Notes under the pieces: model-generated | Told to the model about the DNA's origin: nothing | What the model saw: the letters and a program-made list of their open reading frames with translations, nothing else | Database searches by the model: none | Assembly: GCA_021817825.1 (NCBI GenBank) | Contig: JAKAFS010000001.1 | Coordinates: forward strand, 1-64,000 | Direction: 5' to 3' | DNA length: 64,000 nt | From: Deltaproteobacteria bacterium | GTDB lineage: Bacteria > Desulfobacterota > Syntrophia > Syntrophales > UBA5619 | Shown: positions 1 to 64,000 of the stretch, piece by piece | How positions within the stretch are numbered: position 1 is the first letter of the stretch | Layout of the letters: the number at the start of each line of letters is the position of its first letter | Position numbers and translations under genes: made by a program

Positions 1-229
1 CATCCCCCTGGGCCAAGGCCTCGGCCATGAGGATGAACAGGGGGGCGACGAGCTGGTTCATGTTCGTCCCCTGGCTGAAGATGATACTCCCCATCTGCAA
101 CAGCTGCAGGGGTTCCAGATAGATGAGGGCAATCACGACGCCCGCGAACCCCAGGGCAAAGGAGACCGGGGCGCCCATGAAGATCGATCCGAGAATGATC
201 AGGCCAATGACGATCAGCTGTGTGGTCAC
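1..229 (-). CDS. dctM: TRAP transporter large permease DctM, N-terminal part (3' end outside window)
   Basis: This is the first 76 codons of the large membrane subunit of a tripartite ATP-independent periplasmic transporter, which moves the substrate across the inner membrane using an ion gradient. A GTG start at 229 is preceded at the right distance by GGGAGG. The readable protein begins MTTQLIVIGLIILG and continues as hydrophobic segments with a short polar stretch (QGTNMNQL), as in DctM N-termini. It follows dctQ and dctP in the same direction, completing the usual P-Q-M order. The gene runs off the left edge, so the remaining helices cannot be judged. Confidence 0.85.
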   Translation of the reverse strand, partial: MTTQLIVIGLIILGSIFMGAPVSFALGFAGVVIALIYLEPLQLLQMGSIIFSQGTNMNQLVAPLFILMAEALAQGD

Positions 230-286
230 GATGGGAACCTCCCTCATTCCGGTCTACAATGAACGGCACCGCCCGGGAAGCTGCGC

Positions 287-790
287 CTAGAGGTATTTCT
301 TCCCGCCGCCGAGCAGATCCAGGATGATGCAGACGACGGTGATCAGCATGAAAACCGATCCGGTGACCATGGCCGCATAGAGGTAAGCCATGGGGATCTG
401 GAAGTTTCCCAGGGTCAGCTTGCCGTATTTGAGCGCCGCGGTGAACGAAGCGAGGCTGCACCAGCCGATGACGACGATGAAGGTCAGGGCCATCAGATAG
501 CCGATGATGTTCATGACCCTAAGCGCCGTGATTCCGTAGCGCTTGCCGACCCACTCCTTGACCAGATCCACCGACACATGCCCCTTTTCCTGAAAGGCGT
601 AGGCGGTGCCCAGAAAGATCGTCCAGATCAGGATGTACTGGGAGAGGTCCAGACTCCAGGAGGTGGGCTGGGAAAAGAAGCCGCGCAAGATCCCCTCCAG
701 CGTGGCCAAAAGACCGAGGCAGATGATCAGCCCCCCGGAAACAACGGCGGTGAACCCATTGATCTTTTCCAGAACCTTCGGATACTTCAT
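287..790 (-). CDS. dctQ: TRAP transporter small permease DctQ
   Basis: This 167-residue protein has four predicted transmembrane helices, the normal size and topology for the DctQ family, which partners DctM in the inner membrane. The ATG at 790 (MKYPKVLEKINGF) is chosen because the upstream extension of the same frame is charged, low-complexity sequence unlike the family. A YILIWTIFLGTAYAFQEKGH stretch in the second helix region resembles the DctQ core. It lies between dctP and dctM with short gaps, so the three form one transcription unit. The substrate cannot be read from this subunit. Confidence 0.9.
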   Translation of the reverse strand: MKYPKVLEKINGFTAVVSGGLIICLGLLATLEGILRGFFSQPTSWSLDLSQYILIWTIFLGTAYAFQEKGHVSVDLVKEWVGKRYGITALRVMNIIGYLMALTFIVVIGWCSLASFTAALKYGKLTLGNFQIPMAYLYAAMVTGSVFMLITVVCIILDLLGGGKKYL

Positions 791-861
791 GGTGCTCCCC
801 CTTTGACGAGAAGCCTCCCGTCCGCCGGCGAGGAACCGACGGACGGGAGATCCGCAAGCGG

Positions 862-1869
862 TTATTTCATGGTGTCCAGGGCTTTCATGAGTTCCGCGCC
901 ATCGGGGCCAGCGACGCCCTTCACCTGTTCGAAAAGGGGCTGCCGGACCTTTTTGAATTCGGCGTTCTGGGCAGCGGTCAGGACGGTCACGGTGCCGCCG
1001 GACTTTTTGATCTTCTCCTCGAACTGGGTGCGGAGGTTTTTGTAGCTGCCGTTGATGAAATCCATGTATCGTTTTTTGGCCCGCAAGACCCCCTGTTGCT
1101 GCTCCGGGTTGAGGCGCTTCCAGGCCTTTTCGGACATGATCATCCCGGTGAGGACATTCTGCAGGCCCGTAAAGGTGATGTTCGGGGCCGACTCGTAGAG
1201 TTTGAAGGAATCGATGACGATCCAGCTCGTGTAGACCACGTCCACGGTCCCCCGCTGGAGCGCCACGGCAAGATCGCCCAGGGGGATCGTCACGGCGCTC
1301 CCGCCCCACATCTTCATCGCCTCACCGAGCCACTTGCCGGAGGCCCGGACGGCCTTTCCCTTGAGGTCCGCCGGTGACTTCACGGGGGCCAGCTTCTTGC
1401 CCGTTCCGAAGGCCGCCGTCTCGGGATAGCCGGGACAGAGGTACTTGACGCCGTACTTGGCGAAGACTTTCTCCAGCAGAGGACTTGTGGCCGTATCGAG
1501 TTCCTTATACTTCTCGCCCGGATAGGCGCCGGGGATCTCCATCGGCGTGATCGCCTTGACCGTCGGACTGACGCTGGCGACCATGAAATGGGCGATGTCG
1601 ACATTCCCCGCCTGGACGGCATCGAAGGCTTCGGGGTCGGAAATCAGGGACGCCGAAGGGTAGACCTGCACCTTCACCTGCCCTTTGGTCTCCTCTTCCA
1701 CGGCCTTGGCGAAATAGGCGTATCCTTCGCCGTAAAAACCGGCCGCCGGGGTCGGCTGGCTGAGTTTGAGGAGGATCGTTTTATCTGCGCTTGCAGACCA
1801 AGCGGCCACAGCAGGAAGAAACACCAGCGCTAGAGCAAGAAGGCCTATGTTCCATTTCTTTCGATTCAT
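862..1869 (-). CDS. dctP: TRAP transporter periplasmic solute-binding protein DctP
   Basis: This 335-residue protein has an N-terminal signal peptide (KK, then a hydrophobic run ending near AWSA) and the DctP fold. It delivers a carboxylate substrate to the DctQM permease in the periplasm. Family-like features include an ASLISDPEAFDAVQAGNVD segment and a VDVVYTSWIVIDSF segment in the second lobe. The conserved substrate-binding Arg is probably in KAVRASGKW. The ligand is unknown; most relatives bind dicarboxylates or other organic acids. The ATG at 1869 has GGAGATG just upstream. It is the first gene of dctPQM. Confidence 0.92.
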   Translation of the reverse strand: MNRKKWNIGLLALALVFLPAVAAWSASADKTILLKLSQPTPAAGFYGEGYAYFAKAVEEETKGQVKVQVYPSASLISDPEAFDAVQAGNVDIAHFMVASVSPTVKAITPMEIPGAYPGEKYKELDTATSPLLEKVFAKYGVKYLCPGYPETAAFGTGKKLAPVKSPADLKGKAVRASGKWLGEAMKMWGGSAVTIPLGDLAVALQRGTVDVVYTSWIVIDSFKLYESAPNITFTGLQNVLTGMIMSEKAWKRLNPEQQQGVLRAKKRYMDFINGSYKNLRTQFEEKIKKSGGTVTVLTAAQNAEFKKVRQPLFEQVKGVAGPDGAELMKALDTMK

Positions 1870-1993
1870 ACGCTCATCTCCTTTATGGTTCTGTTGCCTA
1901 TGTCCCGTTGCTCGTCGGTATGCAACTGCACTCGGCTTTTACCAGGATCGCTAGCGTTGCAACCGCTCTCGTTTTCCCTTCGTCTTAAAAAAA

Positions 1994-2023
1994 ATCCTAG
2001 CATACCCGATTGAGATGAATCAA
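1994..2023 (-). promoter_or_regulatory. Candidate sigma70-type promoter for dctPQM
   Basis: Reading the minus strand, TTGATT (-35) is followed after 18 bases by TAGGAT (-10). It lies about 125 bp upstream of dctP and is the best hexamer pair in the 320-bp gap (1870-2189), which otherwise shows no gene. The match is moderate. Confidence 0.4.
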
Positions 2024-2189
2024 GGCGGAACGCTTTTTTTATATTCCCAGCCATCGGTCGACTTAAACCATTCATTGACGGATGGGGAAAAGAATGCGAG
2101 ATTATAGTCAATATTTATGAGGTTACTTCGTTGTCGTAGAAGCCAAACGACGCAAGCTAGGTGGAACAACAACCCAAGGGAGGAACGTC

Positions 2190-2303
2190 ATGGGCGACAA
2201 AGGCGGCAAGAAAGACAAGGAAAAGGGTCAGAAGCAGAACGCCGAGAAGCAGAAACAAAATTCCAAGAACAAACTTGATAAGCAGCCGAAAAGAAAACCT
2301 TAA
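2190..2303 (+). CDS. Very small lysine/glutamine-rich protein (37 aa)
   Basis: This short frame encodes a highly basic, probably disordered peptide that begins MGDKGGKKDKEKGQ and ends KQPKRKP. It is supported by a strong ribosome binding site (AAGGGAGGAACGTC before the ATG) and by a composition of almost only Lys, Gln, Asn, Asp, Glu and Gly with no hydrophobic core. Such peptides may bind nucleic acid or be stress-related, but no function can be assigned. It sits on the plus strand in the gap between dctP and the DUF1499 gene. It was missed by length filters, and its coding nature is inferred from the RBS and clean frame. Confidence 0.6.
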   Translation: MGDKGGKKDKEKGQKQNAEKQKQNSKNKLDKQPKRKP

Positions 2304-2433
2304 TAGGAATATAAGGGTAACAGACGCTCCCTGACTGCGATCCGTCGGACCCCTTCGACAGAGGCAAATGAATCGTTATAGGATCGCATCGCCTCGGGAA
2401 GGTACGCCTGGGAGATCTTTGACGAGGAGAAAG

Positions 2434-2883
2434 ATGTCCAGATACTGGTTATTATGCCTCGTGGTCATGATGACGGGCTGCTCCGGTGCCCGCTCGTCGC
2501 AAATCGGAGTGACGGGAGGCAGGCTCGCGCCTTGTCCCCCCTCCCCCAACTGCGTCTGCTCGCAAGACCAGGATCCGGAACACACCATTGCCCCCCTGCG
2601 CTATGCAGGAACGGCCGAGCAGGCCAGGGAGATCCTGCTCAAGGTCATCGCAGGCATGAAAAGGTCCCATATCGTCGATGAAACCGCGACCTATCTCCAC
2701 GTTGAATTCACCTCCGCCCTCTTTCGCTTCGTCGACGACGTCGAGTTTCTCTTTGACGACGGGGCCAAGACCATCCACGTCCGGTCCGCTTCCCGGGTAG
2801 GTTACTCCGATCTGGGGGTGAATCGCCGCCGCATCGAAACCATCCGCGCGCAGTTCAACACCCTCACAAGAGAACGGATGTAG
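2434..2883 (+). CDS. DUF1499 family lipoprotein
   Basis: This 149-residue protein starts at the ATG at 2434, which has GAGGAG upstream and opens directly into a lipoprotein signal peptide (MSRYWLLCLVVMMTGC). An earlier ATG at 2368 would put a charged 22-residue leader before it and is less likely. After the lipobox come APCPPSPNCVCSQ, typical of DUF1499 proteins, and a C-terminal half with VEFTSALFRFVDDVEF and SASRVGYSDLGVNRRRIE, also typical. The family's role is unknown; members occur in proteobacterial envelopes and plant chloroplasts. It is convergent with the acsE-like gene 24 bp away. Confidence 0.85.
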   Translation: MSRYWLLCLVVMMTGCSGARSSQIGVTGGRLAPCPPSPNCVCSQDQDPEHTIAPLRYAGTAEQAREILLKVIAGMKRSHIVDETATYLHVEFTSALFRFVDDVEFLFDDGAKTIHVRSASRVGYSDLGVNRRRIETIRAQFNTLTRERM

Positions 2884-2907
2884 CGGGACAAGCTCCCCCC
2901 TTTTTGT

Positions 2908-3702
2908 CTATTCGAGGCGGCCTTCCCTAAAGGCGCGGATGTAGTCCATGCAGAAATTGTCCTTCCCGACCACCAGGGTGGAGGCCTTGAGCATCGTATA
3001 GAGGAGTTTGTCCGTGGGATCGATGATCGCCGAATCGAGTCCCTTGGTGATCGCGGCGGCCAAAAAGGCCCGATTCACCGCCTTGCGGGCCGGCAGGCCG
3101 TAGGAGACGTTCGTGAGGCCGCAGACCGTATGGACGCCGGGAAAGCGCTTCATGATCTCCTCGATGGCGTTCAGGGTCGCCACAGCCGATTGCGGATTGG
3201 TGGAAAGGGGGTAGACCAGCGGATCGAGATAGAGGTCGTCGAGCGCGACGCCTGCGGCCGTCAGCTTCTCCACGAGCCTTCCGGCCAGGGTCACCTTTTC
3301 CTCCGTCGTTTCGGCCATCGAATCTTCGGCCTGACACAGGGCGATCACCTTGGTCTTGTATTCCAAAACCAGCGGCAGGATGCCGTCGTATCTCGACGGT
3401 TCGAGGTTGATGGAATTGATGATCGGCGTCTTTTTCAAAAGGGGCAGCATCGCCTTGATCACCTCGGCATCGGGACTGTCGATGCAAAGGGGCAATTCCG
3501 TCACCTCCTGAACCGCCTCGACGACCCACTGGAGTTTTTCTTTCTCCTCCCCCACGAAGGTCCCGGCGTTCACATCGATGTACTGCGCCCCGGCGAGGGT
3601 CTGCGATTTCGCCTCCTCCTGGATGAAGGCCCGGTCCGCCGCGGCGATGGCCTGGGCGATCGTTTTTCGCGAGGCATTGATCCTTTCGGCGATAATGAGC
3701 AT
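2908..3702 (-). CDS. acsE: Methyltetrahydrofolate:corrinoid methyltransferase (AcsE-like, pterin-binding)
   Basis: This 264-residue protein is a pterin-binding TIM barrel of the dihydropteroate synthase / AcsE superfamily. It should move the methyl group of methyl-tetrahydrofolate to a corrinoid protein, the last folate step of the Wood-Ljungdahl methyl branch. Supporting motifs are MLIIAERINASR at the N-terminus, AQYIDVNAGTF, LCIDSPDAEVIKAML, and CGLTNVSYGLPAR near the C-terminus. It lies 13 bp after the MetF-MetV fusion and in the same operon as folD. No corrinoid protein or CODH/ACS subunit is in the window, so the acceptor is not shown. Other corrinoid methyltransferases share the fold. 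Confidence 0.85.
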   Translation of the reverse strand: MLIIAERINASRKTIAQAIAAADRAFIQEEAKSQTLAGAQYIDVNAGTFVGEEKEKLQWVVEAVQEVTELPLCIDSPDAEVIKAMLPLLKKTPIINSINLEPSRYDGILPLVLEYKTKVIALCQAEDSMAETTEEKVTLAGRLVEKLTAAGVALDDLYLDPLVYPLSTNPQSAVATLNAIEEIMKRFPGVHTVCGLTNVSYGLPARKAVNRAFLAAAITKGLDSAIIDPTDKLLYTMLKASTLVVGKDNFCMDYIRAFREGRLE

Positions 3703-3715
3703 GCGGTTCTCCTTT

Positions 3716-5311
3716 CTACTTCTTTGCGATTTTCGGAATCCCCAGCCTCCGGGAGGTATGGTCCCGGCCGAGGTAATAATTGATCCACGAAGAGCTCTGG
3801 TAGAAGTCCCAATTGCAGGGGGGGACTTGTCGGTCCGCCAGGCTCCCCTCTTCGCCGTAGTGCTTGAGCCGGGCGTAGGCCTTCACATAGATGCAGTGCC
3901 GCTCGTTCGGATAGACCTCGCAAAAGCCGTTGAGACTCCCGCCGCAGGCCCCGTTGCGCTGGTTTTTCGGGCACTGGGACATGGGGCAGCTGTAGGCGAC
4001 GTCGGTCAGGGCGCAATCCCCGCAGTCCTGGCAGTCGTAGAGGAGCACCTTGGAAAGATGCTCCAGTTTATGGAAGGGCCCTTCCCACGGCGTCCCGGCC
4101 AGACGCTTGGAGAGGGCCGCCATCGCGCCATAGAGGTTCTTTCCGGGCTCGAAGATCAGCCGGTGGACAAAGCGGGACAATCGATAGACCGGCGTCACCG
4201 GCGCATCAAGAGGCCGCCCGGCGCGGGTCGTCGGCGCTTTCGCATTCAGGCCCGATTCGGAGTCCCGCTCGTAATAGTAGAATCCGCCGGGCTGCGGATC
4301 GTCGAAATGATGGACGAGGTCCCGCCAGTTCGGACTCAGGGCCTCCCCCTGTTCGATGATCTCCTCGACCTGGCTGTAGGGGATGCGGTGCCCGCCGATA
4401 TGGACGCCGGCAAAGCCCATTCCCTTCATGATCGCATACATCCGGGCGGCCCGCAGCAGCCGCGCCCCCACCCCCTTGTCGGGGGCCCCCTTTTCCCTGT
4501 CCAGCTCGGCCAGGAGCCGGTCGCTGACGATGCAGCCGGGAATCCGGTTGCCGTGCATGACCTTGGCTGCGCCGAAGGCAAGGACATAGAGGTTTCCCAC
4601 GAGCGGAACCGGCGGTTCCGCCTGTTGCATCCACTGGAGGACCTCATGGAATTTGCGGGCGTCGTAGCCGAGCTGGGTCACCGCAAAGCCCGCCCCGGCG
4701 GCGAGCTTCTTTTTGAGTTTGAAGTACTGGGCCAGCACCTCCGCTTCGGTCGCCTTGAAGGGGGAGACGGCGACGCCGGCGAAAAAGCGGCTCGGCTGGT
4801 GGCGGATCGGCCCCTTGAGGCCCGGCGTTTCCAGCCCCCGGTTCATGGCCCCGATCAACTCCAGCAGCTGGACCGGATCGAGATCGAAGACCGGTTTGGC
4901 CCGCCCCTGAAAGCCCGTCACGGGATAATCGCCGCTCAGGACCAGGATGTTCCGGACCCCGGCCCGGTCGAGGGCGTAAAGGCTGCTTTCCAGCTGGTTG
5001 CGGTTCCGGTCCTTGCAGGTGAGATGGACGAGGGGCTCGATCCCCAGGCGGAGGATCTCCGCGCCCAGCAGGTCGGCCAAAAAGGCCGGGTTCCCCCCCG
5101 CGTTGTCGGTGATCGTGACGGCGTGGACCTTCCCCCCCTGGGCGGCAAGTCCCGCATGGTTCAGGACCTCCTCCTGCTCCGGCTCCCGGGCGCCTCGTCC
5201 CGGGACCAGTTCCCAGGCAATGGAAAAGGTCCCCTCCGCCAGTGATTGCCGAAAGGAACGGCCCCCCCGGAATGGGTCTGCTCCGGGCTGTAGGCAGGTT
5301 TCGTCGGTCAT
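3716..5311 (-). CDS. Methylenetetrahydrofolate reductase fused to MetV-like zinc/Fe-S domain
   Basis: This 531-residue protein joins two domains that are often separate. The first 300 residues are a MetF-type flavin barrel (FSIAWELVPGRGAREPE, AVTITDNAGGNPAF, NILVLSGDYPVTGF, FAVTQLGYDARKF) that reduces methylene-THF to methyl-THF. The C-terminal 200 residues match the MetV / MTHFR_C domain, with a cysteine cluster beginning DCQDCGDCALTDVAYSCPMS and continuing CPKNQRNGACGG near residues 425-460. In acetogens and syntrophs MetV partners MetF and may carry metal or Fe-S centres that link it to electron carriers. It lies between folD (11 bp) and acsE (13 bp), so it supplies methyl-THF to AcsE. Confidence 0.88.
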   Translation of the reverse strand: MTDETCLQPGADPFRGGRSFRQSLAEGTFSIAWELVPGRGAREPEQEEVLNHAGLAAQGGKVHAVTITDNAGGNPAFLADLLGAEILRLGIEPLVHLTCKDRNRNQLESSLYALDRAGVRNILVLSGDYPVTGFQGRAKPVFDLDPVQLLELIGAMNRGLETPGLKGPIRHQPSRFFAGVAVSPFKATEAEVLAQYFKLKKKLAAGAGFAVTQLGYDARKFHEVLQWMQQAEPPVPLVGNLYVLAFGAAKVMHGNRIPGCIVSDRLLAELDREKGAPDKGVGARLLRAARMYAIMKGMGFAGVHIGGHRIPYSQVEEIIEQGEALSPNWRDLVHHFDDPQPGGFYYYERDSESGLNAKAPTTRAGRPLDAPVTPVYRLSRFVHRLIFEPGKNLYGAMAALSKRLAGTPWEGPFHKLEHLSKVLLYDCQDCGDCALTDVAYSCPMSQCPKNQRNGACGGSLNGFCEVYPNERHCIYVKAYARLKHYGEEGSLADRQVPPCNWDFYQSSSWINYYLGRDHTSRRLGIPKIAKK

Positions 5312-5322
5312 GATCTTCCTCG

Positions 5323-6207
5323 TTATTCCAGTCCGGCAGCCAGCTTGGCCGCTTTCACGGTATTTTCCATCAGCATCGTGATCGTCATCGGCCCCACCCC
5401 TCCCGGGACCGGGGTGATGAGGGAGCAGCAGTTCAGCACCCCTGCGAAATCCACATCGCCGCAGAGCTTGGCCTTGCCCTCCGCCGTGGTTCCGATCCGG
5501 TTCACCCCCACGTCGATCACGACGGCCCCCTCCTTGACCATGTCCGGCGTGATGGCATTGGGCTTGCCCGCCGCGACGATGAGGATGTCGGCCCGGCGCG
5601 TGTGGCTGGCCATGTCGCGGGTGCCGGTATGACAGAGGGTCACCGTCGCGTTGGCCCCCGGCTGCTTTTGCATGAGGATGGCCGCGATCGGCTTTCCCAC
5701 GAGATTGGACCGGCCCACGACGACCACTTCGGCCCCTTCGATCTTCACCCCCGAGCGGATCAGGAGCTGCTGGATCCCGGCCGGCGTGCAGGGAAGAAAG
5801 GCCGCCTCGCCGATCATCATCTTGCCCACGTTCATGGGGTGAAAGCCGTCCACATCCTTGTTCGGATCGATGGCATAGAGGACCTTCGTCTCGTTGATGT
5901 GCTTGGGCAGGGGAAGCTGGACGAGGATGCCGTGGATCCGCGGATCGCGGTTGTAACGGTCGATCATGGCCAGGAGTTCCGCTTCGCCGATCGCGGCCGG
6001 CAGGTTTTCCTGGACGGAATGAAAGCCGATCTCCTTGGCCGCCTTCTGCTTGGCCGTTACATAGCTGACCGATCCGGGATCGTCACCGACCAGAATCGTC
6101 ACCAACCCCGGGACCACGCCGCGTTCCTTCAAACGGGCCGTTTCCCCTTTCAATTCCTCACGAATCTGCCGAGCGACCTCGCTGCCGCTGATCAATTTTG
6201 TCGTCAC
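5323..6207 (-). CDS. folD: FolD: methylene-THF dehydrogenase / methenyl-THF cyclohydrolase
   Basis: This 294-residue protein has the size and motifs of FolD, a cytosolic bifunctional enzyme interconverting methylene- and formyl-THF with NAD(P). SYVTAKQKAAKEIG holds the catalytic Lys, GILVQLPLPKH is the active-site loop, VVVGRSNLVGKPIAAIL forms the nucleotide site, and PVPGGVGPMTITML closes the protein. The start is GTG at 6207, with AAGGAGGAGCG directly upstream. It is first in the folD-metF/metV-acsE unit. The upstream 216 bp contains the terminator of the previous operon. Confidence 0.95.
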   Translation of the reverse strand: MTTKLISGSEVARQIREELKGETARLKERGVVPGLVTILVGDDPGSVSYVTAKQKAAKEIGFHSVQENLPAAIGEAELLAMIDRYNRDPRIHGILVQLPLPKHINETKVLYAIDPNKDVDGFHPMNVGKMMIGEAAFLPCTPAGIQQLLIRSGVKIEGAEVVVVGRSNLVGKPIAAILMQKQPGANATVTLCHTGTRDMASHTRRADILIVAAGKPNAITPDMVKEGAVVIDVGVNRIGTTAEGKAKLCGDVDFAGVLNCCSLITPVPGGVGPMTITMLMENTVKAAKLAAGLE

Positions 6208-6366
6208 CGCTCCTCCTTGCCGATCTGCTTTCTCTTATGCCGTTGCGCCACGGCGTGGCTTGCAAAGGGTGCTGCACTGAAGCGCCTATCGCCTCGTCGG
6301 CCTCTGTCGCCGGGCGGCAATGGTCTGTTCTCTACCACGTTCCCGCACTTTTTGACAAGGAGGGGC

Positions 6367-6403
6367 AAAAAAATTCCTCCGGCGCACCAACCGGCGCCGG
6401 AGG
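6367..6403 (-). terminator. Intrinsic terminator after the CoA-ligase/lyase operon
   Basis: On the minus strand a perfect 10-bp stem (CCTCCGGCGC paired with GCGCCGGAGG, 8-base loop) is followed by AATTTTTTT. It lies 20 bp after the lyase stop codon and separates that operon from folD. Confidence 0.9.
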
Positions 6404-6423
6404 ATCGGCACAAAAAGATCGGG

Positions 6424-7317
6424 TTACTTCTTCCGCAGGGCTTCCATCTCTTGGATCTCCTTGATCGTCGCCAGGATCTGCCGGGCATTGTCGTAGACCG
6501 GCGTATCGACCATCTTCCCCTTGTAGGTGACGGCGGCGGCGCCCTTGGCGATCCCCTCTTCCTCGAAGACCTTGACGACGCCGGTGGCCCACTCGACATC
6601 TTCGGCCGTGGGCATGTAGAGACGGTGGGAAGGCTCGATCTGATTGGGGTGGATCAGCATCCGCCCCTCGTAGCCCATCTGGCGCCCCTGGAGGACGCTC
6701 GTCTCGAAGGCAGGCAGGTTCGAGAAATCGACAAAGGGGCAGTCGATGGCGATGCAGCCGGCGGCCCGGGCGGCCACGGCGGTGTAGTGGCGGCCGTAGA
6801 GCTGCTCGGTCCCCTCGGAAGTCAGCTTCACCCGCATGTCCTTGGTATAGTCCACGGCGCCGAAGATCAGCGAATTGACCCGCTTACTCGCCAGGGCCGC
6901 GGGATAGGCATTCATCATCCCCTTGGCCGTTTCGATGAGGAGCTGAATGGCGATGGCGCCGACCGTAAGCCCACGCCGGCGCTCCAATTCCTCGATCTTC
7001 CATTCCAGGCGCTTTACGTTATCCGCCTCGCCGGTTTTGGCAAGACAAATCCCGGCGACCCCTTCATGGACCACGGCCTCCAGATCGTCGTTGGTCATCA
7101 GGGTCTCCCAGTTGTTGACCCGCACATAGACCTTCGATCCGCTGGCCCCGGCTTGCTTGAGGTTTTCCCGGACGCACTCGCGGGCACGGACCTTCTCGGC
7201 GGGCGGCACCGAGTCCTCCAGATCCAGGGTGATGATATCGGCGGAAAACTCCGGGGCCTTGGCGATCATCTTCTCGTTGTTCCCGGGGACATAAAAGACG
7301 GAGCGCATGACGGTCAT
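6424..7317 (-). CDS. HpcH/HpaI-type CoA-ester lyase (malyl-CoA / citramalyl-CoA lyase or CitE-like)
   Basis: This 297-residue enzyme belongs to the CitE / malyl-CoA lyase group. It opens with MRSVFYVPGNNEKM and has DIITLDLEDSVPP (acidic Mg2+ ligand region), VYVRVNNWET, and LLIETAKGMMNAY, the second metal-binding Glu region. SLIFGAVDYTKDM and GRMLIHPNQIEP also match the family. Together with the ligase genes upstream it suggests that a dicarboxylic acid is activated to its CoA ester and split, for example malate to glyoxylate and acetyl-CoA. The exact substrate cannot be decided from sequence alone. AAGGAG lies before the ATG at 7317. It is the last gene of the operon, 40 bp after the ligase alpha subunit. 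Confidence 0.82.
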   Translation of the reverse strand: MTVMRSVFYVPGNNEKMIAKAPEFSADIITLDLEDSVPPAEKVRARECVRENLKQAGASGSKVYVRVNNWETLMTNDDLEAVVHEGVAGICLAKTGEADNVKRLEWKIEELERRRGLTVGAIAIQLLIETAKGMMNAYPAALASKRVNSLIFGAVDYTKDMRVKLTSEGTEQLYGRHYTAVAARAAGCIAIDCPFVDFSNLPAFETSVLQGRQMGYEGRMLIHPNQIEPSHRLYMPTAEDVEWATGVVKVFEEEGIAKGAAAVTYKGKMVDTPVYDNARQILATIKEIQEMEALRKK

Positions 7318-7357
7318 AACGGTTCTCCTTTCTAGGCTAAGCTGGGTGACGGAACTT

Positions 7358-8281
7358 TTAAGAGACCTTTTTAACCCTTAATTTCCCCTGCTCCTGCAAT
7401 TCCCGGAGCCGCTGGGGGATTTCATTGGGATTGTCCACAACGATGATGCCGGCGTCGCGCAGCCGCTCGATCTTGCCCTGGGTGGAGCCGCTGCCCCGCT
7501 CGACGATGGCGCTGGCATGGGAAAACTTCATCCCCGCCGGGGCCCAGGCGCCGGAGACATAGATGATGATCGGCTTGGTGAATCGGCCGCTCTTGACGAG
7601 CATCGCCGCTTCTTCCTCGTGATGGCCGCCCATCTCGCCGAAGATGGCCATGACGTCCGTGTCTTCGTCCTCCTGGAAGAGGGGCAGCACATCGGAAAAG
7701 GACATCCCGGTCACGGGCTCGGTTCCCACATGGAGCACCGTGCTGATGCCGAAGCCGGCCCGGGAGATCACGTAGGGCAAAGTCCCGGACTGGCCGCCGC
7801 TCCGGGAGATCACCCCCACATGGCCGGGCAGGAAATGGCGGGTGGCGAATTCGACCGAGCCGCCGAGCCAGCCCAAAAGACCGATCCCGGGGGTGTTCAC
7901 CCCGATGGAGCCCGGTCCCAGGATCATCGCCCCTTTCTGTTTTCCATAGGCGACCATCTCCAGGATGTCGTAGAGGGGAACCCGCTCGACGGGCATGACG
8001 AGCCACTTGACGTCGGCATCCAAGGCCTCGAAGACGGCATCCCGGAGTCCCGTCCCGGGGATGAAGGTCACGGAACAGTCGAAGAGGCCGTGGTGCTTCA
8101 CCGCGTCCCGGACCGTATTGTAGACCGGGATCCCGTCCACCTCCTCGCCGCCGCGGCCCGGGGTCACGCCGGCCACGACGTTGGTCCCCATGCTCCGCAT
8201 GAGCTTGGCCCGCATCGAGCCTTCGCGGCCCGTGATCCCCTGGACCACCACTTTCGTCGATTTCGTCAGCACGATAGCCAT
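7358..8281 (-). CDS. Acyl-CoA ligase alpha subunit (succinyl-CoA synthetase / malate-CoA ligase type)
   Basis: This 307-residue protein is the CoA-binding, phosphohistidine-carrying alpha subunit of an ADP-forming acyl-CoA synthetase. VVVQGITGREGSMRAKLM is the Rossmann CoA site, GVISRSGGQSGTLPYVI is the ligase core, and the phosphorylated His is His255 in MKFSHASAIVERGSGS, matching GHAGAI of E. coli SucD. SucD and MtkB (malate thiokinase) cannot be separated by eye. The neighbouring CoA-ester lyase favours a malate-type substrate. The gap to the upstream ferredoxin gene is 21 bp. Confidence 0.85.
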   Translation of the reverse strand: MAIVLTKSTKVVVQGITGREGSMRAKLMRSMGTNVVAGVTPGRGGEEVDGIPVYNTVRDAVKHHGLFDCSVTFIPGTGLRDAVFEALDADVKWLVMPVERVPLYDILEMVAYGKQKGAMILGPGSIGVNTPGIGLLGWLGGSVEFATRHFLPGHVGVISRSGGQSGTLPYVISRAGFGISTVLHVGTEPVTGMSFSDVLPLFQEDEDTDVMAIFGEMGGHHEEEAAMLVKSGRFTKPIIIYVSGAWAPAGMKFSHASAIVERGSGSTQGKIERLRDAGIIVVDNPNEIPQRLRELQEQGKLRVKKVS

Positions 8282-8302
8282 CTTTGCACCCCCTTATTTG
8301 GG

Positions 8303-8584
8303 TCAGGCAATTCCGAGTTTTTTCCGGTATTCCGCAAGTCCCGGGATCGGCGCGTCGATCGAGATCGCCCCCTTGCCCCGCAGCCGACATTCATATTCGC
8401 AGGCCAGACACTCGGTCCCCAGCCGTTTGGCCTCCCCGGCAACCATCGGGTAGACGCCGTCTTTCAGGACCAACATTCCCCGTGCGTAGGTCTTGCAGGC
8501 GGCGATGCAGGCCTTGGACTCGCAGGCTGCGCACTGGCTTTCCTCGATACGGACCTTGAGGGTCTGTTCCTCAAATTCCTGCAT
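8303..8584 (-). CDS. Small ferredoxin-like [4Fe-4S] protein inside the CoA-ligase operon
   Basis: This 93-residue protein has a cysteine cluster CAACESKACIAAC near residues 17-29 and a second group CLACEYEC near residues 59-66, the pattern of a short FixX-type ferredoxin. There is no signal peptide or membrane helix, so it should be cytosolic. Its ATG at 8584 overlaps the end of the ligase beta gene by 14 bp, so the two are probably translationally coupled. Electron transfer has no obvious place in a CoA ligase, and its partner is unknown. It may be an electron carrier for the lyase pathway or a structural Fe-S subunit. Confidence 0.8.
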   Translation of the reverse strand: MQEFEEQTLKVRIEESQCAACESKACIAACKTYARGMLVLKDGVYPMVAGEAKRLGTECLACEYECRLRGKGAISIDAPIPGLAEYRKKLGIA

Positions 8585-9851
8585 GGGTCGCCTCCTTTGT
8601 CTTTTTTTGTTCCTTTTTGTATTCGAGGACCATCTCCTTCATCTCCGCGGCAAGGCCCACCGTGTCGTAGACCCGTTCCCCGCCGTAGATCCTGATCCGG
8701 GCGGGAAGATCCTTCGTCCCTTCCCTAAGGATCTCCAGGGATTCCTTTTCCTTGTTGCCGGCCAGAAGGAGCAGCACCGGAAAGCCGGGACGTTTGGGGA
8801 TCTCTTCCCTAAGGGCCTTGACCACGCCGTGGGCGTGATGCCACTGCTCCTGGTTGGCGGCCATGAAGCCGCCGAGCAGGAAGCCGTCGATCCCCTTTTG
8901 GGAAAAGACGAGTTTCGCGGCCCGGTAGACCTTGGAGGCAGGCGGATTGCCGCTCGTGTCGGCAAAGTTGGCCACCCGGAGCCCCTGTTTGTTCAGGCCG
9001 TCGACGCCGAGCATGGCGCCGCCGCCGCCCATGCCGTGGAAGCCGATGGTCCCGAAAACCTCGCCTGCCAGGACATTGTCCATTTCCGCGAAGTAGCAGG
9101 TCCCGCGCAGGTCTTTTTCTTCCACCCACCAGGCAAGCTTGTCCAGTTCCGTAGGCGGCGTTCCCGATTCCCGAGCCACCTCGATCCCCAGTTCGGGATG
9201 GCGGATGACCGAAGAATCGTCGATGGAGATCCGGCAATCGCCGGCCAGGACCTTGCCGTCAGCGGTCACGACCAGGGGGTTGATCTCGATGAGGCGGGCG
9301 CCGTAATTCTTGAAGGTGTCGTAGAGGCCGACCATGAGGCGGGCCACCTGGGAGATATGGGGGCTCGGCACCTTGAGCCGGTTGGCCAGGTTCAGGGCAT
9401 CGTAGATCCGAAAACCGCGCAGGACATCGACGTTCATGAGGGCGATCTTATCGGCCGGCACGGACTCGATGTCCATGCCGCCGGAGGTGGAAAACATGAC
9501 GACGGGACAGCGCGCCTCGGCCCGGGCATCGACGATGATCCCGGCGTAGTATTCCCGGTCGATGGCCAGCTTCTCTTCGACGAGGACCTTCTCGACCAGA
9601 AGCCCCTTGATCGTCCGGCCCAGGAGCGAAGCGGCGACGTTTTCCGCCTCTTCGGGCGAAGCGGCGAATTGGACGCCGCCGGCCTTGCCCCGGCCGCCGG
9701 CCCAGATCTGGACCTTGACGACCACGGGCTTTCCGATCTTGGCCGCGATGGCCCTGGCCTCTTCGGGAGTTTTGGCGACATCGCCTTGGGGAATCGGCAT
9801 CTTGGCAATCTTGAAGAGCGCCTTTCCTTCGTACTCATGCAAGCGGGCCAT
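8571..9851 (-). CDS. Acyl-CoA ligase beta subunit (ATP-grasp; SucC / MtkA type)
   Basis: This 426-residue protein is the ATP-grasp beta subunit that pairs with the alpha subunit at 7358-8281. It begins MARLHEYEGKALF, has VVVKVQIWAGGRGKAGGV as the ATP-binding Lys/Gly loop, LIEINPLVVTADGKVLAGD as the metal-binding loop, and GGGGAMLGVDGLNKQG in the ligase domain. It is longer than typical SucC (about 390) through a C-terminal Lys/Glu-rich tail. The ATG has GGAGGTCCAT before it. A candidate promoter (10003-10030) and a palindrome (9967-9983) precede it. The preferred acid (succinate or malate) is inferred only from context. Confidence 0.85.
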   Translation of the reverse strand: MARLHEYEGKALFKIAKMPIPQGDVAKTPEEARAIAAKIGKPVVVKVQIWAGGRGKAGGVQFAASPEEAENVAASLLGRTIKGLLVEKVLVEEKLAIDREYYAGIIVDARAEARCPVVMFSTSGGMDIESVPADKIALMNVDVLRGFRIYDALNLANRLKVPSPHISQVARLMVGLYDTFKNYGARLIEINPLVVTADGKVLAGDCRISIDDSSVIRHPELGIEVARESGTPPTELDKLAWWVEEKDLRGTCYFAEMDNVLAGEVFGTIGFHGMGGGGAMLGVDGLNKQGLRVANFADTSGNPPASKVYRAAKLVFSQKGIDGFLLGGFMAANQEQWHHAHGVVKALREEIPKRPGFPVLLLLAGNKEKESLEILREGTKDLPARIRIYGGERVYDTVGLAAEMKEMVLEYKKEQKKTKEATHAGI

Positions 9852-9966
9852 ATGGACCTCCTATGACGTGCGATGGTTGGTTCTCGGCAGGTTCTCGAAT
9901 TGCGCTTGTCCGCGGGTCCTTGCGCCCAGGTCCGGTACAAAGACCGGCATCCCGCGCCAAAGGGCG

Positions 9967-9983
9967 TTATGTCCGAAACATAA
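9967..9983. promoter_or_regulatory. Possible operator: inverted repeat TTATGT-N5-ACATAA
   Basis: A 6-bp perfect inverted repeat with a 5-base spacer lies between the candidate promoter and the ligase beta start codon. The size and spacing suit a dimeric repressor. No regulator gene is adjacent. Confidence 0.35.
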
Positions 9984-10002
9984 GCTGAAGATCGTTTATT
10001 TT

Positions 10003-10030
10003 ATTTAACAGACGAAAAATGCAAAGTCAA
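10003..10030 (-). promoter_or_regulatory. Candidate promoter of the CoA-ligase/lyase operon
   Basis: On the minus strand TTGACT (-35) is followed after 16 bases by TTAAAT (-10). It lies about 150 bp upstream of the ligase beta start, in the gap after the membrane-complex operon. Confidence 0.45.
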
Positions 10031-10032
10031 CA

Positions 10033-10056
10033 CGGCAAGACTTACGGCAAGACTTA
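10033..10056. repeat. 12-bp tandem duplication at the end of the small-subunit gene
   Basis: CGGCAAGACTTA occurs twice head to tail. The right copy contains the TAA stop of the hydrogenase-like small subunit (minus strand), so the duplication doubled the end of the gene including its stop codon. Confidence 0.8.
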
Positions 10057-10797
10057 GAGCTTGCCGAGCAGGCGCAGAATGCCGTCCAGAATCGTCAGGG
10101 GATGGGGCGGGCAGCCGGGAACGTATAAATCGACCGGCAGGACCGGATCGACGCCATTGCCCGCTTCGGGATGGTCGATATAGGGGCCTCCGGAAATGGC
10201 GCAGGCGCCTACGGCGATGACCAGTTTGGGCGCCGGGACGGCGGCATAGGTCTTCTCCAGGGCCAGCCGCATGTTGCCGGTCACGGGCCCGGTGATGAGC
10301 AGGCCGTCGGCGTGACGGGGAGAGGCGACAAATTGCACCCCGAAGCGCCCCAGATCCCACACCACGGTGCTCAAGACGTTCGTGTCCGCTTCACAGCCGT
10401 TGCACCCCCCGGCGCTGACCTGGCGCAGTTTGAGGGAGCGGCCGAACAGGCGGCGGGCTTCCCGATCCAGCGACTCGGCCAATTTCAGAGAGGCTCCTTT
10501 CAAGACCAGGGCCTCCCTCGTTCGGACGGCCAGACGATGGTCCTGGGAGAAGCGAATCGCGCCCTGCGGACAGGCGCGTTGGCACTGATTGCAGAAAAGA
10601 CAGCGGCCCAGGTCGATGGTTCCTTCGTCGCCGATGGCGTCTGTCGGGCAGGTTTCCCGGCAGAGCCGACAACCGTCTCCGCACTGGGTCCGATCGATCA
10701 CCGGCAAACCGCGGAAGCGGTCCGGCAAGACGGGCAGCTCGTTCGGATACTGCAAGGTCTTGTTTTTTTGGGTTAAAGCATTCAAAAATACGTTCAT
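10054..10797 (-). CDS. Ferredoxin-small subunit fusion of an Ehr/group 4 hydrogenase-like complex (HyfH+HyfI / NuoI+NuoB-like)
   Basis: This 247-residue protein fuses an 8Fe ferredoxin domain to the small subunit. The N-terminal half has two cluster motifs, CGDGCRLCRETCP and CLFCNQCQRACP. The C-terminal half has the four proximal-cluster cysteines of the NuoB / NiFe small-subunit fold in GGCNGCEAD, GACAISGGPY and PGCPPHPLT. It would pass electrons between a soluble donor and the large subunit at the membrane face. The ATG at 10797 (MNVFLNALTQ) is preferred; the upstream extension lies inside the large-subunit gene in another frame. It is the last gene of the complex operon. Confidence 0.85.
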   Translation of the reverse strand: MNVFLNALTQKNKTLQYPNELPVLPDRFRGLPVIDRTQCGDGCRLCRETCPTDAIGDEGTIDLGRCLFCNQCQRACPQGAIRFSQDHRLAVRTREALVLKGASLKLAESLDREARRLFGRSLKLRQVSAGGCNGCEADTNVLSTVVWDLGRFGVQFVASPRHADGLLITGPVTGNMRLALEKTYAAVPAPKLVIAVGACAISGGPYIDHPEAGNGVDPVLPVDLYVPGCPPHPLTILDGILRLLGKL

Positions 10798-10805
10798 CGT
10801 CCCAC

Positions 10806-12353
10806 TCACAAGTCGTGACCGCAATAAGAAAGACTGAAGCTTTTGTTGCAAATCGGGAAATCGGAAACCGGCTGGTTCCTCATGGCCATTGCCAGCCCCA
10901 TCCAATTGTGGAAGGAAGGATCGACGATCTTATAATGGCTGAACAGTCCCTCTGCGTCCGTCAGGGCCACATGACAGATTTCCCCGCGCCACCCTTCGAC
11001 GAGGGAAACCGCCAGCGAGCGCGCCGCCCTGTCCTTCAGCGCCGTTTCCGTTTTTCCCTCCGGCCACATCTCCAGCTGATTTTCGATAAAGGTCATGGAC
11101 CGCTGAATTTCCAGCCACCGCACATAGGCGCGGGCAAAGACATCTCCCGTGTTCCAGGTGGAAACCGGTATCTGCGCAAATCGGTAAATGCCGGCCGGGT
11201 GATCGTAGCGGGCATCGCGCACGATCTCGCAGGCCCGGGCGGCAGGACCGACGAGACCCAAATGGATGGCGGTTTCCTTGGAAATCCGGCCGGCGCTTTC
11301 GAACCGCGCCAGGACCGACGGCGTCTCCCAGAGCAGGGTGACGGCGGCGGCGACTTCGTCAAAGGCGGCCCGCAGACGATCCCGGAACGGCGGAATCCAG
11401 GAACGGTCCAGATCGAAGGCCACGCCGCCGGGCAGCACCAGGCTCCGGCCAAAGCGGTTTCCGCAAAGCATGGCCGTCAGGTTCAAAAAATCGCCGCGCA
11501 GGCGTCCGCAAAAGGAGGCCGTGGGGAGATAGCCGACATCGCCCGCCAGGGCGCCCAAGTCCCCGACGTGGTTGGCCAGCCGCTCCAACTCCAACGCAAT
11601 GCCGCGGATGGTCTTGGCGCGCGGCGTCACGGAGATGCCCATGAGCGTCTCCAGTAGATGGGCGTAGGCCGTCGCATGGCCGATGGTCGTGTCGCCGGCG
11701 AGGGTTTCCATGTAGGGCAAGGTCCGTTTGGTGGGGCCGCCGATCAACGCCGTTTCGATGCCGCGATGCTGATAACCCAGCGATATTTCCAGATGGTAGA
11801 CTTTTTCGCCATGGCATTGAAAGCGAAAATGGCCCGGTTCGATAATCCCGGCGTGGACGGGACCTACCGCGACCTCATGGATCTCCGCCCCTTCGAGACG
11901 GAAAAAGTCCGTGACGCCGATCCGGTTTTCCGGCGAACGGTCCCGGCCTTCGGGATGACGATAGCTCTTCTGGAAGCGGATCGGCTTGAGCCGGGGATGG
12001 CCTTCGGGCACGACGCCCCATTGCTCGCAAAGCTCGCGCTCGAACCAGTGGGCCTGCAAACAGTCGGGAGTCAGGGCCGGATAGGAACCGCAAACATCGG
12101 TCGCGATGCTGGACACCGTCCCGGCGCGGTCGCCGGCCAGCAGGGCAAAAAGCCGGACGGCCCGGGACTCCGGATCGCCGGCCCCGGGCGGGGCAAAACG
12201 GTCGGCGGGGACCCCGAAAAAGGCGCAGAGGCGCATGCCGCCGGCAACGGCGTCGATGACGGCCGACCGGAAACTGCCGATGGGCACCAGCGGGATTTCG
12301 TCGATGGCGATCATCCGGGAATTACGTAATGTTTTCAAGTCAGAAGGGATCAT
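10806..12353 (-). CDS. Large subunit of an Ehr complex (HyfG / NuoCD-like) lacking Ni-binding cysteines
   Basis: This 515-residue protein combines a NuoC-like domain (about residues 20-145) with a NuoD / NiFe large-subunit domain. In true group 4 hydrogenases two CxxC motifs bind Ni-Fe. Here the first motif reads ETLAGDTTIGHATAY, with both cysteines replaced (Ala219, Thr222). The second reads SLSYCGHDL at the extreme C-terminus, with only the first Cys kept (Cys511) and Asp in place of the second. A NiFe site is therefore unlikely, matching the energy-converting-hydrogenase-related (Ehr) group. The start at 12353 follows AGGAGG at normal spacing. It overlaps the preceding membrane gene by 4 bp. 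Confidence 0.85.
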   Translation of the reverse strand: MIPSDLKTLRNSRMIAIDEIPLVPIGSFRSAVIDAVAGGMRLCAFFGVPADRFAPPGAGDPESRAVRLFALLAGDRAGTVSSIATDVCGSYPALTPDCLQAHWFERELCEQWGVVPEGHPRLKPIRFQKSYRHPEGRDRSPENRIGVTDFFRLEGAEIHEVAVGPVHAGIIEPGHFRFQCHGEKVYHLEISLGYQHRGIETALIGGPTKRTLPYMETLAGDTTIGHATAYAHLLETLMGISVTPRAKTIRGIALELERLANHVGDLGALAGDVGYLPTASFCGRLRGDFLNLTAMLCGNRFGRSLVLPGGVAFDLDRSWIPPFRDRLRAAFDEVAAAVTLLWETPSVLARFESAGRISKETAIHLGLVGPAARACEIVRDARYDHPAGIYRFAQIPVSTWNTGDVFARAYVRWLEIQRSMTFIENQLEMWPEGKTETALKDRAARSLAVSLVEGWRGEICHVALTDAEGLFSHYKIVDPSFHNWMGLAMAMRNQPVSDFPICNKSFSLSYCGHDL

Positions 12354-13867
12354 CGCCATCCTCCTGACAGGGGAACAATGCCGCCTGCGGGGCTGACAAT
12401 GCCGGCCGCCGCATTCAATACCCTAAAGAGCGTCTGGGGCATCCAGAGCCCGAGGAGCAGCAGAACCGCCAGGGGCGCCGCCACCAGCAAGTACTCCAGG
12501 AAGCTGGGCCGCGCCGGTCTCAGGGACGGATCGGCAGGCGTCCCCCAGACCATGGGAATGAGGTGGCTCAAGGCGCCGATGAACACAACGCCGATGCCCG
12601 CGAGAAAGACCGCCGCGACGAGCAGGGAACCGCCTTGCAAGGCGGCCTTGAGAATCATGAACTCGCTGATGAAGAGGGAAAAAGGGGCCATCCCGATCAG
12701 CGCCAGGATGCCGGCAAACAGGGCCGTACCCCAGAGCGGCGACAGCCTCAGCACGCCTCTTAGCGACTTCATGCTGTAGCTGCTGGTCATCTGCGCCAGA
12801 CGTCCGGCCGAAAAGAAGGCCAGCGTCTTGGCGAGCGCATGGTTCAGGGTGTGCAGGAGGGCGGCCAGGGTGCCCAAAGGGCCGAGGCCCAGCCCCAGCG
12901 CAATGATGCCGATATGCTCCATGCTGCTGTAGGCGAGGAAGCGCTTCACATGGGTTTGAAAGAGGATGAAGCCCGCCGCCAGGGTGATGGAGATCAGGCC
13001 GAATCCGGTCAACAGATTCAATCCCCATCCCGTGTGCCGGGTGGCGCCCTCGACAATGGGAATGTAACGCATCAGGCAATACATCGACGTGCTGAGCAGG
13101 ATGCCGGAAAAAAGGGCGGATACCGGCGACGGCGCCTGAGAGTGGGCGTCGGGAAGCCAGCTGTGCATCGGCGCGAGCCCCGCCTTGGTTCCATAACCGA
13201 CCAAAAGGAAAATGAACGCGGCTTTCATCAGGGCCGGATCCAGCAAATCGGCATGGGTGCGCAAGGTGGTCCAGAGGAGGACATGATGGCCATCGATCCC
13301 CGCGCCTTTGGCGGACGCGGCGGCCAAGAGCGTGCCCATGAACGCAAAGGCCACCCCCACCGAGCAGACGAGGATATACTTCCACATGGCTTCCAGCGAT
13401 TCCCGGGAAAAGTAAATGCAGATGAGAAAAGCGGTCACCAGGGTGGTCGCTTCGATGCCCACCCACATCAGTCCCAGGTTGTTCGAAAGGAGGGTCATCG
13501 CCATGGCCGCCAGCGCCCCGCACCACAGCGAGGTGAACTGTCTGATCTGCTTGAGCGTCAGGTGGTGATACCACAATTCCTGCTGGAAATAGATGCAGCC
13601 GTAGAGGGAACTCAAGCCGAAGACCACGAGCATCACAAAAAAATGATAGGCCGACAGGGCATCCATCACCAGCCAGTTTGCCGCGGCAAAGAGAACCCGG
13701 CCGTGCAGCAAGACCGCGCCGACGGCCCACAATCCCAGCCCCGCCGTGCCGACAATCCCGGCGCACATCACGGCGAGCGCAAGCTTCGGCGAAGGGGCCA
13801 AAAGGCTGGCCAATCCGGCGAGGGTGGGAACGGCCAGGAGCAGCCAAATCACGATTTCCTCATTCAT
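12350..13867 (-). CDS. Proton-pumping membrane subunit, HyfF / NuoN-like
   Basis: This 505-residue multi-helix protein belongs to the complex I antiporter-like family. The ATG at 13867 (MNEEIVIWLLLAVPT) is chosen because upstream residues are charged and unlike a membrane protein. Motifs include LMWVGIEATTLVTAFLICIY with the conserved Glu, VGYGTKAGLAPMHSWLPDAH, and AYSSMEHIGIIALGLGLGPL. It should carry protons or Na+ in the Ehr complex. It is 11 bp after the HyfE-like gene and overlaps the large subunit start. Confidence 0.88.
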   Translation of the reverse strand: MNEEIVIWLLLAVPTLAGLASLLAPSPKLALAVMCAGIVGTAGLGLWAVGAVLLHGRVLFAAANWLVMDALSAYHFFVMLVVFGLSSLYGCIYFQQELWYHHLTLKQIRQFTSLWCGALAAMAMTLLSNNLGLMWVGIEATTLVTAFLICIYFSRESLEAMWKYILVCSVGVAFAFMGTLLAAASAKGAGIDGHHVLLWTTLRTHADLLDPALMKAAFIFLLVGYGTKAGLAPMHSWLPDAHSQAPSPVSALFSGILLSTSMYCLMRYIPIVEGATRHTGWGLNLLTGFGLISITLAAGFILFQTHVKRFLAYSSMEHIGIIALGLGLGPLGTLAALLHTLNHALAKTLAFFSAGRLAQMTSSYSMKSLRGVLRLSPLWGTALFAGILALIGMAPFSLFISEFMILKAALQGGSLLVAAVFLAGIGVVFIGALSHLIPMVWGTPADPSLRPARPSFLEYLLVAAPLAVLLLLGLWMPQTLFRVLNAAAGIVSPAGGIVPLSGGWR

Positions 13868-13878
13868 CTCCGCTCGTT

Positions 13879-14526
13879 TTATCCTTTCAACACATTCAGG
13901 CGATCTGCATCGAGATGATCGAAGGCCCTGTTGATGTGATAAATCGCAATCCCCATGACGAACACGGCGACAAAGGCATCGAGCAAAATGCCCAATTCCA
14001 CAAGCAACGGGATCTCCACCACCGAGTAGACGCCAAAGGTATAGATGCCGTTTTCCATGATGATATAGCCCAGGCACTGGTTGAGCGCATTTTTGCGGGC
14101 AATGATCAAAAAAAGGCCGGTGAACAAAGTGGTCAGCGCCGCCGGGACGATCAGGGAATCGCTGCTCCCGGAGGCAAAGAGCGGGAGCTTCTCGGCCATC
14201 CAGAGGGAAACCCCCAGCATGAACAAGCCCGCGATCACCGACGTGATGTAGCCGACAAAGGGCTCTATTTCATTTTGGGTCCCCGCTTCCCGAATGCCGC
14301 GGCGCAGCAGGATGGGAAAAACAAAACCCTTGATGAGGAAGCTGGCCGCCGCGATCAGAAAGAGACGGGGGGTCAGCGCTCCCCATTGGGTCACCAGCGC
14401 CAGCGCCCCCAGCAGCATTCCCTGAAAGGAGACGATGCTGATGCAGGTCCGCAGACGGCTCAGCCCCAAAAGGGCAAAGTCGGAGAGAACCAGGAGAATC
14501 ATCATGATTTCGATGGGCGAATCCAT
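13879..14526 (-). CDS. Membrane subunit HyfE-like
   Basis: This 215-residue integral membrane protein has about six predicted helices and matches HyfE, a NuoK-related subunit of hydrogenase-4-type complexes. The C-terminal half contains NALNQCLGYIIMENGIYTFG with the conserved Glu in a helix, followed by LVELGILLDAFVAVFVMGIA. Its start lies one base after the stop of the HyfC-like gene, so translation is probably coupled. Confidence 0.85.
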   Translation of the reverse strand: MDSPIEIMMILLVLSDFALLGLSRLRTCISIVSFQGMLLGALALVTQWGALTPRLFLIAAASFLIKGFVFPILLRRGIREAGTQNEIEPFVGYITSVIAGLFMLGVSLWMAEKLPLFASGSSDSLIVPAALTTLFTGLFLIIARKNALNQCLGYIIMENGIYTFGVYSVVEIPLLVELGILLDAFVAVFVMGIAIYHINRAFDHLDADRLNVLKG

Positions 14527-14527
14527 G

Positions 14528-15430
14528 TTACGACCTCAGGACCAATAAAAAGGCGAACGCCGATAGGGAGCCGGCCGCGACCAAAAGCTGCGGGATGCGG
14601 ATCAGCCGCAGCCGCGCCATGGTGGACTCGATGACGCCGACCACGACGGCCAAGCCCAAAAGGCCGGCCACGGCCGTCCCGACGGACAGGGGCCGGAAGA
14701 GATCCGCAGGCGCCGGGAAGACGATCCCCACGATGAGCAGCCCCAATACCCACAGTTTCAAGGCCGCGCCGTAGAGGATGAAGGCAAAGTCCGGACCGCT
14801 GTGGTCGAGGACCATGACCTCATGGATCATGGTCAATTCCAGGTGCGTGTTGGGATCGTCGAAGGGGATGCGGGCGTTCTCGCACAGATAGACCACCAGA
14901 AGGGCGACGACCACCAGCACCACCTCGGGGGAGAAGACATGGGCCGCCGGCAGCAACGTGGAAAGAGAGAGGCTGCCGGTTTCCCGGGCAACGGCGGCCA
15001 GGCCGATCAGCAAGGCCGGTTCCGCCAGGGCCGAATAGAGGACCTCCCGGCTGGCGCCCATTCCTTCAAAGCTCGATCCCGTGTCCAGGGCGGCAATCAC
15101 GGTGAAAAAACGCATCGCGCCCAGGAGATAGGCAAAAAGCAGCAGGTCTCCCGAAAAGGCCAGGGGCGCTGCGACGCCGCCCAGAGGCACGATGCAGAGC
15201 GCCGTGAGGACGGCGGCAAATCCGACGATGGGTCCTGCCCGAAAGACCCAGGAGGCGGTGTTGCTGTACACGGCCCCTTTGCGCAGTTGCTTGACGATAT
15301 CGTAATAGGCCTGGAGCAGCGGTTGTCCGGTCCTGCCGGCAAAGACGGCCTTGGTTCTATTGACAATGCCCAGGAGCAAGGGGGCCAAAAGTAGTCCTAA
15401 AAGGATATTGAGGAAAGAAGCGATCGTCAT
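14528..15430 (-). CDS. Membrane subunit HyfC / NuoH-like
   Basis: This 300-residue protein is the NuoH-family subunit that links the soluble arm to the membrane arm. The ATG at 15430 (MTIASFLNILLGL) overlaps the preceding stop codon as ATGA. Longer readings of the frame reach into charged sequence and are rejected. Family features are TGQPLLQAYYDIVKQLRKG, LDTGSSFEGMGASREVL and IPFDDPNTHLELTMIHEVMV, which carries the conserved acidic residues. Its presence shows the complex has the minimal NuoH module needed for coupling. Confidence 0.9.
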   Translation of the reverse strand: MTIASFLNILLGLLLAPLLLGIVNRTKAVFAGRTGQPLLQAYYDIVKQLRKGAVYSNTASWVFRAGPIVGFAAVLTALCIVPLGGVAAPLAFSGDLLLFAYLLGAMRFFTVIAALDTGSSFEGMGASREVLYSALAEPALLIGLAAVARETGSLSLSTLLPAAHVFSPEVVLVVVALLVVYLCENARIPFDDPNTHLELTMIHEVMVLDHSGPDFAFILYGAALKLWVLGLLIVGIVFPAPADLFRPLSVGTAVAGLLGLAVVVGVIESTMARLRLIRIPQLLVAAGSLSAFAFLLVLRS

Positions 15431-17415
15431 TTCGGCGTCCTCATGTTCCAGAAGAGCAGCGCAAGCAGCGTCCCCACGATGTAGAGCACGTAGATGTGGA
15501 TGCGGCCCTCCTGCAGCACCCGCAGCCGCCGGAAAAATCCGGCGACGGCCGCAAAAAGCGGATCGTAGATCCGCTCCCGGCCGATATCCGGCGTATCGCT
15601 TTCGAAATGAGAGCCCGCCGTTGCGGGAAAATAGGGGTCGTTGATCGTCATCTGCTCTTTCGTCCGCAGGGTGAACCGAAAAAGATCGATGATCGGCTGG
15701 GAAAAAGAGGAGGCCGTATACTGCATCCTCGCCGTAGGGGCGGCGTAGCCGCAATCCCAGGTTGCCGAATGGGCCACCGAACGGCCGGCCAGGAGGCGGA
15801 AGCGCAGGACGGCGATCGCCAGGATGAAAAGGATGAACACCAGGGAACCTGCCGTGACCTGCCAGAGGACGTCGGCCGTCCGCTGGATTTCGCCGACAGG
15901 GGGGCGACCCAGGATCACGCCGATGACCGGCGATAGCCCCTCCATGACCGCCGCGCCCAGCAACCCCACGGCGATGCAGGCGGCCGCCAGGATCATCATG
16001 GGAACCGTCATCGACAGACTCGCCTCCCGGGCCTCCTGGGCCGCTTCGGAACGGGGTTCCCCCAGAAAGACGATGCCGAAGGCCTTGGTGAAACAGGCGG
16101 CCGCCAGTCCCCCGATCAGGGCCAGCCCCGCGACGGCGCCGATCAACGCCAACGCGGCATAGGGGTCCATGGTCAGGGCGCCGCGGAAAGAAGCCATGTA
16201 GATGACGAATTCGCCGACAAAGCCGTTCAAGGGCGGCAGGCCGGAAATGGCGACGGCGCCGACCAGAAACGTGAGGCCCGTGGCGGGCATCTTCTTGAGC
16301 AGGCCGCCGAGACGGTCCATTTCCAGATGCCGGACCGCGTCCAAAACCGATCCCGCGCCGAGAAAAAGCAGCCCCTTGAAGAGGGCGTGGTTGACCAGAT
16401 GGAGCAGCCCGCCGGCGAACCCCAGAGCCGCCACGACCGGCATCTCCGAACTCCAGCCGATCATGCCGACGCCGAAACCGATCAGGACAATCCCGATGTT
16501 TTCCACGCTGGAGTAGGCCAAAAGCCTTTTGAGATCATGCTGCGCCAGGGCAAAAAGGACGCCCAGCACGCCCGATGCCACACCGATCGCCAGCACCAGA
16601 TGTCCCCACCAGAGCGGCGGCAACCCCAAAAAGGTCAGCGTCCGGACAATGCCGTAAATGCCGGTCTTGATCATCACCCCGGACATCAGCGCCGAGACGG
16701 GGCTCGGCGCCGCCGGATGGGCCACCGGGAGCCAGACGTGAAAGGGCATGATCCCCGCTTTCGTGCCGAAGCCGACCAGGGCCAGGACAAAACAGGCGTT
16801 CGCCGCCCCCGAGGAGAGACTCCGGGAAAATCCGTTGAAATCGAGGGAGCCGGCGGCGGAACCAAAGGTCAGAAACATGGGCAGCAGAAAGGCGGTCCCC
16901 AGGGAGGAAGCCACCATATACATCCAGGCGGCTTTCCGCACCTCGCTCTTTTCGTATTCGAAGGCCACCAGGAAAAAGGAGGAAAGGGTCATGACCTCCC
17001 AGGAGATGAGAAACAAAACCGCGTTGTGGGCAAGACAGACGAAGGCCATGCTGGCGGTCAGCCAATTGAAGGCAAACCAGGTCCATCCCAGCCATTTCTT
17101 CTCCCGATAGCCCCGCAGGTAGCCCCGGCCGTAGATCGCCGCCAGGCCGGAAAGGAGAAAAATCGGAATGAGAAAAAAGGCGGACAGGGGGTCCAGGAGC
17201 AGGAAAAAAGACCCGAAGGGCATCTCCCAGGCGAGCCGCAGGGTCCTCGTTTCGCCCTGGACGAGGGTTTGCAGGGCCGGAACCAGTCCGATGACAGAGC
17301 CGATCACCAGAGAGCCCATGCCCACGTAGCTGCTCGCTGGGCTTTTCCGGCCGGCGGCCAGGGCCAGCAGTCCGCCGATCATCATGACTCCTAAGGCCAT
17401 CAGCAAGAGCGACAT
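15427..17415 (-). CDS. Large membrane antiporter-like subunit HyfB / NuoL-like
   Basis: This 662-residue protein has about 15 predicted helices and the complex I proton-channel signature, including LISWEVMTLSSFFLVAFEY, GFGTKAGIMPFHVWLPVAH and LAYSSVENIGIVLIGFGVGM. A C-terminal soluble stretch ends in one more helix, as in HyfB-type subunits. It is the second gene of the operon. Its ATG at 17415 lies directly after the stop codon of the PTS IIA/HTH gene, which supports joint expression. With the HyfF-like protein it gives two pump modules. Confidence 0.9.
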   Translation of the reverse strand: MSLLLMALGVMMIGGLLALAAGRKSPASSYVGMGSLVIGSVIGLVPALQTLVQGETRTLRLAWEMPFGSFFLLLDPLSAFFLIPIFLLSGLAAIYGRGYLRGYREKKWLGWTWFAFNWLTASMAFVCLAHNAVLFLISWEVMTLSSFFLVAFEYEKSEVRKAAWMYMVASSLGTAFLLPMFLTFGSAAGSLDFNGFSRSLSSGAANACFVLALVGFGTKAGIMPFHVWLPVAHPAAPSPVSALMSGVMIKTGIYGIVRTLTFLGLPPLWWGHLVLAIGVASGVLGVLFALAQHDLKRLLAYSSVENIGIVLIGFGVGMIGWSSEMPVVAALGFAGGLLHLVNHALFKGLLFLGAGSVLDAVRHLEMDRLGGLLKKMPATGLTFLVGAVAISGLPPLNGFVGEFVIYMASFRGALTMDPYAALALIGAVAGLALIGGLAAACFTKAFGIVFLGEPRSEAAQEAREASLSMTVPMMILAAACIAVGLLGAAVMEGLSPVIGVILGRPPVGEIQRTADVLWQVTAGSLVFILFILAIAVLRFRLLAGRSVAHSATWDCGYAAPTARMQYTASSFSQPIIDLFRFTLRTKEQMTINDPYFPATAGSHFESDTPDIGRERIYDPLFAAVAGFFRRLRVLQEGRIHIYVLYIVGTLLALLFWNMRTPK

Positions 17416-18105
17416 CTAGGTCCTCCCTCCCGGTTCGCCGGGGAAGCGGGATTCCACCTGTCGGCAGAGGGCGATAATGTCGTCGCGGGACGCCTGGTTC
17501 TTGATGGCCGCTTTGAAATCGGGGTCGCGCAAGGCAAAGGCCAGCCGCGAGAGCAGGTAGAGATGGGTCCTGACCGTCGGGGCGACAATGGTAAAAAGAC
17601 AGAAGACCGGCTCGCCGTCGAGGGAGTGAAAATCGATCGGCTTTTCCAAAAAGCAAAGGGTGACGATCGGGCGCTCCACATTGAGCACCAGGGGATTGCG
17701 GACATGGGGAATGGCGATCCCGTCGCCGATCCCCGTCGAGGAGACGGCTTCCCGGGCCAGGATGAATTGCAGCAGCATCTCGCGATCGGTGTCGGCGGGA
17801 AGCCGGATGTGCTCGACCACGGCCGAGAGAGCCGATTCCTTGTCCGTCCCGTGGACGCGATAGAAAATCCCCCCGGCGGTCAGGGCATCGGCAAGGCCCG
17901 TCACCTCGACGCCTTCGGGCTCCTGGAAGAGGTTGCCCGTCATGGTGATCCGCTGCGCCGTCGCCCATTCCAGGATCTCCGCCTTGTTGAAGCGGTATTG
18001 TCCCTGAATCCGGTAAGCCGGGATGGATCCCTGCTGGATCCACCGCCGGACCGTTTTTTCAGAAACATTGAGCAGCTCGGTCAAGTCTTTGAGAGTCAGT
18101 CTCAT
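17416..18105 (-). CDS. Regulator fusing an excisionase/MerR-type HTH to a PTS IIA (fructose/nitrogen type) domain
   Basis: This 229-residue protein starts with a helix-turn-helix of the excisionase/HTH_17 type (LTLKDLTELLNVSEKTVRRW, residues 3-50). A PTS EIIA type 2 domain follows (about residues 65-220), with the phosphorylatable His134 in GDGIAIPHVRNP. No other PTS component is in the window. A phosphorylation-responsive DNA-binding regulator is inferred; PtsN-like input from EI/NPr is possible. It heads the Ehr operon and its stop touches the first membrane gene, so it probably controls this operon. A direct repeat CTACACCCAA (18112-18121 and 18178-18187) upstream could be its binding site. 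Confidence 0.85.
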   Translation of the reverse strand: MRLTLKDLTELLNVSEKTVRRWIQQGSIPAYRIQGQYRFNKAEILEWATAQRITMTGNLFQEPEGVEVTGLADALTAGGIFYRVHGTDKESALSAVVEHIRLPADTDREMLLQFILAREAVSSTGIGDGIAIPHVRNPLVLNVERPIVTLCFLEKPIDFHSLDGEPVFCLFTIVAPTVRTHLYLLSRLAFALRDPDFKAAIKNQASRDDIIALCRQVESRFPGEPGGRT

Positions 18106-18111
18106 TTCCTT

Positions 18112-18187
18112 CTACACCCAACCTTATCCCTGTCTTGCCCAAAAAGGGCAGCAGCATAGACAAAAGTGGACAGCGGACTACACCCAA
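18112..18187. repeat. Direct repeat pair CTACACCCAA upstream of the Ehr operon
   Basis: The 10-base word occurs at 18112-18121 and 18178-18187, 66 bp apart start to start. A short inverted repeat (TGCCC-N5-GGGCA) lies between them. One copy touches the candidate -10. This would suit a regulator that binds two sites on the promoter, but the binding is inference. Confidence 0.4.
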
Positions 18188-18203
18188 AAAAGCTTTCTGT
18201 CAA
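18175..18203 (-). promoter_or_regulatory. Candidate promoter of the Ehr operon
   Basis: On the minus strand a perfect TTGACA (-35) is followed after 17 bases by the weak TAGTCC (-10). The weak -10 and the overlapping repeat suggest activator dependence. It lies about 70 bp upstream of the regulator gene. Confidence 0.4.
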
Positions 18204-18315
18204 TAGAAGTCGTTATAAAATCCACAGGAGGAAGAAGATGATGAGGAGGAGGTTTCCGCTGCAAGACATTTGGTGATCAGACATCCCCTGTTCGGCAATA
18301 AACCAATTTCGGATT

Positions 18316-18575
18316 TTATCCGAGGATTCGGCCGTAATCGGCATGGCTCCCGATCCAGAACCAGAGAAGTCCATCCCGCGCTTCAACTGCCAGCGCTCGG
18401 TAATGCATGCCAATGCGGACAGATCTGTATTTGCCGATCTTCTTGAAGTGGAGGAGGGATGAGCGGGATTTTCCTTTAAGAGGGCAAAGTGCGCATCAGC
18501 CAGTTCCTGAACGCTTTGCGGCAGTTTTCGATAACAATCCCAGAAAGCCGAAGAGGCAAAGTGGTCTAGAGGCAT
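18316..18575 (-). pseudogene. RelE/ParE-type toxin gene with a one-base frameshift
   Basis: The frame from ATG 18575 reads as a RelE-superfamily toxin up to residue 41 (MPLDHFASSAFWDCYRKLP through KENPAHPS) and then turns to nonsense. In the next frame the rest of the toxin is intact (LLHFKKIGKYRSVRIGMHYR through LLWFWIGSHADYGRIL) and ends at TAA 18316-18318. Restoring one base near 18450-18457, in a CCCTCCTCC run, gives an 86-residue toxin of normal size. The start overlaps the antitoxin stop by 10 bp. It is either a real inactivating deletion or a sequencing error in the short repeat. Confidence 0.85.
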
Positions 18576-18766
18576 TTCGTCTTTCCCGCCTGGTGCTCCT
18601 CAATGGCCCCTTGGGCTAGCCTGTCCAACTTTCCGTTTTCGCAGTCTGCCTCTAATCGCCGATCCCATTCGGAGGCATCAAATCCAACAAACCATGAGCG
18701 AAAATCGGCCAGTTCACTGGGACTGAGCTGCCTGACGGTCTGTTCCAACACTTCCACTTGTGACAT
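18566..18766 (-). CDS. Antitoxin of a RelE-type toxin-antitoxin pair
   Basis: This 66-residue acidic protein begins MSQVEVLEQTVRQLSPSELA and has FRSWFVGFDASEWDRRLEAD in the middle, typical of small antitoxins paired with RelE-like toxins. ATG 18766 has AAAAGGAG at the proper distance; a TTG two codons upstream is less likely. It precedes and overlaps the toxin gene. A palindrome over its own promoter (18787-18808) suggests autoregulation. The antitoxin frame is intact although the toxin is frameshifted. Confidence 0.8.
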   Translation of the reverse strand: MSQVEVLEQTVRQLSPSELADFRSWFVGFDASEWDRRLEADCENGKLDRLAQGAIEEHQAGKTKCL

Positions 18767-18786
18767 GGTCAATCTCCTTTTCTTTT

Positions 18787-18808
18787 AGGTGCTTTAATAA
18801 TAGCACCT
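18787..18808. promoter_or_regulatory. Operator palindrome of the toxin-antitoxin operon
   Basis: AGGTGCT-N8-AGCACCT is a perfect 7-bp inverted repeat lying over the -10 element of the operon promoter, the usual place for antitoxin autorepression. Confidence 0.7.
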
Positions 18809-18825
18809 GACAGGAGTAAAAGCAA
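18797..18825 (-). promoter_or_regulatory. Promoter of the toxin-antitoxin operon
   Basis: On the minus strand TTGCTT (-35) and TATTAT (-10) are separated by 17 bases. The -10 sits inside the operator palindrome. It lies about 30 bp upstream of the antitoxin start. Confidence 0.65.
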
Positions 18826-18867
18826 ACGCCACCGGGCAGTTGCTCACCCAGGTGTTTTTCTCATAAC

Positions 18868-18937
18868 AAAAAAGGGACGGTTCTATTTTTTCAATACTTC
18901 ATGACTCATTCACATTGAATAGAACCGTCCCTTTTTT
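18868..18937. repeat. Long inverted repeat (AAAAAAGGGACGGTTCTATT arms), also an intrinsic terminator
   Basis: The left arm (18868-18887, then TTTTCAA) and the right arm (18915-18937) are complementary over about 23 bp, with four extra T residues on one side. Both ends carry A/T runs, so transcripts from either strand form a stem followed by U6. The right arm is read as the last codons of the rhomboid gene. A second element of like build, but different sequence, lies at 41180-41247. Confidence 0.85.
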
Positions 18938-20108
18938 GCTCCCGAACAAGGGCGGCCTCCTGGGAGCCGGGGAAGGCGTCGCAGATCAGGCGGTGCCAGC
19001 GCAGGGCCTTGTCCTCCATCCGCTTTGCCTTGCAGGACCGGGCAAGGTCGTAGCTCAGGGAGGGAAGAAAATGGAGCTGGGGGCTTTTCTCGATGAGCCT
19101 CTCCAGGATCTCTTCCGCCGTCTCAATCTGGCCCAGAGCGATGAATGCGGAGCAAATTTTTCCGTGCAGATTCGGGGAGAGGCGGGGCTCCGGCGAGAGG
19201 CGGGCATACTGGCAGTAAGTCTGATAGAGCAGGTTCTGCTTCGCCGGGTCGGCGCTCAGGAGGGAAAAGAGCTGCTGGGCCGTAGCGTGGAACCGGGGGC
19301 TATCGGGCTCGTGCTGATCGATGTTGAAAATCCTCAGCAAGATTGCCTCGTCTTGCGGGCTTTTTTCCAGGGCCTGCACGAGCAGTTCCCGGCCTTCGGC
19401 CAGTTCCAGCTTCTCCAGGTGCATCAGGGCCGCTTCCACCAGCGGCGTGATCTCGTCCTGCGGCTCCTCCGCAACGTCGTAAGCGCGGTTCTTCAAGACG
19501 GCCCTGCCGGCAAAGGCGATCAGGCCGCCGCTGATCAGGCCGCCGAGATGGGCCACATAGGCGATGCGGCTTTCCGGGGTCATGGCCAGTTGAAACAGCT
19601 CGTTGCCGATCCACAGGGGCAATAGGGCGATGGCGGGGATCCGGACATAATCGAAATAGAATCCCAGGGAGTAGAATACCTTGATTTTCGTCCTGCCAAA
19701 CATCACCGTCACGGCGCCCATGAGCCCGGCGATGGCCCCGGAGGCGCCGACCAGGGGGACGTCGCTGCTGCCGTAGATGGCCCAGAAGAGCCCCACGGCC
19801 CCCAGCCCGGTCAGGAAATAGCAGATCAAAAGGAAGACCCTGCCGCCGGCCATCTCCAGCATGGAGCCGACGAGCCAGAGAAAAATCATGTTGCCGATGA
19901 TGTGGGAAAAATCGCCGTGCAGAAACATATGGGTCAGGAAGGTCACCGGCTCGTGGGCGGCGGGAATAAATCCATAATCCTTGATGACCTCTGACAGCCC
20001 CAGGGAGAGGCTCAGGAGGAAGACCGCGACGTTGACAACGATCAGCGACAGGGTAACGACGGGCGGGTTGCGCCAGCCGATCTTACCGATGATGGGAACG
20101 ACAAGCAT
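18906..20108 (-). CDS. Rhomboid family intramembrane serine protease with a C-terminal helical (TPR-like) domain
   Basis: This 400-residue protein has the rhomboid core in residues 15-215, with about six helices, an HMFLHGDFSHIIGNMIFLW segment, catalytic Ser123 in GASGAIAGLMG and catalytic His187 in AYVAHLGGLISGG. Residues 225-390 are soluble and helical with a TPR-like pattern, possibly for substrate or partner binding. It cleaves membrane proteins within the inner membrane; substrates are unknown. The last residues (KRDGSIQCE) are encoded by the inverted repeat at 18868-18937, so the repeat has probably replaced the original end. Confidence 0.9.
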   Translation of the reverse strand: MLVVPIIGKIGWRNPPVVTLSLIVVNVAVFLLSLSLGLSEVIKDYGFIPAAHEPVTFLTHMFLHGDFSHIIGNMIFLWLVGSMLEMAGGRVFLLICYFLTGLGAVGLFWAIYGSSDVPLVGASGAIAGLMGAVTVMFGRTKIKVFYSLGFYFDYVRIPAIALLPLWIGNELFQLAMTPESRIAYVAHLGGLISGGLIAFAGRAVLKNRAYDVAEEPQDEITPLVEAALMHLEKLELAEGRELLVQALEKSPQDEAILLRIFNIDQHEPDSPRFHATAQQLFSLLSADPAKQNLLYQTYCQYARLSPEPRLSPNLHGKICSAFIALGQIETAEEILERLIEKSPQLHFLPSLSYDLARSCKAKRMEDKALRWHRLICDAFPGSQEAALVREQKRDGSIQCE

Positions 20109-20152
20109 TGCGAAATCTCCTCATGGGGCTCGAAAAGGTGCGAAAACGGCGG

Positions 20153-21625
20153 TCAGCGGCCGCCGGGGGCGCTGATGCTCCGCATGTAAGAATTCACATC
20201 AGCCATGATGGCATGGGAGGGGTGGCGCTCGGAAAGTTCCCGCAGCAGCGCCTTGGCCTCGTCCATCTTGAAGAGCCGGTCGTGGAGGATCTGCGCGGCC
20301 CGGAAATAGGCCTTGGGCGCCGCCGGATCGTCGGGGTAGGCGGCGATGAACTGCCGGTAGGCATCGCTGGCCCGCTGGGTCTGCCCCAGGTCGTTCATCC
20401 ACCCGGCAAGGGTGTAGGCGGTGTCTGCCGCGGCCTTGAAGTCCGGGGCCAGGGCCTGGAGTTCCGTAAATACCGCCAGGGCTTTTTGTTTCTCATTGAA
20501 TTTGACGAGGGCATCGAGATAGTCAGGACCGAATGCCAAAAGGTCGGCGGTCAGCTTCTTTGCCTTCAGTATCCGATAATAGACCTCTGCCAAGGCAGGG
20601 GACGAGAGGATCTCAGCGCCCGGTTTCTCGCGGATCAGCTCCAGGGCCTCTTCGAGCTTGCTGTCCCGCAGAAGCTGATTGACCTCTAGGACAAGGGGAT
20701 CCGCTTTTTCCGGTTCCTTTTTGGCTGCCTTGGCCTTTTGGGCCGCAGGCTTGGGCGGCGCCAGGACGAAATCCTCAAAATCCACTGTATAGCCGATTTC
20801 CTTGTGGTACTGGAGGAGCACGTAACCCATCAGGTGGTAGGAAACCATGGTGTAGTAACTCGTGATGAGGCCGATCAGAAAAGCGGCCAGTGCAGCAGGC
20901 AGATAGGAAACAAAGGAATAGTAGAGCGCCGAAGGGGCCCCGCCCAGGAGCAAAAGGAAGAAAAACATGATGAAGTACCCGCGTCCCAGGCGGGAGATCA
21001 GCCGGGCGGTCGTGACGGGATTGACCGCCTGGAGCAGGCTGTTGGTTGCCGCAAGGGTGATGATCATGGCGGGCATGCAGATAAACACGAAGATCCCGAA
21101 AGGGATCAGCATGAGCGGCCCGAGATACCTCACGACATTGTAGCCGACAAAGCCGAGGATGACGAAGAGGCCGTATTGCTTGAAGACATCCTGGAGATCC
21201 GTCGAAAGCGTCTCCGCGGCGAGCCGCGGGGGCGTCATGCCGCCATGGGCAGTCCTGACGAGGATTGCATAGGAATACTTGATCAGGACCGCCCAGATGG
21301 CCACGCTGACCAGGAGCCCGAAGAGGGAGCGACCGACGAAAAGAGAATCGACCAGGGCCAGGATGGCCATCAGGATGAGGGGCCAGAGGGAAAAGGGATA
21401 GAGGAAGATGCTCCGCAGGCGGGTCCAGAAAGGCTCGATGAGGTTCTCTGCCCCGATCCACACCGCAGGCATGATGCACTTGGGACACATGTACACGAAA
21501 TCGGGGCGGGGAAAGCCGCCCTTGTCCCTTTTCAGGATGCAGTCGGGACAATAAGCCGTCGCACATTTCGGACATGTCCAGTGGGCCAGCCTTGCCGGAT
21601 GATGAAAACAGAATTTCTTCGCCAT
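20153..21625 (-). CDS. Membrane protein with N-terminal zinc-ribbon/B-box-like motif and C-terminal TPR region
   Basis: This 490-residue protein starts at ATG 21625 (MAKKFCFHHPARLAHWTCP) with GGAG upstream. The first 60 residues contain Cys and His pairs (FCFHHP, CPKCATAYCPDC, MCPKC) that look like zinc-binding ribbons. Residues 75-300 hold about six hydrophobic helices resembling a DUF4013-like membrane region. Residues 335-480 are soluble with helical repeats (SDAYRQFIAAYPDDPAAPKA, AKALLRELSERHPSHAI) of TPR type. The role is unknown. It lies 44 bp upstream of the rhomboid gene in the same direction and may be co-transcribed. Confidence 0.75.
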   Translation of the reverse strand: MAKKFCFHHPARLAHWTCPKCATAYCPDCILKRDKGGFPRPDFVYMCPKCIMPAVWIGAENLIEPFWTRLRSIFLYPFSLWPLILMAILALVDSLFVGRSLFGLLVSVAIWAVLIKYSYAILVRTAHGGMTPPRLAAETLSTDLQDVFKQYGLFVILGFVGYNVVRYLGPLMLIPFGIFVFICMPAMIITLAATNSLLQAVNPVTTARLISRLGRGYFIMFFFLLLLGGAPSALYYSFVSYLPAALAAFLIGLITSYYTMVSYHLMGYVLLQYHKEIGYTVDFEDFVLAPPKPAAQKAKAAKKEPEKADPLVLEVNQLLRDSKLEEALELIREKPGAEILSSPALAEVYYRILKAKKLTADLLAFGPDYLDALVKFNEKQKALAVFTELQALAPDFKAAADTAYTLAGWMNDLGQTQRASDAYRQFIAAYPDDPAAPKAYFRAAQILHDRLFKMDEAKALLRELSERHPSHAIMADVNSYMRSISAPGGR

Positions 21626-21678
21626 TTGCCACTCCTTATTCCTTGAAGAATAACCGGAGCATCCGGTAACCAAGAAGG

Positions 21679-22011
21679 TCAGTTTCGTTTCTTTACGTGT
21701 CCGTGAGAAAGCCAATAAAATGCAATAAGAGTAATACTAAGCTCCAATAGTATTGGCCAATGCCTAGCAAGACTAAATGCCTCCCTATAGTATATCCAAC
21801 TTTGGGTACCGATCAACAACAGTGCGAATACCAAGACAAAAGCGGTGAGCCACCCCTCCCATGAAATAGGTATCCATATTCTGCCACTGAGCTTTAAAAA
21901 CCAGAATTTTTTTCTTTTTCCATAAATGATCCTATCTGGGCAGAAATTATCTCCAATTAGGAACGAGTTCCTATTTTTCTTAGCTATTGCCTTCCCTGCA
22001 TCTCTTCCCAT
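21679..22011 (-). CDS. Small hypothetical membrane protein (110 aa)
   Basis: The frame encodes a basic N-terminus (IYGKRKKFWFLKLSGRIW) and two predicted helices (GWLTAFVLVFALLLIGTQSW and PILLELSITLIAFYWLSHG), ending in a KKRN tail. It is clearly more AT-rich than its neighbours, a sign of acquisition. The RBS is weak. No family is recognised. It could be a small envelope protein or a remnant. Confidence 0.5.
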   Translation of the reverse strand: MGRDAGKAIAKKNRNSFLIGDNFCPDRIIYGKRKKFWFLKLSGRIWIPISWEGWLTAFVLVFALLLIGTQSWIYYREAFSLARHWPILLELSITLIAFYWLSHGHVKKRN

Positions 22012-22080
22012 GGCTAACCTGTCTCGCTATCGATTATCGATCTGAAATCATTCTCTCTCGTCCCAAAACCTACCACTGAC

Positions 22081-22608
22081 CTACCTGAGGCCCAGCGGCA
22101 CGATCGGGCCATCGTCCTGCCTCACCCCGAGCCGGATGGGCCGGGGTGGTCCTTTCTTGGGGATGGTCGTTTCCACCCACAACTGCTCGCCCTGGCCGCG
22201 ACGGGAGGGATCGGGAACCTGTTCGGGGATGAAGAACGCCACGGGTTCTTCGAGGACGGCCACCTTAGCATCACCGACGGTGGCATAGCGCATGCGCACC
22301 CCGGATGCGCGATGGGGGACGGCTTCGGGCTTCGCTTCCGCCACCAGACGTTCCTTTTCGACGCGCAGCACGGCCGCCTGGGAGGGATGCCATTTTTCTT
22401 CCGTTTTGGGTTCGCCCATGCCGCGGGGCTCCACGATCAGCCGCAGGCTCACGTACCGGCCGCGGATGGGAAGATTCGGGTCATAGGGGGCCGTGTTCAC
22501 CCAGACCCGCGGCTGGGTTACGCGATCGTAGAGCAGCTTCGCCCCCAGCGACGCCACGAGGGATACCTGGATCACTGCAATCACCAGTCCTTTGACAAGC
22601 GGTTTCAT
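22081..22608 (-). CDS. GDYXXLXY domain protein (periplasmic, membrane anchored)
   Basis: This 175-residue protein starts at ATG 22608 and overlaps the DUF2157 stop as ATGA. It has an N-terminal helix (LVIAVIQVSLVASLGAKLLY) and then a beta-rich domain with a variant of the family signature (PIRGRYVSLRL in place of GDYxxLxY) and a FFIPEQVPDP segment. DUF2157 and GDYXXLXY proteins are very often neighbours; their joint function is unknown. It probably faces the periplasm. Confidence 0.8.
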   Translation of the reverse strand: MKPLVKGLVIAVIQVSLVASLGAKLLYDRVTQPRVWVNTAPYDPNLPIRGRYVSLRLIVEPRGMGEPKTEEKWHPSQAAVLRVEKERLVAEAKPEAVPHRASGVRMRYATVGDAKVAVLEEPVAFFIPEQVPDPSRRGQGEQLWVETTIPKKGPPRPIRLGVRQDDGPIVPLGLR

Positions 22609-23759
22609 AACGCCCCCTTTCCCATTTGCGCCAAAAGGCGGCGGCGCGTCTTTTCGAGCAGCCAACCGCCGAGCAGAAACAGGAGGCCGAGCCCGATCAG
22701 GCTGGCCGAGCGCCCCATCCGGTCCATCACGGTGGAGAAGTAAAAAGTCAGGATCGTCAGGGCAAATCCCGCAATCCCCAGGTTGACCCGCTCCCTGCGG
22801 CCTTCCTTCATCCCCCAGGCGATCAGGCCGATCGCCCCCAGGGCGCACAAGCCGTAGATCGCCAGGTCGTCGCCGGCGTTGAAGGGCCCGGCCCCATCCG
22901 CCCCGAACCGCACGCGCGTGGCGCTCAGGAATGCCACCCAGAAGGCGGCAACGACATTGAGCCAGGCCCCTTTCCCGCGCAGCCACCAGGCCGACCCAAG
23001 GGAGCCCAGAAGCACCGCGGCCCAGCCGAGGAGGTAATACCCCCAGGGCAGCGAAGCACCGCGCCCATGGCTGAAGATCCCGGATTCAATGACCATCACC
23101 GTGGCCGGGATCAGCAAGAGGCCGCCGATCCAGGTCAGGGTCTTTTGCACCGCCGTCGCCTGCGCCTCTCGGCGGGCGGTCAGGTAGGTGATGGCCAAAA
23201 GCAGGAAGCCTGCGCAAAGGATCGTTTCGCTGCCGGCCCAGCCGCGCGTGGCCTCCAGCCACTCGCCGCCCAGCCAGGCCGGGGTCAGGATCGCGGCCAG
23301 TGCCGCCTGCGGCCAGTCGCGCAGGAGTGCCCAGGCCACCCAGGCGCCCAATGCCCAGAGCATCACCCCGCCCGGCCAGTGCTCCTGGAGATGAAAGATC
23401 TGCCCGGTCAGGAAGATCGCCGCACCCAGGCAGATCGTGCCGACGGCGTGCAGGGCCGTGGCAAGGACGCCGAAGCGCGCGGCCGCCAGGGCCCCGGCGG
23501 CGTGCAGGAGGCCCACCAATGTAAGGACAGCGGCAAAGCGCTGGGCCGGAGAAAGGGTGTCCCAGTGTGCGGCGACAAAAAGCAGGATCCCCGCACCGAG
23601 CAGCAGCCCGCCGAAGGCAATGGCGATCACGATCGGCCAGCGCAGCCCCCGGGCCTTGTCCTGATCCTGTTCATAGGCGCGCACCTGTTCGGCTGTAGAT
23701 CTGTCGATCAGCCCCGCATTGGTCCATCGCTCAAGGTATTGTTCCCACTTGGCAGCCAT
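22605..23759 (-). CDS. DUF2157 domain multi-helix membrane protein
   Basis: This 384-residue protein starts with a soluble N-terminal segment (LERWTNAGLIDRSTAEQVRA), typical of DUF2157. About ten hydrophobic helices follow (for example IVIAIAFGGLLLGAGILLFV and a C-terminal LIGLGLLFLLGGWLLEKTRR). The family occurs widely but has no proven role. It is co-oriented and overlapping with the GDYXXLXY gene. The 670-bp gap upstream holds a dispersed repeat and nothing else recognisable. Confidence 0.85.
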   Translation of the reverse strand: MAAKWEQYLERWTNAGLIDRSTAEQVRAYEQDQDKARGLRWPIVIAIAFGGLLLGAGILLFVAAHWDTLSPAQRFAAVLTLVGLLHAAGALAAARFGVLATALHAVGTICLGAAIFLTGQIFHLQEHWPGGVMLWALGAWVAWALLRDWPQAALAAILTPAWLGGEWLEATRGWAGSETILCAGFLLLAITYLTARREAQATAVQKTLTWIGGLLLIPATVMVIESGIFSHGRGASLPWGYYLLGWAAVLLGSLGSAWWLRGKGAWLNVVAAFWVAFLSATRVRFGADGAGPFNAGDDLAIYGLCALGAIGLIAWGMKEGRRERVNLGIAGFALTILTFYFSTVMDRMGRSASLIGLGLLFLLGGWLLEKTRRRLLAQMGKGAL

Positions 23760-24429
23760 CTCACCTCACCTGCTTTTTTTCGTGTTTTTAAAGGATTCCG
23801 TCATATGAGACATCCATCTCCGCAAAAACCGTCAATCTCGATCCCTTTCCAATGACGCGCGATGGCGCGTTCATCTCCGCTCACGGAGGGTTTTCACTCC
23901 GGCAACGATCGATCCCGACCATGGTCATTCCCACGGAAGCGGGAATCCAGGATAGGACCCGATGCCCGATCAACCATGCCCCATATTTGATGCGGGGTCC
24001 GGCAGAAAAAACAGGGGATATGTCTTCCTGCCTAAGTAACAATCTCTAAAAAACGTAATTTGTCGAATGGTGCCTTGATAATCCCCTATTCTCTCGTTAC
24101 CCGAAACGGTTCGATGATGAGCCGTTCAATCACGTTGTTCACGCGATAGGGCCGAACAGATGCAAATCAGTTTATTGAGTTTCACTATTTACATTTGCGA
24201 TGATCTGTCAAGGGTGACATGTGGATATATGTGAGTCATTTCACACTAATGGAAGATAATGAGGTAAAAGGATGGATGAGGAGGATGAATGTGAACTTCT
24301 CTCGATTTCTATTTTGCCGTAATCGGACGTCCCCAATCACTGCATTATGGCTGCCGATACAAATCCACGACCTCTGGCGGAAAAACGAATGGTGGACCGG
24401 CTGCAAAGGTTTCCTGCGAGAGGTGAAAT
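23760..24429. other. Intergenic stretch without a supported gene; contains a dispersed repeat
   Basis: Only a short inverted motif (23924-23950, GTCATTCC...GGGAATCCAG type) is recognised. One open frame (24219-24482) lacks any family signature and overlaps the XRE pseudogene in another frame, so it was not called. Composition falls toward AT-rich at the right. Confidence 0.6.
23924..23950. repeat. Dispersed GTCATTCC...GGGAATCCAG palindromic repeat
   Basis: GTCATTCCCACGGAAGCGGG followed by AATCCAG is a common bacterial intergenic repeat type. A related element lies at 36106-36168. Confidence 0.5.
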
Positions 24430-24726
24430 ATGAAAAGAGAAGGCGTTCGGACATTCAAGAGCAGGTTGCGGGAAGACCTTAAGGATCCCGGGTTCAAAAG
24501 GCACTAAGCCGAAGAAAAACAGGCGCTGCAACTGGCCATGAAGATTACGGCCCTGCGTGAGCAGAAGGGTTTGTCTCAGCAGTAATTAGCCAAGCTGATG
24601 GGCACCAGCCAACAGGCGATCTCAAGGATCGAGAGCGGCGAATATGAAGGCTTCACGCTCAAGACCCTGGAAAAAGTCGCTGAAGCAACAGGGATGAAGG
24701 TCAAAATCGACTTCGTTGCCGCATAG
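24430..24726 (+). pseudogene. XRE-family antitoxin-like gene broken by two in-frame TAA codons
   Basis: Read through, the 98 codons give a protein that starts MKREGVRTFKSRLRED and contains a helix-turn-helix (LAKLMGTSQQAISRIESGEY, then TLKTLEKVAEATGMKVKIDF), as in HigA-type antitoxins. TAA occurs at codon 26 (24505-24507) and codon 52 (24583-24585). A tyrosine codon at the first and a CAA at the second would restore the frame by single substitutions. No intact toxin frame was found beside it. This is a decaying remnant. Confidence 0.8.
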
Positions 24727-25038
24727 CATGAAATCTGGCCTTACTGTGAACACCGACTTTCATGCTAAGAATTTTGAAAATCATGCTTTCAGGGACAAAC
24801 AATTAAGTATGGTGTCCAACAGAAGAATCCTTAATTGTTTCAGACTTCAAGATAAGGAGGCATACATTTTAGAGTTCCCGGCTCTGCTTGAGAACGGCTG
24901 GCGCATTTCCTTGTGTATTGTTACTTCAGTTTTAACTGCAAATCACTGATTATTTATTATAACCGGCACCTATAATCGGATCCTTCTGTAGCAGCTTTCA
25001 GTTGGTACGGTTCAGGAAATCTTAAATCGCTATCATTA
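24727..25038. other. AT-rich gap between the XRE remnant and the SIR2 gene
   Basis: About 310 bp with no credible coding frame, repeat or RNA. It is the 3' flank of the SIR2-domain gene. No clear terminator was seen. Confidence 0.5.
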
Positions 25039-28000
25039 TCAAAAGCCCAATCGTTTCTTTAATTCAAGCAATCTCTTATCTTTCATAAGAGCCGGTTTTA
25101 CTTCACCGATTCGTTTAAGCGCACTGCCTATACCATAAGGCCATTCAGATGTCGTATCGGGCAGAACTGCACATAGAAGCGCAAGTAATTTTTCAGGGTA
25201 CAAATCAATAATTTTGGAATCTTCGAGTTTGTAGATGAAAAAGCCATGCGTATCCACTTTAGATACCAGAGGCAGAATGACGTCTGCGAGGCTTCCGAAG
25301 GCCTCGGCATCTGTAAATGCGAGCTCACAAAGGGCAGTGGATATTCGGGGGCTTTTTGCCTTTTTGTGACGCGGCCATACATCTCTAAGGAATATCGGTA
25401 AATGTTTTCTATCTGCTTTCTTCCCCGTAAGAAAATTTTTGGCTTGCCATAAAGTATGAACCCGAAAATTATCGTCAGCATGGAGAAGAATTTCTCGCAT
25501 CTCCGCGTTGCTTACAAATCGTGTGCCTGTTTTGGGAAGCACGTGCCACCAATAGGCCAGAAGAATCGCCGATAGGGTATTTAGACGGCCCTGTTTCTCT
25601 ACTGTTTTGTCGTGGACAAGACGTAACAGGTAAGGTTTCAGCACTTCAAAAAGTTTGGAATGGACTTTGGGGTTCCAAAAGAACCCAGACCAGAATGCCT
25701 TTTGATCTTCAGCATCGGTAGCCAGCACTGAAAGCAGATTCGCCTTCGTCCAGCGGCGATCTCTCACAAAGAACCATCCAAGAGAGTACGTAAACATGGC
25801 AAGGGCATGCCGACGCAGGTTCCCCTCCAAATGAAGCAATTCTTCAACACGTTTCTTCCATGCGGACGGTAGGCTTTTCTTCTTGCCCAAATTTTTAATC
25901 GCCGGATCATTCATTAGCGCTTGTGCAAGTTTGCCGACTGGTGCATTCAAACTTTCTGTTGCATAATCAGGTTCGTTTTTCTGTCTTAGGACGCTTGATG
26001 GAGCACTTTCTGGCTTAGAATTTAGGATGGTAAGCAGTCGTTCCCATATCTGCCAAAATCGTTCTTGCTGAGAAGCCAAAAGGCCCTTGCTGGCATTTAA
26101 GAGCCATTCCGAGACCGATAAAATGAGGCCACAGATGATATCATCCGGCATTTTCAGAATATAACTTCCAATCTGTGCTGAAAAGTCTGGAGGATCATTT
26201 TTGCGTGCATCTGCGTATAGGAAAGTTCGCCATGCCCATTCGGGATAGTCATTACGAGCTGCATTGCTGACAAGCGCAGCAAGGGCAAGGTCTGCCTTTT
26301 CAGCCGACAAGCCCGCGAAGGGATCATTCTCCGTTAATCTGTCGAAATCCGTGCCACTGAGTTTCTTCGCTTTTTGAAGAATCACTTCCGGGGGCTCGGC
26401 AATGAGAGCAGAGTATTCTGTTTTCCTCTCAATGGATCCTCCGCGTCCTTCCAGGGAGTGGGCAGCCTTCGCAGCATATTCCGACTTCCACTCACGTGCT
26501 TTCTTGCGGAGTTCTTCGGTCTTCTTCTGTAGATCAAAACTGAACCGGCACCCATGTTCTGCCAGCCAATGAGCAAAATTCAATATTGTCGAAGCCCGTC
26601 TATCAATATACTGTCTTTTCTCTTCCGATTCCCAAGGTGGTGGTCCTTGTAACAGTCGACGTTCGAGACGCGCTCTAGTTGCCCTTGGAAAGTCGTTCCA
26701 TCGATTTTCCAGTGCGAGTAGCAAGTCACGCTGATGGCGATGTTCCCAAAACGACCGGATACCGAGCTGTAAGAGCAATTCGCCTGCTTCTTTACCACCG
26801 AAGAGGCTCGGGTCGCCGACGATCCAGATCCTTAAAAGATCAAAAACAGTCTCATCATCCCGCCAGGCCAAGCTTTCCCGCTTCGCTACTTGCGGATCTT
26901 TTTCAACGAGTCTTTTGAAGAGGTTGGCGTAATAGAGAAGAATGCATGATAAGCCGTAGGTTCTTTCATATGAATCGCCCTTGGCACTTTTATCCGGCTC
27001 AATAGGTGAATATTGACGCAACCCAAATCCACCGATTACTTTCTCCAGATAGACCGCATGTTCTAAGTTGTTTCTGAATTCTCGGACAGCAGATAAGAGA
27101 AAGTCATCTGGAATTGCTACATCACCATAAGGCGAGGGGTATTTCACGTCCACACTGACCATTTCGTTGAATTGAATCTCTTGTTTCGCAACAGGCGGTT
27201 TGGGGCCGCTCCAGCGAGGCCTATCATCAATGCTAAGATAGGGCCTTCTGATGGCAGCAAACTCCCTGATTGCGTCAATTGTCCAGCCATTCCGATCGAC
27301 GGAGGTTTTTAAATTATGCCAATCCAGGTCAGCATCCCGCTGACGGTCCCTCCATACAGCGAAAATAATTTGCCACGCCTTATAAACCTCAGGAAGGCAG
27401 GTATCTTTATCCAATTTCACTAACTGAGAATGGATCAGATCTTGAAGCGAATGGTGTACGCCTTTTTGCCCGGCAGCCCACCAGGCGGCAGCTGGTTGAT
27501 GACAGACTTTGCTGACCCAAACGCTCAAGAATTCCAAGCGCGGAGATAAGCGGGGCACATTAATCGCCCAATGTCCCCGCAGTGCTGCATAACGATCATC
27601 TTGTAGGTTCTTGATATCTGACGCATTGAGTGCAAAAGCATCCCATTCCCCGAAGGGCAAATCCCTTTTCGCAAAGTGGTCCTGCGGATCAAGTCTCGGC
27701 GGTGGTGTATCATTATCCAATCCATATGCGTCATAAAATGGATCAAATGGCTGCTTATCCTCGGAATAAATATTGATACTGCCTGGAGTCATGTAACGGA
27801 TGACCGGATCAAAAACGCACAGCCATTCGGCTGGAGGGGAAACCTCCGAATTGGCGAACCTTCTGGCACCTTCATTAGTGGAAACAATATGCGCGACCTG
27901 ACCTCTTTCGTGGGGTGAGAGGGCCTCAGGTCCATTCCTTGTCAGGGTAATGATTTTTTCGAACCAGGCATTCGGGTCTTTTGCTCTTTCTGCCCATCCT

Positions 28001-28857
28001 GCGAACGTATCCCAAAGAGCCTTATGGTTGTCTTCTTCATCATATGCGATGGGACATACACCTTTATGCCTCCACTTGGCCTCTGCATCTCCTGCATTGC
28101 CAGCCTGAAAGGCATATGCACCTACCAAAGATTTTTTGTAGCTGTTCAGCGCCTCCAGTAGGTAATAAACAGGAGGGTCATCCGCCGCATATCCTACAAA
28201 GACGACAATATATTGATCTATGATGGATCGGATAAAAGAAGTTGCCCATCCCTCAGCGAGGTAAGCACGTCCAAAACCCGCACTGGAGAGAACAAAGCCG
28301 TCACCTTCAGCACGATTATATTCACTATTCACGCGGCCATGCAGGTGAATTATTCCCTCGAAATCGTCATCGCGCAGGGGGTCCGGTAAGCGAGGAGGGC
28401 GGCAACATGGCAAGGATGAATCGCAGGCTTCGAAAAGGAGATCAAAGTTTGTCGTGATCAGTCGGGTCCGTCCGTCTGGCAGCTTTGCCAAATCCAGCAT
28501 GATCCGGTGGGCGAAAAGGACGGGATTCTCAGTCGGCTTAAGAGCCTTTGCAGATTCTTGTTCGATCTCTTGTGTTGAAAAGTCTCTTTCCAGAAGTCCA
28601 AATATTCTGTCGTATGGAATAACGCTAGTAACTCCCGTAATCTTATCAAGTCTCTCTGCTTCTTCAAGAAGTCTTCGTGCTGGATCTTCAGATGTAGCTC
28701 CCAGTCTCTCAATAACATTCCGCGCCAATTGAGAAAAATTGGGTAGATTGGCTCGTGCTTGAGATACTCCGGCCCCGCAAATAAAGACGACTCTCCCCTC
28801 ATCTCGTGCGACAAGAAGATCATCAGGGATTGATGGTCCATTGGCTACAAATCTCAT
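25039..28857 (-). CDS. Giant SIR2-domain protein, probable NAD-dependent phage-defence effector
   Basis: This 1272-residue protein has an N-terminal SIR2-like domain: FICGAGVSQA (GAGVS at 28-32), ITTNFDLLFE (135-143), IIHLHGRVN with the likely catalytic His in HLHG (171-174), and VFVGYAADDPPVYYLLEAL. The remaining 950 residues are helical, with no Walker A motif, so it is not an Avs-type STAND ATPase. The plan resembles defence sirtuins (DSR class) that destroy NAD on infection. The gene is visibly AT-rich with its own strong promoter (28902-28930), suggesting horizontal transfer. It lacks a clear Shine-Dalgarno site. The C-terminal part matched no family I can name. Confidence 0.8.
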   Translation of the reverse strand: MRFVANGPSIPDDLLVARDEGRVVFICGAGVSQARANLPNFSQLARNVIERLGATSEDPARRLLEEAERLDKITGVTSVIPYDRIFGLLERDFSTQEIEQESAKALKPTENPVLFAHRIMLDLAKLPDGRTRLITTNFDLLFEACDSSLPCCRPPRLPDPLRDDDFEGIIHLHGRVNSEYNRAEGDGFVLSSAGFGRAYLAEGWATSFIRSIIDQYIVVFVGYAADDPPVYYLLEALNSYKKSLVGAYAFQAGNAGDAEAKWRHKGVCPIAYDEEDNHKALWDTFAGWAERAKDPNAWFEKIITLTRNGPEALSPHERGQVAHIVSTNEGARRFANSEVSPPAEWLCVFDPVIRYMTPGSINIYSEDKQPFDPFYDAYGLDNDTPPPRLDPQDHFAKRDLPFGEWDAFALNASDIKNLQDDRYAALRGHWAINVPRLSPRLEFLSVWVSKVCHQPAAAWWAAGQKGVHHSLQDLIHSQLVKLDKDTCLPEVYKAWQIIFAVWRDRQRDADLDWHNLKTSVDRNGWTIDAIREFAAIRRPYLSIDDRPRWSGPKPPVAKQEIQFNEMVSVDVKYPSPYGDVAIPDDFLLSAVREFRNNLEHAVYLEKVIGGFGLRQYSPIEPDKSAKGDSYERTYGLSCILLYYANLFKRLVEKDPQVAKRESLAWRDDETVFDLLRIWIVGDPSLFGGKEAGELLLQLGIRSFWEHRHQRDLLLALENRWNDFPRATRARLERRLLQGPPPWESEEKRQYIDRRASTILNFAHWLAEHGCRFSFDLQKKTEELRKKAREWKSEYAAKAAHSLEGRGGSIERKTEYSALIAEPPEVILQKAKKLSGTDFDRLTENDPFAGLSAEKADLALAALVSNAARNDYPEWAWRTFLYADARKNDPPDFSAQIGSYILKMPDDIICGLILSVSEWLLNASKGLLASQQERFWQIWERLLTILNSKPESAPSSVLRQKNEPDYATESLNAPVGKLAQALMNDPAIKNLGKKKSLPSAWKKRVEELLHLEGNLRRHALAMFTYSLGWFFVRDRRWTKANLLSVLATDAEDQKAFWSGFFWNPKVHSKLFEVLKPYLLRLVHDKTVEKQGRLNTLSAILLAYWWHVLPKTGTRFVSNAEMREILLHADDNFRVHTLWQAKNFLTGKKADRKHLPIFLRDVWPRHKKAKSPRISTALCELAFTDAEAFGSLADVILPLVSKVDTHGFFIYKLEDSKIIDLYPEKLLALLCAVLPDTTSEWPYGIGSALKRIGEVKPALMKDKRLLELKKRLGF

Positions 28858-28901
28858 TCGATATGCTCAATTTATGAAGTGTTCATGTTTGCTTTAGAGC
28901 G

Positions 28902-28930
28902 AGTATAGGTGTACTCAAAATGAACGTCAA
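28902..28930 (-). promoter_or_regulatory. Strong sigma70-type promoter of the SIR2-domain gene
   Basis: On the minus strand TTGACG (-35), 17-base spacer and TATACT (-10) match the consensus at 5 of 6 positions each. The predicted transcript start is about 38 bases before the ATG, so the gene is a stand-alone unit. Confidence 0.75.
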
Positions 28931-29057
28931 TGAAAATTGATTTAAAATATGGTGTTGTAACTTGCCAAGGGTGTAGTGGTTTCACTGATCTTCATCGCTC
29001 TGAGATGCACCCTTTCAACATTCTATCGTCATAGCGCCTGATTGCAGTCCTCGTTAA

Positions 29058-29257
29058 GGGCGTTTCCGGCCGACCGCCACCTACCGGAAGTGCCCTCGTT
29101 CAAGAAATATCGCCGCGGCGATACGACTTAACTATATGATACAATTAACGCTCTTCCGATGGCCTTGATCATTTCAGTGTCCCCTTTTGCCGCTGATTCT
29201 AGCCACTTCAGACCGGCTTTTTCTTGTTCTTCACTGCCCGGGTGATGGCCGGATTCA
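29058..29257. repeat. R1: 200-bp repeat (hairpin + 16-bp palindrome + ParB-like gene tail)
   Basis: R1 contains an imperfect hairpin (29058-29069 with 29084-29095), a perfect palindrome TATCGCCGCGGCGATA (29108-29123) and the last 15 codons of the ParB-like gene (minus strand, PAITRAVKNKKKPV then stop, about 29211-29255). The second copy R2 (30445-30700) has the same order and nearly the same spacing: 50 versus 51 bp hairpin-to-palindrome, and 155 versus 156 bp hairpin-to-tail. Confidence 0.85.
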
Positions 29258-29282
29258 GTTGGTGGCAATTTGTCACCAACTG
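29256..29282. repeat. 9-bp inverted repeat at the break point of the helicase stub
   Basis: CAGTTGGTG-N9-CACCAACTG is a perfect inverted repeat exactly where the ParB-like tail of R1 meets the truncated helicase frame. It may mark a recombination or insertion point, or act as a terminator-like hairpin. Confidence 0.6.
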
Positions 29283-29374
29283 ATTTCCATGATGCGGTCG
29301 AGGATTTCCAGGGAATGGCGCTGCGGCACCCGCAACCTCAGCCGCTCGGCGATGGCATTAACGTGTCGGTTCAT
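29273..29374 (-). pseudogene. Stub of a DEAD/DEAH helicase-type restriction protein (33 codons left)
   Basis: From ATG 29374, which overlaps the end of the DUF1016 gene, the frame reads MNRHVNAIAERLRLRVPQRH then SLEILDRIMEISW and stops. This closely resembles, from memory, the N-terminus of large type III-like DEAD-box restriction/helicase proteins (BPTD_3080 type), which are over 800 residues. Everything after residue 30 is gone, and the sequence passes into the inverted repeat and R1. The gene was probably the original neighbour of the nuclease gene and lost its body by recombination. Confidence 0.55.
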
Positions 29375-30431
29375 GATCGCCTTTCGCTTCAACGTGGTTT
29401 TGAAATCGTTCCCGGGCATGTTCAATGGCTTTGTGAAGTTCTTGCTCCAACGCCTTCCGGGGCGGAAGTTCCGTCAGATACTCGGCTACGCGGATGCCGC
29501 TCGTCTCCAATTCCATCAGTTCTATGGTTTCCCGATTTTTGCCGGCGCACAGGATCAACCCGATGGGCGCATTTTCGCCATCCTGACGTTCATAGCGATC
29601 CAGCCAGCGCAGATATAGCTCCATCTGGCCTTTGTCCGCCGGTTTGAAATCTCCTAGCTTCAGTTCGATGGCCAAAAGTCGTTTCAGCTTGCGGTTGAAA
29701 AAAAGAAGATCGATATAGTAGTCGTCGCTGTCGATTTGAATCCTCTTTTGTCGAGCAATGAATGAGAACCCGGCCCCCATCTCCAGAAGAAATTGTTCCA
29801 GTTCCCGCAAGATGGCGTCTTCCAGATCCTTTTCCAGATAATGGTCCCGCAGCCCCAGGAAATCTAGAAAATACGGATCTTTAAAGACCAGATCCGGCGC
29901 CAGCCTGTCTTCATCACGCAAGACATCAATTTCGTAACGAATGACCTCATCAGGCTTCCTGGAAATGGCCGTACGCTCATAGAGCATAGAGTCGATTTTC
30001 TGTCTGAGGGTGCGGACGCTCCATCGTTCAATGCGGCACATTTCTGCATAGAAATCACGTTGGAGGGGCTTTTCAAGGGGTAGAAGTTCGCGGAAATGCG
30101 ACCAGCTCAATTGTTGCGACAATGTGGCAACAATTGCTTCATCGGAAAACGCCTCTGCAAATTTCACCATGCGCGTCAAAGCGGAATAGCTAAAGCCATT
30201 TCCATATTCACGGGACAATGCTTGCGACGTCGTGGCAAGAATCTGTTTCCCATATTCTCCCCGTTCGCCTTGAAGAATCTCCTGATGTATCCGGCGGCCG
30301 ATTCGCCAATAGAGCATTGTCAGACCGGAGTTCACCGCTGCCGCCACAGTGGCGCGGGCCTGCTCAATTAATCGACGGATATCGGAAACCAAAGTATCGT
30401 CAGTGCTACAGAGGCCTTTTTCGCTCGTCAT
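29358..30431 (-). CDS. PDDEXK nuclease-domain protein, YhcG / DUF1016 family
   Basis: This 357-residue protein has the N-terminal DUF1016 domain (ARATVAAAVNSGLTMLYWRI, GKQILATTSQALSREYGNGF, SWSHFRELLPLE) and a C-terminal PD-(D/E)xK nuclease domain. Catalytic-type residues appear in DDYYIDLLFFNRKLKRLLAI and the following ELKLGDF. Start ATG 30431 has GGGAGG five bases upstream. The family is linked to DNA-processing and defence islands. It lies just downstream of repeat R2, which carries its promoter and a leader hairpin. Its end overlaps the helicase stub. Confidence 0.9.
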   Translation of the reverse strand: MTSEKGLCSTDDTLVSDIRRLIEQARATVAAAVNSGLTMLYWRIGRRIHQEILQGERGEYGKQILATTSQALSREYGNGFSYSALTRMVKFAEAFSDEAIVATLSQQLSWSHFRELLPLEKPLQRDFYAEMCRIERWSVRTLRQKIDSMLYERTAISRKPDEVIRYEIDVLRDEDRLAPDLVFKDPYFLDFLGLRDHYLEKDLEDAILRELEQFLLEMGAGFSFIARQKRIQIDSDDYYIDLLFFNRKLKRLLAIELKLGDFKPADKGQMELYLRWLDRYERQDGENAPIGLILCAGKNRETIELMELETSGIRVAEYLTELPPRKALEQELHKAIEHARERFQNHVEAKGDHEPTR

Positions 30432-30444
30432 GGCCACCTCCCAA

Positions 30445-30700
30445 GGGCGTTTCCGGCTGCCCGCTCACCTGCCGGAAACGCCCTCGTCCAAGAAATATCG
30501 CCGCGGCGATACGACTTAAAAGTATGATTATATTAATGTTTTTACTATGGACTCAATCATTTTAGCTTCGCCTTCTTCCGCTGATTCTGTGAGATCAAAC
30601 CACCTTTTTCTTGTTCTTCACTGCCGGATGATGGCCGGGTCCCGGATCTCCTTCAGGTCGTTCATAGCGTCGATGAGGAGAGTCCGGTCTTTGAACTTTG
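30445..30700. repeat. R2: second copy of the hairpin/palindrome/ParB-tail repeat
   Basis: R2 has a perfect 12-bp hairpin (30445-30456 with 30472-30483), the same 16-bp palindrome (30496-30511) and a diverged ParB-like tail (minus strand, KFKDRTLLIDAMNDLKEIRD, then PAIIRQ and a stop). The palindrome and flanks are identical to R1 while the tail has drifted, so the two copies are not of one recent origin throughout. Confidence 0.85.
30527..30556 (-). promoter_or_regulatory. Promoter of the DUF1016 nuclease gene
   Basis: On the minus strand TTGAGT (-35), an 18-base spacer and a perfect TATAAT (-10) lie inside R2. The transcript would begin with the palindrome and the hairpin before the start codon, giving a structured leader of about 90 bases. 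Confidence 0.65.
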
Positions 30701-30704
30701 CTGC

Positions 30705-30953
30705 CTACTGTTTTGCTTCTGTGCATGTAACATTCCTAAATGCATCATCCCCACCACAGTAGTATGTCTTTCCCTGGCATTGAGCTGTGTAGGTTCCGGT
30801 CTTCAGTCCGACCTTTACGTCGGTGATTGTTACAGCTGCGGGTGGACATCCGGTTAGTGATGATGTGCGCCCTTGTAACTCTGACATAGCTGGCGCGCAT
30901 GCAAACATCAGCGCAGACATGACCATCAGTGCTATGAATACTTTTGCTTTCAT
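30705..30953 (-). CDS. Small exported cysteine-rich protein, probable lipoprotein (82 aa)
   Basis: ATG 30953 follows GGAGG. The protein has a signal peptide with a lipobox-like LMFAC (residues 15-19), then a short domain with four more cysteines (TGCPPAAVTITD, YTAQCQGKTYYC and VTCTEAKQ). Its size and Cys pattern suggest a small disulfide-bonded envelope protein. No family is recognised. It lies between the full ParB-like gene and its tail copy in R2, as if inserted there. Confidence 0.7.
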   Translation of the reverse strand: MKAKVFIALMVMSALMFACAPAMSELQGRTSSLTGCPPAAVTITDVKVGLKTGTYTAQCQGKTYYCGGDDAFRNVTCTEAKQ

Positions 30954-31036
30954 GATTTTTCCATCCTCCTTTGTGGTAGTTGGTTTTTGTTCTGCACTAA
31001 CACTACTTTCCGCGTCCCCTGCGCTCGCCGACCGAT

Positions 31037-31852
31037 TTATACCGGCTTTTTCTTGTTCTTCACCGCCCGAGTGATGGCCGGATCCAGAATCTCCTTAAAG
31101 GCGTTCATGGCATCGATGAGGAGGGTCCGGTCCTCGGCGGTAAAGTCGGGAAACTCCAGATCGTCGATCTTTTCGGCCATCATGGCGATGCTGTTGGCGA
31201 TGGCCTCGGCTTTGGTGCGCTTCCGCATGGGCACAGCTGCCTGGCCCTCTTTGGCGGCGGCCTTGTCCCGCTGTGCCTTGTATTTGTTGAAGGCAGTCAC
31301 CATGCTCCGTTCCTGCTTCTTCCGGGCGATTTCGATCAGGGTCTTTTTGGGAACAGTCGGGTTCTGCCGGCATTCGTCCCGGATCTCCTTGGGAGGCTTG
31401 TTAAGCGAAAGGGCCTCTGAGATCCTGGGTTGCTATTTGCCGATCACGGTGGCCAGTTGCTCCTGCTGATAGGCGTGGTCCTCCATGAGCTTTTGGAGGG
31501 CCTCGGCCTCCTCGACGGGGGTGAGGTCCTGGCGGAGCAGATTCTCCACCAGGGCGATCTCGGCGCTGTTGGCGGTATTGACGAAGACCGCCGGGATGGC
31601 GGGCAGGCCGGCTTTCCTCGCCGCGGCGCAGCGCCGTTCGCCGGCCACGGTGTAGACCAGCCCCGTAGCCCCGTCGAGACGGCAGACCACAGGCTGGATC
31701 ACCCCCATTTGCGCCACCGAAGCGGTCAGCTCCTCCAGGGCGGCGGGGTCCATGTATTTCCGCGGTTGGTTGGGATCGGACTGAATTTCGGCCAGGGCCA
31801 CCTGATAAAGTTGTCCGGGTTGATAGTTTGTCGCAGGTTGAACGGTCACCAT
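31037..31852 (-). pseudogene. ParB/Spo0J-family gene interrupted by an in-frame amber codon
   Basis: From ATG 31852 (AAGGAGG upstream) the frame reads a ParB N-terminal nuclease/partition domain: YQVALAEIQSDPNQPRKY, VAQMGVIQPVVCRL, VYTVAGERRCAAARKAGLPA, ENLLRQDLTPVEEAEAL. TAG falls at codon 140 (31433-31435) within the helix-turn-helix region. The same frame then continues for 131 codons as normal ParB-like sequence (ISEALSLNKPPKEIRDEC) to TAA at 31037. A single base change in that codon would restore a 271-residue protein. The N-terminal fragment alone could still be made. The gene is a plasmid/phage-type ParB-like protein rather than the chromosomal one. Confidence 0.85.
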
Positions 31853-31876
31853 TGCAAATCCTCCTTTTCTCGTCAA

Positions 31877-32114
31877 AAAAACAGGTTTGTCGAGAACAGG
31901 GGCCGTCGGTGGGAAGCGGATGCGTCCACGGCGCGGGAGGTTCCATCAATGGCGACGACGGCCCCGAGCCAAAGCCGGGGGACGAACGGCAAAACAGCTG
32001 GAACGATGGATCGGTGGAACGTCAGAACGGTGGATCGGCAAATGGAGAGGAACAGCGGAAAGCGTCAGCGGTGGTGATGGCTCAAGATACTGCCAAGGCC
32101 GGTGAAAATCAAGA
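31877..32114. other. Non-coding gap upstream of the ParB-like gene with the left direct repeat
   Basis: No gene is supported here. The right part (from 31991) is the left copy of the direct repeat that flanks the hydrolase gene. Confidence 0.6.
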
Positions 32115-32121
32115 AAAAGAT
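31991..32121. repeat. Left direct repeat flanking the Tat hydrolase gene
   Basis: The segment from AAAACAGCTGGAACGATGGA onward, including AGCGGAAAGCGTCAGCGGTG and the GCCAAGGCCGG-to-AAGAAAAA end, recurs at 33637-33785. The inner 9-base units are degenerate in this copy. Confidence 0.85.
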
Positions 32122-32179
32122 CGGGCGCGCGAAAGAGAGGCCCTGTCCTCCGAAGATCGCAGCGGCCTCTCCTTCGCGC
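32115..32179 (-). terminator. Intrinsic terminator of the Tat hydrolase gene
   Basis: A 16-bp stem with one mismatch (32127-32142 with 32164-32179, GCGCGAAAGAGAGGCC type) is followed on the minus strand by a CTTTTTCTT run. It lies just after the hydrolase stop codon. Confidence 0.75.
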
Positions 32180-32200
32180 ATGTTTTTCCGGCAATTCGGC

Positions 32201-33598
32201 TTAGGCGAACACCTCGTGCAGCCAATTGTCGATGTAATTGTTCTCCAGGGTCACCACATTGGGGAAACCAGGCGTCGTACCGCCGCCGTGGGTCATGCCT
32301 TCGATGAAGATCATGTCCTTCTTCTCGGCGACCGAGTCGTTGTAAATCCATTCGGCAACCTCGAACTCAAAGCCGGCGGTGCGGCCGACCGCCAAGGTCG
32401 GACAGTGGATATACCGGCTGTTGCCGTTGGGGCTGCTGAAGTTGTCTTCCCAGCGAACGCCGAAACACTCGGTCTCGTTGTAGCCGAACCGGTGTTCATC
32501 GACGTGCATGCCGAGGTACAGGAATTCACTGACCTTGGTGTTGTAGCACTTGCTCATGTCCTCAAAGTTGCCGGGGTCCTTGTCGGCATTACGAAGGCTG
32601 GGAACGATTTGGGTGGTAATGGTGCCGTCATTGTGCAGCAGCTTGCAGGCGCCCTTGGTGCGGCTGTAGAAGCGGATGTCGTGGGCATACAACTGGTAAG
32701 CGTTGACGTTGCCGAACCCCATGACCACGCAGAAGGGCTCGTCGTCGGAGAACATGCCTTTGCCGGCCTTGATGCGATGCATGCGCTCCCGGGCCTTGTC
32801 GAGCAGGCGGTTGTAGCGCTCTGCCTGGGCCCTCCAGATCTCCCGGCAGAATCGGTCGGTGTAGCTGGCGACGCCGTTGCCCAGATAGCCGTTCTCGGCG
32901 GTCAGCGGATCCAGTCTTTTCGTGCGCTTCATGACGCTGTCGTCGTCCACGAGGTTGGTGGCCAGAGAGGCCAGCACGTTGACCATGAAGCCGTGGTTGG
33001 GGTCGCAGTAGATGATGCCGTCCGCAGGCGTCAGGGTCATGTTGGGGATCGGGAGGAACATATGGGGGCCCTGGAAGGTGGCGGGACCGTTCTCGGCGAT
33101 CCTCTGGTAGGCGCTTTGCAGGTTGCAGCCCCGGCTGTTTCCCCAAAGGACGATCTTCTCGACGCCGCTGATATTCGCCTTGATCCATTTGATGCAGTTG
33201 CTCAGATACTGCACCTGGTCGATGAAGTAACCATTCGTGGGGGCGCAGTTGGCGGAACGGTAGCCCAATGCGGCGAACCGTTTGATGCCGGCGTTGGGCA
33301 GGATGTCGGTGGATCGGGAACTGCCGTACATATTCAGGATGCAGATCCGGGATCGAAAAGCGTCCGCCGCGCCCGGATCATAGACAATAATGTTGGCGCC
33401 GCTGACGCTGCCGAGTTTTTCCGCGATGGGTGGTCCGGCGGCCCGGGCAGTGCTGCCGAAGCCGCCCAGAACGGCGGCGGAAACGGCGGCGCCGGTCACC
33501 CCGCTGTACTTGAGAAAATCTCTGCGGTTTAAGCCTTTCGCGTGTTTTTTGCCTGTTTCCAGCGGCCGCTCCGAGAAAACCCTTTTGGTGGTGCGCAT
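32201..33598 (-). CDS. Tat-exported alpha/beta-hydrolase-like protein
   Basis: This 465-residue protein has a twin-arginine signal (NRRDFLK at 24-30, then a hydrophobic Ala/Gly run to about residue 54). The mature part has the nucleophile elbow GNSRG with Ser155, preceded by VEKIVLWGN, as in alpha/beta hydrolases. FIEGMTHGGGTTPGF near the C-terminus is a candidate for the catalytic His. It should act in the periplasm as an esterase or related hydrolase; the substrate is unknown. GAGGAGGACG precedes the ATG. Two long direct repeats flank it, suggesting that it was inserted as a unit. Confidence 0.8.
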   Translation of the reverse strand: MRTTKRVFSERPLETGKKHAKGLNRRDFLKYSGVTGAAVSAAVLGGFGSTARAAGPPIAEKLGSVSGANIIVYDPGAADAFRSRICILNMYGSSRSTDILPNAGIKRFAALGYRSANCAPTNGYFIDQVQYLSNCIKWIKANISGVEKIVLWGNSRGCNLQSAYQRIAENGPATFQGPHMFLPIPNMTLTPADGIIYCDPNHGFMVNVLASLATNLVDDDSVMKRTKRLDPLTAENGYLGNGVASYTDRFCREIWRAQAERYNRLLDKARERMHRIKAGKGMFSDDEPFCVVMGFGNVNAYQLYAHDIRFYSRTKGACKLLHNDGTITTQIVPSLRNADKDPGNFEDMSKCYNTKVSEFLYLGMHVDEHRFGYNETECFGVRWEDNFSSPNGNSRYIHCPTLAVGRTAGFEFEVAEWIYNDSVAEKKDMIFIEGMTHGGGTTPGFPNVVTLENNYIDNWLHEVFA

Positions 33599-33636
33599 CG
33601 TCCTCCTCCTCTCGTTTCGTTTGCGGATGATTCCCT

Positions 33637-33785
33637 AAAACAGCTGGAACGATGGAACGGGTGAATCGGTAGAACGGTGGAACGGTGGAACGGTGGAACG
33701 GTGGAACGGGAAGAATAGCGGAAAGCGTCAGCGGTGGTGATGGTGGAAGATACCGCCAAGGCCGGGGAAGATCAAGAAAAAAGAT
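33637..33785. repeat. Right direct repeat with tandem 9-mers (GGAACGGTG)
   Basis: This copy matches the left repeat at 31991-32121 and adds four to five tandem copies of GGAACGGTG (about 33672-33710). Its right end runs into the last codons of coaE, whose C-terminal SPHLFS comes from it. Confidence 0.85.
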
Positions 33786-34398
33786 GAGGCGAAGACTGCT
33801 CTTTTTCTTCCAGCTCCTCCCAGACCGCCTCTACCCTCCTTTGGGTCTCCTCCGGGGTGCCTTCGTTGTTGACAACGATATCGGCATAGGGAAGCTTGGC
33901 ATCGATCGGCATCTGGGAGGCGAGCCGCTTTTCGGCCTCTTCGCGGCTAAAGCCGTTGCGGGCCATGAGGCGCGCGATCTGCCCTTCCCTGGGGAGATAG
34001 ACGAGCAGGATGAGGTCGAACTGATCGGTCATCCCGGTTTCGATGAGAAGCGGCACGTCGGAAAGGATGATGGCCTCCGGGTGCTCGGCCCTGATCGCCG
34101 CGATCCGGGCCAGCCGCTCCTGCTGAACCGCGGGATGGACGATGCGGTTGAGAACTTCGAGTTCTGCGGGATTGGCAAAGACGATGGCCCCGAGCTTGCG
34201 GCGGTTGATCGTCCGGTCGGCCCGCAGGATGCCCCTGCCGAAATGTCGGACGATCTCGTGCCAGGCGGGCTTGTCCGGCGCTTCCACCGCATGGGCCAGG
34301 GCATCGGCGTCGATCAGGAAGGCCCCTTTTTCCATCAGCATCCGGGCGACGGTCGATTTGCCGCAGGCGATCCCACCGGTCAGGCCCACATTCAGCAT
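33772..34398 (-). CDS. coaE: Dephospho-CoA kinase
   Basis: This 208-residue enzyme phosphorylates dephospho-CoA in the last step of CoA synthesis. It begins MLNVGLTGGIACGKSTVARM, whose P-loop is GGIACGKST. DADALAHAVEAPDKPAW and LSDVPLLIETGM are typical CoaE segments. The gene follows coaX with a 9-bp gap, so two CoA-synthesis genes (pantothenate kinase and CoaE) are paired. The C-terminus ends in a T-rich repeat border. Confidence 0.95.
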   Translation of the reverse strand: MLNVGLTGGIACGKSTVARMLMEKGAFLIDADALAHAVEAPDKPAWHEIVRHFGRGILRADRTINRRKLGAIVFANPAELEVLNRIVHPAVQQERLARIAAIRAEHPEAIILSDVPLLIETGMTDQFDLILLVYLPREGQIARLMARNGFSREEAEKRLASQMPIDAKLPYADIVVNNEGTPEETQRRVEAVWEELEEKEQSSPHLFS

Positions 34399-34407
34399 CG
34401 CGATTCC

Positions 34408-35187
34408 TCAGGATTGGGAAGCGGGACGGTTCCGCAGGAAGATGAGGCGCAACCCTTCGAGGGTCAGCATCTCATCGACGACGTCGATATGCCGGGCCAC
34501 GCCGGCGATCACCTTCGCCAGTCCCCCGGTGGCCACGACCAAGGTCGGCGCGGCGATTTCCGCCTTCATCCGCTCGATGATCCCGTCCACCAGCCCCGCA
34601 TAGCCGTACATGATCCCCGCCTGCATGCCGCTGACCGTATCTTTGGTGATGACGAAGCGCGGTTTGCTCAGTTCCACCCGGGGCAGTTTGGCCGCCCGAT
34701 TGAAGAGGGCCTCGCTGGAAATCATGACCCCCGGGGCGATGCAGCCGCCCATATACTCCCCCTTGGCGGAGATGTAGTCGAAAGTCGTGGCGGTGCCGAA
34801 ATCGACGATAATCATCGCCTGGCGATGCTTCTCGTAGGCGGCGACGGCATTGACGATCCGGTCCGCTCCCACCTCCTTGGGGTTGTCGTAGAAGATCGGC
34901 ATCCCCGTCTTCACGCCGGGTCCCACGATAATCGGTTCGATGCCGAAGTATTTCTGGCAGATCGGTTCCAGGATGTTGAGCATCGGCGGAACGACGCAGG
35001 AGATGATGATGTCGGTGATGGCCTTCGAGGAGATCTTGCTGTTCTTGTAGAGCGTCAGGATCAGCATCCCGTACTCGTCGACGGTATGATCGATGACGGT
35101 CCGGACCCGCCAGTTGTGGACCAGCTTCCCCCCGTCGTAGAGTCCCAGCACCGTATTGGTGTTTCCCACATCAATGACCAGCAGCAT
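34408..35187 (-). CDS. coaX: Type III pantothenate kinase
   Basis: This 259-residue protein is a CoaX-type pantothenate kinase, the first step of CoA synthesis, which is insensitive to CoA feedback and often K+/NH4+ dependent. Motifs are [20 protein letters not shown] (phosphate loop), [15 protein letters not shown] with the catalytic Asp, [15 protein letters not shown], and [16 protein letters not shown]. Its start overlaps the end of birA by 17 bp. Confidence 0.95.
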
Positions 35188-36001
35188 GTTCCACCTCTTT
35201 TTTTCCTGCCCCGTCCTTCATGATCGTCGCATCCCCGGCCGTGATCCTAAGGGGCGTCCCGCTCCCGTCGGAGAGCAGCAGCGCCCCGTCGTGATCGATG
35301 CCGGCCACCCGCCCCTCCCGGACTTCATCCCGGAAAAGGACGCGGATCAATTGTCCTTCCATCTCCGAAAGGGTCAGCCAGCGGCGCCGTACCGGGGCAA
35401 AGCCCTCGCGGAGGAATATCCCGTACCAACGCTCGACGCTCGCGTAAAGCGCAAGGGCCACCGCTTCCCGGGCGAGTTCTTTTCCCGTCGCCTCGAAAAG
35501 CGAGGTCGCCGTCTCGCGGTGGGCCGGATCGAACTTATCCCGGGGCATGTTCACGTTCACGCCGATCCCCAGGACGACCGCGGCCAGGGCCGAGCCTTTC
35601 AGGTAGGTCTCGGCGAGGATGCCGCAGACCTTGCGCCCCCCGATCCGGACGTCGTTGGGCCATTTGAGGCCCACGCCCTGGGGACAAAACTCGCGGATCG
35701 CCTCGGCCACCGCAACGCCGGCCATGAGCGTCATTCCCGAGGCCTCGCTCGGGGCGATCGCCGGCCGCAGCAAAATGGAGGTATAGAGATTCCGGCCCGG
35801 CGGCGACTGCCAGACCCGCTTCAGACGGCCCCGGCCCGCGGTCTGGAGGTCGGCGAGCACCACCGTCCCCTCGGGCGCTCCTTCCCGGGCGAGGCTCAAG
35901 GCCAGGCGATTCGTCGAATCAATTTCCGGAACCACCTGGAGCCGCCCGCCGATTCGCTTTCCGGCGAAACCGCTCCGCAATGCCGCTTCGTCAAACACCA
36001 T
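35171..36001 (-). CDS. birA: Biotin--[acetyl-CoA-carboxylase] ligase (no HTH domain)
   Basis: This 276-residue protein is a class I biotin protein ligase. [30 protein letters not shown] (GRGR biotinyl-AMP loop), [19 protein letters not shown] and [10 protein letters not shown] are the ligase motifs, and the C-terminal SH3-like part ends [14 protein letters not shown]. There is no N-terminal helix-turn-helix, so it is not a repressor of biotin genes. ATG 36001 is preferred; the frame upstream reads into repeat sequence. The 235-bp gap to nadC holds a palindromic repeat. Confidence 0.92.
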
Positions 36002-36105
36002 ATCGGTCCTGGATTCCCGCTCCCCGATCAGGTCGGGGGAGGTGGCTAGCTTCGCGGGAAACACCCATGCCCCGCGGGGAACCACGGAGGCATGGAAGTA
36101 TCTGT

Positions 36106-36168
36106 CACCCCCGGGTCAGCGGAGGTCCAGAAGTTCTTTAAATGGATTCCCGCTGACCCGGGAATGAC
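36106..36168. repeat. Inverted repeat of the GGATTCCCGC/GGGAATGAC type
   Basis: Arms about 36106-36122 and 36151-36168 (CCGCTGACCCGGG with its complement) face each other between nadC and birA. Related words occur at 36011 and at 23924-23950. Dispersed intergenic repeat of MITE/REP type. Confidence 0.65.
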
Positions 36169-36235
36169 AAAAAAGGCCGCATCTTTCGTAGTGATGGCAA
36201 ATAAATACTGTTCCCTTGGCCAAATGGACCGGGAA

Positions 36236-37084
36236 TCAAGTTCCCTTCACCTGCGTCACGTTGAGGGAGATATCGGCCGCCGCAACCGAATGGGTCAGAG
36301 CCCCCACGGAGATGAGATCCACGCCCACGGCCGCCACTTCCCGGACCCGCGCCAGCGACATGTTGCCCGAGGCCTCCAGGGGAATCCGGCCCGCCACGCG
36401 GGCCACGGCCCGGGACATCTCGTCGAGGCCCATGTTGTCCAGCAGCACCGCATCGGCCCCGGCGGTGAGCGCCTCTTCCAGTTCCGAGAGGTTCTTCACC
36501 TCCACCTCGATTTTCAGGGTGTGGGGGATCCGCTCGCGGCAGCGCTTGACGGCGACGGCGATCCCGCCCGCCGCCGCGATGTGGTTGTCCTTGATCAGGA
36601 CCCCGTCGTAAAGGGCGAAGCGGTGGTTTCTCCCGCCGCCGGCACGGACCGCATACTTGTCGAGAATCCGCAGGCCCGGCACGGTCTTGCGGGTATCGAG
36701 AATCCGGGCCCGCGTCCCGGCCACGGCAGCGACGAACTGTTGCGTCAGCGTCGCAATCCCGGACAGGCGCTGGAAGAGGTTCAGGGCGACCCGCTCGGCC
36801 GTGAGGATCGAGGCCAGCGATCCTTCCACCTCGGCAAGAGGTGCGCCCTTCTCCACCGGCTCGCCGTCTTTGCACAGGGCCCGGAAAACCAGGGCCGGAT
36901 CGAGGGTCCGGAAGACCTCGCCGAAGACGTCGATCCCGGCCACGACGAGCGCTGCTTTCGCGGTCGCCAGGGCCGTCCCCCGGGCCTCCGCAGGCAGCGT
37001 CGCTTCGGTCGTGATGTCGCCCGATCCGATGTCCTCGTTCAAGGCAGCGCGGATCAGATCCAAAAGTTGCTGTCGCGGCAACAT
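36236..37084 (-). CDS. nadC: Nicotinate-nucleotide pyrophosphorylase (carboxylating)
   Basis: This 282-residue enzyme makes nicotinate mononucleotide from quinolinate and PRPP in de novo NAD synthesis. ALNEDIGSGDITTEATL, ERVALNLFQRLSGIATLTQQ, RILDTRKTVPGLRILDKYAV and GGGRNHRFALYDGVLIKDNH are all signature NadC segments. It follows valS with a 13-bp gap and probably shares its message. Confidence 0.97.
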   Translation of the reverse strand: MLPRQQLLDLIRAALNEDIGSGDITTEATLPAEARGTALATAKAALVVAGIDVFGEVFRTLDPALVFRALCKDGEPVEKGAPLAEVEGSLASILTAERVALNLFQRLSGIATLTQQFVAAVAGTRARILDTRKTVPGLRILDKYAVRAGGGRNHRFALYDGVLIKDNHIAAAGGIAVAVKRCRERIPHTLKIEVEVKNLSELEEALTAGADAVLLDNMGLDEMSRAVARVAGRIPLEASGNMSLARVREVAAVGVDLISVGALTHSVAAADISLNVTQVKGT

Positions 37085-37097
37085 GCGTCCTGTCCCC

Positions 37098-39764
37098 CTA
37101 CCCTTCGGCGGCCAGCGCCGCGAGCCGTGTCAGGGCCGCCTCCAGGGCGGTCCGCTTTTCCGTCAGATCCCGGGACTTTTCCTGTTCCTTGGCCACCACG
37201 TCCGGAGCCGCCTTCTCCAGAAAGGCCGGATTGCCGAGCTTTTTCCCCACCACGGCCAGATCCTTGTCGATCCGGGCAATCTCTTTTTCGAGCCGCGCCT
37301 TTTCCCCGGCAATGTCGATCACGCCGGCGAGATAGACATAGATGCGGACGGGCCCGGCCACCGCGGTGGCCGTCCCCTTGGGCTCCTCCTGGGAACGGGT
37401 GACGTTCAGGGTCTCGAGATTGGCCAGGTTCGTGATGTAGACCCGCCCCTTTTCCAGTGTCGCCTCCACGGCCGCGTCGGGAACGGAGAGGGTCGTCTTG
37501 AGCTTCAGGGACGGCGCCACATTCATCTCGCCGCGGATGTTCCGGATCCTCGTGATGACCTCCATGACGAGCCCCATCTCCCGCTCCGCCTCGGGATCGG
37601 CCTTGGCCTCATCGACGGCGGGAAAGGCGCTGACCATGATGGAACTGCCGTCGCCGACCAGGGTCTGCCAGATCTCTTCGGTCAAAAAGGGCATGAAGGG
37701 ATGGAGGAGCTGGAGCGACTGCTTCAGGACGAAAAGCAAGGTCTGCTGGGCCGCGAGCCGCGCCGCCGGATCGTCCTTTCCGTAGAGGACGGGCTTGACC
37801 AGTTCCAGATACCAGTCGCAGAACTCGTGCCAGACGAACTGGTAGGCGGCCGCGGCGGCGTCGTTGAACCGGTACTCGTCGAGCCCCCGGATGACCTCGG
37901 CGACGGTTTTGTCGAGCCGGGAGAGGATCCAGCGATCGGCGATGGAGAGGTCCTGAGGGCTGACCGCGGCCCCGTCGTCCGGCATATCTTCGAGATTCAT
38001 CATCGAGAAGCGGGTCGCGTTCCAGATCTTGTTGATGAAGTACTTGTTCCCTTCGATCCGCTCTTCCGACATCCGGACGTCGCGCCCTTGGGCTGCAAAG
38101 GCCGCCAGGGTGAAGCGGAAGGCGTCGGTCCCGAACTTGTCCATCATTTCCAGGGGATCGATGCTGTTCCCCTTCGATTTGCTCATTTTTTCGCCCTTTT
38201 CATCCCGAACCAGGGCGTGGAGATAGACGTCGTGGAAAGGAACGTCTTTCATGCAGTAGATCCCCATCATCATCATCCGGGCGACCCAGAAAAAGAGGAT
38301 GTCGAAGCCGGTGACCAAGAGCGATGTGGGATAGAAGGTCTTGAGCGCCGGGGTCTGCTCCGGCCAGCCCAGGGTCGAGAAGGGCCAGAGGGCCGAGCTG
38401 AACCAGGTATCGAGGACGTCCTCTTCCTGCCGGAGTTTCGCGCTTTGGCAGTCGGGGCAGCGGTCGGGATCTACGGCCGCCACGATCAGTTTTCCGCACC
38501 CCTCGCAGGTCCAGACGGGAATCCGGTGGCCCCACCAGATCTGCCGGGAGATGCACCAGTCGCGGATGTTGTTCATCCATTCGAAATAGGTGGCCTCCCA
38601 GGAGGGCGGAACGATGCGGGTCTTGCCGGTCACGACGGCGGCGATCGCCTCTTTGGCCAGGGGCGCGATCTTGACAAACCACTGCCGCGAGACGGCAGGT
38701 TCGATGTCGGTCTTGCAGCGGTAGCACTGGCCGACGTTGTGGGAGTAAGGCTCGATCCCCCGGAGCCAGCCGCCTTTTTCCAGATCGGCGACCACGTTCT
38801 TGCGGGCCTCGTAACGGTCCTGCCCTTGATAGGCGCCGCCGTTCGCGTTGATGATGGCCTGGTCGTCCATGATCTTGATGATCGGAAGATTGTGGCGGCC
38901 GGCCATGGCAAAGTCGGCCGGGTCCGAAGAGGGGGTGATCTTGACCGCCCCGGAGCCGAACTCCATGGTGACGTAATCGTCGGCAATGATCGGAATCCGC
39001 CGGTTGACCAGGGGCAGGATCACCTCCTTGCCCACCACGTCCTTGTAGCGCGGATCGTCGGGATGGACGGCCACGGCCGTGTCGCCCAGCATGGTTTCCG
39101 GCCGCGTCGTCGCCACGATGACGCCCCCTTGGCCGTCGGCAAAGGGGTAGAAGATGTTCCAGAGATGGCCCGCCTCCTGATGGTATTCGACCTCGAGATC
39201 CGAGATGGCCGTCAGGCAGCGGGGGCACCAGTTGACGATGTAATCGCCCTGGTAGATCAGGCCGTCGTTGTAGAGGCGGACAAAGACCTCCCGGACCGCC
39301 TTGGAGAGCCCCTCGTCCATGGTGAACCGTTCGCGGGCCCAGTCGCAGGAGCTGCCGAGACGCTGGAGCTGATGGATGATGACCCCGCCGTATTTCGCCT
39401 TCCACTGCCAGACCCGCTCGATGAACTTTTCCCGGCCCAGATCGTGACGGGAGAGCCCTTCCTTGGCCAGTTCCTTCTCGACGACGTTCTGGGTGGCGAT
39501 GCCCGCGTGGTCCATCCCCGGCATCCAGAGGGCGTTGTACCCCTGCATCCGCTTGTAGCGCACGACGATATCCTGGAGGACATTGTTGAGCGCATGGCCC
39601 ATATGGAGCATGCCCGTCACGTTCGGCGGGGGGATGACGATGGAAAAGGGTTTCTTGTCGCTTTCGTCCTGGGCGTGGAAAAAATCATGCTCCAGCCAGT
39701 ATTGATACCACCTCGCCTCCGCCTCCCGGGGCTCGTACACCTTGGTCAACGCCTCTTTACCCAT
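37098..39764 (-). CDS. valS: Valyl-tRNA synthetase
   Basis: This 888-residue class I synthetase charges tRNA-Val. The HIGH-type motif is PPNVTGMLHMGHALNN, the KMSKS motif is GEKMSKSKGNSIDPLEMMDK, and the editing domain has ATTRPETMLGDTAVAVHPDD. The C-terminal coiled coil (EKEIARIDKDLAVVGKKLGN) is complete. A long open frame on the opposite strand is a by-product of GC-rich codon use. No T-box leader was found upstream. Confidence 0.98.
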   Translation of the reverse strand: MGKEALTKVYEPREAEARWYQYWLEHDFFHAQDESDKKPFSIVIPPPNVTGMLHMGHALNNVLQDIVVRYKRMQGYNALWMPGMDHAGIATQNVVEKELAKEGLSRHDLGREKFIERVWQWKAKYGGVIIHQLQRLGSSCDWARERFTMDEGLSKAVREVFVRLYNDGLIYQGDYIVNWCPRCLTAISDLEVEYHQEAGHLWNIFYPFADGQGGVIVATTRPETMLGDTAVAVHPDDPRYKDVVGKEVILPLVNRRIPIIADDYVTMEFGSGAVKITPSSDPADFAMAGRHNLPIIKIMDDQAIINANGGAYQGQDRYEARKNVVADLEKGGWLRGIEPYSHNVGQCYRCKTDIEPAVSRQWFVKIAPLAKEAIAAVVTGKTRIVPPSWEATYFEWMNNIRDWCISRQIWWGHRIPVWTCEGCGKLIVAAVDPDRCPDCQSAKLRQEEDVLDTWFSSALWPFSTLGWPEQTPALKTFYPTSLLVTGFDILFFWVARMMMMGIYCMKDVPFHDVYLHALVRDEKGEKMSKSKGNSIDPLEMMDKFGTDAFRFTLAAFAAQGRDVRMSEERIEGNKYFINKIWNATRFSMMNLEDMPDDGAAVSPQDLSIADRWILSRLDKTVAEVIRGLDEYRFNDAAAAAYQFVWHEFCDWYLELVKPVLYGKDDPAARLAAQQTLLFVLKQSLQLLHPFMPFLTEEIWQTLVGDGSSIMVSAFPAVDEAKADPEAEREMGLVMEVITRIRNIRGEMNVAPSLKLKTTLSVPDAAVEATLEKGRVYITNLANLETLNVTRSQEEPKGTATAVAGPVRIYVYLAGVIDIAGEKARLEKEIARIDKDLAVVGKKLGNPAFLEKAAPDVVAKEQEKSRDLTEKRTALEAALTRLAALAAEG

Positions 39765-39872
39765 TGTGCTGCCTCTCCGTCCTGTAACTTAAAAGGGCCC
39801 CCGGTTCACTCGCCGGCGGCGCTTTCCACCGTCGGTCAGGACCGCAAGCCCTTTTTCCTGTGTTTGTTTTCG

Positions 39873-41069
39873 TCAGTACCGCAACTCATCCCTGATCTTG
39901 CGGATCACCAGGAGCGCATCGGCCCCCGCCACGGGCTCCTGCGGCGCAAACTCGCCGGTCATCATATTCTTGGCTTCCATGATCCCCCGGGAAGTCACCA
40001 CCATAGCGGCGTTGAAATAGGGAAGATCGGCCCGCAGATCGGGAAAGGGGGAGGCGCTGCCGATGAACTGCGTGGCCAGCGCCTGGTTTCCCGAAACTTT
40101 GATGAGAATATCCTCGATCATCATGGCGTAGCCGGCCCTGTCCACCGGTTCATCGGGACGGAAACTGCCGTCGGGATAGACTTCCAGCCCCCGGGCCCCG
40201 ATTTTGAGAAGCGCCTCGATGTCGGCTCGGAGCGGATGGGCGGCGATGTCCGCCGGGACGGCCGTGCCGGCGATCGCTTTCTTCGCCTGTTCGGGGTCCT
40301 TGAAGGCCGTATCGAAACTTTTCGGCGTCCGCCTCTGGTAGAGGACGTCGATCTTCAACTCCTCCATGAAGAGGGCCGCCGCATCGGCCCGGGTCAACCG
40401 CGTAACCAGGGCGATCTTCTTCCCCGTGACGGTTCCCGGCATGGCCCGCTGGATCTTCTGCACCAGCTTCCAGCGCTTGTCGGCGTCGGCAACGTAGTCG
40501 CCATTTAAGGAGATGACCTGGCGGAACATCCGACCCGCCGTCTCCAGATCCAGGGCGGTAAGGACGCACTCGCCCATGAAATAATAGGCCGCCGCCGATT
40601 TCGGTTCGATCACCAGGGCCTGATCGAAGGCCGCCCGGCTATTTTTCAGCCATTCATCGTCGGGTTTGCATTCAGCGCCGCGGTTCAGACAGGCCGCCCG
40701 GCTCAAGGTGTTGACGCGGATCACACCCACGAGCGTCAGGAGCTCCTCGTCCTTGTCCCGGACGTTCTTCTCCGCCTGTTTGAGGGCCGCAAAGGCGCCG
40801 GCAAAATCCTGCTGATAGGCCTTGGCCAGGGCGACGCCCGCGTGGGCTTTGGCATACCGCGGATCGAGCCTCAGGGCCAGCTCGAATTCCCGCGCCGCAT
40901 CGGCCCATTTTTCCTGCTGAAGCAGTCTGTTGCCCGTGAAGGTATGGTGTTCCGGCGTATCGAGCTGGCTCAGCGGCTGCTGGACCTTCGGTCCGCAGGA
41001 GATCGTCAGCACAACCACGGCAATTGCCGCCATCCAGCGGATTCCTGTCCGGAATTCTATTCGGCCCAT
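39873..41069 (-). CDS. TPR lipoprotein with S-layer-homology-like C-terminal modules
   Basis: This 398-residue protein has a lipoprotein signal (AIAVVVLTISCGPK). TPR repeats follow at about residues 40-190 (NRLLQQEKWADAAREFELAL, AHAGVALAKAYQQDFAGAFA). The C-terminal part has S-layer-homology-like modules (YPDGSFRPDEPVDRAGYAMM, FAPQEPVAGADALLVIRKI). It should be anchored in the outer membrane and may bind peptidoglycan or another envelope polymer. It is alone between miaA and valS with a candidate promoter at 41136-41164. Exact function is unknown. Confidence 0.8.
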   Translation of the reverse strand: MGRIEFRTGIRWMAAIAVVVLTISCGPKVQQPLSQLDTPEHHTFTGNRLLQQEKWADAAREFELALRLDPRYAKAHAGVALAKAYQQDFAGAFAALKQAEKNVRDKDEELLTLVGVIRVNTLSRAACLNRGAECKPDDEWLKNSRAAFDQALVIEPKSAAAYYFMGECVLTALDLETAGRMFRQVISLNGDYVADADKRWKLVQKIQRAMPGTVTGKKIALVTRLTRADAAALFMEELKIDVLYQRRTPKSFDTAFKDPEQAKKAIAGTAVPADIAAHPLRADIEALLKIGARGLEVYPDGSFRPDEPVDRAGYAMMIEDILIKVSGNQALATQFIGSASPFPDLRADLPYFNAAMVVTSRGIMEAKNMMTGEFAPQEPVAGADALLVIRKIRDELRY

Positions 41070-41135
41070 GGTACCCTCCCCGTTTCTGAATTTACCTGCC
41101 TGACGATGGTCATTTCCCTTCCATCTCCGGCGTTT

Positions 41136-41164
41136 TCCATATCTTTAACGCCTTTTGAAGTCAA
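41136..41164 (-). promoter_or_regulatory. Candidate promoter of the TPR/SLH lipoprotein gene
   Basis: On the minus strand TTGACT (-35) and TATGGA (-10) are separated by 17 bases, about 65 bp upstream of the start codon. Confidence 0.4.
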
Positions 41165-41179
41165 GTCCTTTAGGGAAAG

Positions 41180-41247
41180 AAAGTAGGGACAGCGCCCTAC
41201 TTTTCTCTACTTTTCTTCTAAAAAAAGTAGGGCGCTGTCCCTACTTT
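41180..41247. repeat. Paired inverted repeat (REPIN-like), double terminator
   Basis: Two perfect 25-bp arms (41180-41204 and 41223-41247) flank an 18-bp centre. Each arm starts with GTAG and folds alone (GTAGGG-N6-CCCTAC) before a T run, so each is an intrinsic terminator on its own strand, and the pair can form a long hairpin. The stop codon of miaA (TAG, 41241-41243) is part of the right arm. The GTAG head and inverted pairing recall REPINs, whose mobility depends on RAYT transposases; none is in the window. Confidence 0.85.
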
Positions 41248-42170
41248 AGGAATCCGGCGATCCGTTCGGCCGCCTCCGCCTCATCGTCCGGGTCTTGCCA
41301 GTGGATCTCCGGATCGGCGGTAAACCAGGTGAGCTGCCTTTTGGCGTAGCGGCGCGTATCCGCCTTGATCAGCCGGACCGCTTCGGCAAGGTCGGTCTTT
41401 CCGGCCAGTTGGGCGACCAGGTGCCGGTAGCCCAGGGACTGCATTGCTTTAAGAGACCCGTCATACCGCTCCAGAAGCTGCCGGACTTCGTCCAGAAACC
41501 CCCGGGCCATCATCTGCTCGGTCCGCCCGTCGATCGCCGCCCACAACCGCTCCCGCTCCGGCAGAAGGCCGATCTTGAGGACCTCGTAAGGCCGCTCCTG
41601 GAAACGGTGCGCCTGCTGATGGTCCACGATCGAACGGCCCGTCAGTTCCAGCACCTCCAGGGCGCGGACGATCCGGATGCCGTCTTGGGGATGGATCCGC
41701 GCCGCCGCCCGCGGGTCCCGCTCGCGAAGCTTTTCGTAGAGGTGGGGTTTCCCCAGCCGCGCCATCTCGTCTTTCAGGGTCTGCCGCAGGGTCTCGTCCG
41801 CAGCCGGGCCGTCGATCAGCCCGCCCACGAGGGCGCGAAGGTAGAGTCCCGTCCCGCCGACGACAAAAATCCGTTTTTCCTCCCGGTGCAGAGCGGCAAT
41901 CGCCGTTCTGGCCAGCTCGCAGTACAGGGAGACGTCAAAAGGCGCATCGGGTGCGACCACATCCAGAAGATGATGGGGAACCCGCTTTCGCTCCTCGGTT
42001 GTCGGTTTCGCCGTGCCGATATCCATCCCCCGGTAGACCTGCATCGAATCGGCGCCGACGATCTCCCCTCCGAACCGTTCGGCGAGCCTCAAGGCCAAGG
42101 CCGTTTTTCCGGCGCCCGTCGGTCCCAGAAGGAGGATCAGACGGGGTTTGGGTGTACCGCAGGGGTCCAT
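41241..42170 (-). CDS. miaA: tRNA dimethylallyltransferase
   Basis: This 309-residue enzyme adds an isopentenyl group to A37 of tRNAs that read UNN codons. The P-loop is LLGPTGAGKTALALRL; VGADSMQVYRGMDIGTAKPT, VGGTGLYLRALVGG and YAKRQLTWF are signature motifs. The start follows GGAGGCGGATC, 10 bp after mutL. Its last codons and stop come from the inverted repeat. It is the usual mutL-miaA pairing. Confidence 0.97.
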   Translation of the reverse strand: MDPCGTPKPRLILLLGPTGAGKTALALRLAERFGGEIVGADSMQVYRGMDIGTAKPTTEERKRVPHHLLDVVAPDAPFDVSLYCELARTAIAALHREEKRIFVVGGTGLYLRALVGGLIDGPAADETLRQTLKDEMARLGKPHLYEKLRERDPRAAARIHPQDGIRIVRALEVLELTGRSIVDHQQAHRFQERPYEVLKIGLLPERERLWAAIDGRTEQMMARGFLDEVRQLLERYDGSLKAMQSLGYRHLVAQLAGKTDLAEAVRLIKADTRRYAKRQLTWFTADPEIHWQDPDDEAEAAERIAGFLK

Positions 42171-42180
42171 GATCCGCCTC

Positions 42181-44025
42181 CTAACGGCGTTTGAAGAGCT
42201 TCTCCAGTTCGGCGATGGAGAAAAAGAGGCACAGAGGTCTGCCGTGCGGACAGGTTGCCGCCTGGGGAATGGCGTCCAGCTCCCGACAGAGGGCCGTCAC
42301 CTCCGCCGCGCTCAGTTCCCGGTTCGCCTTCACGGCGCCCCGGCAGGCCAGGGCCGTAAAGATCCGTTCCCGCCGGTCGGTCAAGGCCAGACGGCGGTCG
42401 GCCTCGGTGCAATCGGCGAGCAGATCGAGGATCAGCGTCCGCGCCTCGGCATGGGAGAGGAAAGTAGGAACGGCCTTGACGACCAAAGAATCGCCGCCGA
42501 AGGGTTCCACTTCCAGACCGGCCTCCGCGAGGATCGGGAGGGACTCGGCCAGGAAGGAAAAATCCCGGGGCGGCAGGCTGATCACCTCGGGGAGAAGGAG
42601 GCGCTGGCCGGCGATCCGCTCCCCGGCGGCCCGGCGCCGCAGCCTTTCATAGATGATCCTTTCGTGGGCGGCGTGCTGATCGACCAGCAGGACCCCCTCG
42701 GCATCGGCAAAGATGAGGTAAGTGCCGGCCGCATGCCCCAGATAGCGCCGCTCGGCAAGACCCCGGCCTTCTTCGGCAGGGATTGTTTCCCGAGCGCATT
42801 TCTCGGGGATCTCCTCCGGGGGAGGTTCGGCCGGCGCAGCGATTGGCTCAGGCGTAAAGGAGGCGGGAGCGGCCGGCGGCACGTCCCTTTTTGCCGCGAC
42901 CGGTCCCGTGAAGAAGAGCTTCTCGGACCCCGTGGAAACCCGATAGCGCTTCAGCGCCTCCTCGACCCGTTCTCCATAGGCCGTCGCCCCCCGGCCCTGC
43001 ATCCCCAGACCGGCCGCTGCCGCTCCCGGCTTGGCGTCCGCGCCGATGGCGCGGTTCAGGGTCTCCACGATCAGACCGTAGATCTCCCGGGGGTTCCGGA
43101 AACGGACCTCGAGTTTGGCGGGATGGACGTTCACATCGACGTCGCCGATCGGCAGCTCCAAAGCCAGGACGACAGCCGGATAGCGTCGCGACGCGATCAC
43201 GCGCCGATAGGCCGTCATGACCGCGTGGTTCAGCAGATAGTCCTTCACGAACCGGCCGTTCACGTAAAGGTACATCTGGGCAGCGCTGGAGCGGGTGAAA
43301 TCGGGCCGGGAAACGAACCCCCGCAGTCGCACCCCTTCTTTGCTCCCCTCCGCCGGGACCAGTTGGCCGCGAAAGTCCTTCCCCAGCGTCAAGGCGATCC
43401 GCTCGGCAAGCTCGGTCACCCCTGGGAGGTTCAGGACGATCCGGCCGCCCGCCGAGGCGCGCAGCGTCACTTCCGGACGGGCCAGGGCCAGGCGGGTCAG
43501 GGCGTCGATGCAGGCCCCCTGCTCGGTCAGGTCGTTCTTGAGAAATTTCTTCCGGACCGGAACGGAATCGAAGATCCGACTGACGAAGAGCGAGGTGCCG
43601 ACGGGACAGCCCGCCTCGCTGAGTTCCATCACCTCGCCGGCCTTGATGACGATCCGCGTGCCGGCCGGCGCCGCCGCCTGCCGGGTCACCATTTCCACCT
43701 CGGCGATCGAAGCGATGCTGGGCAGGGCTTCGCCGCGAAAACCGAAGGTCCGGACCGTGTAGATGTCCTCGAAGGCGCCGATCTTGCTCGTCGCATATCG
43801 GGAAAAGGCCAGCGGCACCTCTTCCGGCGCGATCCCCTCGCCGTTGTCGGTCACCCGGATGGACGCGCAGCCGCCGCGCTCCAAGGCGACGACGATCTCG
43901 GTCGCGCCGGCATCGAGGGCGTTCTCCAGCAGTTCCTTTAAGATAGACGCCGGGCGCTCCACCACTTCGCCGGCGGCGATGCGGTGGGTCAGCGTTTCCG
44001 GCAGAAGACAGATTTTTCCCGACAA
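42181..44025 (-). CDS. mutL: DNA mismatch repair protein MutL with endonuclease motif
   Basis: This 614-residue protein coordinates mismatch repair. The ATPase domain has HRIAAGEVVERPASILKELL, VTDNGEGI and TFGFRGEALPSIASI. The C-terminal domain has the metal-binding endonuclease motif DQHAAHERIIYE and the zinc-site segments ACRGAVK and CPHGRP, so it is a nicking-type MutL as in bacteria without MutH. The start is TTG at 44025 (LSGKICLLPETLTHRIAAGE), placed by AAGGAGG. A terminator for the upstream operon lies in the gap. Confidence 0.93.
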   Translation of the reverse strand: MSGKICLLPETLTHRIAAGEVVERPASILKELLENALDAGATEIVVALERGGCASIRVTDNGEGIAPEEVPLAFSRYATSKIGAFEDIYTVRTFGFRGEALPSIASIAEVEMVTRQAAAPAGTRIVIKAGEVMELSEAGCPVGTSLFVSRIFDSVPVRKKFLKNDLTEQGACIDALTRLALARPEVTLRASAGGRIVLNLPGVTELAERIALTLGKDFRGQLVPAEGSKEGVRLRGFVSRPDFTRSSAAQMYLYVNGRFVKDYLLNHAVMTAYRRVIASRRYPAVVLALELPIGDVDVNVHPAKLEVRFRNPREIYGLIVETLNRAIGADAKPGAAAAGLGMQGRGATAYGERVEEALKRYRVSTGSEKLFFTGPVAAKRDVPPAAPASFTPEPIAAPAEPPPEEIPEKCARETIPAEEGRGLAERRYLGHAAGTYLIFADAEGVLLVDQHAAHERIIYERLRRRAAGERIAGQRLLLPEVISLPPRDFSFLAESLPILAEAGLEVEPFGGDSLVVKAVPTFLSHAEARTLILDLLADCTEADRRLALTDRRERIFTALACRGAVKANRELSAAEVTALCRELDAIPQAATCPHGRPLCLFFSIAELEKLFKRR

Positions 44026-44060
44026 TGGCCCCTCCTTGAACCCTGGCTGTTTTCGACGTG

Positions 44061-44098
44061 AAAAGACCGCAACGGCCTGTGCCTCGGCCGCCGCGGTC
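44061..44098 (-). terminator. Intrinsic terminator ending the envelope operon
   Basis: On the minus strand a 13-bp stem (GACCGCGGCGGCC with GGCCGTTGCGGTC, two G-U pairs in RNA) is followed by TTTTC. It lies 36 bp after the LPP20-like gene. Confidence 0.7.
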
Positions 44099-44134
44099 CC
44101 GTGGTTCACACCTTTTTAATCGCCCCTGGCTTGC

Positions 44135-45007
44135 TCAGTCGAGAACGATCATCACCCGGCACTTCTTGAGGAATCCCAAATTGTCCCCGTTGGCGCGGAT
44201 CTTTTCGGCGTCGGCATTGGCGATCACGATGTCCGACCGCCCCGCCCCTTCGGTCTTGAGCCCCTTCACGCTCAGGGGGCTGTTCGTCACCCGGGCGTTG
44301 CTCTGCGCCGCCGTCAGATCGCGCGCGTAGCCGCTCATCCCCTGCTGCACGGCATACTCCCGCTCGACATTCTGGGAACCGTAGACCTCCTGCCCCTTCT
44401 CGTCGAGAATCCGGGGAGACATGGCCGGCCGGGCCTGAATCCCGCGGGCGTCCACCACGAGTCCCGTGAAAACCTCGCCCGGAGCCGCCGGCGCCTCGGG
44501 AGCCTTCGGCGGTGCTGTCGCCTTTTTCTTTTCCATGATCTTCGGAACGATCACGGCGGCGAAATTGCCGGAGATGGGCATCCGGACCGTCACCTCCACG
44601 GTGCCGTCGGACAGGTACTCCTGATTCACCGCCTTGGCCCCTTTGACGATCCCCTGGACCTGGGTATTGATCACGTCGCTTTCGACGGCAAAATCGCGGA
44701 CCGTGGTGGCCGAATTCACCCGAACGCCGTTGACCACCTCAAGGAGGTTGCGGTAGGCATCGACCTGGGCCGCCCGCAGAGCGTTGGGACGGGCCTGGGG
44801 CGTTCCGATCATCCGCTGCGGCGGGGCGCCGATCCCCACCGCCTCGATGTAGCCTTCGGTCCAGTTGACTGCCCCTTTGCTGCCGATCTGTTCGACGATC
44901 TGGGTCCATTCCGAACCGCTGACCTTCTCCTGAGCGACCGCCCCTCCGGCGATGCACAAGCCGATCGCCGCCGCGACTGCCGCGGCCGTCATAATCTTTA
45001 CCCTCAT
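44135..45007 (-). CDS. LPP20-family exported protein
   Basis: This 290-residue protein has a cleavable signal peptide (MRVKIMTAAAVAAAIGLCIA ... AQEK). The LPP20-type core follows: YIEAVGIGAPPQRM, NALRAAQVDAYRNLLEVVNG, AKAVNQEYLSDGTVEVTVRM. The second half has FTGLVVDARGIQARPAMSPR and a Cys near the end. LPP20 proteins are often with flagellar FlgP/FlgT or with CsgG-type proteins at the outer membrane. It is the last gene of the envelope operon before the terminator. ATG 45007 has AAGGAGG; an earlier start would not help. Confidence 0.82.
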   Translation of the reverse strand: MRVKIMTAAAVAAAIGLCIAGGAVAQEKVSGSEWTQIVEQIGSKGAVNWTEGYIEAVGIGAPPQRMIGTPQARPNALRAAQVDAYRNLLEVVNGVRVNSATTVRDFAVESDVINTQVQGIVKGAKAVNQEYLSDGTVEVTVRMPISGNFAAVIVPKIMEKKKATAPPKAPEAPAAPGEVFTGLVVDARGIQARPAMSPRILDEKGQEVYGSQNVEREYAVQQGMSGYARDLTAAQSNARVTNSPLSVKGLKTEGAGRSDIVIANADAEKIRANGDNLGFLKKCRVMIVLD

Positions 45008-45095
45008 AGATGCCTCCTTGATCATTTATTACCCTTCCCTATTGCAATTATCAATGCGCAATTGTCAATTACAAATCACGGGTCATTGGCCTTCG

Positions 45096-47861
45096 TCACT
45101 GTTCACTGCGAAAGGCCCGCTCTTCCGGGGCCGCCAGCCAGGGCTTGATCGTAATGGTTTTTTCCGGCTCTCCCCAGATCAGTGCCGCATCGGGCGGATC
45201 GGTTCCCCACCAGTTGTTCCGGGCGTCGATGCAGATCGAGGAAAATCCCTGGATCGACACCGCATTCCCGACAAAATTGTTATGATGCAGCGCCGGATTG
45301 GCCATGCCTACGCATTTGATCCCCCCCTCGCCGAGGTTGCCCTCGATGGTATTGAAAGCGATCGACGGGGCCGCATCGTTGCGGACGAAAATCCCTCCCT
45401 GGCTATTTTGGGCGATATGGCAGTGGGAAATCTCCGGGGTACCGAAATAGATGTCGAAGGCCGTCGTCGCATACCGGACGGCGCAATAGGAAAAGACGCT
45501 GTTCACCTTTGTCTTTTTCGCAAAGCGAACGGCGTTCAGATAGGCCCCGGGGGCCGGCGAGGCCCCGGAGGCGGTAAAGACGATGGGCCGTTCCTTTGTC
45601 CCCCGGGCGACGATTCCTCCGTCCTCCACGACGATAGCGGCGTTCCGTTCGTACTGGAGGACCACCCCGGGTTCGATATGGAGCACCGCCCCGTTGTCGA
45701 CGACCAGGTCTCCTTTGATGCGGTAGGGACTCTGGGAAAGGATCAAAAACCCGTCGGTCCGCAAAGGGCCGGAAAGGATCGATCCCAAGATCGGCAACAC
45801 CAGCGGTTTTCCTCCCGGAGAGGGGGCGTCCAGCACCGTGCGGACCTCCACCTTTCCCCGGATGCGGGCCAAGACCTCAAGCCCCTTGACGGCACCCCAC
45901 CAGTTGTCCGGGGCCGACAGGGCCTCACCGGTCGTCTCCCCGGCCAGATCGAAAGGGCCGTTGTCCGTCAGGTTGTTCCCGGCGATCGAGGTGGTCTGCG
46001 CCCCCGTCACGGCGATCCCGCCGCCCCGGTTCTTGGCCACGACATTGCGTTCGATGACGGGGGATGCGGATTTCACGACGATGCCCGTTCCGTCGTTGTC
46101 CTGGATGCGGTTTCCCGAGAGGACCGGTTTGGCCCCGCCTTCGATGAGGATCGCCGTTGATCCGTTCCTGTGGATCGTGTTGCCGGTGATCGACGGCGCC
46201 GAAAAGGCCCCCCGGATCGCCAGCGCCGTGGTGTTCTCCGTGAATTCGCCGGCCGCTACCTTCGGAGAAGCGGCCTCGCAATCCACCGCCACCGACGCCT
46301 TTTGGACCTGGACGAACTTGAGAAGATTGTCCTTCTCCTTGACGTTCGCAAAGCGGATCCCGGCCCAGCGCTCGGTCCCTTCCGCCGCGGCGAAGCGGAT
46401 GAGCCGTTCGCTGTCCCCCTGGGCCAAAAGCCGTCCTTCAACCACCAGCCCACCGCCGCGGGAGAGGATTTCGGTCCCCGGTTCGATCGTGAGCAGGGCC
46501 TGGTCCCTGACGACCACCTCTTTTTCAATCACATAGGGGCTGGCGCCGGCAAACCACGTCGTATCCGCCTCGATCGCCCCGCCGACGGGCGTCGGTCCCG
46601 GAGCGACGGCCATTCCCGCGACAACGCCCGAAGGGGCGCTTTCGTTCCCCGCCCGGTCCACCGCCGAGAGCTGGTAATAGTAGCGGCGGTCGTTTTCCAG
46701 CCCCTGGTCCCGGTATTCGCCGAATTCGGTTTTGACGATCTCCTGAAAGCCCGAAAGGGGCGTCTGGCTCCGGTAGAGACGATACCCCGCCAGGTCCGCA
46801 TCGGCCGACTTTTCCCAACTGAGCAGGACCAGTTTGTCCCGGCCGACGGTCTTGAGCCCCGTCGGCTTTTCCGGCGGCTTCGTATCGAGGGTGACCGTGC
46901 CCAGGGCATCCACCCATTCGGAGAAGTTGCCCGCATCGTCGGTCAGCCGCCCCGTGATCAGGGCATTTTCCACATTGTCGCCCGGCAGGACGCGGTAGAC
47001 GCCGAGGTAGGCCCCCGGCGCATCGGCCTGTTCCTGCATGTCGATCCTCTTCTTGAACTGACCGATATCGAAGGAGGCCCGCAGACGCGGCGTCCCCTGC
47101 AAGACGACCCGGATCTCGTCTCCCGCCTTTTTCGGCTGATTCTTGGTGTCCTGGATCAAAAGGCTGATCGTCGGCGGCCGCAGGGCCTCGGCCAGAGCCG
47201 GCACGGGGATCGTCTTGACCATCTCCCGGAAGAGGTCGTCGCAGGCCCGCAGCAACTGGATGTCCCGGAGGTTCATGGCCGTCGCAACCACCGTGGCGAC
47301 GATGCCGACGGGAGAGACGGACAGCCCCCCCTCGTGAATTCGGGCCACGTGCCGGCCGCTCCAGAGAAAATGGCCCGTCTTGGTCTCGTACATTCGCACC
47401 TCGGCCCCGACGGACACATTGGAGTACATGACGAGAAAGACCTTGTCGAAATCCGAAATCTCGCCGAAGACGACGGCATCGACGCCGAGGATCTCCCCCA
47501 GTTTCTGGGGCGAGGTCTTGAGGATCTGTTCCGGATCGGTCAGATCCGCCTTTTTGAGCAGATCGTCGATACGGGAAAGCTCCATGTCCCGGAAGGGAAG
47601 GGAACTGAAGTGGTTGTAAAAGCCGCGCCGGACCGTCTCGAAGCCCTGTTTGCTCCGGGACTGATCGAAGAAGGGAAGCACCGCGACGGTGTGGGGGCGG
47701 TTCTTCTCCATATAGGGATCGACCTGGTAGGTGCCCTCGAAAAGCGAGGTGATCTGGGGGACGATCACCGTGCTGTCCGTCACGACCGTGCAGCCGCAGA
47801 ACAGCAGGGTCAGCCACAGCGACAGGATGGTCCCCGCACCTTTTTTCCAGCTAGCTTTCAT
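45096..47861 (-). CDS. GNA1162-like (DUF799) lipoprotein fused to FN3 and right-handed beta-helix regions
   Basis: This 921-residue protein has a lipoprotein signal (LLFCGCTVV, lipid Cys about 24). Residues 40-235 resemble GNA1162/DUF799 with VAVLPFFDQSRSKQGFETVR and LGEILGVDAVVFGEISDFDK. One FN3 domain (about 335-420, KLVLLSWEKSADADLAGYRL) follows. Two beta-helix blocks (about 430-640 and 690-900) have repeat pieces such as AILIEGGAKPVLSGNRIQDN and GIFVRNDAAPSIAFNTIEGN. GNA1162 proteins sit on the outer membrane with CsgG partners. The attached FN3 and pectate-lyase-like solenoid are unusual and could bind polysaccharide or protein fibres. Confidence 0.8.
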   Translation of the reverse strand: MKASWKKGAGTILSLWLTLLFCGCTVVTDSTVIVPQITSLFEGTYQVDPYMEKNRPHTVAVLPFFDQSRSKQGFETVRRGFYNHFSSLPFRDMELSRIDDLLKKADLTDPEQILKTSPQKLGEILGVDAVVFGEISDFDKVFLVMYSNVSVGAEVRMYETKTGHFLWSGRHVARIHEGGLSVSPVGIVATVVATAMNLRDIQLLRACDDLFREMVKTIPVPALAEALRPPTISLLIQDTKNQPKKAGDEIRVVLQGTPRLRASFDIGQFKKRIDMQEQADAPGAYLGVYRVLPGDNVENALITGRLTDDAGNFSEWVDALGTVTLDTKPPEKPTGLKTVGRDKLVLLSWEKSADADLAGYRLYRSQTPLSGFQEIVKTEFGEYRDQGLENDRRYYYQLSAVDRAGNESAPSGVVAGMAVAPGPTPVGGAIEADTTWFAGASPYVIEKEVVVRDQALLTIEPGTEILSRGGGLVVEGRLLAQGDSERLIRFAAAEGTERWAGIRFANVKEKDNLLKFVQVQKASVAVDCEAASPKVAAGEFTENTTALAIRGAFSAPSITGNTIHRNGSTAILIEGGAKPVLSGNRIQDNDGTGIVVKSASPVIERNVVAKNRGGGIAVTGAQTTSIAGNNLTDNGPFDLAGETTGEALSAPDNWWGAVKGLEVLARIRGKVEVRTVLDAPSPGGKPLVLPILGSILSGPLRTDGFLILSQSPYRIKGDLVVDNGAVLHIEPGVVLQYERNAAIVVEDGGIVARGTKERPIVFTASGASPAPGAYLNAVRFAKKTKVNSVFSYCAVRYATTAFDIYFGTPEISHCHIAQNSQGGIFVRNDAAPSIAFNTIEGNLGEGGIKCVGMANPALHHNNFVGNAVSIQGFSSICIDARNNWWGTDPPDAALIWGEPEKTITIKPWLAAPEERAFRSEQ

Positions 47862-47898
47862 GGCACACCTCCCGCAAAGGTCCGTTCGCGCCCGCAGT

Positions 47899-48252
47899 TT
47901 ACTTCTCCGGTCCGCTGCTGTAAGGCATCGAGGTGTTCATACCGGCGCTTTCGACGAGGAATTCACCCTGGTTTTTCGGCGTATTCCGGATGAATTTATA
48001 GGGGATGGCGATCGGTTCCCGGCCCGTCGCCAGCGTCCGATAGGTGAGGACCCAAACGGCGCCCGTCACCGTATCGACGAGGTAAGCCTTGTCATCGCTG
48101 CCGGAAACCACCTGAAATTTGCCGTTTTCCAGGAGTTGCTTGTTGCTGTCGGCAGCCAGGGCGCCCGTCGCCAGAAAAAAGAACATCAATCCGGCGGCCC
48201 CTGTAGCCAGCCCCCGGGTCCATCGTCTCCCGCTCTTGCTGCGGTCTTGCAT
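47899..48252 (-). CDS. Small exported protein of the envelope operon (117 aa)
   Basis: ATG 48252 has GAGGGTAGCG upstream. The protein has an N-terminal signal (GLATGAAGLMFFFLATGALA) and a short mature domain with FQVVSGSDDKAYLVDTVTGA and VWVLTYRTL, a compact beta-type fold like a two-bladed repeat. It ends GMNTSMPYSSGPEK. No family is recognised. It lies between the two FN3 proteins with 29- and 37-bp gaps, so it belongs to the same unit. Confidence 0.75.
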   Translation of the reverse strand: MQDRSKSGRRWTRGLATGAAGLMFFFLATGALAADSNKQLLENGKFQVVSGSDDKAYLVDTVTGAVWVLTYRTLATGREPIAIPYKFIRNTPKNQGEFLVESAGMNTSMPYSSGPEK

Positions 48253-48281
48253 CGCTACCCTCCTGCCGTTCTGTGCTTTTC

Positions 48282-50549
48282 TCATAAGCCGGTCACCGTG
48301 ATCTCAGGACCCGGGATGCCTTCCAATCCGTCCTTGTCCGTGGCCGTCACGAGATAGGTTTTCGTTTTCCCTTTCGCCGGAGCGGGTTCGCTGAATTGCG
48401 TCGTCCCGACGGCGGCGATCTTCTCCATCCCGAAGAACTTCTTTTCGTAAACCGTGTACTGGGCAATGTCCGGCTCCGGAGAGGCTTTCCAGCTCAGAAC
48501 CGCCTTTCCCTCGCGCACCTGGACTTCCACCCCCTCGGTGCGCACCGGTCGGGCCTTGGTGCGGATCGTCACCGTCTCGGAAAAGGCGCTCGTGAGACCG
48601 TCCTTGTCTTCCGCCTGGAGCCGGTAACGGTAGACCGTGTCGTCCTTGAGTTCCCGGTCGACGGTTTCGGTCCCCGAAACCTTGGCGATCCGTTCGAAAT
48701 CGCCGCCCTGGTCGCCCGTCGCGCGGAAGAGGTGATAGGCAAGGATGTCCTTCTCGGAATTGGCCGTCCAACGCAAGGGAGCGCTCTTCGCCTTGGCCGA
48801 CTCCCCCTGGAGACCGGCCGGCGGCGAGGGACGCGGTTTGGTCGTGGCAGAGACCGGCGCCGTCGCCTCGCTTTCCACATCGACGCGGTTGTAGGTCACA
48901 AGCCGGTAATGATAGGCGGTCCCATCCTCCAGTTTGTCGAACCCGCGGGAATCGTCCCGATAGCGGTCCGTCGTCCGGCCGGGCAGGGTTTTGAGATGGA
49001 CGTACTGGGCCGCTTCTTTCTCCTTTGACCAGTAGAGCTTGTATCCCTCCACATCCGCGGCGGTCGAGGCCTTCCAGGTGAGCTCCACCTTTTTCACCAA
49101 ACCGCCCAGGACCTTGAGTTCTTCAGGCATCGCCGGCTTTCCGCGGGTCACCGCGGATACGACCGGCGAAGGCGAAGTCTCGCTGTCGCCCTCTTCGAAG
49201 GCCGTCACCCGGTAATAGTAGCGGATCTGATCCCCGAGACCTTCCTTGTCGGCAAACTCGACCTTCCGGTCGGGACCGCCCCCCGTCGCTTCCAGCCGCT
49301 TCACCCGGACGAAGTTCTCTTTTTCTTCTTTGCTTCGGTAGATATGGTAGCCGCGGAGAAAGGGCGAATCAACGGCGGGCCAGGAAAGGCGGATTTCGCG
49401 GATCAGATCGCCCTCGGCCGCCACAGCGGCGACGGAACGGGTGGTCATCCCGCGGATGGAGCGGGAAAAACCGCTCTCCATCTCCTTTTCGTTGTAGGCG
49501 GTGACCCGGTAATGGTATTCCTGCCCATCTTCCAGCCCCTTGTCCAGATAGGGAACCCTCTGGAGCCGATCGAGGGTCGCCGCCGCTTCTCCCGATCCCT
49601 GGGCCTCGATGTTGACCAGTTCGCGATAGGGTCCCTGTTCGGAACGGGACCGGTAGAGCCGATAGCCTTTGAGCGGCAGAGGATCCTCGCTGCCGGGGCC
49701 CGGCGACCAGAGGAGGGCAATGCCCTGCACATGCCCCTCGGCCTTGAGGATGACCGGCGGGTTCGGCGTTACGGCCGTCTTCGCCTCGACGACGGCGGAA
49801 AATTCGCTCTGCAACCCCCGGTCGTTATAGGCCCGGATCTTGTAGTAGTAGAGGGTATCCTTCTCGACGGTCTCGTCGAGGTATTCCGGTCGATTCGCCT
49901 GGGCGAGACGGGAAAAAGGTCCGGCCGCCGCCGTGGCTCGAAAGACCTCGTATCCCGCGGTCGACGATCCGGGGGCCGCTTCCCAGCTCAATTGAATATT
50001 CCGGCTTCCGGGCCGCTTGCGCACCTGCTGGGGGGCCGGAAAGACGCTCGCCTCGGCGCTCTTTTCCTTGCCGATCTGCTCTGTCGTGGCAGCGCGGATC
50101 TGCTGGCTGATCTTCTTCACCTCGGCCGCCAGCGCCGCGTCGCCCAGCACCGCGCTCCGGGTGTTGAGGATCGTCTTTTTCTGGTCCACCGTGACCGCCT
50201 TGCACTGAATCACGATCAGGGGCCCCTTTTTTTCCACCGTTCCGACGACGATCACATTGAGACCGAGCCGGGTGCCGATGTGGACGACGTTGTCCAGGTT
50301 GTCGTTCTGCTGGAGATCGTTCATGGACAAGAAGGCCTCCAGTTCCTTGCGGTCCAGGAGGGCCAAGGATTTGTCTTCAGTGAGCTGGCCGATGAGCATG
50401 TTCGTGACGGTGGCCCCGAGCCCCGAGGCATCCAGATTGACCGTCCCGAAATTGAACACCGAGATCCGCACCTGCGACTGAGCGGCCAGGGCCTGACCTG
50501 CCAGCAGGAACAGAAGAAAAACAGCGACAGCGATGGACCTCTTTCTCAT
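48282..50549 (-). CDS. CsgG/TolB-like N-terminal domain fused to six FN3-like domains
   Basis: This 755-residue protein has a cleaved signal (AVAVFLLFLLAGQALAAQ). Residues 27-165 form a CsgG-type domain (VRISVFNFGTVNLDASGLGA, SLALLDRKELEAFLSMND, LGLNVIVVGTVEKKGPLIVI). From residue 170 come six FN3-like domains of about 90 residues, each with a Y-x-V-F/L/Y-R motif and a YYYKIRAYN-like strand. The repeats suggest a long rod exposed outside. Partners are likely the CsgG-like and LPP20-like products. The fusion of a CsgG-like domain to an FN3 rod is unusual. Confidence 0.85.
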   Translation of the reverse strand: MRKRSIAVAVFLLFLLAGQALAAQSQVRISVFNFGTVNLDASGLGATVTNMLIGQLTEDKSLALLDRKELEAFLSMNDLQQNDNLDNVVHIGTRLGLNVIVVGTVEKKGPLIVIQCKAVTVDQKKTILNTRSAVLGDAALAAEVKKISQQIRAATTEQIGKEKSAEASVFPAPQQVRKRPGSRNIQLSWEAAPGSSTAGYEVFRATAAAGPFSRLAQANRPEYLDETVEKDTLYYYKIRAYNDRGLQSEFSAVVEAKTAVTPNPPVILKAEGHVQGIALLWSPGPGSEDPLPLKGYRLYRSRSEQGPYRELVNIEAQGSGEAAATLDRLQRVPYLDKGLEDGQEYHYRVTAYNEKEMESGFSRSIRGMTTRSVAAVAAEGDLIREIRLSWPAVDSPFLRGYHIYRSKEEKENFVRVKRLEATGGGPDRKVEFADKEGLGDQIRYYYRVTAFEEGDSETSPSPVVSAVTRGKPAMPEELKVLGGLVKKVELTWKASTAADVEGYKLYWSKEKEAAQYVHLKTLPGRTTDRYRDDSRGFDKLEDGTAYHYRLVTYNRVDVESEATAPVSATTKPRPSPPAGLQGESAKAKSAPLRWTANSEKDILAYHLFRATGDQGGDFERIAKVSGTETVDRELKDDTVYRYRLQAEDKDGLTSAFSETVTIRTKARPVRTEGVEVQVREGKAVLSWKASPEPDIAQYTVYEKKFFGMEKIAAVGTTQFSEPAPAKGKTKTYLVTATDKDGLEGIPGPEITVTGL

Positions 50550-50604
50550 GGGTCTCCTCCGGGATTGTCTTAAAGGGTGCTCCGATAAAACCAGCGCCTT
50601 TGCT

Positions 50605-52596
50605 TTAACGTTCCCGGATCAATTGGTCGATCGACTCGAGGGACTTTTGCGACACCGGCGTCGACATCCCTTTGAGCTTCTCGTCGTAGACCGCGTCGAT
50701 ATACTTCTCGATGGCCTGCTCGATGTTTCGGCGCTTTTGCTGCTGCTGGGCCTCATTGAAATAGGCCACTTCCAGGCTCTGATAATTCTTCAGAACGCTC
50801 TGTCCCATTTCGGAGACCTTGCCGTTCGTCAGTTCGTCGAGCACCTCGTCCTCGGTGGGCAATTCCAGCGGGTCATGGGGGATGCTGGCGACCGGCACGC
50901 CGTCCTGGTACTTGTCCTCCTTGACGAGGCGACCGGAGACCGTATTGGTGAAGACGTTCTCACCCGAGGAGGTATCCACCAGTTTGTAGGAGATCTCGAT
51001 CATGGCATTGATCTTGGCGGCGCCCTGCTTGTAGGAAATGAACTGATAATTGCGTTTCTTGATGGTCCGGGGCGGGGCCGACTTCATATCCTCGGCCGTC
51101 GGCTTCGGATTCAGCATCAGCCAGTCGGAAAATTCGGGATTGCGGACATCCTCTTCGTCGACCAGGACCCTGACCTGGCTGAGGCTCGGGGCATCGGTGG
51201 TCCTGGCGGAATAATGCAGAACATCCCCCATGATGAAGGTGTCGATTCCCCGCATCTTCCCTACATTCTGCGCCGCTTTCATATCCACGAGACCCGTCTG
51301 GCCCAGTTGCATCTCGCGCAGGATCGATTGCAGATTTTCCCGTTCGATGATCCGCAGATCGCCGCTGGCGTTCTTGTGCAGATAGGCGATCAGCTTGTTG
51401 GCGGCGATTTTTCCGGCGTCCTTGCTGCTGCTGGGACTGGAAAAATCGAAGACGGCCACCGATTTTTTGATCCGCTTGTTGATCAGGTCCCGGGTCTCCT
51501 GAAGCTTCTGAAAGAGCTCGGGGTAGTTCGGATTCAGGGATTCCACTTTCTGATACCAGATCAGGGCGTTGCCGAACAACTCGGCTTCCAGATACTTCTG
51601 TCCCCTTTCCATCAATTTGGCAGAAATGTTCTTGAGGAACTCCTTGAACATCGGATCGCCGGTCAACGACGGGCTGTACTCCCGGATCAGAGCAACCCGG
51701 TTCATGGCCCGGTAGAGATTTCCCTGGTTGGCCTGTTTGACCGCCTCATCGAAGAAAATCTGCCCCACCTTGACCTTCAGGGCATCCAGGCGGATCATCA
51801 GGGCCTTGTCGTCCGGCTGATATTCGCCTGCCTTTTCCAGGAGCTGGATGGCCCGCTCCCAGTTCTGGGCGATTTCCGCCTTGTCGGCTTCGCCGACAAA
51901 GTAGTCGCCGTTGTCCTTCGCCAGCGCCTCTTCATAGAGCCGGGCGATGTCCAGGTACTTCGGGTTGATCTCCATGCCCGTCTTGAAGGCCTGGGCCGCC
52001 ATCTTCCAGTCTTCCTGCTTTCCCAGGGCGATCCCCTGCTGGTAGAGGTTTTTCGCCCCTTCCTGCTCGGCCCGGACCAGTTTGCTCCCCGTGTCCTCGT
52101 ATCCGACATAGATCTGGTTGACCTGCCGGTATTTCGTCACCGCGGCCAGCCAGTCTTCCTTGAGGAGGTCCGCTTCCGCTTTTTCATAGAGCGCCTTTAC
52201 CTCGGCCCGGAGGGCATTGAGCCGGGTCGCGAGCTGATCGTGGAAGGCTTTGATCTGCGGATTGGCGGCGTCGAGGCCATAGGCGATATCCCCCTCCTTG
52301 GCCACCGCCTCAAGGGCGCGGAGATTCCTGTCCGGCGCCGCGGCCAGGGCCTGCTTGGCCTTTTCCAGATGCTGTTTGGCCGCCGCGCCTTTGGCATCCT
52401 GGAGCGCCTGCCGGTATTCAGCGTTTGCCGGATCCTCTTTGGTCGCCGATTCGAAATAACCGATAGCCTCCTCCCACCGGTTCTGCCCCACAAGATCCTG
52501 CCCCATCTTGTAGTTCTCGCTGACCGTACAACCGTACAGCAGCAACAGGACCGACATGCCGACCAAAGCGATTCGAACATTGCCTTGCTTCATCAC
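50605..52596 (-). CDS. TPR + CsgG/HfaB-family lipoprotein
   Basis: This 663-residue protein has a lipoprotein signal (MSVLLLLYGC, lipid Cys 23). It has TPR-type helical repeats at about residues 28-370 and a CsgG domain from about 385 (KKSVAVFDFSSPSSSKDAGK, GDLRIIERENLQSILREMQL, MRGIDTFIMGDVLHYSART). CsgG is the outer-membrane secretion pore for curli. This CsgG-related protein may form or support such a pore. It is second in the operon, 71 bp after the FlgT-like gene. No curli subunits (CsgA/B) are seen here. Confidence 0.85.
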   Translation of the reverse strand: MMKQGNVRIALVGMSVLLLLYGCTVSENYKMGQDLVGQNRWEEAIGYFESATKEDPANAEYRQALQDAKGAAAKQHLEKAKQALAAAPDRNLRALEAVAKEGDIAYGLDAANPQIKAFHDQLATRLNALRAEVKALYEKAEADLLKEDWLAAVTKYRQVNQIYVGYEDTGSKLVRAEQEGAKNLYQQGIALGKQEDWKMAAQAFKTGMEINPKYLDIARLYEEALAKDNGDYFVGEADKAEIAQNWERAIQLLEKAGEYQPDDKALMIRLDALKVKVGQIFFDEAVKQANQGNLYRAMNRVALIREYSPSLTGDPMFKEFLKNISAKLMERGQKYLEAELFGNALIWYQKVESLNPNYPELFQKLQETRDLINKRIKKSVAVFDFSSPSSSKDAGKIAANKLIAYLHKNASGDLRIIERENLQSILREMQLGQTGLVDMKAAQNVGKMRGIDTFIMGDVLHYSARTTDAPSLSQVRVLVDEEDVRNPEFSDWLMLNPKPTAEDMKSAPPRTIKKRNYQFISYKQGAAKINAMIEISYKLVDTSSGENVFTNTVSGRLVKEDKYQDGVPVASIPHDPLELPTEDEVLDELTNGKVSEMGQSVLKNYQSLEVAYFNEAQQQQKRRNIEQAIEKYIDAVYDEKLKGMSTPVSQKSLESIDQLIRER

Positions 52597-52667
52597 AGCC
52601 TCCAGTTTTCTCCCTTTGTCTTTGCCTCCCGCGTCCAGCGCGGCCAGGATTCATTACCTATTTTGCG

Positions 52668-53774
52668 TCACGGCAGCAATCCCACTTCCACCTTGTTGGC
52701 GGTGATTCCCAGGATTTTCACCTTTTTTTTATTGAGCGTCATCGCGGCCACATCGTCCGCCAGAGTCTGGCAATTTCCCCGCAGCTCCAGGTCCAGCTCC
52801 GCATGTCCCTTCTGGTAGGCTCGTTGGTGCAGCTCTTTGAAGCCCTTGACCTCCGCGGAGAGCAGATCCTTGAACTTCAGGAGGTCCTCATAGGAATCGA
52901 GTCCCGACACCAGCAGCTTCACGGTCATCGTGTTGACCAGTTCGGCGGACCACTTTTCCAGCACCTCCTCCAGCGTCTGCCGGGCGAGCTTCTCGGCCGC
53001 CTCCTCGGTGATCTTTTTGATGTCGCCTTTCATGCCCGGAGCCGATCCGGCCTTGCTGTCCGTCGTTATCACTTCGCCGGTGTCGCCGTTGATCACCTTC
53101 AGGGAGACGGTGACCTGATTGCGATGCATCTCGATGCCGCCCACATTGAAGGCATTGGCGGCCGTCTCGACCCCGCCGATCAGGACGACCTCGGCGCCGA
53201 ACTGACCCGCCAAACGGCTGGCGGACTTCGGGTCAAGGGGAAGTTCGCCGGAGCGCTCCTTGCGGAGACTCTGTCCATCGATGACCTTGAACCCCTTGCC
53301 GATGAAATAGCGGCTCATGGCCGCCTCGGCAATCGCATCCTTCTGGGCCTTCTCGGCGAACCACAGCATGAGCCGGGGCTTGGACTTTCGGGCCACGATC
53401 AGTTGGATCGCCGACAGACGGTCCTTCAGACGCGCCTCTCCCACGTCGGCGTCGATGACCACGGTCAGTCGGTCCTGTTGACGGCTCTCCGAAACGATCT
53501 TGTAGGTATTGACGAATCCCTTCGATTCCGAAAGGATCCGGTCCATCTTCAGTTGAAAATTCTCCACTTCCGAGGTGCTGGAGACCATCACCCCGGCGAC
53601 CTTTTCCACGGCGCTGCGCAACGCGGCGTCCAGCGCCTTGTCGCGGGCGATATCGGCCCGGTTGTTGATGACGATCGCCATCCCTTCCGCCCGAACCTTC
53701 GTCTGAGCCTGCACCGTCGCAAAGGAACAGAGCAGACCCGCCACTGCCGCCAGAATGACCCATGATTTCTTCAT
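52668..53774 (-). CDS. FlgT-like periplasmic protein (N- and middle-domain type)
   Basis: This 368-residue protein has a signal peptide (MKKSWVILAAVAGLLCSFAT, cleavage after VQA). The FlgT N-terminal motif is TKVRAEGMAIVINNRADIAR then ALRSAVEKVAGVMVSS. A TolB-like middle domain follows (LIVARKSKPRLMLWFAEKAQ, AEVVLIGGVETAANAFNVGG). FlgT stabilises the flagellar H-ring in vibrios, but no flagellar genes are near. It is the first gene of the envelope operon, behind a strong promoter. The start at 53774 is chosen because the upstream frame has no signal peptide. Confidence 0.82.
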   Translation of the reverse strand: MKKSWVILAAVAGLLCSFATVQAQTKVRAEGMAIVINNRADIARDKALDAALRSAVEKVAGVMVSSTSEVENFQLKMDRILSESKGFVNTYKIVSESRQQDRLTVVIDADVGEARLKDRLSAIQLIVARKSKPRLMLWFAEKAQKDAIAEAAMSRYFIGKGFKVIDGQSLRKERSGELPLDPKSASRLAGQFGAEVVLIGGVETAANAFNVGGIEMHRNQVTVSLKVINGDTGEVITTDSKAGSAPGMKGDIKKITEEAAEKLARQTLEEVLEKWSAELVNTMTVKLLVSGLDSYEDLLKFKDLLSAEVKGFKELHQRAYQKGHAELDLELRGNCQTLADDVAAMTLNKKKVKILGITANKVEVGLLP

Positions 53775-53906
53775 CTCGTCGACCCGCCACATTTTTTTTG
53801 CCGCACCAGCGGAGAGGATTCCGCTTTTTGCCGTCCCACTCCGGGAGAATGAAAAAGATTTGGCGCCAGCGAAGATGGCCGCCACAAAACAGGGAAATAC
53901 GGGAGG

Positions 53907-53935
53907 AATATACGGGAACGCCGACAAGCTGTCAA
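53907..53935 (-). promoter_or_regulatory. Strong sigma70-type promoter of the envelope operon
   Basis: On the minus strand a perfect TTGACA (-35), a 17-base spacer and TATATT (-10, 5 of 6) stand 133 bp upstream of the FlgT-like start. It is the best promoter in the window. Confidence 0.8.
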
Positions 53936-53982
53936 GGTCAATTCAGGTGTCTTTCATGCGCCTTATGGATTTCAGGGGTTAC

Positions 53983-54834
53983 CTACCTCCGACTTCCCGT
54001 CCGTTCCAGGTAATCCTGAAGGGCGATCTGCCAGTAGGGCAAGGTCTTGCCGCAGGCGGCAAAGAACTTTCCGCCATCGAGGACGCTCCAGGCGGGGCGC
54101 GCGGCGGGACGGGAAAGACGGTCGGACTTGATCGGCGTCACGGTCACATCGCCGATGCCCGCATATTGCAGGATCTTGACGGCAAACTCGTACCAACTGC
54201 ACCTTCCCCGGTTGGTGACATGAAAAAGGCCCGTATGGCCCCCGGCGATGAGCAGTTCCAGGGCGGCGGCCAGATCCCGGGTATAGGTCGGAGAACCGAT
54301 CTGGTCGTCCACAACTTCCAGCCCCTGGCCTTCCTTCGCTTTTTTCAGAATCGCCTCGACGAAGTGGTGACCGTTCTTTCCGTACAGCCAGGCCGTCCGG
54401 ACCAGGAGATACCTTTCGGCGAACGCCTGGAGGAACTGTTCCCCCGCCAGTTTGGAAGCCCCATAGACACTGAGCGGACCCGTGGGGTCTTCCTCCCGGT
54501 AGGGGGTTCCCTTTTTCCCGTCGAAGACATAGTCGGTGCTGAAATGGACGACCAGGATCCCCTTGCCCCGGCAGGCCAGGGCGAGGTGTTTGACGCCCTC
54601 GGCGTTGACGGCAAAGCATCGCTCGGCGTCCGCTTCGCAGCCGTCCACGTTCGTATAGCCGGTGGCGTTGACGACCGCCTCGGGGGCGCACTCCTCAACG
54701 ATCCGGAGGCAATCCGCCGGATCGGTGATGTCGAAGGCGTCGATATCCTTGCCCGTCACTTCATGGGCGATGGCCAGGCGGAGCATGAGTTCGCTCCCCA
54801 GCATCCCCTTGTGTCCCAGTATGAGAATCTTCAT
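53983..54834 (-). CDS. rfbD: dTDP-4-dehydrorhamnose reductase
   Basis: This 283-residue short-chain dehydrogenase forms dTDP-L-rhamnose for surface polysaccharide. MKILILGHKGMLGSELM holds the NAD(P) loop, VVNATGYTNVDGCEAD and LVVHFSTDYVFDGKKG are RfbD motifs, and YGASKLAGEQFL contains the Tyr-Lys pair. Its start overlaps the truA stop by 4 bp, so it ends the ispD-ispF-gltX-truA run. The other rfb genes are not in the window. Confidence 0.92.
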   Translation of the reverse strand: MKILILGHKGMLGSELMLRLAIAHEVTGKDIDAFDITDPADCLRIVEECAPEAVVNATGYTNVDGCEADAERCFAVNAEGVKHLALACRGKGILVVHFSTDYVFDGKKGTPYREEDPTGPLSVYGASKLAGEQFLQAFAERYLLVRTAWLYGKNGHHFVEAILKKAKEGQGLEVVDDQIGSPTYTRDLAAALELLIAGGHTGLFHVTNRGRCSWYEFAVKILQYAGIGDVTVTPIKSDRLSRPAARPAWSVLDGGKFFAACGKTLPYWQIALQDYLERTGSRR

Positions 54835-55706
54835 GCGTATTTCACGTCCTTGAGATAAAGTCCCTGCGGCGGCGCGGTAAGACCGGCGAGCCGGCGATCC
54901 TTTGCCGCCAGTACGGCCGCCAGATCGGCGGGGGAGGCCTTTCCCCGTCCTGCATCGACGAGGGCGCCGACGAGCGTTCTGACCATATACCTCAAGAAGC
55001 CGTTCGCTTCCACAGAAATTGCGATCATGCCCGAGGGGTCCTTCTCCGCCGTGAGGGAAAGGATGGTCCGGATGTGATCCGGGCTGTCCGTATGGGTCGA
55101 GCAGAAAGAGGTAAAATCATGGGTTCCCAGAAAGACGGGCAAGGCTTCCCGGATCGCCGTCAAATCCAGCGGGGTCCAGATGAACCAGGCGTGGCCGCGC
55201 TCCAGGGCCGAGCGGACGGGCCGGTTGCAGATCCGGTAGAGATAGGCCTTGCTTTGGGCATCGTAACGGGCATGAAAGGCGAGGGGAGCGTCGGCCAGCT
55301 CCAGAACGGCGATGTCGGACGGCAGGAGGCTGTTGATGCCCATCAGGAGGCTCCGTTCGGGCAGCCCCGAACGGGTATGGAAGTGGGCGCATTGACCGAG
55401 GGCATGGACGCCGGCGTCGGTCCGGCCGGAACCGTGAACCCGAATCGCCTCGCCGGTCATCCGGCCGATCGCCTCTTCGAGGACCTGCTGGATGGACAGG
55501 CCGTTGAGCTGACGCTGCCAGCCGCTGTAGGCGCCGCCGTCATATTCCAGGATCATTTTGATATTCCGCACCGGCGGTTCTCCCGGCCCGGGGGCGGAGC
55601 TGCCGCAGGAGGAAGGCCTCTTTTCCCCGTCCAGGCCGCCCGGCGCCGGATTGTCGGCCTCAAGCGCCGCCGGCTTTCGGCGACCGGCCCGTCCTTCCTT
55701 CTTCAT
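54831..55706 (-). CDS. truA: tRNA pseudouridine(38-40) synthase
   Basis: This 291-residue protein modifies the anticodon arm of tRNA. The core has NIKMILEYDGGAYSGWQRQ, the catalytic Asp in VHGSGRTDAGVHALGQCAHF, and FMVRT-like YMVRTLVGALVDAGRGKASP. ATG 55706 overlaps the gltX stop as ATGA, giving a 45-residue disordered extension. A GTG at 55571 with GGGAGA upstream would give a 246-residue protein, the family's usual length, so the true start is uncertain. Confidence 0.92.
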   Translation of the reverse strand: MKKEGRAGRRKPAALEADNPAPGGLDGEKRPSSCGSSAPGPGEPPVRNIKMILEYDGGAYSGWQRQLNGLSIQQVLEEAIGRMTGEAIRVHGSGRTDAGVHALGQCAHFHTRSGLPERSLLMGINSLLPSDIAVLELADAPLAFHARYDAQSKAYLYRICNRPVRSALERGHAWFIWTPLDLTAIREALPVFLGTHDFTSFCSTHTDSPDHIRTILSLTAEKDPSGMIAISVEANGFLRYMVRTLVGALVDAGRGKASPADLAAVLAAKDRRLAGLTAPPQGLYLKDVKYA

Positions 55707-57169
55707 CGGCCGGCGAGGGCGTTGTCTACCCTCTTGAGCAGAGAAGCGGAACCGAGGAGGGCAAAGATCCGGTCCAATTCGGGACCATGGAGACGGCCCG
55801 TCACGGCCGCCCGGATCGGCAGATAGAGCTGCTTGCCCTTCAGGGAGGTTTGGTCGGCGATGGAACGGATCAGGGATCGGAACTCCGGCAGGGGCTCCGA
55901 GGCTGCCCCCTCCTCGGCCGGCAAGCCGGCCAGGATACCGCGCAGAGCGGCGAGGACTTTTTTCGCATCCTCCTGACCCAGAAGCGCTGCCGCCTCGGGA
56001 TCGAGGGTAAAACGGTCGTCGGTGAAGAGGTCGAGAAAGCCGCCGATCGCCTCCAGGGTGGGCAGGCTGTCCTGAACGGCCGCCACGACCGCCTCGATGC
56101 GGCTTCGTTCCCAGGTCCGCTCGTCATGGCCGGCCTGGCGCACAAAGGGCAGCAGGAGATCGGTGAGCGCCGCAGCCGTATAGCGGCGGATATAGAGCCC
56201 GTTGAGCCAGAGGAGCTTCTCTTCGTCGAAGATGGCGCCGCCTCTGCCGGTGCGGTCGATGGCGAAGCCTGCGATCAGCTCTTTGGGGGAGACGATCTCC
56301 CGACCGCCGTCGGAAGCGCTTCCCAAAAGCGCCAGGGTGTTGAGGAGCACCTCCGGGAGGATCCCCCGGCGCCGAAATTCGCGGACCGAAACGGACCCAT
56401 GGCGTTTGCTGAGCTTGGTATGGTCCTTGCCGAGGACCAGCGCGTGGTGGGCAAAGACCGGCGGTGCGAAACCGAGCGCCCGGTAGAGGAGGACCTGGGC
56501 GGCGGTGTTGGACAGATGGTCCTCGCCGCGGATGACGTGGCTGATCTGCATGCAATGGTCGTCGGCGACGACGGCGAAGTTGTAGGCCGGCATGCCGTTG
56601 GAGCGAACGATGATGAAATCCCCGATCGCCTCCCCCTGAAAGGTCATGGGTCCGCGGATGAGGTCCTGAAACGCGATCGGCCCCTCCTCGACCCGAAAGC
56701 GCCAGACGGGCCGACGACCTTCGGCCGCCAGACGGTTGCGTTCCGCTTCGCCAAGCCTGCTGCATTTTCCCAGATAGCGCGGCATCATCCGCCGAGCGAC
56801 CAGGTCCGCCCGCTCGGCCTCCAGCTCCGCTTCGCTGCAATAGCAGGGATAGACCCGGTCTTCGGCAATCAGCCGCTGGAGGCACTCGTCATACAAGGCC
56901 AGCCGTTCGGTCTGGTGGTAGGGTCCAAAAGCCCCGCCCTTTCCCGGTCCTTCGTCCCAATCGATCCCCAGCCACCTAAGATCGGCGAGGAGATTTTCCT
57001 CGAAGGCCTTGGTCGTCCGGATCCGGTCCGTGTCTTCGATTCTAAGGACGAAGATTCCTCCGCAATGGCGGGCATAGAGCCAGTTCAACAGCGCCGTCCG
57101 CGCGTTGCCCACATGCAGTTCCCCCGTCGGCGAGGGGGCGAAGCGAACCCGGATCCGCGGCGCCGTCAT
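55703..57169 (-). CDS. gltX: Glutamyl-tRNA synthetase
   Basis: This 488-residue class I enzyme charges tRNA-Glu. MTAPRIRVRFAPSPTGELHV begins the protein and carries the HIGH-type site (HVGN). KLSKRHGSVSVREF is the KMSKS motif, and VYPCYCSEAELEAERADL has the zinc-binding cysteines. ATG 57169 overlaps the ispF stop as ATGA. The strictly overlapping gene order ispF-gltX-truA-rfbD points to one message. Confidence 0.96.
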   Translation of the reverse strand: MTAPRIRVRFAPSPTGELHVGNARTALLNWLYARHCGGIFVLRIEDTDRIRTTKAFEENLLADLRWLGIDWDEGPGKGGAFGPYHQTERLALYDECLQRLIAEDRVYPCYCSEAELEAERADLVARRMMPRYLGKCSRLGEAERNRLAAEGRRPVWRFRVEEGPIAFQDLIRGPMTFQGEAIGDFIIVRSNGMPAYNFAVVADDHCMQISHVIRGEDHLSNTAAQVLLYRALGFAPPVFAHHALVLGKDHTKLSKRHGSVSVREFRRRGILPEVLLNTLALLGSASDGGREIVSPKELIAGFAIDRTGRGGAIFDEEKLLWLNGLYIRRYTAAALTDLLLPFVRQAGHDERTWERSRIEAVVAAVQDSLPTLEAIGGFLDLFTDDRFTLDPEAAALLGQEDAKKVLAALRGILAGLPAEEGAASEPLPEFRSLIRSIADQTSLKGKQLYLPIRAAVTGRLHGPELDRIFALLGSASLLKRVDNALAGR

Positions 57170-57648
57170 GGGGTCTCTCCCCCTTCGACAATGGCGACGG
57201 CAAAGGCCGCCGCCCCCTCCCCTGCGCCCACCAGCCCCATGCCCTCGTTCGTCTTGGCCTTGACGCTGACGCGCGCGGCGGAAATTCCGAGAACCTTTGC
57301 CATGTTGGCCGCCATCTCCCCCACATGGGGGGCCAGCTTCGGCTTTTCCAGAACGACGGTGCAATCGACGTTGCCGACGCTATATCCGGCCGCCGCGGCG
57401 AGTTTTCCCACCCGCTCCAGCAGGAGCAGACTTGAAATGCCCCGATAGGCGGGGTCCCCATCGGGGAACTGCCGGCCGATGTCGCCGGCGCCGATGGCGC
57501 CCAAGACCGCATCGCAGACGGCGTGGATCAGGCAATCGGCATCGGAATGGCCCAAGAGCCCCTTCTCGAAGGGGATCTCCTTCCCGCCCAGGATAAGTTT
57601 TCGCCCCGTCACGAGACGATGGCTGTCATAACCGAAACCGATCTTCAT
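57166..57648 (-). CDS. ispF: 2-C-methyl-D-erythritol 2,4-cyclodiphosphate synthase
   Basis: This 160-residue enzyme acts in the MEP isoprenoid pathway. MKIGFGYDSHRLVTGRKLIL, GLLGHSDADCLIHAVCDAVL (zinc and active site), GDIGRQFPDGDPAYRG and VKAKTNEGMGLVGAGEG are diagnostic. The gap to ispD upstream is 94 bp. Start codon ATG at 57648. Confidence 0.97.
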   Translation of the reverse strand: MKIGFGYDSHRLVTGRKLILGGKEIPFEKGLLGHSDADCLIHAVCDAVLGAIGAGDIGRQFPDGDPAYRGISSLLLLERVGKLAAAAGYSVGNVDCTVVLEKPKLAPHVGEMAANMAKVLGISAARVSVKAKTNEGMGLVGAGEGAAAFAVAIVEGGETP

Positions 57649-57742
57649 TCCTCTGCACGCTGATCCTTCCTGAACCTGACGACCCTTTTCCCGTGACGCC
57701 TGCGCGCCTCAGGAACCGCGAATCATATCGGGACTGCCGTTT

Positions 57743-58432
57743 CTATGTCCGACGGCCGAGGATGACCTCACCCAAGACCATATCCTCCGCCGTGGTCAAT
57801 TTGATGTTCGCCTCTGCGCCGGGGATCATCCGCACGGCGGTTCCCATGGCCTCCACGAGCCCGGCGTCGTCGGTGGCCGAAATCCCGTCCCGCGCCGCCT
57901 TTTCATAGGCGGCCAGGAGGATCGAGCGGTGAAAGGCCTGGGGCGTCTGGGTCAGCCAAAGTCTCTGCCGGTCCAGCGTCTTTTCCACCCAGCCGGCGGG
58001 GTTCACCTCTTTGACCGTATCTTTCACCGGCACGCCGAGGCTCACGGCGCCGTACTTGCGGGCGGCAGCCACGCTCTGTTCGATCAGCGCCGCCGTCACG
58101 AAGGGACGGACCGCGTCATGGACGACGATGATTTCCTGTTCGACACGCAGCTGGTCAAGGGCGTTGCGGACCGAGTCCTGCCGCTCCCGACCGCCCGCCA
58201 GGATCAAGCCGACCTTGGAAAGGCCGTAGGGCTCGACGATCCGCTGCCGGACCTCCGGGATATCCCCTTCCGGGACGGCAAGGTAAATCTCATCGATGTC
58301 CGGCGAGTCCTGGAAGGGACGCAGGGTGCGGGCAAGGACCGGAATACCCGCCAGCGGCAGATATTGCTTGGGCACTCCTCCCCCCATCCGTCTGCCGACC
58401 CCTCCGGCAGGGATGATTGCCAGCGTCTTCAT
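57743..58432 (-). CDS. ispD: 2-C-methyl-D-erythritol 4-phosphate cytidylyltransferase
   Basis: This 229-residue enzyme precedes IspF in the MEP pathway. MKTLAIIPAGGVGRRMGGGV has the CTP-binding loop with PKQYLPLAG following, and EQEIIVVHDAVRPFVT and ATDDAGLVEAMGTAVRMIPG are family motifs. It starts just after the terminator of the PIN/TRAM gene, so its own promoter must be in that 60-bp gap or inside the upstream gene. Confidence 0.97.
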   Translation of the reverse strand: MKTLAIIPAGGVGRRMGGGVPKQYLPLAGIPVLARTLRPFQDSPDIDEIYLAVPEGDIPEVRQRIVEPYGLSKVGLILAGGRERQDSVRNALDQLRVEQEIIVVHDAVRPFVTAALIEQSVAAARKYGAVSLGVPVKDTVKEVNPAGWVEKTLDRQRLWLTQTPQAFHRSILLAAYEKAARDGISATDDAGLVEAMGTAVRMIPGAEANIKLTTAEDMVLGEVILGRRT

Positions 58433-58443
58433 GATCCAGGTCC

Positions 58444-58483
58444 CAAAAATAAAACGGCCCGGCGCTTTAAAACTGCGCCGGGC
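58444..58483 (-). terminator. Intrinsic terminator after the PIN/TRAM gene
   Basis: On the minus strand a perfect 9-bp stem (GCCCGGCGC with GCGCCGGGC) is followed by GTTTTATTTTT. It lies 11 bp after the stop codon and upstream of ispD. Confidence 0.9.
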
Positions 58484-58494
58484 TCAAGAAACAT

Positions 58495-59520
58495 TTAAGG
58501 TTTCGGAGCGCCCCCGTAGATGGGCTTCTTGTCGGCGATCACGGCCTTCAGTTCCGAAAAGATCATCCTGCCGGCCGTCGTCTGCAGGACGCTGGTGACC
58601 AGCGCCTCGACGTTCATCCCCTGGTACTTCTGGGCGTTGTCCACGATAATCATCGTGCCGTCGTCCAGATAGGCCACCCCCTGCCCCGGTTCCTTGACGT
58701 CCTTGATGATCTTCACGGTCATCATTTCCCCCGGCAGGACCACCGGCTTCAAGGCATTGGCCAGCTCATTGACATTGAGGATCTTGATCCCCTGCAATTC
58801 CGCAACTTTATTGAGATTGAAGTCGTTGGTGATGATCTTGCCCGATGTCTTTTTGGCCAGCGCCACGAGCTTGGAATCCACCCCCTTGATCTTGGGGAAA
58901 TCGTGGTCCACCACATCGATGAAAATGCCGCTGCTGCGCTGCATCCGGTTGAGGATATCGAGCCCCCGCCTGCCGCGGGCCCGCTTCATGGAATCCGAGG
59001 AGTCGGCGATGTACTGGAGTTCGTCAAGGACGAAGCGGGGAACGATCAGGTTGCCGTCCATGAAGCCCGTATCGCAGATGTCCGCGATCCGTCCATCGAT
59101 GATGACGCTGGTATCCAAAATCCGGTCTTCACCGCTCTCCCGGGTCGTCCCCCAGCCGAAGAGGGAAAACTCCTCCACCTTCTTTGAGCCGAGGACCAGC
59201 CCCAGATATCCCATGATGCCGGTCAGCAGGGCATAGATCCAGGGAACGACCTGCCTTTTCTCCATAATATTGCTGACAAAACTCAGCCCGTAGGCAAACA
59301 GGAAGGCGATCAGCAGGCCGATGAGCATCCCCACGACGCCGCCCAGAATCACCCGCAGAGAAACCTTCCGGAGGGCCTGCTCGATTTGCATGACAAAGAT
59401 GGCAATCACTGAACCTATCAATAAGCCGACAACCCACTTCCACCACTGATCATAGCTGTGATACGCGATCGAATAACCGCTTGCCGAACAGGTCAGAATC
59501 AAGATGAACCGTATGATCAT
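58495..59520 (-). CDS. PIN and TRAM domain membrane protein (YacL type)
   Basis: This 341-residue protein has four N-terminal helices (IIRFILILTCSASGYSIAYH to about residue 120). A PIN ribonuclease-like domain follows with acidic residues in ILDTSVIIDGRIADICD, FVLDELQYIADSSD and SGKIITNDFNLNKVA. A C-terminal TRAM domain comes last (VKIIKDVKEPGQGVAYLDDG). It is an inner-membrane protein with a cytosolic possible nuclease. The AGGAGGTGAAGGAT before ATG 59520 sets the start. In Bacillus the orthologue is next to ispD, as here. Confidence 0.92.
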   Translation of the reverse strand: MIIRFILILTCSASGYSIAYHSYDQWWKWVVGLLIGSVIAIFVMQIEQALRKVSLRVILGGVVGMLIGLLIAFLFAYGLSFVSNIMEKRQVVPWIYALLTGIMGYLGLVLGSKKVEEFSLFGWGTTRESGEDRILDTSVIIDGRIADICDTGFMDGNLIVPRFVLDELQYIADSSDSMKRARGRRGLDILNRMQRSSGIFIDVVDHDFPKIKGVDSKLVALAKKTSGKIITNDFNLNKVAELQGIKILNVNELANALKPVVLPGEMMTVKIIKDVKEPGQGVAYLDDGTMIIVDNAQKYQGMNVEALVTSVLQTTAGRMIFSELKAVIADKKPIYGGAPKP

Positions 59521-59691
59521 ATCCTTCACCTCCTTTCCGTTGTCATTCGCGGCGCCAGGGTCTCCCTGCACCGGTCCTCTGGAAATACATAAAAAAGATG
59601 GTAACGTATAACAATCGATGTCTTACGGTTTCCAGAGCCCCTTCCCGACTTCTCTAAAGGGGTCCGAAAGGTCAGGCAGGTCCAGCGGTGG

Positions 59692-60177
59692 TCATTGAAC
59701 GGTAAAAATCAGCCGCAGATCTTCCTCTACCTGGGTCTCTTCGGCATTGCTGGCCACGGAAATCTCTTTGATGAGGAGATTTTTCGCCGTGTCCATCATT
59801 TTTCGCTCTCCGAAGGAGAGGTTCTTGTCGCTTTTCAGGATGAAAAGATCCCGAAGGACACCGGCGATCTCAAAGACCGACCCCGTCTTGATCTTTTCCA
59901 GGTACTCGCGGTACCGCTTGTTCCAGGTCTGCTTGTCGATGGTGACGTCCTTGTTCTTAAGAATTTCATAGACTTTCGGAATTTCCGCTTTCATGATCAC
60001 TTCGCGCAGACCGACGGACTTCGCACTGTCCATGGGGATCATGATCTTCATGCCGTTGCCCATGATCTTCATGATGTAATAGAGTTGTTTGTTCCCCCCG
60101 ACCTCCCGGTTTTCGATGGCCTCGATGACCCCCACCCCCTGTGCCGGGTATACCGCCAAATCTCCTACCTTGAACAT
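59692..60177 (-). CDS. carD: CarD-family transcriptional regulator
   Basis: This 161-residue protein has the CarD/CdnL RNA-polymerase-binding domain (MFKVGDLAVYPAQGVGVIEA, YYIMKIMGNGMKIMIPMDSA) and a helical C-terminal part (KNLLIKEISVASNAEET). It probably binds the RNA polymerase beta subunit and stabilises promoter opening. A clear promoter (60214-60242) drives it. It is a global regulator and not specific to its neighbours. Confidence 0.95.
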   Translation of the reverse strand: MFKVGDLAVYPAQGVGVIEAIENREVGGNKQLYYIMKIMGNGMKIMIPMDSAKSVGLREVIMKAEIPKVYEILKNKDVTIDKQTWNKRYREYLEKIKTGSVFEIAGVLRDLFILKSDKNLSFGERKMMDTAKNLLIKEISVASNAEETQVEEDLRLIFTVQ

Positions 60178-60213
60178 TTTTCACACCATTGCTGATTTTA
60201 TTTTGAACTTGGC

Positions 60214-60242
60214 AGGTTATCACACTTTAACGAAACCGTCAA
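60214..60242 (-). promoter_or_regulatory. Promoter of carD
   Basis: On the minus strand TTGACG (-35), 17-base spacer, TAACCT (-10). The leader is about 30 bases long. Confidence 0.65.
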
Positions 60243-60340
60243 CAAGATTTCCCAGGACTCTCGCCGGAAGGTGACGACAGCTCCCCCCGAGAGAATTGCC
60301 CTTCGGCCGCCTCCATCGCCGGGGGTCGGCAATCACCTGC

Positions 60341-61306
60341 TCAGGGAAGAAAGAAGAGCGGATTTCGAGCCTTGTTTTTATAGCGGACCTCAAAGTGGAG
60401 GTAGGGTTCTTCCTGGTTGTCGATTTTGCCGAGAAAGGCGATTCGGTCCCCTTTCTTGACCCGGGCGTCTCCGCGAACGGTCCGGGTCTCCAAGTGGGTA
60501 TAAACGGTCGCGTAAGCATCGTCATGCTTGATGATGATCGTCTCGCCGTACCCCTTCAAGGGGGCCGAGTAGATCACCACACCGCCGGCTGCCGCCAGGA
60601 CCGCCGCCCCCTCGGCAGCGGCAATGCGAATGCCGTTGAGGTACATCCTGTTCGGCTGGATCCCGAACCGGGAGAGCAGTTTCCCTTTGACGGGCCAGAT
60701 AAAACGGTCCTTGTCGAACTGGAGGCCCTCTGCTTTGCCGTCGCCTTCACCGGGACGCGCCGGCGGGACCGCCGGGGCCGCGCCCTGGGTCTGAACGGGC
60801 GGGCGGGCCGGAGCGGGCCGCTCCTGCTTCGCCACCACCGGCGGCAAACTTGCAGGCGACGCTTCCGACTCCGCGGCGGGGGCCTTTTGGGCAGGCTCCC
60901 GCTTGACTGGCTCCTTGCGGGACAGCGCCGGCGCCGGCGTCTTTTTGCCCGCCGGCGGCGCATCGGGAACCGTCATGGCTTTCGGCGGCTGTTCGGATTG
61001 GACCGCCGCCAGGACGTCATCGACCACCTGGTTCGCATCGGGAATGAAGATCACGCTGTCCGCTTCGATCTGGTCCGGATTGCTGATGTTGTTGATTTCC
61101 GCCAGATCCTGAAGCTTGATGTGATAGGCCTTGGCAATGACCCAGAGCGTCTCGCCGCTTTTCACGCGATGATAGATCCCCCGGGGACCGTCGTTCTGGA
61201 TGGGAAACCCGGCGCAGGAGAGGAGGAACGCGCCCATGAGCGCCAGCCCGATGCATCTCCGGCAGGCGGGGAGTCCCCGAACCGGACCGCGGGATCGCCT
61301 AGTCAT
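60341..61306 (-). CDS. NlpD-like LysM/M23 (LytM-type) lipoprotein with degenerate metal site
   Basis: This 321-residue protein has a lipoprotein signal (LALMGAFLLSCAGF) and a LysM domain (YHRVKSGETLWVIAKAYHIK, residues 46-95). A long Pro/Ala-rich linker leads to a C-terminal LytM domain (FIWPVKGKLLSRFGIQPN, AVLAAAGGVVIYSAPLKGYG). Canonical metal residues are missing: the HxGxDI position reads MYLNGIRI, and the HxH position reads YLHFEVRY with only one His. It therefore probably activates amidases rather than cutting peptidoglycan, as E. coli NlpD does. It overlaps pcm by 4 bp, the classic pcm-nlpD pairing. The start is at ATG 61306. Confidence 0.9.
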   Translation of the reverse strand: MTRRSRGPVRGLPACRRCIGLALMGAFLLSCAGFPIQNDGPRGIYHRVKSGETLWVIAKAYHIKLQDLAEINNISNPDQIEADSVIFIPDANQVVDDVLAAVQSEQPPKAMTVPDAPPAGKKTPAPALSRKEPVKREPAQKAPAAESEASPASLPPVVAKQERPAPARPPVQTQGAAPAVPPARPGEGDGKAEGLQFDKDRFIWPVKGKLLSRFGIQPNRMYLNGIRIAAAEGAAVLAAAGGVVIYSAPLKGYGETIIIKHDDAYATVYTHLETRTVRGDARVKKGDRIAFLGKIDNQEEPYLHFEVRYKNKARNPLFFLP

Positions 61307-61962
61307 GAATGGTTCCACCCGTGCTCCCCGATGAGGTCGACAAACCGGCAACCGCCCAACTCCTCTCGCCGAAGGTCATCGGGATTCGCGGAAAGGCGGG
61401 TCAACTTCAGCAGGTTCTGGGAATGTCGGCTTCCCACGGGCACCACCAGAGACCCGCCCACGGCGAGTTGCTCGATCAGGGTCCGGGGAACCTGCGGAGC
61501 GCCGGCCGTCACCACGATCGCCGCAAAGGGGGATTCCTCTCTCCACCCATAGGTCCCGTCCCCTACCCGGATGGCCACATTGTAACAATTGAGGGCGTCC
61601 AGGGCCTTTCTCGCCCGGTTCGCCAACACGGCGATCCGTTCGATCGAGAAGACCTGATCGGCCAGTTCCGCAAGAATGGCGGTCTGGTATCCCGAACCGG
61701 TGCCGATTTCGAGCACCTTTTCCTTTCCGGTCAGGGCGACGGCGGCGGACATCAGGGCAACGATATAGGGTTGGGAAATGGTCTGCTGGCGGTCGATGGG
61801 AAGGGCGGAATCGTTGTAGGCCTGGTCGATCAATCCGGCATCGATGAAGAGATGACGGGGGATCTTTTCCATGGCCCGGAGGACCCGCTGATCGGCGATG
61901 CCTCTCGCCCTGATCTGCGCGTCGACCATCTTCATTCTCTGCTTATGAAACCGGTCTGCCAC
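61303..61962 (-). CDS. pcm: Protein-L-isoaspartate O-methyltransferase
   Basis: This 219-residue enzyme repairs isoaspartate in aged proteins with S-adenosylmethionine. VLRAMEKIPRHLFIDAGLID, YNDSALPIDRQQTISQPYIV and the SAM-binding VLEIGTGSGYQTAILAELA are typical. It sits directly before the nlpD-like gene, as in many proteobacteria. It diverges from the macrodomain gene across a 290-bp gap. Confidence 0.95.
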   Translation of the reverse strand: MADRFHKQRMKMVDAQIRARGIADQRVLRAMEKIPRHLFIDAGLIDQAYNDSALPIDRQQTISQPYIVALMSAAVALTGKEKVLEIGTGSGYQTAILAELADQVFSIERIAVLANRARKALDALNCYNVAIRVGDGTYGWREESPFAAIVVTAGAPQVPRTLIEQLAVGGSLVVPVGSRHSQNLLKLTRLSANPDDLRREELGGCRFVDLIGEHGWNHS

Positions 61963-62253
61963 ATTCCCGTCCTAAGCTGACTTTTCGGCGCTCCGGCCCC
62001 TTTTGCAACCAGCGGCCCAAACATCCTTCGGCCCTACCCGGGCCACGGTTCGCGGGCTTCAGCCCGGGGGCCAAGGCCGGCCATCATTACCATCAAAACA
62101 GCGTTTTTTCAAGCGCGAATGGCGGCTTCCGAGATCCTTCGGAAAGTTTTGCTTTACTCCGCCGCGGCCATTCGTTAAAAATAAGTCGGAAGCGGCGACG
62201 CTTGCCCCATGGATCATACCCTCCGCAAAGAGGAGAAGAAAGGAGACTGCCGC
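61963..62253. other. Divergent intergenic region between pcm and the macrodomain gene
   Basis: About 290 bp with no supported gene. A short hairpin (CGGGC-ttca-GCCCG near 62055) is visible. Promoters for both genes should lie here but no strong hexamer pair stands out. Confidence 0.4.
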
Positions 62254-62811
62254 ATGGAAGCCAGGATCAACCAGGGGACTCTGACGCTCGTCGAAGGCGA
62301 CATCACCCGGGAAGAAACCGATGCGATTGTCAATGCGGCCAACTCGCGGCTCATGGGCGGGGCCGGCGTCGACGGCGCCATCCATCGCGCCGGAGGGCCT
62401 TCCATCATGGCGGAGTGCCGGAAGATCGGCGGCTGCCCGACCGGCCAGGCCGTTATCACGACAGGGGGGAACCTGAAGGCAAAACACGTCATCCACACCG
62501 TGGGTCCCATCTATCAGGGGGGAAACCGGGGCGAAGCCCACCTGCTGCGCAGCGCCTATCTTTCCAGTCTCCAACTGGCCGCCAGCCAGGGGCTCAAAAG
62601 CATTGCTTTTCCCGCCATCAGCACCGGCATCTACGGCTACCCGCTGACCGAGGCGGCCCATATCGCTCTGAAGACGGCAGTCGATTACCTCCGGGAACGC
62701 GCCGATATCGCCCTTATCCGCTTTTGCCTCTTCGACCGCCGGACATATGAGATCTTCGCCGCCGAACTGAAAAAACTGCTGGAGCAGGAAACCGTTTCCA
62801 AAAGTTCCTGA
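62254..62811 (+). CDS. Macrodomain protein (O-acetyl-ADP-ribose deacetylase type)
   Basis: This 185-residue protein is one macrodomain. It starts at ATG 62254 after AAGGAGAC. The ADP-ribose site is seen in [34 protein letters not shown], and [20 protein letters not shown]. It should remove ADP-ribose or O-acetyl-ADP-ribose from targets, in the cytosol. It is one of few plus-strand genes, and its neighbours do not show a specific partner. Confidence 0.92.
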
Positions 62812-62841
62812 ACGGCAGCGGTCCCCATAGCGCTCTTCGGC

Positions 62842-63201
<360 letters not shown>

Positions 63202-63246
63202 CTATCCGAAAAGCCGCACCATCCCCCTTGACCGCAGGCAAAAACT

Positions 63247-63774
63247 GTGCGAAAAAAAACCATGCACCGAAGAAGCAGACAGTTGAAGCCGACCACCTTG
63301 GGAGAGATCCTCCAGAAGATCTTGAAGAAGCGGAACATCCCCCACACCCCGACGGACCGGCAGCTGATCGAACGCTGGCGGCGGGCGGTCGGTCCCAGGA
63401 TCTCTGCCAACACCTATCCCGATTCGCTCAAACGGGGCGTCCTGTTCGTCCGGGTCTCCGCCGCCGTCTGGATGCACCAGCTCCAATTTCTCAAGGAGGA
63501 GATCCTCGCCAAGCTCAACGAAGCGAAAGGCCCGGAGGAAATCCGCAGCCTCCATTTCGCCATCGGCGAGATCCCCGCTCCCCGTCCGGAGCGGGACGCC
63601 CCCCTGCCGGCAAAGACCGATCCGGCTCCCCTGACGGGGCGAGACCGCCGGCTGATGCAGGAAAGCCTCAATGTCATCGGGGATCCGGAGCTCCGGGAGA
63701 TCCTGGAGCGGGTCATGACCAAGGAGATCGGTCGCCGGCGTCTGCGGGAAAAGCGGCAAGGGATTGGAAAATAG
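63247..63774 (+). CDS. DUF721 / DciA-like protein
   Basis: This 175-residue basic protein has the DUF721 core (LGEILQKILKKRN, LIERWRRAVGPRISANTYPD, GVLFVRVSAAVWMHQLQFLK). DciA is a helicase loader for replication in bacteria without DnaC, and this is the likely role. After the core there is a helical tail with no clear family. GTG 63247 and ATG 63262 are both possible. Its end overlaps a convergent gene by 62 bp. Confidence 0.82.
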   Translation: MRKKTMHRRSRQLKPTTLGEILQKILKKRNIPHTPTDRQLIERWRRAVGPRISANTYPDSLKRGVLFVRVSAAVWMHQLQFLKEEILAKLNEAKGPEEIRSLHFAIGEIPAPRPERDAPLPAKTDPAPLTGRDRRLMQESLNVIGDPELREILERVMTKEIGRRRLREKRQGIGK

Positions 63775-64000
63775 CCGCCATTTCCGGACCGTATCCGCGC
63801 CCCTCGCCGTAGATGCAAAGGGGAGGCAAGACCCGCAAGGCTTCCCGTCCCCCCTTGACTCCTTCCAGAAGAACAAATTCTCCGTTCCCCCCGGGCCGGG
63901 AGTGGACGATCTGCATCCGTTTCGGTTCCAGCCGGACGGAGCGCATCCGCATCAGCAGTTCCACCAGGCGCGTCGCCGGGTAGATCGTGGTCACGCGCCC
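63713..64000 (-). CDS. C-terminal part of a tRNA1(Val) (adenine37-N6)-methyltransferase-like protein
   Basis: The frame enters from the right edge and reads the usual C-terminus of this methyltransferase group: TTIYPATRLVELLMRMRSVR, LEPKRMQIVHSRPGGNGEFV, LLEGVKGGREALRVLPPLCI, then YGPEMAAIFQ. The catalytic NPPY motif would be outside the window. It overlaps the DUF721 gene end on the opposite strand. Confidence 0.75.
   Translation of the reverse strand, partial: GRVTTIYPATRLVELLMRMRSVRLEPKRMQIVHSRPGGNGEFVLLEGVKGGREALRVLPPLCIYGEGRGYGPEMAAIFQSLAAFPADAGDRSPWS

Follow-up and report, generated by a model that had tools for sequence, protein, structure and literature searches.

Two copies of a conserved module in the window

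The window analysed here is the whole stretch of 64,000 nucleotides from position 1 of contig JAKAFS010000001.1 of a Deltaproteobacteria bacterium (Syntrophales). It carries on its minus strand an interrupted orphan parB-like gene, two accessory genes and two copies, R1 and R2, of a module in which the remnant of a parB 3' end is followed by a non-coding conserved stretch with an AT-rich arm, a palindrome, a hairpin and an accessory gene, in this order. The features are as follows.

25039–28857, minus strand: SIR2 protein gene behind R1 (SIR2_2 in Pfam; PADLOC's model of the Dsr1 defence protein matches the N-terminal part at 4.4e-94)
29056–29097, minus strand: hairpin of R1, the weaker copy (repeat search; folding)
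29108–29123, no strand: palindrome of R1, TATCGCCGCGGCGATA, a predicted ParB-type site (exact match; model match 29102–29168, 66.1 bits)
29124–29168, minus strand: AT-rich arm of R1, at fixed spacing before the palindrome (alignments; model match)
29207–29258, minus strand: parB 3'-end remnant before R1 (repeat family D2; tblastn to the ParB C-terminus)
29358–30437, minus strand: YhcG/DUF1016 PDDEXK nuclease gene behind R2 (Pfam)
30443–30484, minus strand: hairpin of R2 with perfect 14-bp arms (inverted repeat I9; folding)
30496–30511, no strand: palindrome of R2, 16 bp, a predicted ParB-type site (exact match; model match 30490–30556, 57.2 bits)
30512–30556, minus strand: AT-rich arm of R2 (alignment; model match)
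30594–30689, minus strand: parB 3'-end remnant before R2 (repeat families D2 and D3; tblastn)
30705–30953, minus strand: ORF of 82 aa that lies between parB and R2 and starts like a lipoprotein (ORF list; no Pfam family)
31037–31876, minus strand: orphan parB-like gene with an in-frame TAG at 31433–31435 (ORF list; ParB_N at 2.7e-20 and HTH_ParB)

Downstream of the SIR2 gene, the segment 24430–24726 resembles by eye a decayed helix-turn-helix antitoxin gene. A 65-bp repeat of 91% identity (32054–32118 and 33717–33781) flanks a TAT-signal gene at 32201–33598 and adjoins the parB leader.

The window contains two exact occurrences of the 16-bp palindrome and no others. In shuffles, matches with 2 mismatches or fewer averaged 0.01, and no shuffle yielded two. 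Searching with a longer R1 query aligned the two modules at 81% identity (E 5e-46). A 123-nt repeat block (29078–29200 and 30466–30588; 80% identity) lies at an offset of 1388 and the block on the hairpin side (29056–29077 and 30443–30464) at an offset of 1387, so that spacing within the module is constant to 1 bp, in agreement with the shared order and spacing given in a preliminary description of this DNA. The placing of the module in front of accessory genes was likewise borne out, as R2 reads into the YhcG/DUF1016 gene and R1 towards the SIR2 gene. The module was found to reach beyond the AT-rich zone, with parB 3'-end remnants in both copies. Folding of the hairpin, previously called conserved, gave -35.0 kcal/mol (z -5.35) for R2, a strong structure, and -22.6 kcal/mol (z -1.73) for R1, a weaker one; the hairpin of the copy on contig C186 is weak as well. 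Searches of the window against Rfam and for tRNAs returned no matches.

A dispersed repeat with a changing palindrome

R1 and R2 belong to a dispersed repeat made up of an AT-rich arm of roughly 45 nt and the 16-bp palindrome. The exact palindrome has five copies in the genome of the window (G000), with variously decayed flanks, which supports the earlier proposal that the identical palindrome is under selection. More diverged copies were recovered from this genome by blastn with R1; in these the sequence of the palindrome changes while its symmetry is kept, and the arm is conserved at fixed spacing. An exact pattern that included part of the arm had no match in the contigs of the genome. A covariance model was then built from arm and site. 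At its rough E-values it matched 30 places in the genome of the window at E ≤0.0152 (36 rows at E ≤1, including some reverse-strand echoes) and 35 out of 149 relatives at E ≤0.01, with at least 34 sites each in G029, G068 and G095. The module is therefore widespread and no peculiarity of the window, a point on which the preliminary description had called for a search of this genome and its relatives.

Preservation of the dyad through double changes was evaluated on an alignment of 16 module copies (A1), 15 from the genome of the window and one from G095. Such changes were counted in 21 cells, where shuffling gave 6.6 on average, and the signal vanished when the pairing was slid. Six of the copies (R1, R2, C57b, C42, C204 and the G095 copy) had been found by the exact palindrome and hence contribute nothing to the variation, while the ten with other palindromes had been found by the arm. 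This makes A1 fairer than a further alignment, A4, on which the pair count is biased because sites were partly picked for palindromicity. The arm may perhaps be a bend site, although an IHF-type match at it is strict in just 6 out of 42. The genome of the window carries 5.6% contamination and two copies of metK (L006 and G000:C157), the latter a possible sign of a co-binned organism; contig C57 may accordingly stem from a related organism.

The repeat is the 3' flank of orphan parB-like genes

The repeat turned out to flank, on the 3' side, an orphan ParB-like gene that occurs in multiple copies. A perfect 16-bp palindrome was found within 250 nt downstream of 27 out of 75 parB hits, as compared with 2 out of 69 upstream and an expectation of 0.55 from shuffles. 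The genome of the window has 9 parB hits, G104 has 12, G093 11 and G082 10, counts in which the canonical ParB may be included; most other genomes have a single weak hit that is canonical-ParB-like. Nearest among solved structures to the C57 copy are ParB and Noc, and ParB_N and HTH_ParB domains are present in the window gene and in the C57 copy. Pattern searches of 87 ParB hits returned the putative CTP-binding motifs in most of them (GERR-like in 81, ENxxR-like in 82) and the ParA-binding motif LGxGL in 3, all three being canonical ParBs. In the neighbouring ORFs, 61 on the downstream and 64 on the upstream side, the 25 commonest Pfam families do not include a ParA partner. The orphan family thus has the 16-bp palindrome of parS and NBS sites and lacks the two marks by which a canonical ParABS system was to be recognised here, LGxGL and a ParA partner in those neighbour families. 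The proteins of this family fit the term 'orphan' ParB as it is used in PMC12704722.

The window's own parB gene is 82% identical to the C57 ParB at the protein level, with its one TAG located in the recognition helix (XQPRISEA), at the serine preceding residue 173. In-frame stops were also observed in parB relatives of G013, G093 and G104. At L297, a similar element lies downstream of a disrupted gene related to this parB.

The palindrome follows residue 173 of the recognition helix

An anchored site was assigned at 42 out of 74 parB loci; the other 32, which had no site under the rule and were excluded, include some with a site clear by eye and some from which it is absent. Among the 42, a single sequence was too short to enter the tree, leaving 41 loci. 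At these, base 2 of the half-site was G for 18 of the 20 proteins with Arg at position 173, A for all 13 with Gln, T for both with Lys and T for all 6 with other residues, one helix in the last group (L160) being misparsed. The two Arg exceptions are near-identical copies in which the register was probably set one base off by the rule. In a tree of the N-terminal domain, nine path-disjoint contrasts were available. The base changed in eight of them, the ninth being Val against Lys, which both go with T, and the expected base was present at all 18 tips of the contrasting pairs.

The pairing of Arg or Gln at position 173 with base 2 has been shown experimentally for ParB/parS and Noc/NBS (PMC7383237). 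The Gln of the present family aligns opposite that Arg in a solved ParB, and the window's parB has Gln at 173, in agreement with the TA at which the palindrome of R1 and R2 starts. Since the palindromes track the ParB recognition helix as the published code prescribes, the palindrome is very probably a loading site of the parS/NBS type, and each member of the family appears to have its own version of it. Among the roles suggested in the preliminary description, that of a protein-binding site is thus the one favoured by the sequences, and the likely protein is a member of the orphan ParB family whose genes precede the module. The appearance of the arm had also suggested a recombination site resembling dif or attC, an idea dropped after the ParB rule emerged.

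The position of the element behind parB is also what one would see if it were the transcription terminator of that gene, copied along with it, and terminator-like matches do fall on both palindromes. Their number, 3 against 2.0 in shuffles, is close to that of random sequence though, many palindromes have no T-run after them, and a terminator would account neither for the fixed 16-bp register nor for covariation with a DNA-contacting residue. There is, in our judgement, scarcely any chance that termination is what the element is for.

Solo sites and their neighbourhoods

Coding sequence for the ParB C-terminus was detected in the preceding 400 nt of 7 out of 30 modules in the genome of the window; most sites are therefore solo. 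In this genome 15 of the 30 palindromes begin with CTTC and 6 with TATC, and CTTC sites lie behind its ParBs with Pro or Val at 173. The 24 sites fetched from G029 fall into three classes (9, 9 and 6), and two of these classes are identical to the sites behind G029's own ParBs. All 18 sites fetched from G068 share one palindrome save for a single base, with a pairwise identity of 99.3% in the palindrome vs 78% in the flank, which is a second case in favour of selection on the palindrome. For the G068 assembly, despite its at least 34 sites (L247–L264 among them), only a canonical ParB and no orphan ParB was found. This is the main result against a simple reading, and it leaves three options: the assembly does not include the orphan ParB, the genome has lost it, or the site has another reader.

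A next gene was detectable for 41 of 48 solo sites and was read in the direction of the module at 18 of them, so no fixed orientation to genes was found among these sites. This bears on the suggestion that the module serves in general as a promoter-driven regulatory leader, transcribed across the palindrome and the hairpin and on into the accessory gene. Such a leader suits the orientation of R1 and R2, and in R2 a 10-of-12 promoter match (TTGAGT-18-TATAAT) is combined with the strong hairpin. The promoter zone that had been described is indeed AT-rich in both copies, but the sigma-70-like match is confined to R2, none being found in R1, and the 2 matches in the scanned region compare with 2.1 in shuffles. 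Taken with the 18 out of 41 solo sites and the weak hairpins of R1 and the C186 copy, this leaves the leader highly improbable, and the suggestion was abandoned as a general role.

The genes next to the modules vary widely. In the genome of the window, sites L265, L266, L007 and L005 adjoin genes for AbiEii, RhuM, YhcG, AbiV and a DUF4143-ATPase, and a link to defence genes there (YhcG, Dsr1-like, AbiV, AbiEii, RhuM) is suggestive; a pooled scan that added the neighbours of sites in G068 and G029 gave no strong defence-gene trend. Inverted pairs of modules 100–400 bp apart, with differing palindromes, were observed at L267, L272 and L281 in G029 and at L049 in the genome of the window (C186). 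At two loci tested, homology to genus relatives ends just past a core gene (coaE and metK), which marks the region as variable; comparison with genus relatives for an empty site yielded one boundary per locus only.

Several features suggest that the 3' end has been duplicated and has spread: the parB remnants before R1, R2 and C57b are of unequal length, the repeat is patchily distributed, with at least 34 copies in some genomes, and numerous sites in G029 and G068 lie close to the ends of contigs. These observations, together with the inverted pairs in G029 and in the genome of the window, would also be expected if the palindrome were the end of a mobile repeat, recognised by a mobilising enzyme, that spreads while keeping its palindrome end constant and varying at its 5' end. 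Such a reading is compatible with ParB binding. Against it, the palindromes vary in step with a ParB residue and no recombinase is present among the 25 commonest neighbour Pfam families. Mobilisation by a Y1 (RAYT) transposase was not supported: PF01797, found in 10 out of 16 chosen genomes, does not track the repeat, being absent from G082 with its 24 sites and present in G025 and G043, which have no sites. Neither the neighbour families nor the Y1 search thus identified a mobilising enzyme, and the recombination site named in the preliminary description received no direct support from them. We regard the mobile-repeat end as possible, though on balance unlikely.

Proposed explanation

Computation established the element, its place behind parB genes, the paired variation in its sequence and its agreement with the residue that sets ParB specificity. 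Based on these sequence comparisons we propose, with a probability of about 0.8, that R1 and R2 serve an orphan ParB-like protein, one without a ParA partner, as loading sites of the parS/NBS type. The helix-turn-helix of ParB would read the 16-bp palindrome in the cell. Judging from Noc, KorB and VirB, the protein would then probably act as a nucleotide-controlled clamp that spreads over nearby DNA. What the system does in the cell we infer: the outcome would be local chromosome organisation or gene control and not segregation. R1 and R2 probably derive from the 3' ends of parB copies, the rest of the gene having been lost and the palindrome retained while the remainder drifted. With the window's parB interrupted, R1 and R2 are either relics or dependent on a different ParB of this genome. 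More speculatively, and with odds we put low, orphan ParBs and their sites may form mobile pairs of ever-changing specificity, such that distinct clamp systems, each with its own scattered sites, coexist as selfish or island-associated chromatin in which mixed pairs of modules may mark boundaries.

Orphan ParBs are common, and their diversity is described as largely unexplored in a 2025 survey (PMC12704722). The present family supplies a predicted cognate DNA site for each protein, which is usually missing for orphan ParBs, and the dozens of sites per genome are material for finding a function. It also offers many natural protein-site pairs for the specificity code, including four residues at position 173 (Lys, Pro, Thr and Val) that no published rule known to us covers, and makes the model of specificity switching between ParB and Noc testable on natural variation. 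A literature search of limited scope found no earlier description of orphan ParB genes that are present in multiple copies and accompanied by a dispersed palindrome.

Comparison with known systems

KorB of RK2 and VirB of Shigella resemble the proposed system in being ParB-fold regulators that work from specific DNA sites (PMC11790492, PMC10770331). Unlike the present proteins, they are plasmid-borne regulators. No multicopy genes whose sites diverge in the present manner are known to us. The parS of P1, too, immediately follows parB and has an IHF bend site, but P1 has a ParA and a different box layout. REP/RAYT repeats are likewise dispersed, palindromic and intergenic, some of them in inverted pairs; the present repeat differs in having no Y1 transposase association.

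Canonical ParB-parS has in common with the orphan family the ParB_N and HTH domains, the 16-bp palindrome and, in many orphan members, Arg at 173 with TG in the site. The orphans depart from it in the absence of LGxGL and of ParA from the top Pfam families of neighbours, in their many gene copies and in their diverging sites. Noc/NBS of Bacillus shares a ParB fold without ParA and sites that are 16-bp palindromes dispersed along the chromosome (PMC4331003, PMC8429893), and in Noc, too, Gln at 173 goes with TA at the start of the site (PMC7383237). Unlike Noc, the orphan family has several ParBs with different sites in one genome, and its site sits in a conserved arm behind the gene.

Follow-up and report, generated by a model that had tools for sequence, protein, structure and literature searches.

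A conserved six-gene envelope operon of Syntrophales combining FlgT-, FlgO/CsgG-, GNA1162- and FlgP/LPP20-type domains with TPR, FN3 and beta-helix modules

Introduction

The proteins of flagellar H-rings and basal disks are treated as motor accessories connected with torque. The H-ring of Vibrio is composed of FlgO, FlgP, and FlgT (PMC6375700), and according to a study of the Campylobacter basal disk, those members of the FlgP/LPP20 family that form rings have an insert separating the SHS2 helix from the second strand (PMC12222027). In the window (the whole stretch of 64,000 nt analyzed here), a preliminary description had pointed out six ORFs for envelope proteins of the FlgT, CsgG, GNA1162, and LPP20 families, with FN3 and beta-helix modules, enclosed by a strong promoter and an intrinsic terminator. 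All of these ORFs and signals are present in the sequence, and the named families were borne out by Pfam and profile searches.

Results

Layout of the operon

The six genes are co-directional on the minus strand, reading from 53774 to 44135 of the window, and form an operon of envelope proteins, as had been proposed:

53907..53935, minus strand: sigma-70-like promoter, TTGACA-17-TATATT, 11 of 12 consensus positions
52668..53774, minus strand: gene 1, FlgT-like, 368 aa; signal peptide and three domains (FlgT_N, middle, C-terminal)
50605..52593, minus strand: gene 2, 662-aa outer-membrane lipoprotein, N-terminal TPR array and CsgG-like domain (Pfam CsgG, TPR)
48282..50549, minus strand: gene 3, 755-aa secreted protein, N-terminal CsgG/FlgO-like domain, then about six FN3 modules (Pfam fn3)
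47899..48285, minus strand: gene 4, 128-aa exported protein, motif AYLVDTxTGAVWxLTxRxxxTGREPxAIPYKF
45096..47861, minus strand: gene 5, 921-aa outer-membrane lipoprotein, GNA1162 domain, FN3, and right-handed beta-helix (Pfam)
44135..45025, minus strand: gene 6, 296-aa periplasmic LPP20/FlgP-type protein without lipobox (profile matches)
∼44063..44100, minus strand: intrinsic terminator hairpin, 15-bp stem, loop of 8, TCTTTT; upstream of mutL

Gene 1 starts ∼130 nt downstream of the promoter, and the spacing from gene 1 to gene 6 is 71 and 55 bases, an overlap, then 37 and 70 bases; an alternative GTG start of gene 2 lies at 52596. The terminator hairpin folds with −43 kcal/mol (z −3.5; 0 of 200 shuffles as good) and was not among the matches of a consensus terminator scan. 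The operon is flanked by rmlD, truA, and gltX upstream and by mutL and miaA downstream. A search of the region for RNA families found none. A known defence system was rejected, PADLOC returning no match.

Of the earlier statement that all products carry signal peptides or lipoboxes, export stood for all six; lipoboxes were found only in genes 2 and 5, with cysteines (Cys22 and Cys24, respectively) that are invariant in alignments, the former in 21 relatives. Genes 1, 3, 4, and 6 carry plain Sec-type signals (judged by eye). The preliminary description placed the FN3 and solenoid parts outside the cell; the default location of outer-membrane lipoproteins, and of proteins exported by Sec, is the periplasmic side.

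Ring-type domains of genes 1, 6, and 3

Gene 1 matched Pfam FlgT_N (PF16548; 1e-12, 48.7 bits against a cut-off of 28.8). Structure predictions were based on shallow alignments of 10–11 rows, limited to some locus kinds; the AF2 model of gene 1 had a pLDDT of 74. Its best PDB matches in Foldseek were FlgT of the Vibrio LPHT ring (8z5n_0, E 3e-12) and FlgT 3w1e (8e-12), and they span the full chain (377–400 columns), so that the FlgT-like fold holds over the whole of gene 1 in the prediction. The whole-chain TM is low (0.33–0.36) because of a different, or a poorly predicted, arrangement of the domains. This modeled likeness to whole FlgT is new here. CsgG, GNA1162, and PelC follow in the Foldseek ranking, and PelBC is found as well; the profile of the N-domain also matches FlgP (1e-8).

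Gene 6 stayed just under the Pfam cut-off for LPP20 (2.5e-5), and its family profile matched solved FlgP (9hmf, 2.8e-19; 8z5n_2, 6e-13), with near-ungapped alignments to FlgP 9hmf and 9yfg. Its C-terminal half resembles part of 5jir (1.6e-7), and no lipoprotein cysteine is conserved across 16 gene 6 sequences. The assignment of gene 6 as FlgP-type, predicted from these profiles, is new here. Both gene 1 and gene 6 align to FlgP across the SHS2 helix-to-strand insert, almost gap-free.

The N-domain of gene 3 matched CsgG in 10 of 13 relatives and FlgO (PF17680) in 5 of 13, the best FlgO match being 1.4e-6 and one tested above the cut-off; in gene 3 of the window itself, FlgO was looked for without a match. 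That this domain is FlgO/CsgG-like, as its sequence relatives indicate, is new here as well. The remainder matched Pfam fn3 (5e-27). The preliminary description had counted six FN3-like domains: Pfam supports four significant stretches, whereas the number of six comes from reading the alignment. FN3 number also varies among relatives, with one module less in three (L054, L058, L062) and the last two missing from another (L071). Gene 4, which overlaps gene 3, has a core that is invariant in an alignment of 10 relatives; it gave no match in Pfam or NCBIfam and no convincing structure match.

With a FlgT-type domain in gene 1, a FlgP-type domain in gene 6, and a FlgO-type domain in gene 3, the kinds of the H-ring trio would thus come together in one operon.

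Conservation and genomic slot

Gene 2 was found in 49 of the 155 genomes of the order (28 of 53 genera) and in 25 of 394 genomes drawn evenly from the phylum. Across Syntrophales, the operon is found in this order repeatedly, with truA-rmlD on one side and mutL-miaA on the other, a slot common to many families. A scan of named genomes located the set in Syntrophaceae/Syntrophales and in MAGs of related Deltaproteobacteria, in most cases at this slot. Neighborhoods were mapped with per-gene HMMs. In Syntrophales, 21 loci have downstream sequence of 9 kb or more; every one of them has genes 1, 2, and 3 side by side, and 19 contain genes 5 and 6 as well. Nine loci from beyond Syntrophales have retained genes 2 and 3, eight of them together with gene 1, and most lack genes 5 and 6; the triad 1-2-3 extends into other Desulfobacterota families. 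The same gene order in other Desulfobacterota, which had been named as a check of the operon, was thereby found. As this order is kept over a divergence of ∼27–77% identity, the operon is far from a chance arrangement.

The set is missing from several relatives. In a member of the same genus (L089), the slot is empty and truA-rmlD-mutL-miaA are adjacent; two other operon-free genomes keep only a metallo-beta-lactamase-like gene before mutL. Conversely, genes 5 and 6 occupy the mutL slot without genes 1–3 in one locus (L096 3047-6922). Since some loci lack genes 5 and 6 and one has these two in the absence of genes 1–3, the six genes are not all obligate partners. The pattern of absence fits an ancestral unit that was lost as blocks; the alternative is that one lineage gained it and that it then spread by transfer. 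A metallo-beta-lactamase-fold ORF, absent from the window, lies between genes 3/4 and 5 in eight loci (family assignment checked for L021, by eye for the other seven):

L021 14819-15511, L045 10162-10935, L047 6145-6960, L048 10681-11451: metallo-beta-lactamase-fold gene in operon loci
L053 7681-8520, L055 7991-8818, L058 10560-11453, L062 10567-11340: metallo-beta-lactamase-fold gene in operon loci
L091 11288-12064, L092 11843-12613: metallo-beta-lactamase-fold gene in operon-free genomes

Relation to flagella

The FlgT-like gene 1, FlgP-like gene 6, and FlgO-like N-domain of gene 3 are what would be expected if the operon provided H-ring or basal-disk proteins for the flagellum of its host, encoded apart from the flagellar cluster, and roughly every second operon genome has FlgI. 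FlgI is, however, present in 23 of 49 operon genomes compared with 38 of 106 others, which is no significant association (Fisher p 0.22), and those 38 genomes have FlgI without the operon. In 12 near-complete operon genomes lacking FlgI, FlhA was absent too, and in nine of 95–100% completeness, neither FlgI, FlhA, nor a rod or hook protein was found:

G018, G022, G046, G078, G082, G088, G105, G133, G137: operon genomes without FlgI, FlhA, or rod/hook proteins

These nine flagellum-free genomes indicate that the operon does not need a flagellum. Together with the lack of association with FlgI, they led us to reject a flagellar accessory as the general role, and we consider this explanation highly improbable.

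Some flagellar genes are retained in two other operon genomes (G010, G100) and in the window's own genome (G000). The latter contains ORFs resembling flagellin, FlgK, FlgL, FlgE, and FlgD, plus a rod protein (contigs C34, C35, C114; loci L031, L038, L039), and has no FlgI or FlhA. These genes may be a partial cluster, or reflect incomplete binning or contamination (5.6%).

Gene 5 and the polysaccharide alternative

Gene 5 matched Pfam GNA1162 (PF05643; 2.7e-16, 60.1 bits against a cut-off of 25.9) and Beta_helix (2e-24; a beta-helix of the NosD/CASH kind), and its profile matched solved GNA1162 (4hrv, 6e-14). One relative (L070 11148-13424) has a TPR C-terminus and only a short beta-helix part.

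A TPR lipoprotein together with a right-handed beta-helix is reminiscent of AlgK/AlgG. The operon might, accordingly, serve the export or modification of a polysaccharide, with the TPR lipoprotein, a PelC-like ring, and the beta-helix arranged as in Pel or alginate machines; the PelBC/PelC matches of the gene 1 model, the kind of beta-helix in gene 5, and rmlD just upstream of the operon agree with this. Yet no glycosyltransferase, synthase, or barrel is encoded in the operon or the conserved slot, the Pel/Alg families gave no match above threshold in Pfam/NCBIfam, and rmlD accompanies truA with or without the operon (L089, L092). Such a role is therefore distinctly unlikely in our judgment.

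A second operon version and other neighbors

Three members of the family contain a diverged paralogous set comprising two to three LPP20 genes, FlgT, giant proteins, and a TPR-CsgG lipoprotein:

L035 1-11262, L036 81-15687, L037 3-16651: diverged paralogous operon

The TPR-CsgG lipoprotein is 29–31% identical to gene 2, and the one or two giant proteins are of 1600–2300 aa with PKD/Ig/SprB/PASTA repeats. In L036, an RHS-repeat protein, truncated where the contig stops, comes after the set. One genome (G012) carries both operon versions. That the core is shared while the large repeat proteins change suggests that the former is a platform and the latter are its attachments.

Just upstream of the FlgT/TPR-CsgG/FN3 triad, a compact FlgT-GNA1162-CsgG set was observed in two members of family f56, L065 (1-2726) and L067 (16294-19338). 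In Desulfobacterota, FecR-like and CHASE2-like proteins (recognized by eye) repeatedly lie beside CsgG/FlgT-type lipoprotein genes:

L070 13447-17622, L076 14266-17630, L065 3137-3901, L042 1-852: FecR-/CHASE2-like neighbors

Gene 2 and the channel question

Gene 2 matched Pfam CsgG (PF03783; 1.5e-10, 41.2 bits against a cut-off of 20.8), the match being limited to positions 30–104 of the 210 of the profile. In the model, the TPR part is well predicted (pLDDT 82–93) and the CsgG part is not (30–46, mostly <50); long paired strands at 450–484 and 510–563 reach a pLDDT of ∼59–79, with a poor stretch at 530–550. A face-hydrophobicity scan returned candidate strands for the first CsgG hairpin, and the region of the second hairpin is charged (VSGRLVKEDKYQDGVP). 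A profile search of solved structures (PDB) with the C-terminal region gave no CsgG match, hhalign against a single E. coli CsgG sequence aligned only a 43-column fragment, and only TPR proteins were among the matches listed by Foldseek for the model. A weak match to myxobacterial TraC (NCBIfam, 31.9 bits against a cut-off of 500) was taken as TPR similarity.

Gene 2, perhaps together with genes 3 and 5, could form a CsgG-type channel for export or display at the outer membrane, for which the FN3 and beta-helix proteins would be the surface cargo or a fiber. The CsgG-family match, the long paired strands of the model, and the second operon type, which has the core in common and couples it with giant PKD/Ig-repeat proteins and, on one contig, with an RHS-repeat protein, speak for this explanation. 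Against it stand the partial match and poor modeling of the CsgG domain, the charged second-hairpin region, and the fact that each of the large proteins has its own ring-type domain, which would be needless for a cargo. Moreover, nine operon-bearing genomes contain no curlin repeats, in agreement with the preliminary description, which had noted no curli subunit genes nearby; a curli system was rejected on this ground. A CsgG-type pore is thus supported neither by the gene 2 model, with its low-confidence CsgG part, nor by the second-hairpin region, and export or display appears unlikely, if less so than a polysaccharide machine.

Discussion

Many envelope proteins contain FlgT_N, LPP20, CsgG, or GNA1162 domains, and a common fold is therefore no proof of a single complex. 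As the conserved unit is also present in flagellum-free relatives, the six-gene block probably builds an outer-membrane structure other than the flagellar ring, one that is as yet undescribed. The explanation we favor, and to which we give an even chance, is a flagellum-independent ring or disk scaffold of the outer membrane with FN3, TPR, and beta-helix arms; the complex, its ring, its orientation, and its task are all inferred. The gene products would form a single outer-membrane-associated envelope complex, in which domains of the H-ring/basal-disk kinds (FlgT-type in gene 1, FlgO/CsgG-type in gene 3, and FlgP-type in gene 6) would polymerize beneath the outer membrane into the ring or disk. 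The lipoproteins, TPR-CsgG (gene 2) and GNA1162-FN3-beta-helix (gene 5), would anchor this ring to the outer membrane, and the TPR, FN3, and beta-helix arms may extend across the periplasm, or as far as the cell surface, and hold or surround another structure.

A bolder version of the scaffold, which we hold more tentatively and put somewhat below even, is an outer-membrane ring machine assembled from H-ring domains and distributed widely among Syntrophales and other Desulfobacterota, whose ring would hold FN3 rods, TPR arms, and a beta-helix in place of the flagellum; this would be a non-flagellar, perhaps ancestral, use of H-ring/basal-disk proteins. The occurrence of the same three domain kinds in flagellum-free bacteria suggests that such rings had, or gained, another envelope function, which bears on the origin of flagellar outer rings. 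Syntrophic bacteria, which are important in anaerobic carbon turnover, would also possess an outer-membrane complex that has yet to be studied.

Literature searches (CsgG with FlgT/LPP20, GNA1162 sets, TPR/FN3 with CsgG, Syntrophus proteomes) returned no paper describing the set. The operon is best set apart from the H-ring, curli, and GNA1162 systems, since the features by which membership was tested, a flagellum and curlin, were not found to go with it. Like the H-ring of the Vibrio polar flagellum, it has a FlgT-type protein, a FlgP-type protein, and a FlgO/CsgG-like domain in one gene set; unlike there, the FlgO-like domain continues into FN3 repeats, TPR-CsgG and GNA1162-FN3-beta-helix lipoproteins are added, the FlgP-like gene 6 lacks a lipobox and has an additional C-terminal domain, and the operon is present in flagellum-free genomes. 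With the FlgP basal disk and Lpp20 of Campylobacter/Helicobacter, genes 1 and 6 share the SHS2-type LPP20 domain with its helix-to-strand insert, but the operon is neither flagellar nor an lpp20 operon, and gene 6 has no lipobox. A CsgG-family domain, as in the curli channel, is found in gene 2 and weakly in genes 3 and 5; in contrast to the channel, the match of gene 2 is partial, a TPR array precedes it, the second membrane hairpin is not evident, and operon genomes lack CsgA/CsgB-type curlin repeats. The GNA1162 (DUF799)-CsgG lipoprotein sets have the GNA1162 domain in common with gene 5, which differs in fusing it to FN3 and a beta-helix of 500 residues. PelC/PelB, finally, resemble the operon in the fold of the gene 1 middle domain and in the logic of TPR plus ring domain, but no polysaccharide synthase or barrel gene belongs to the operon. 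The individual families are known.
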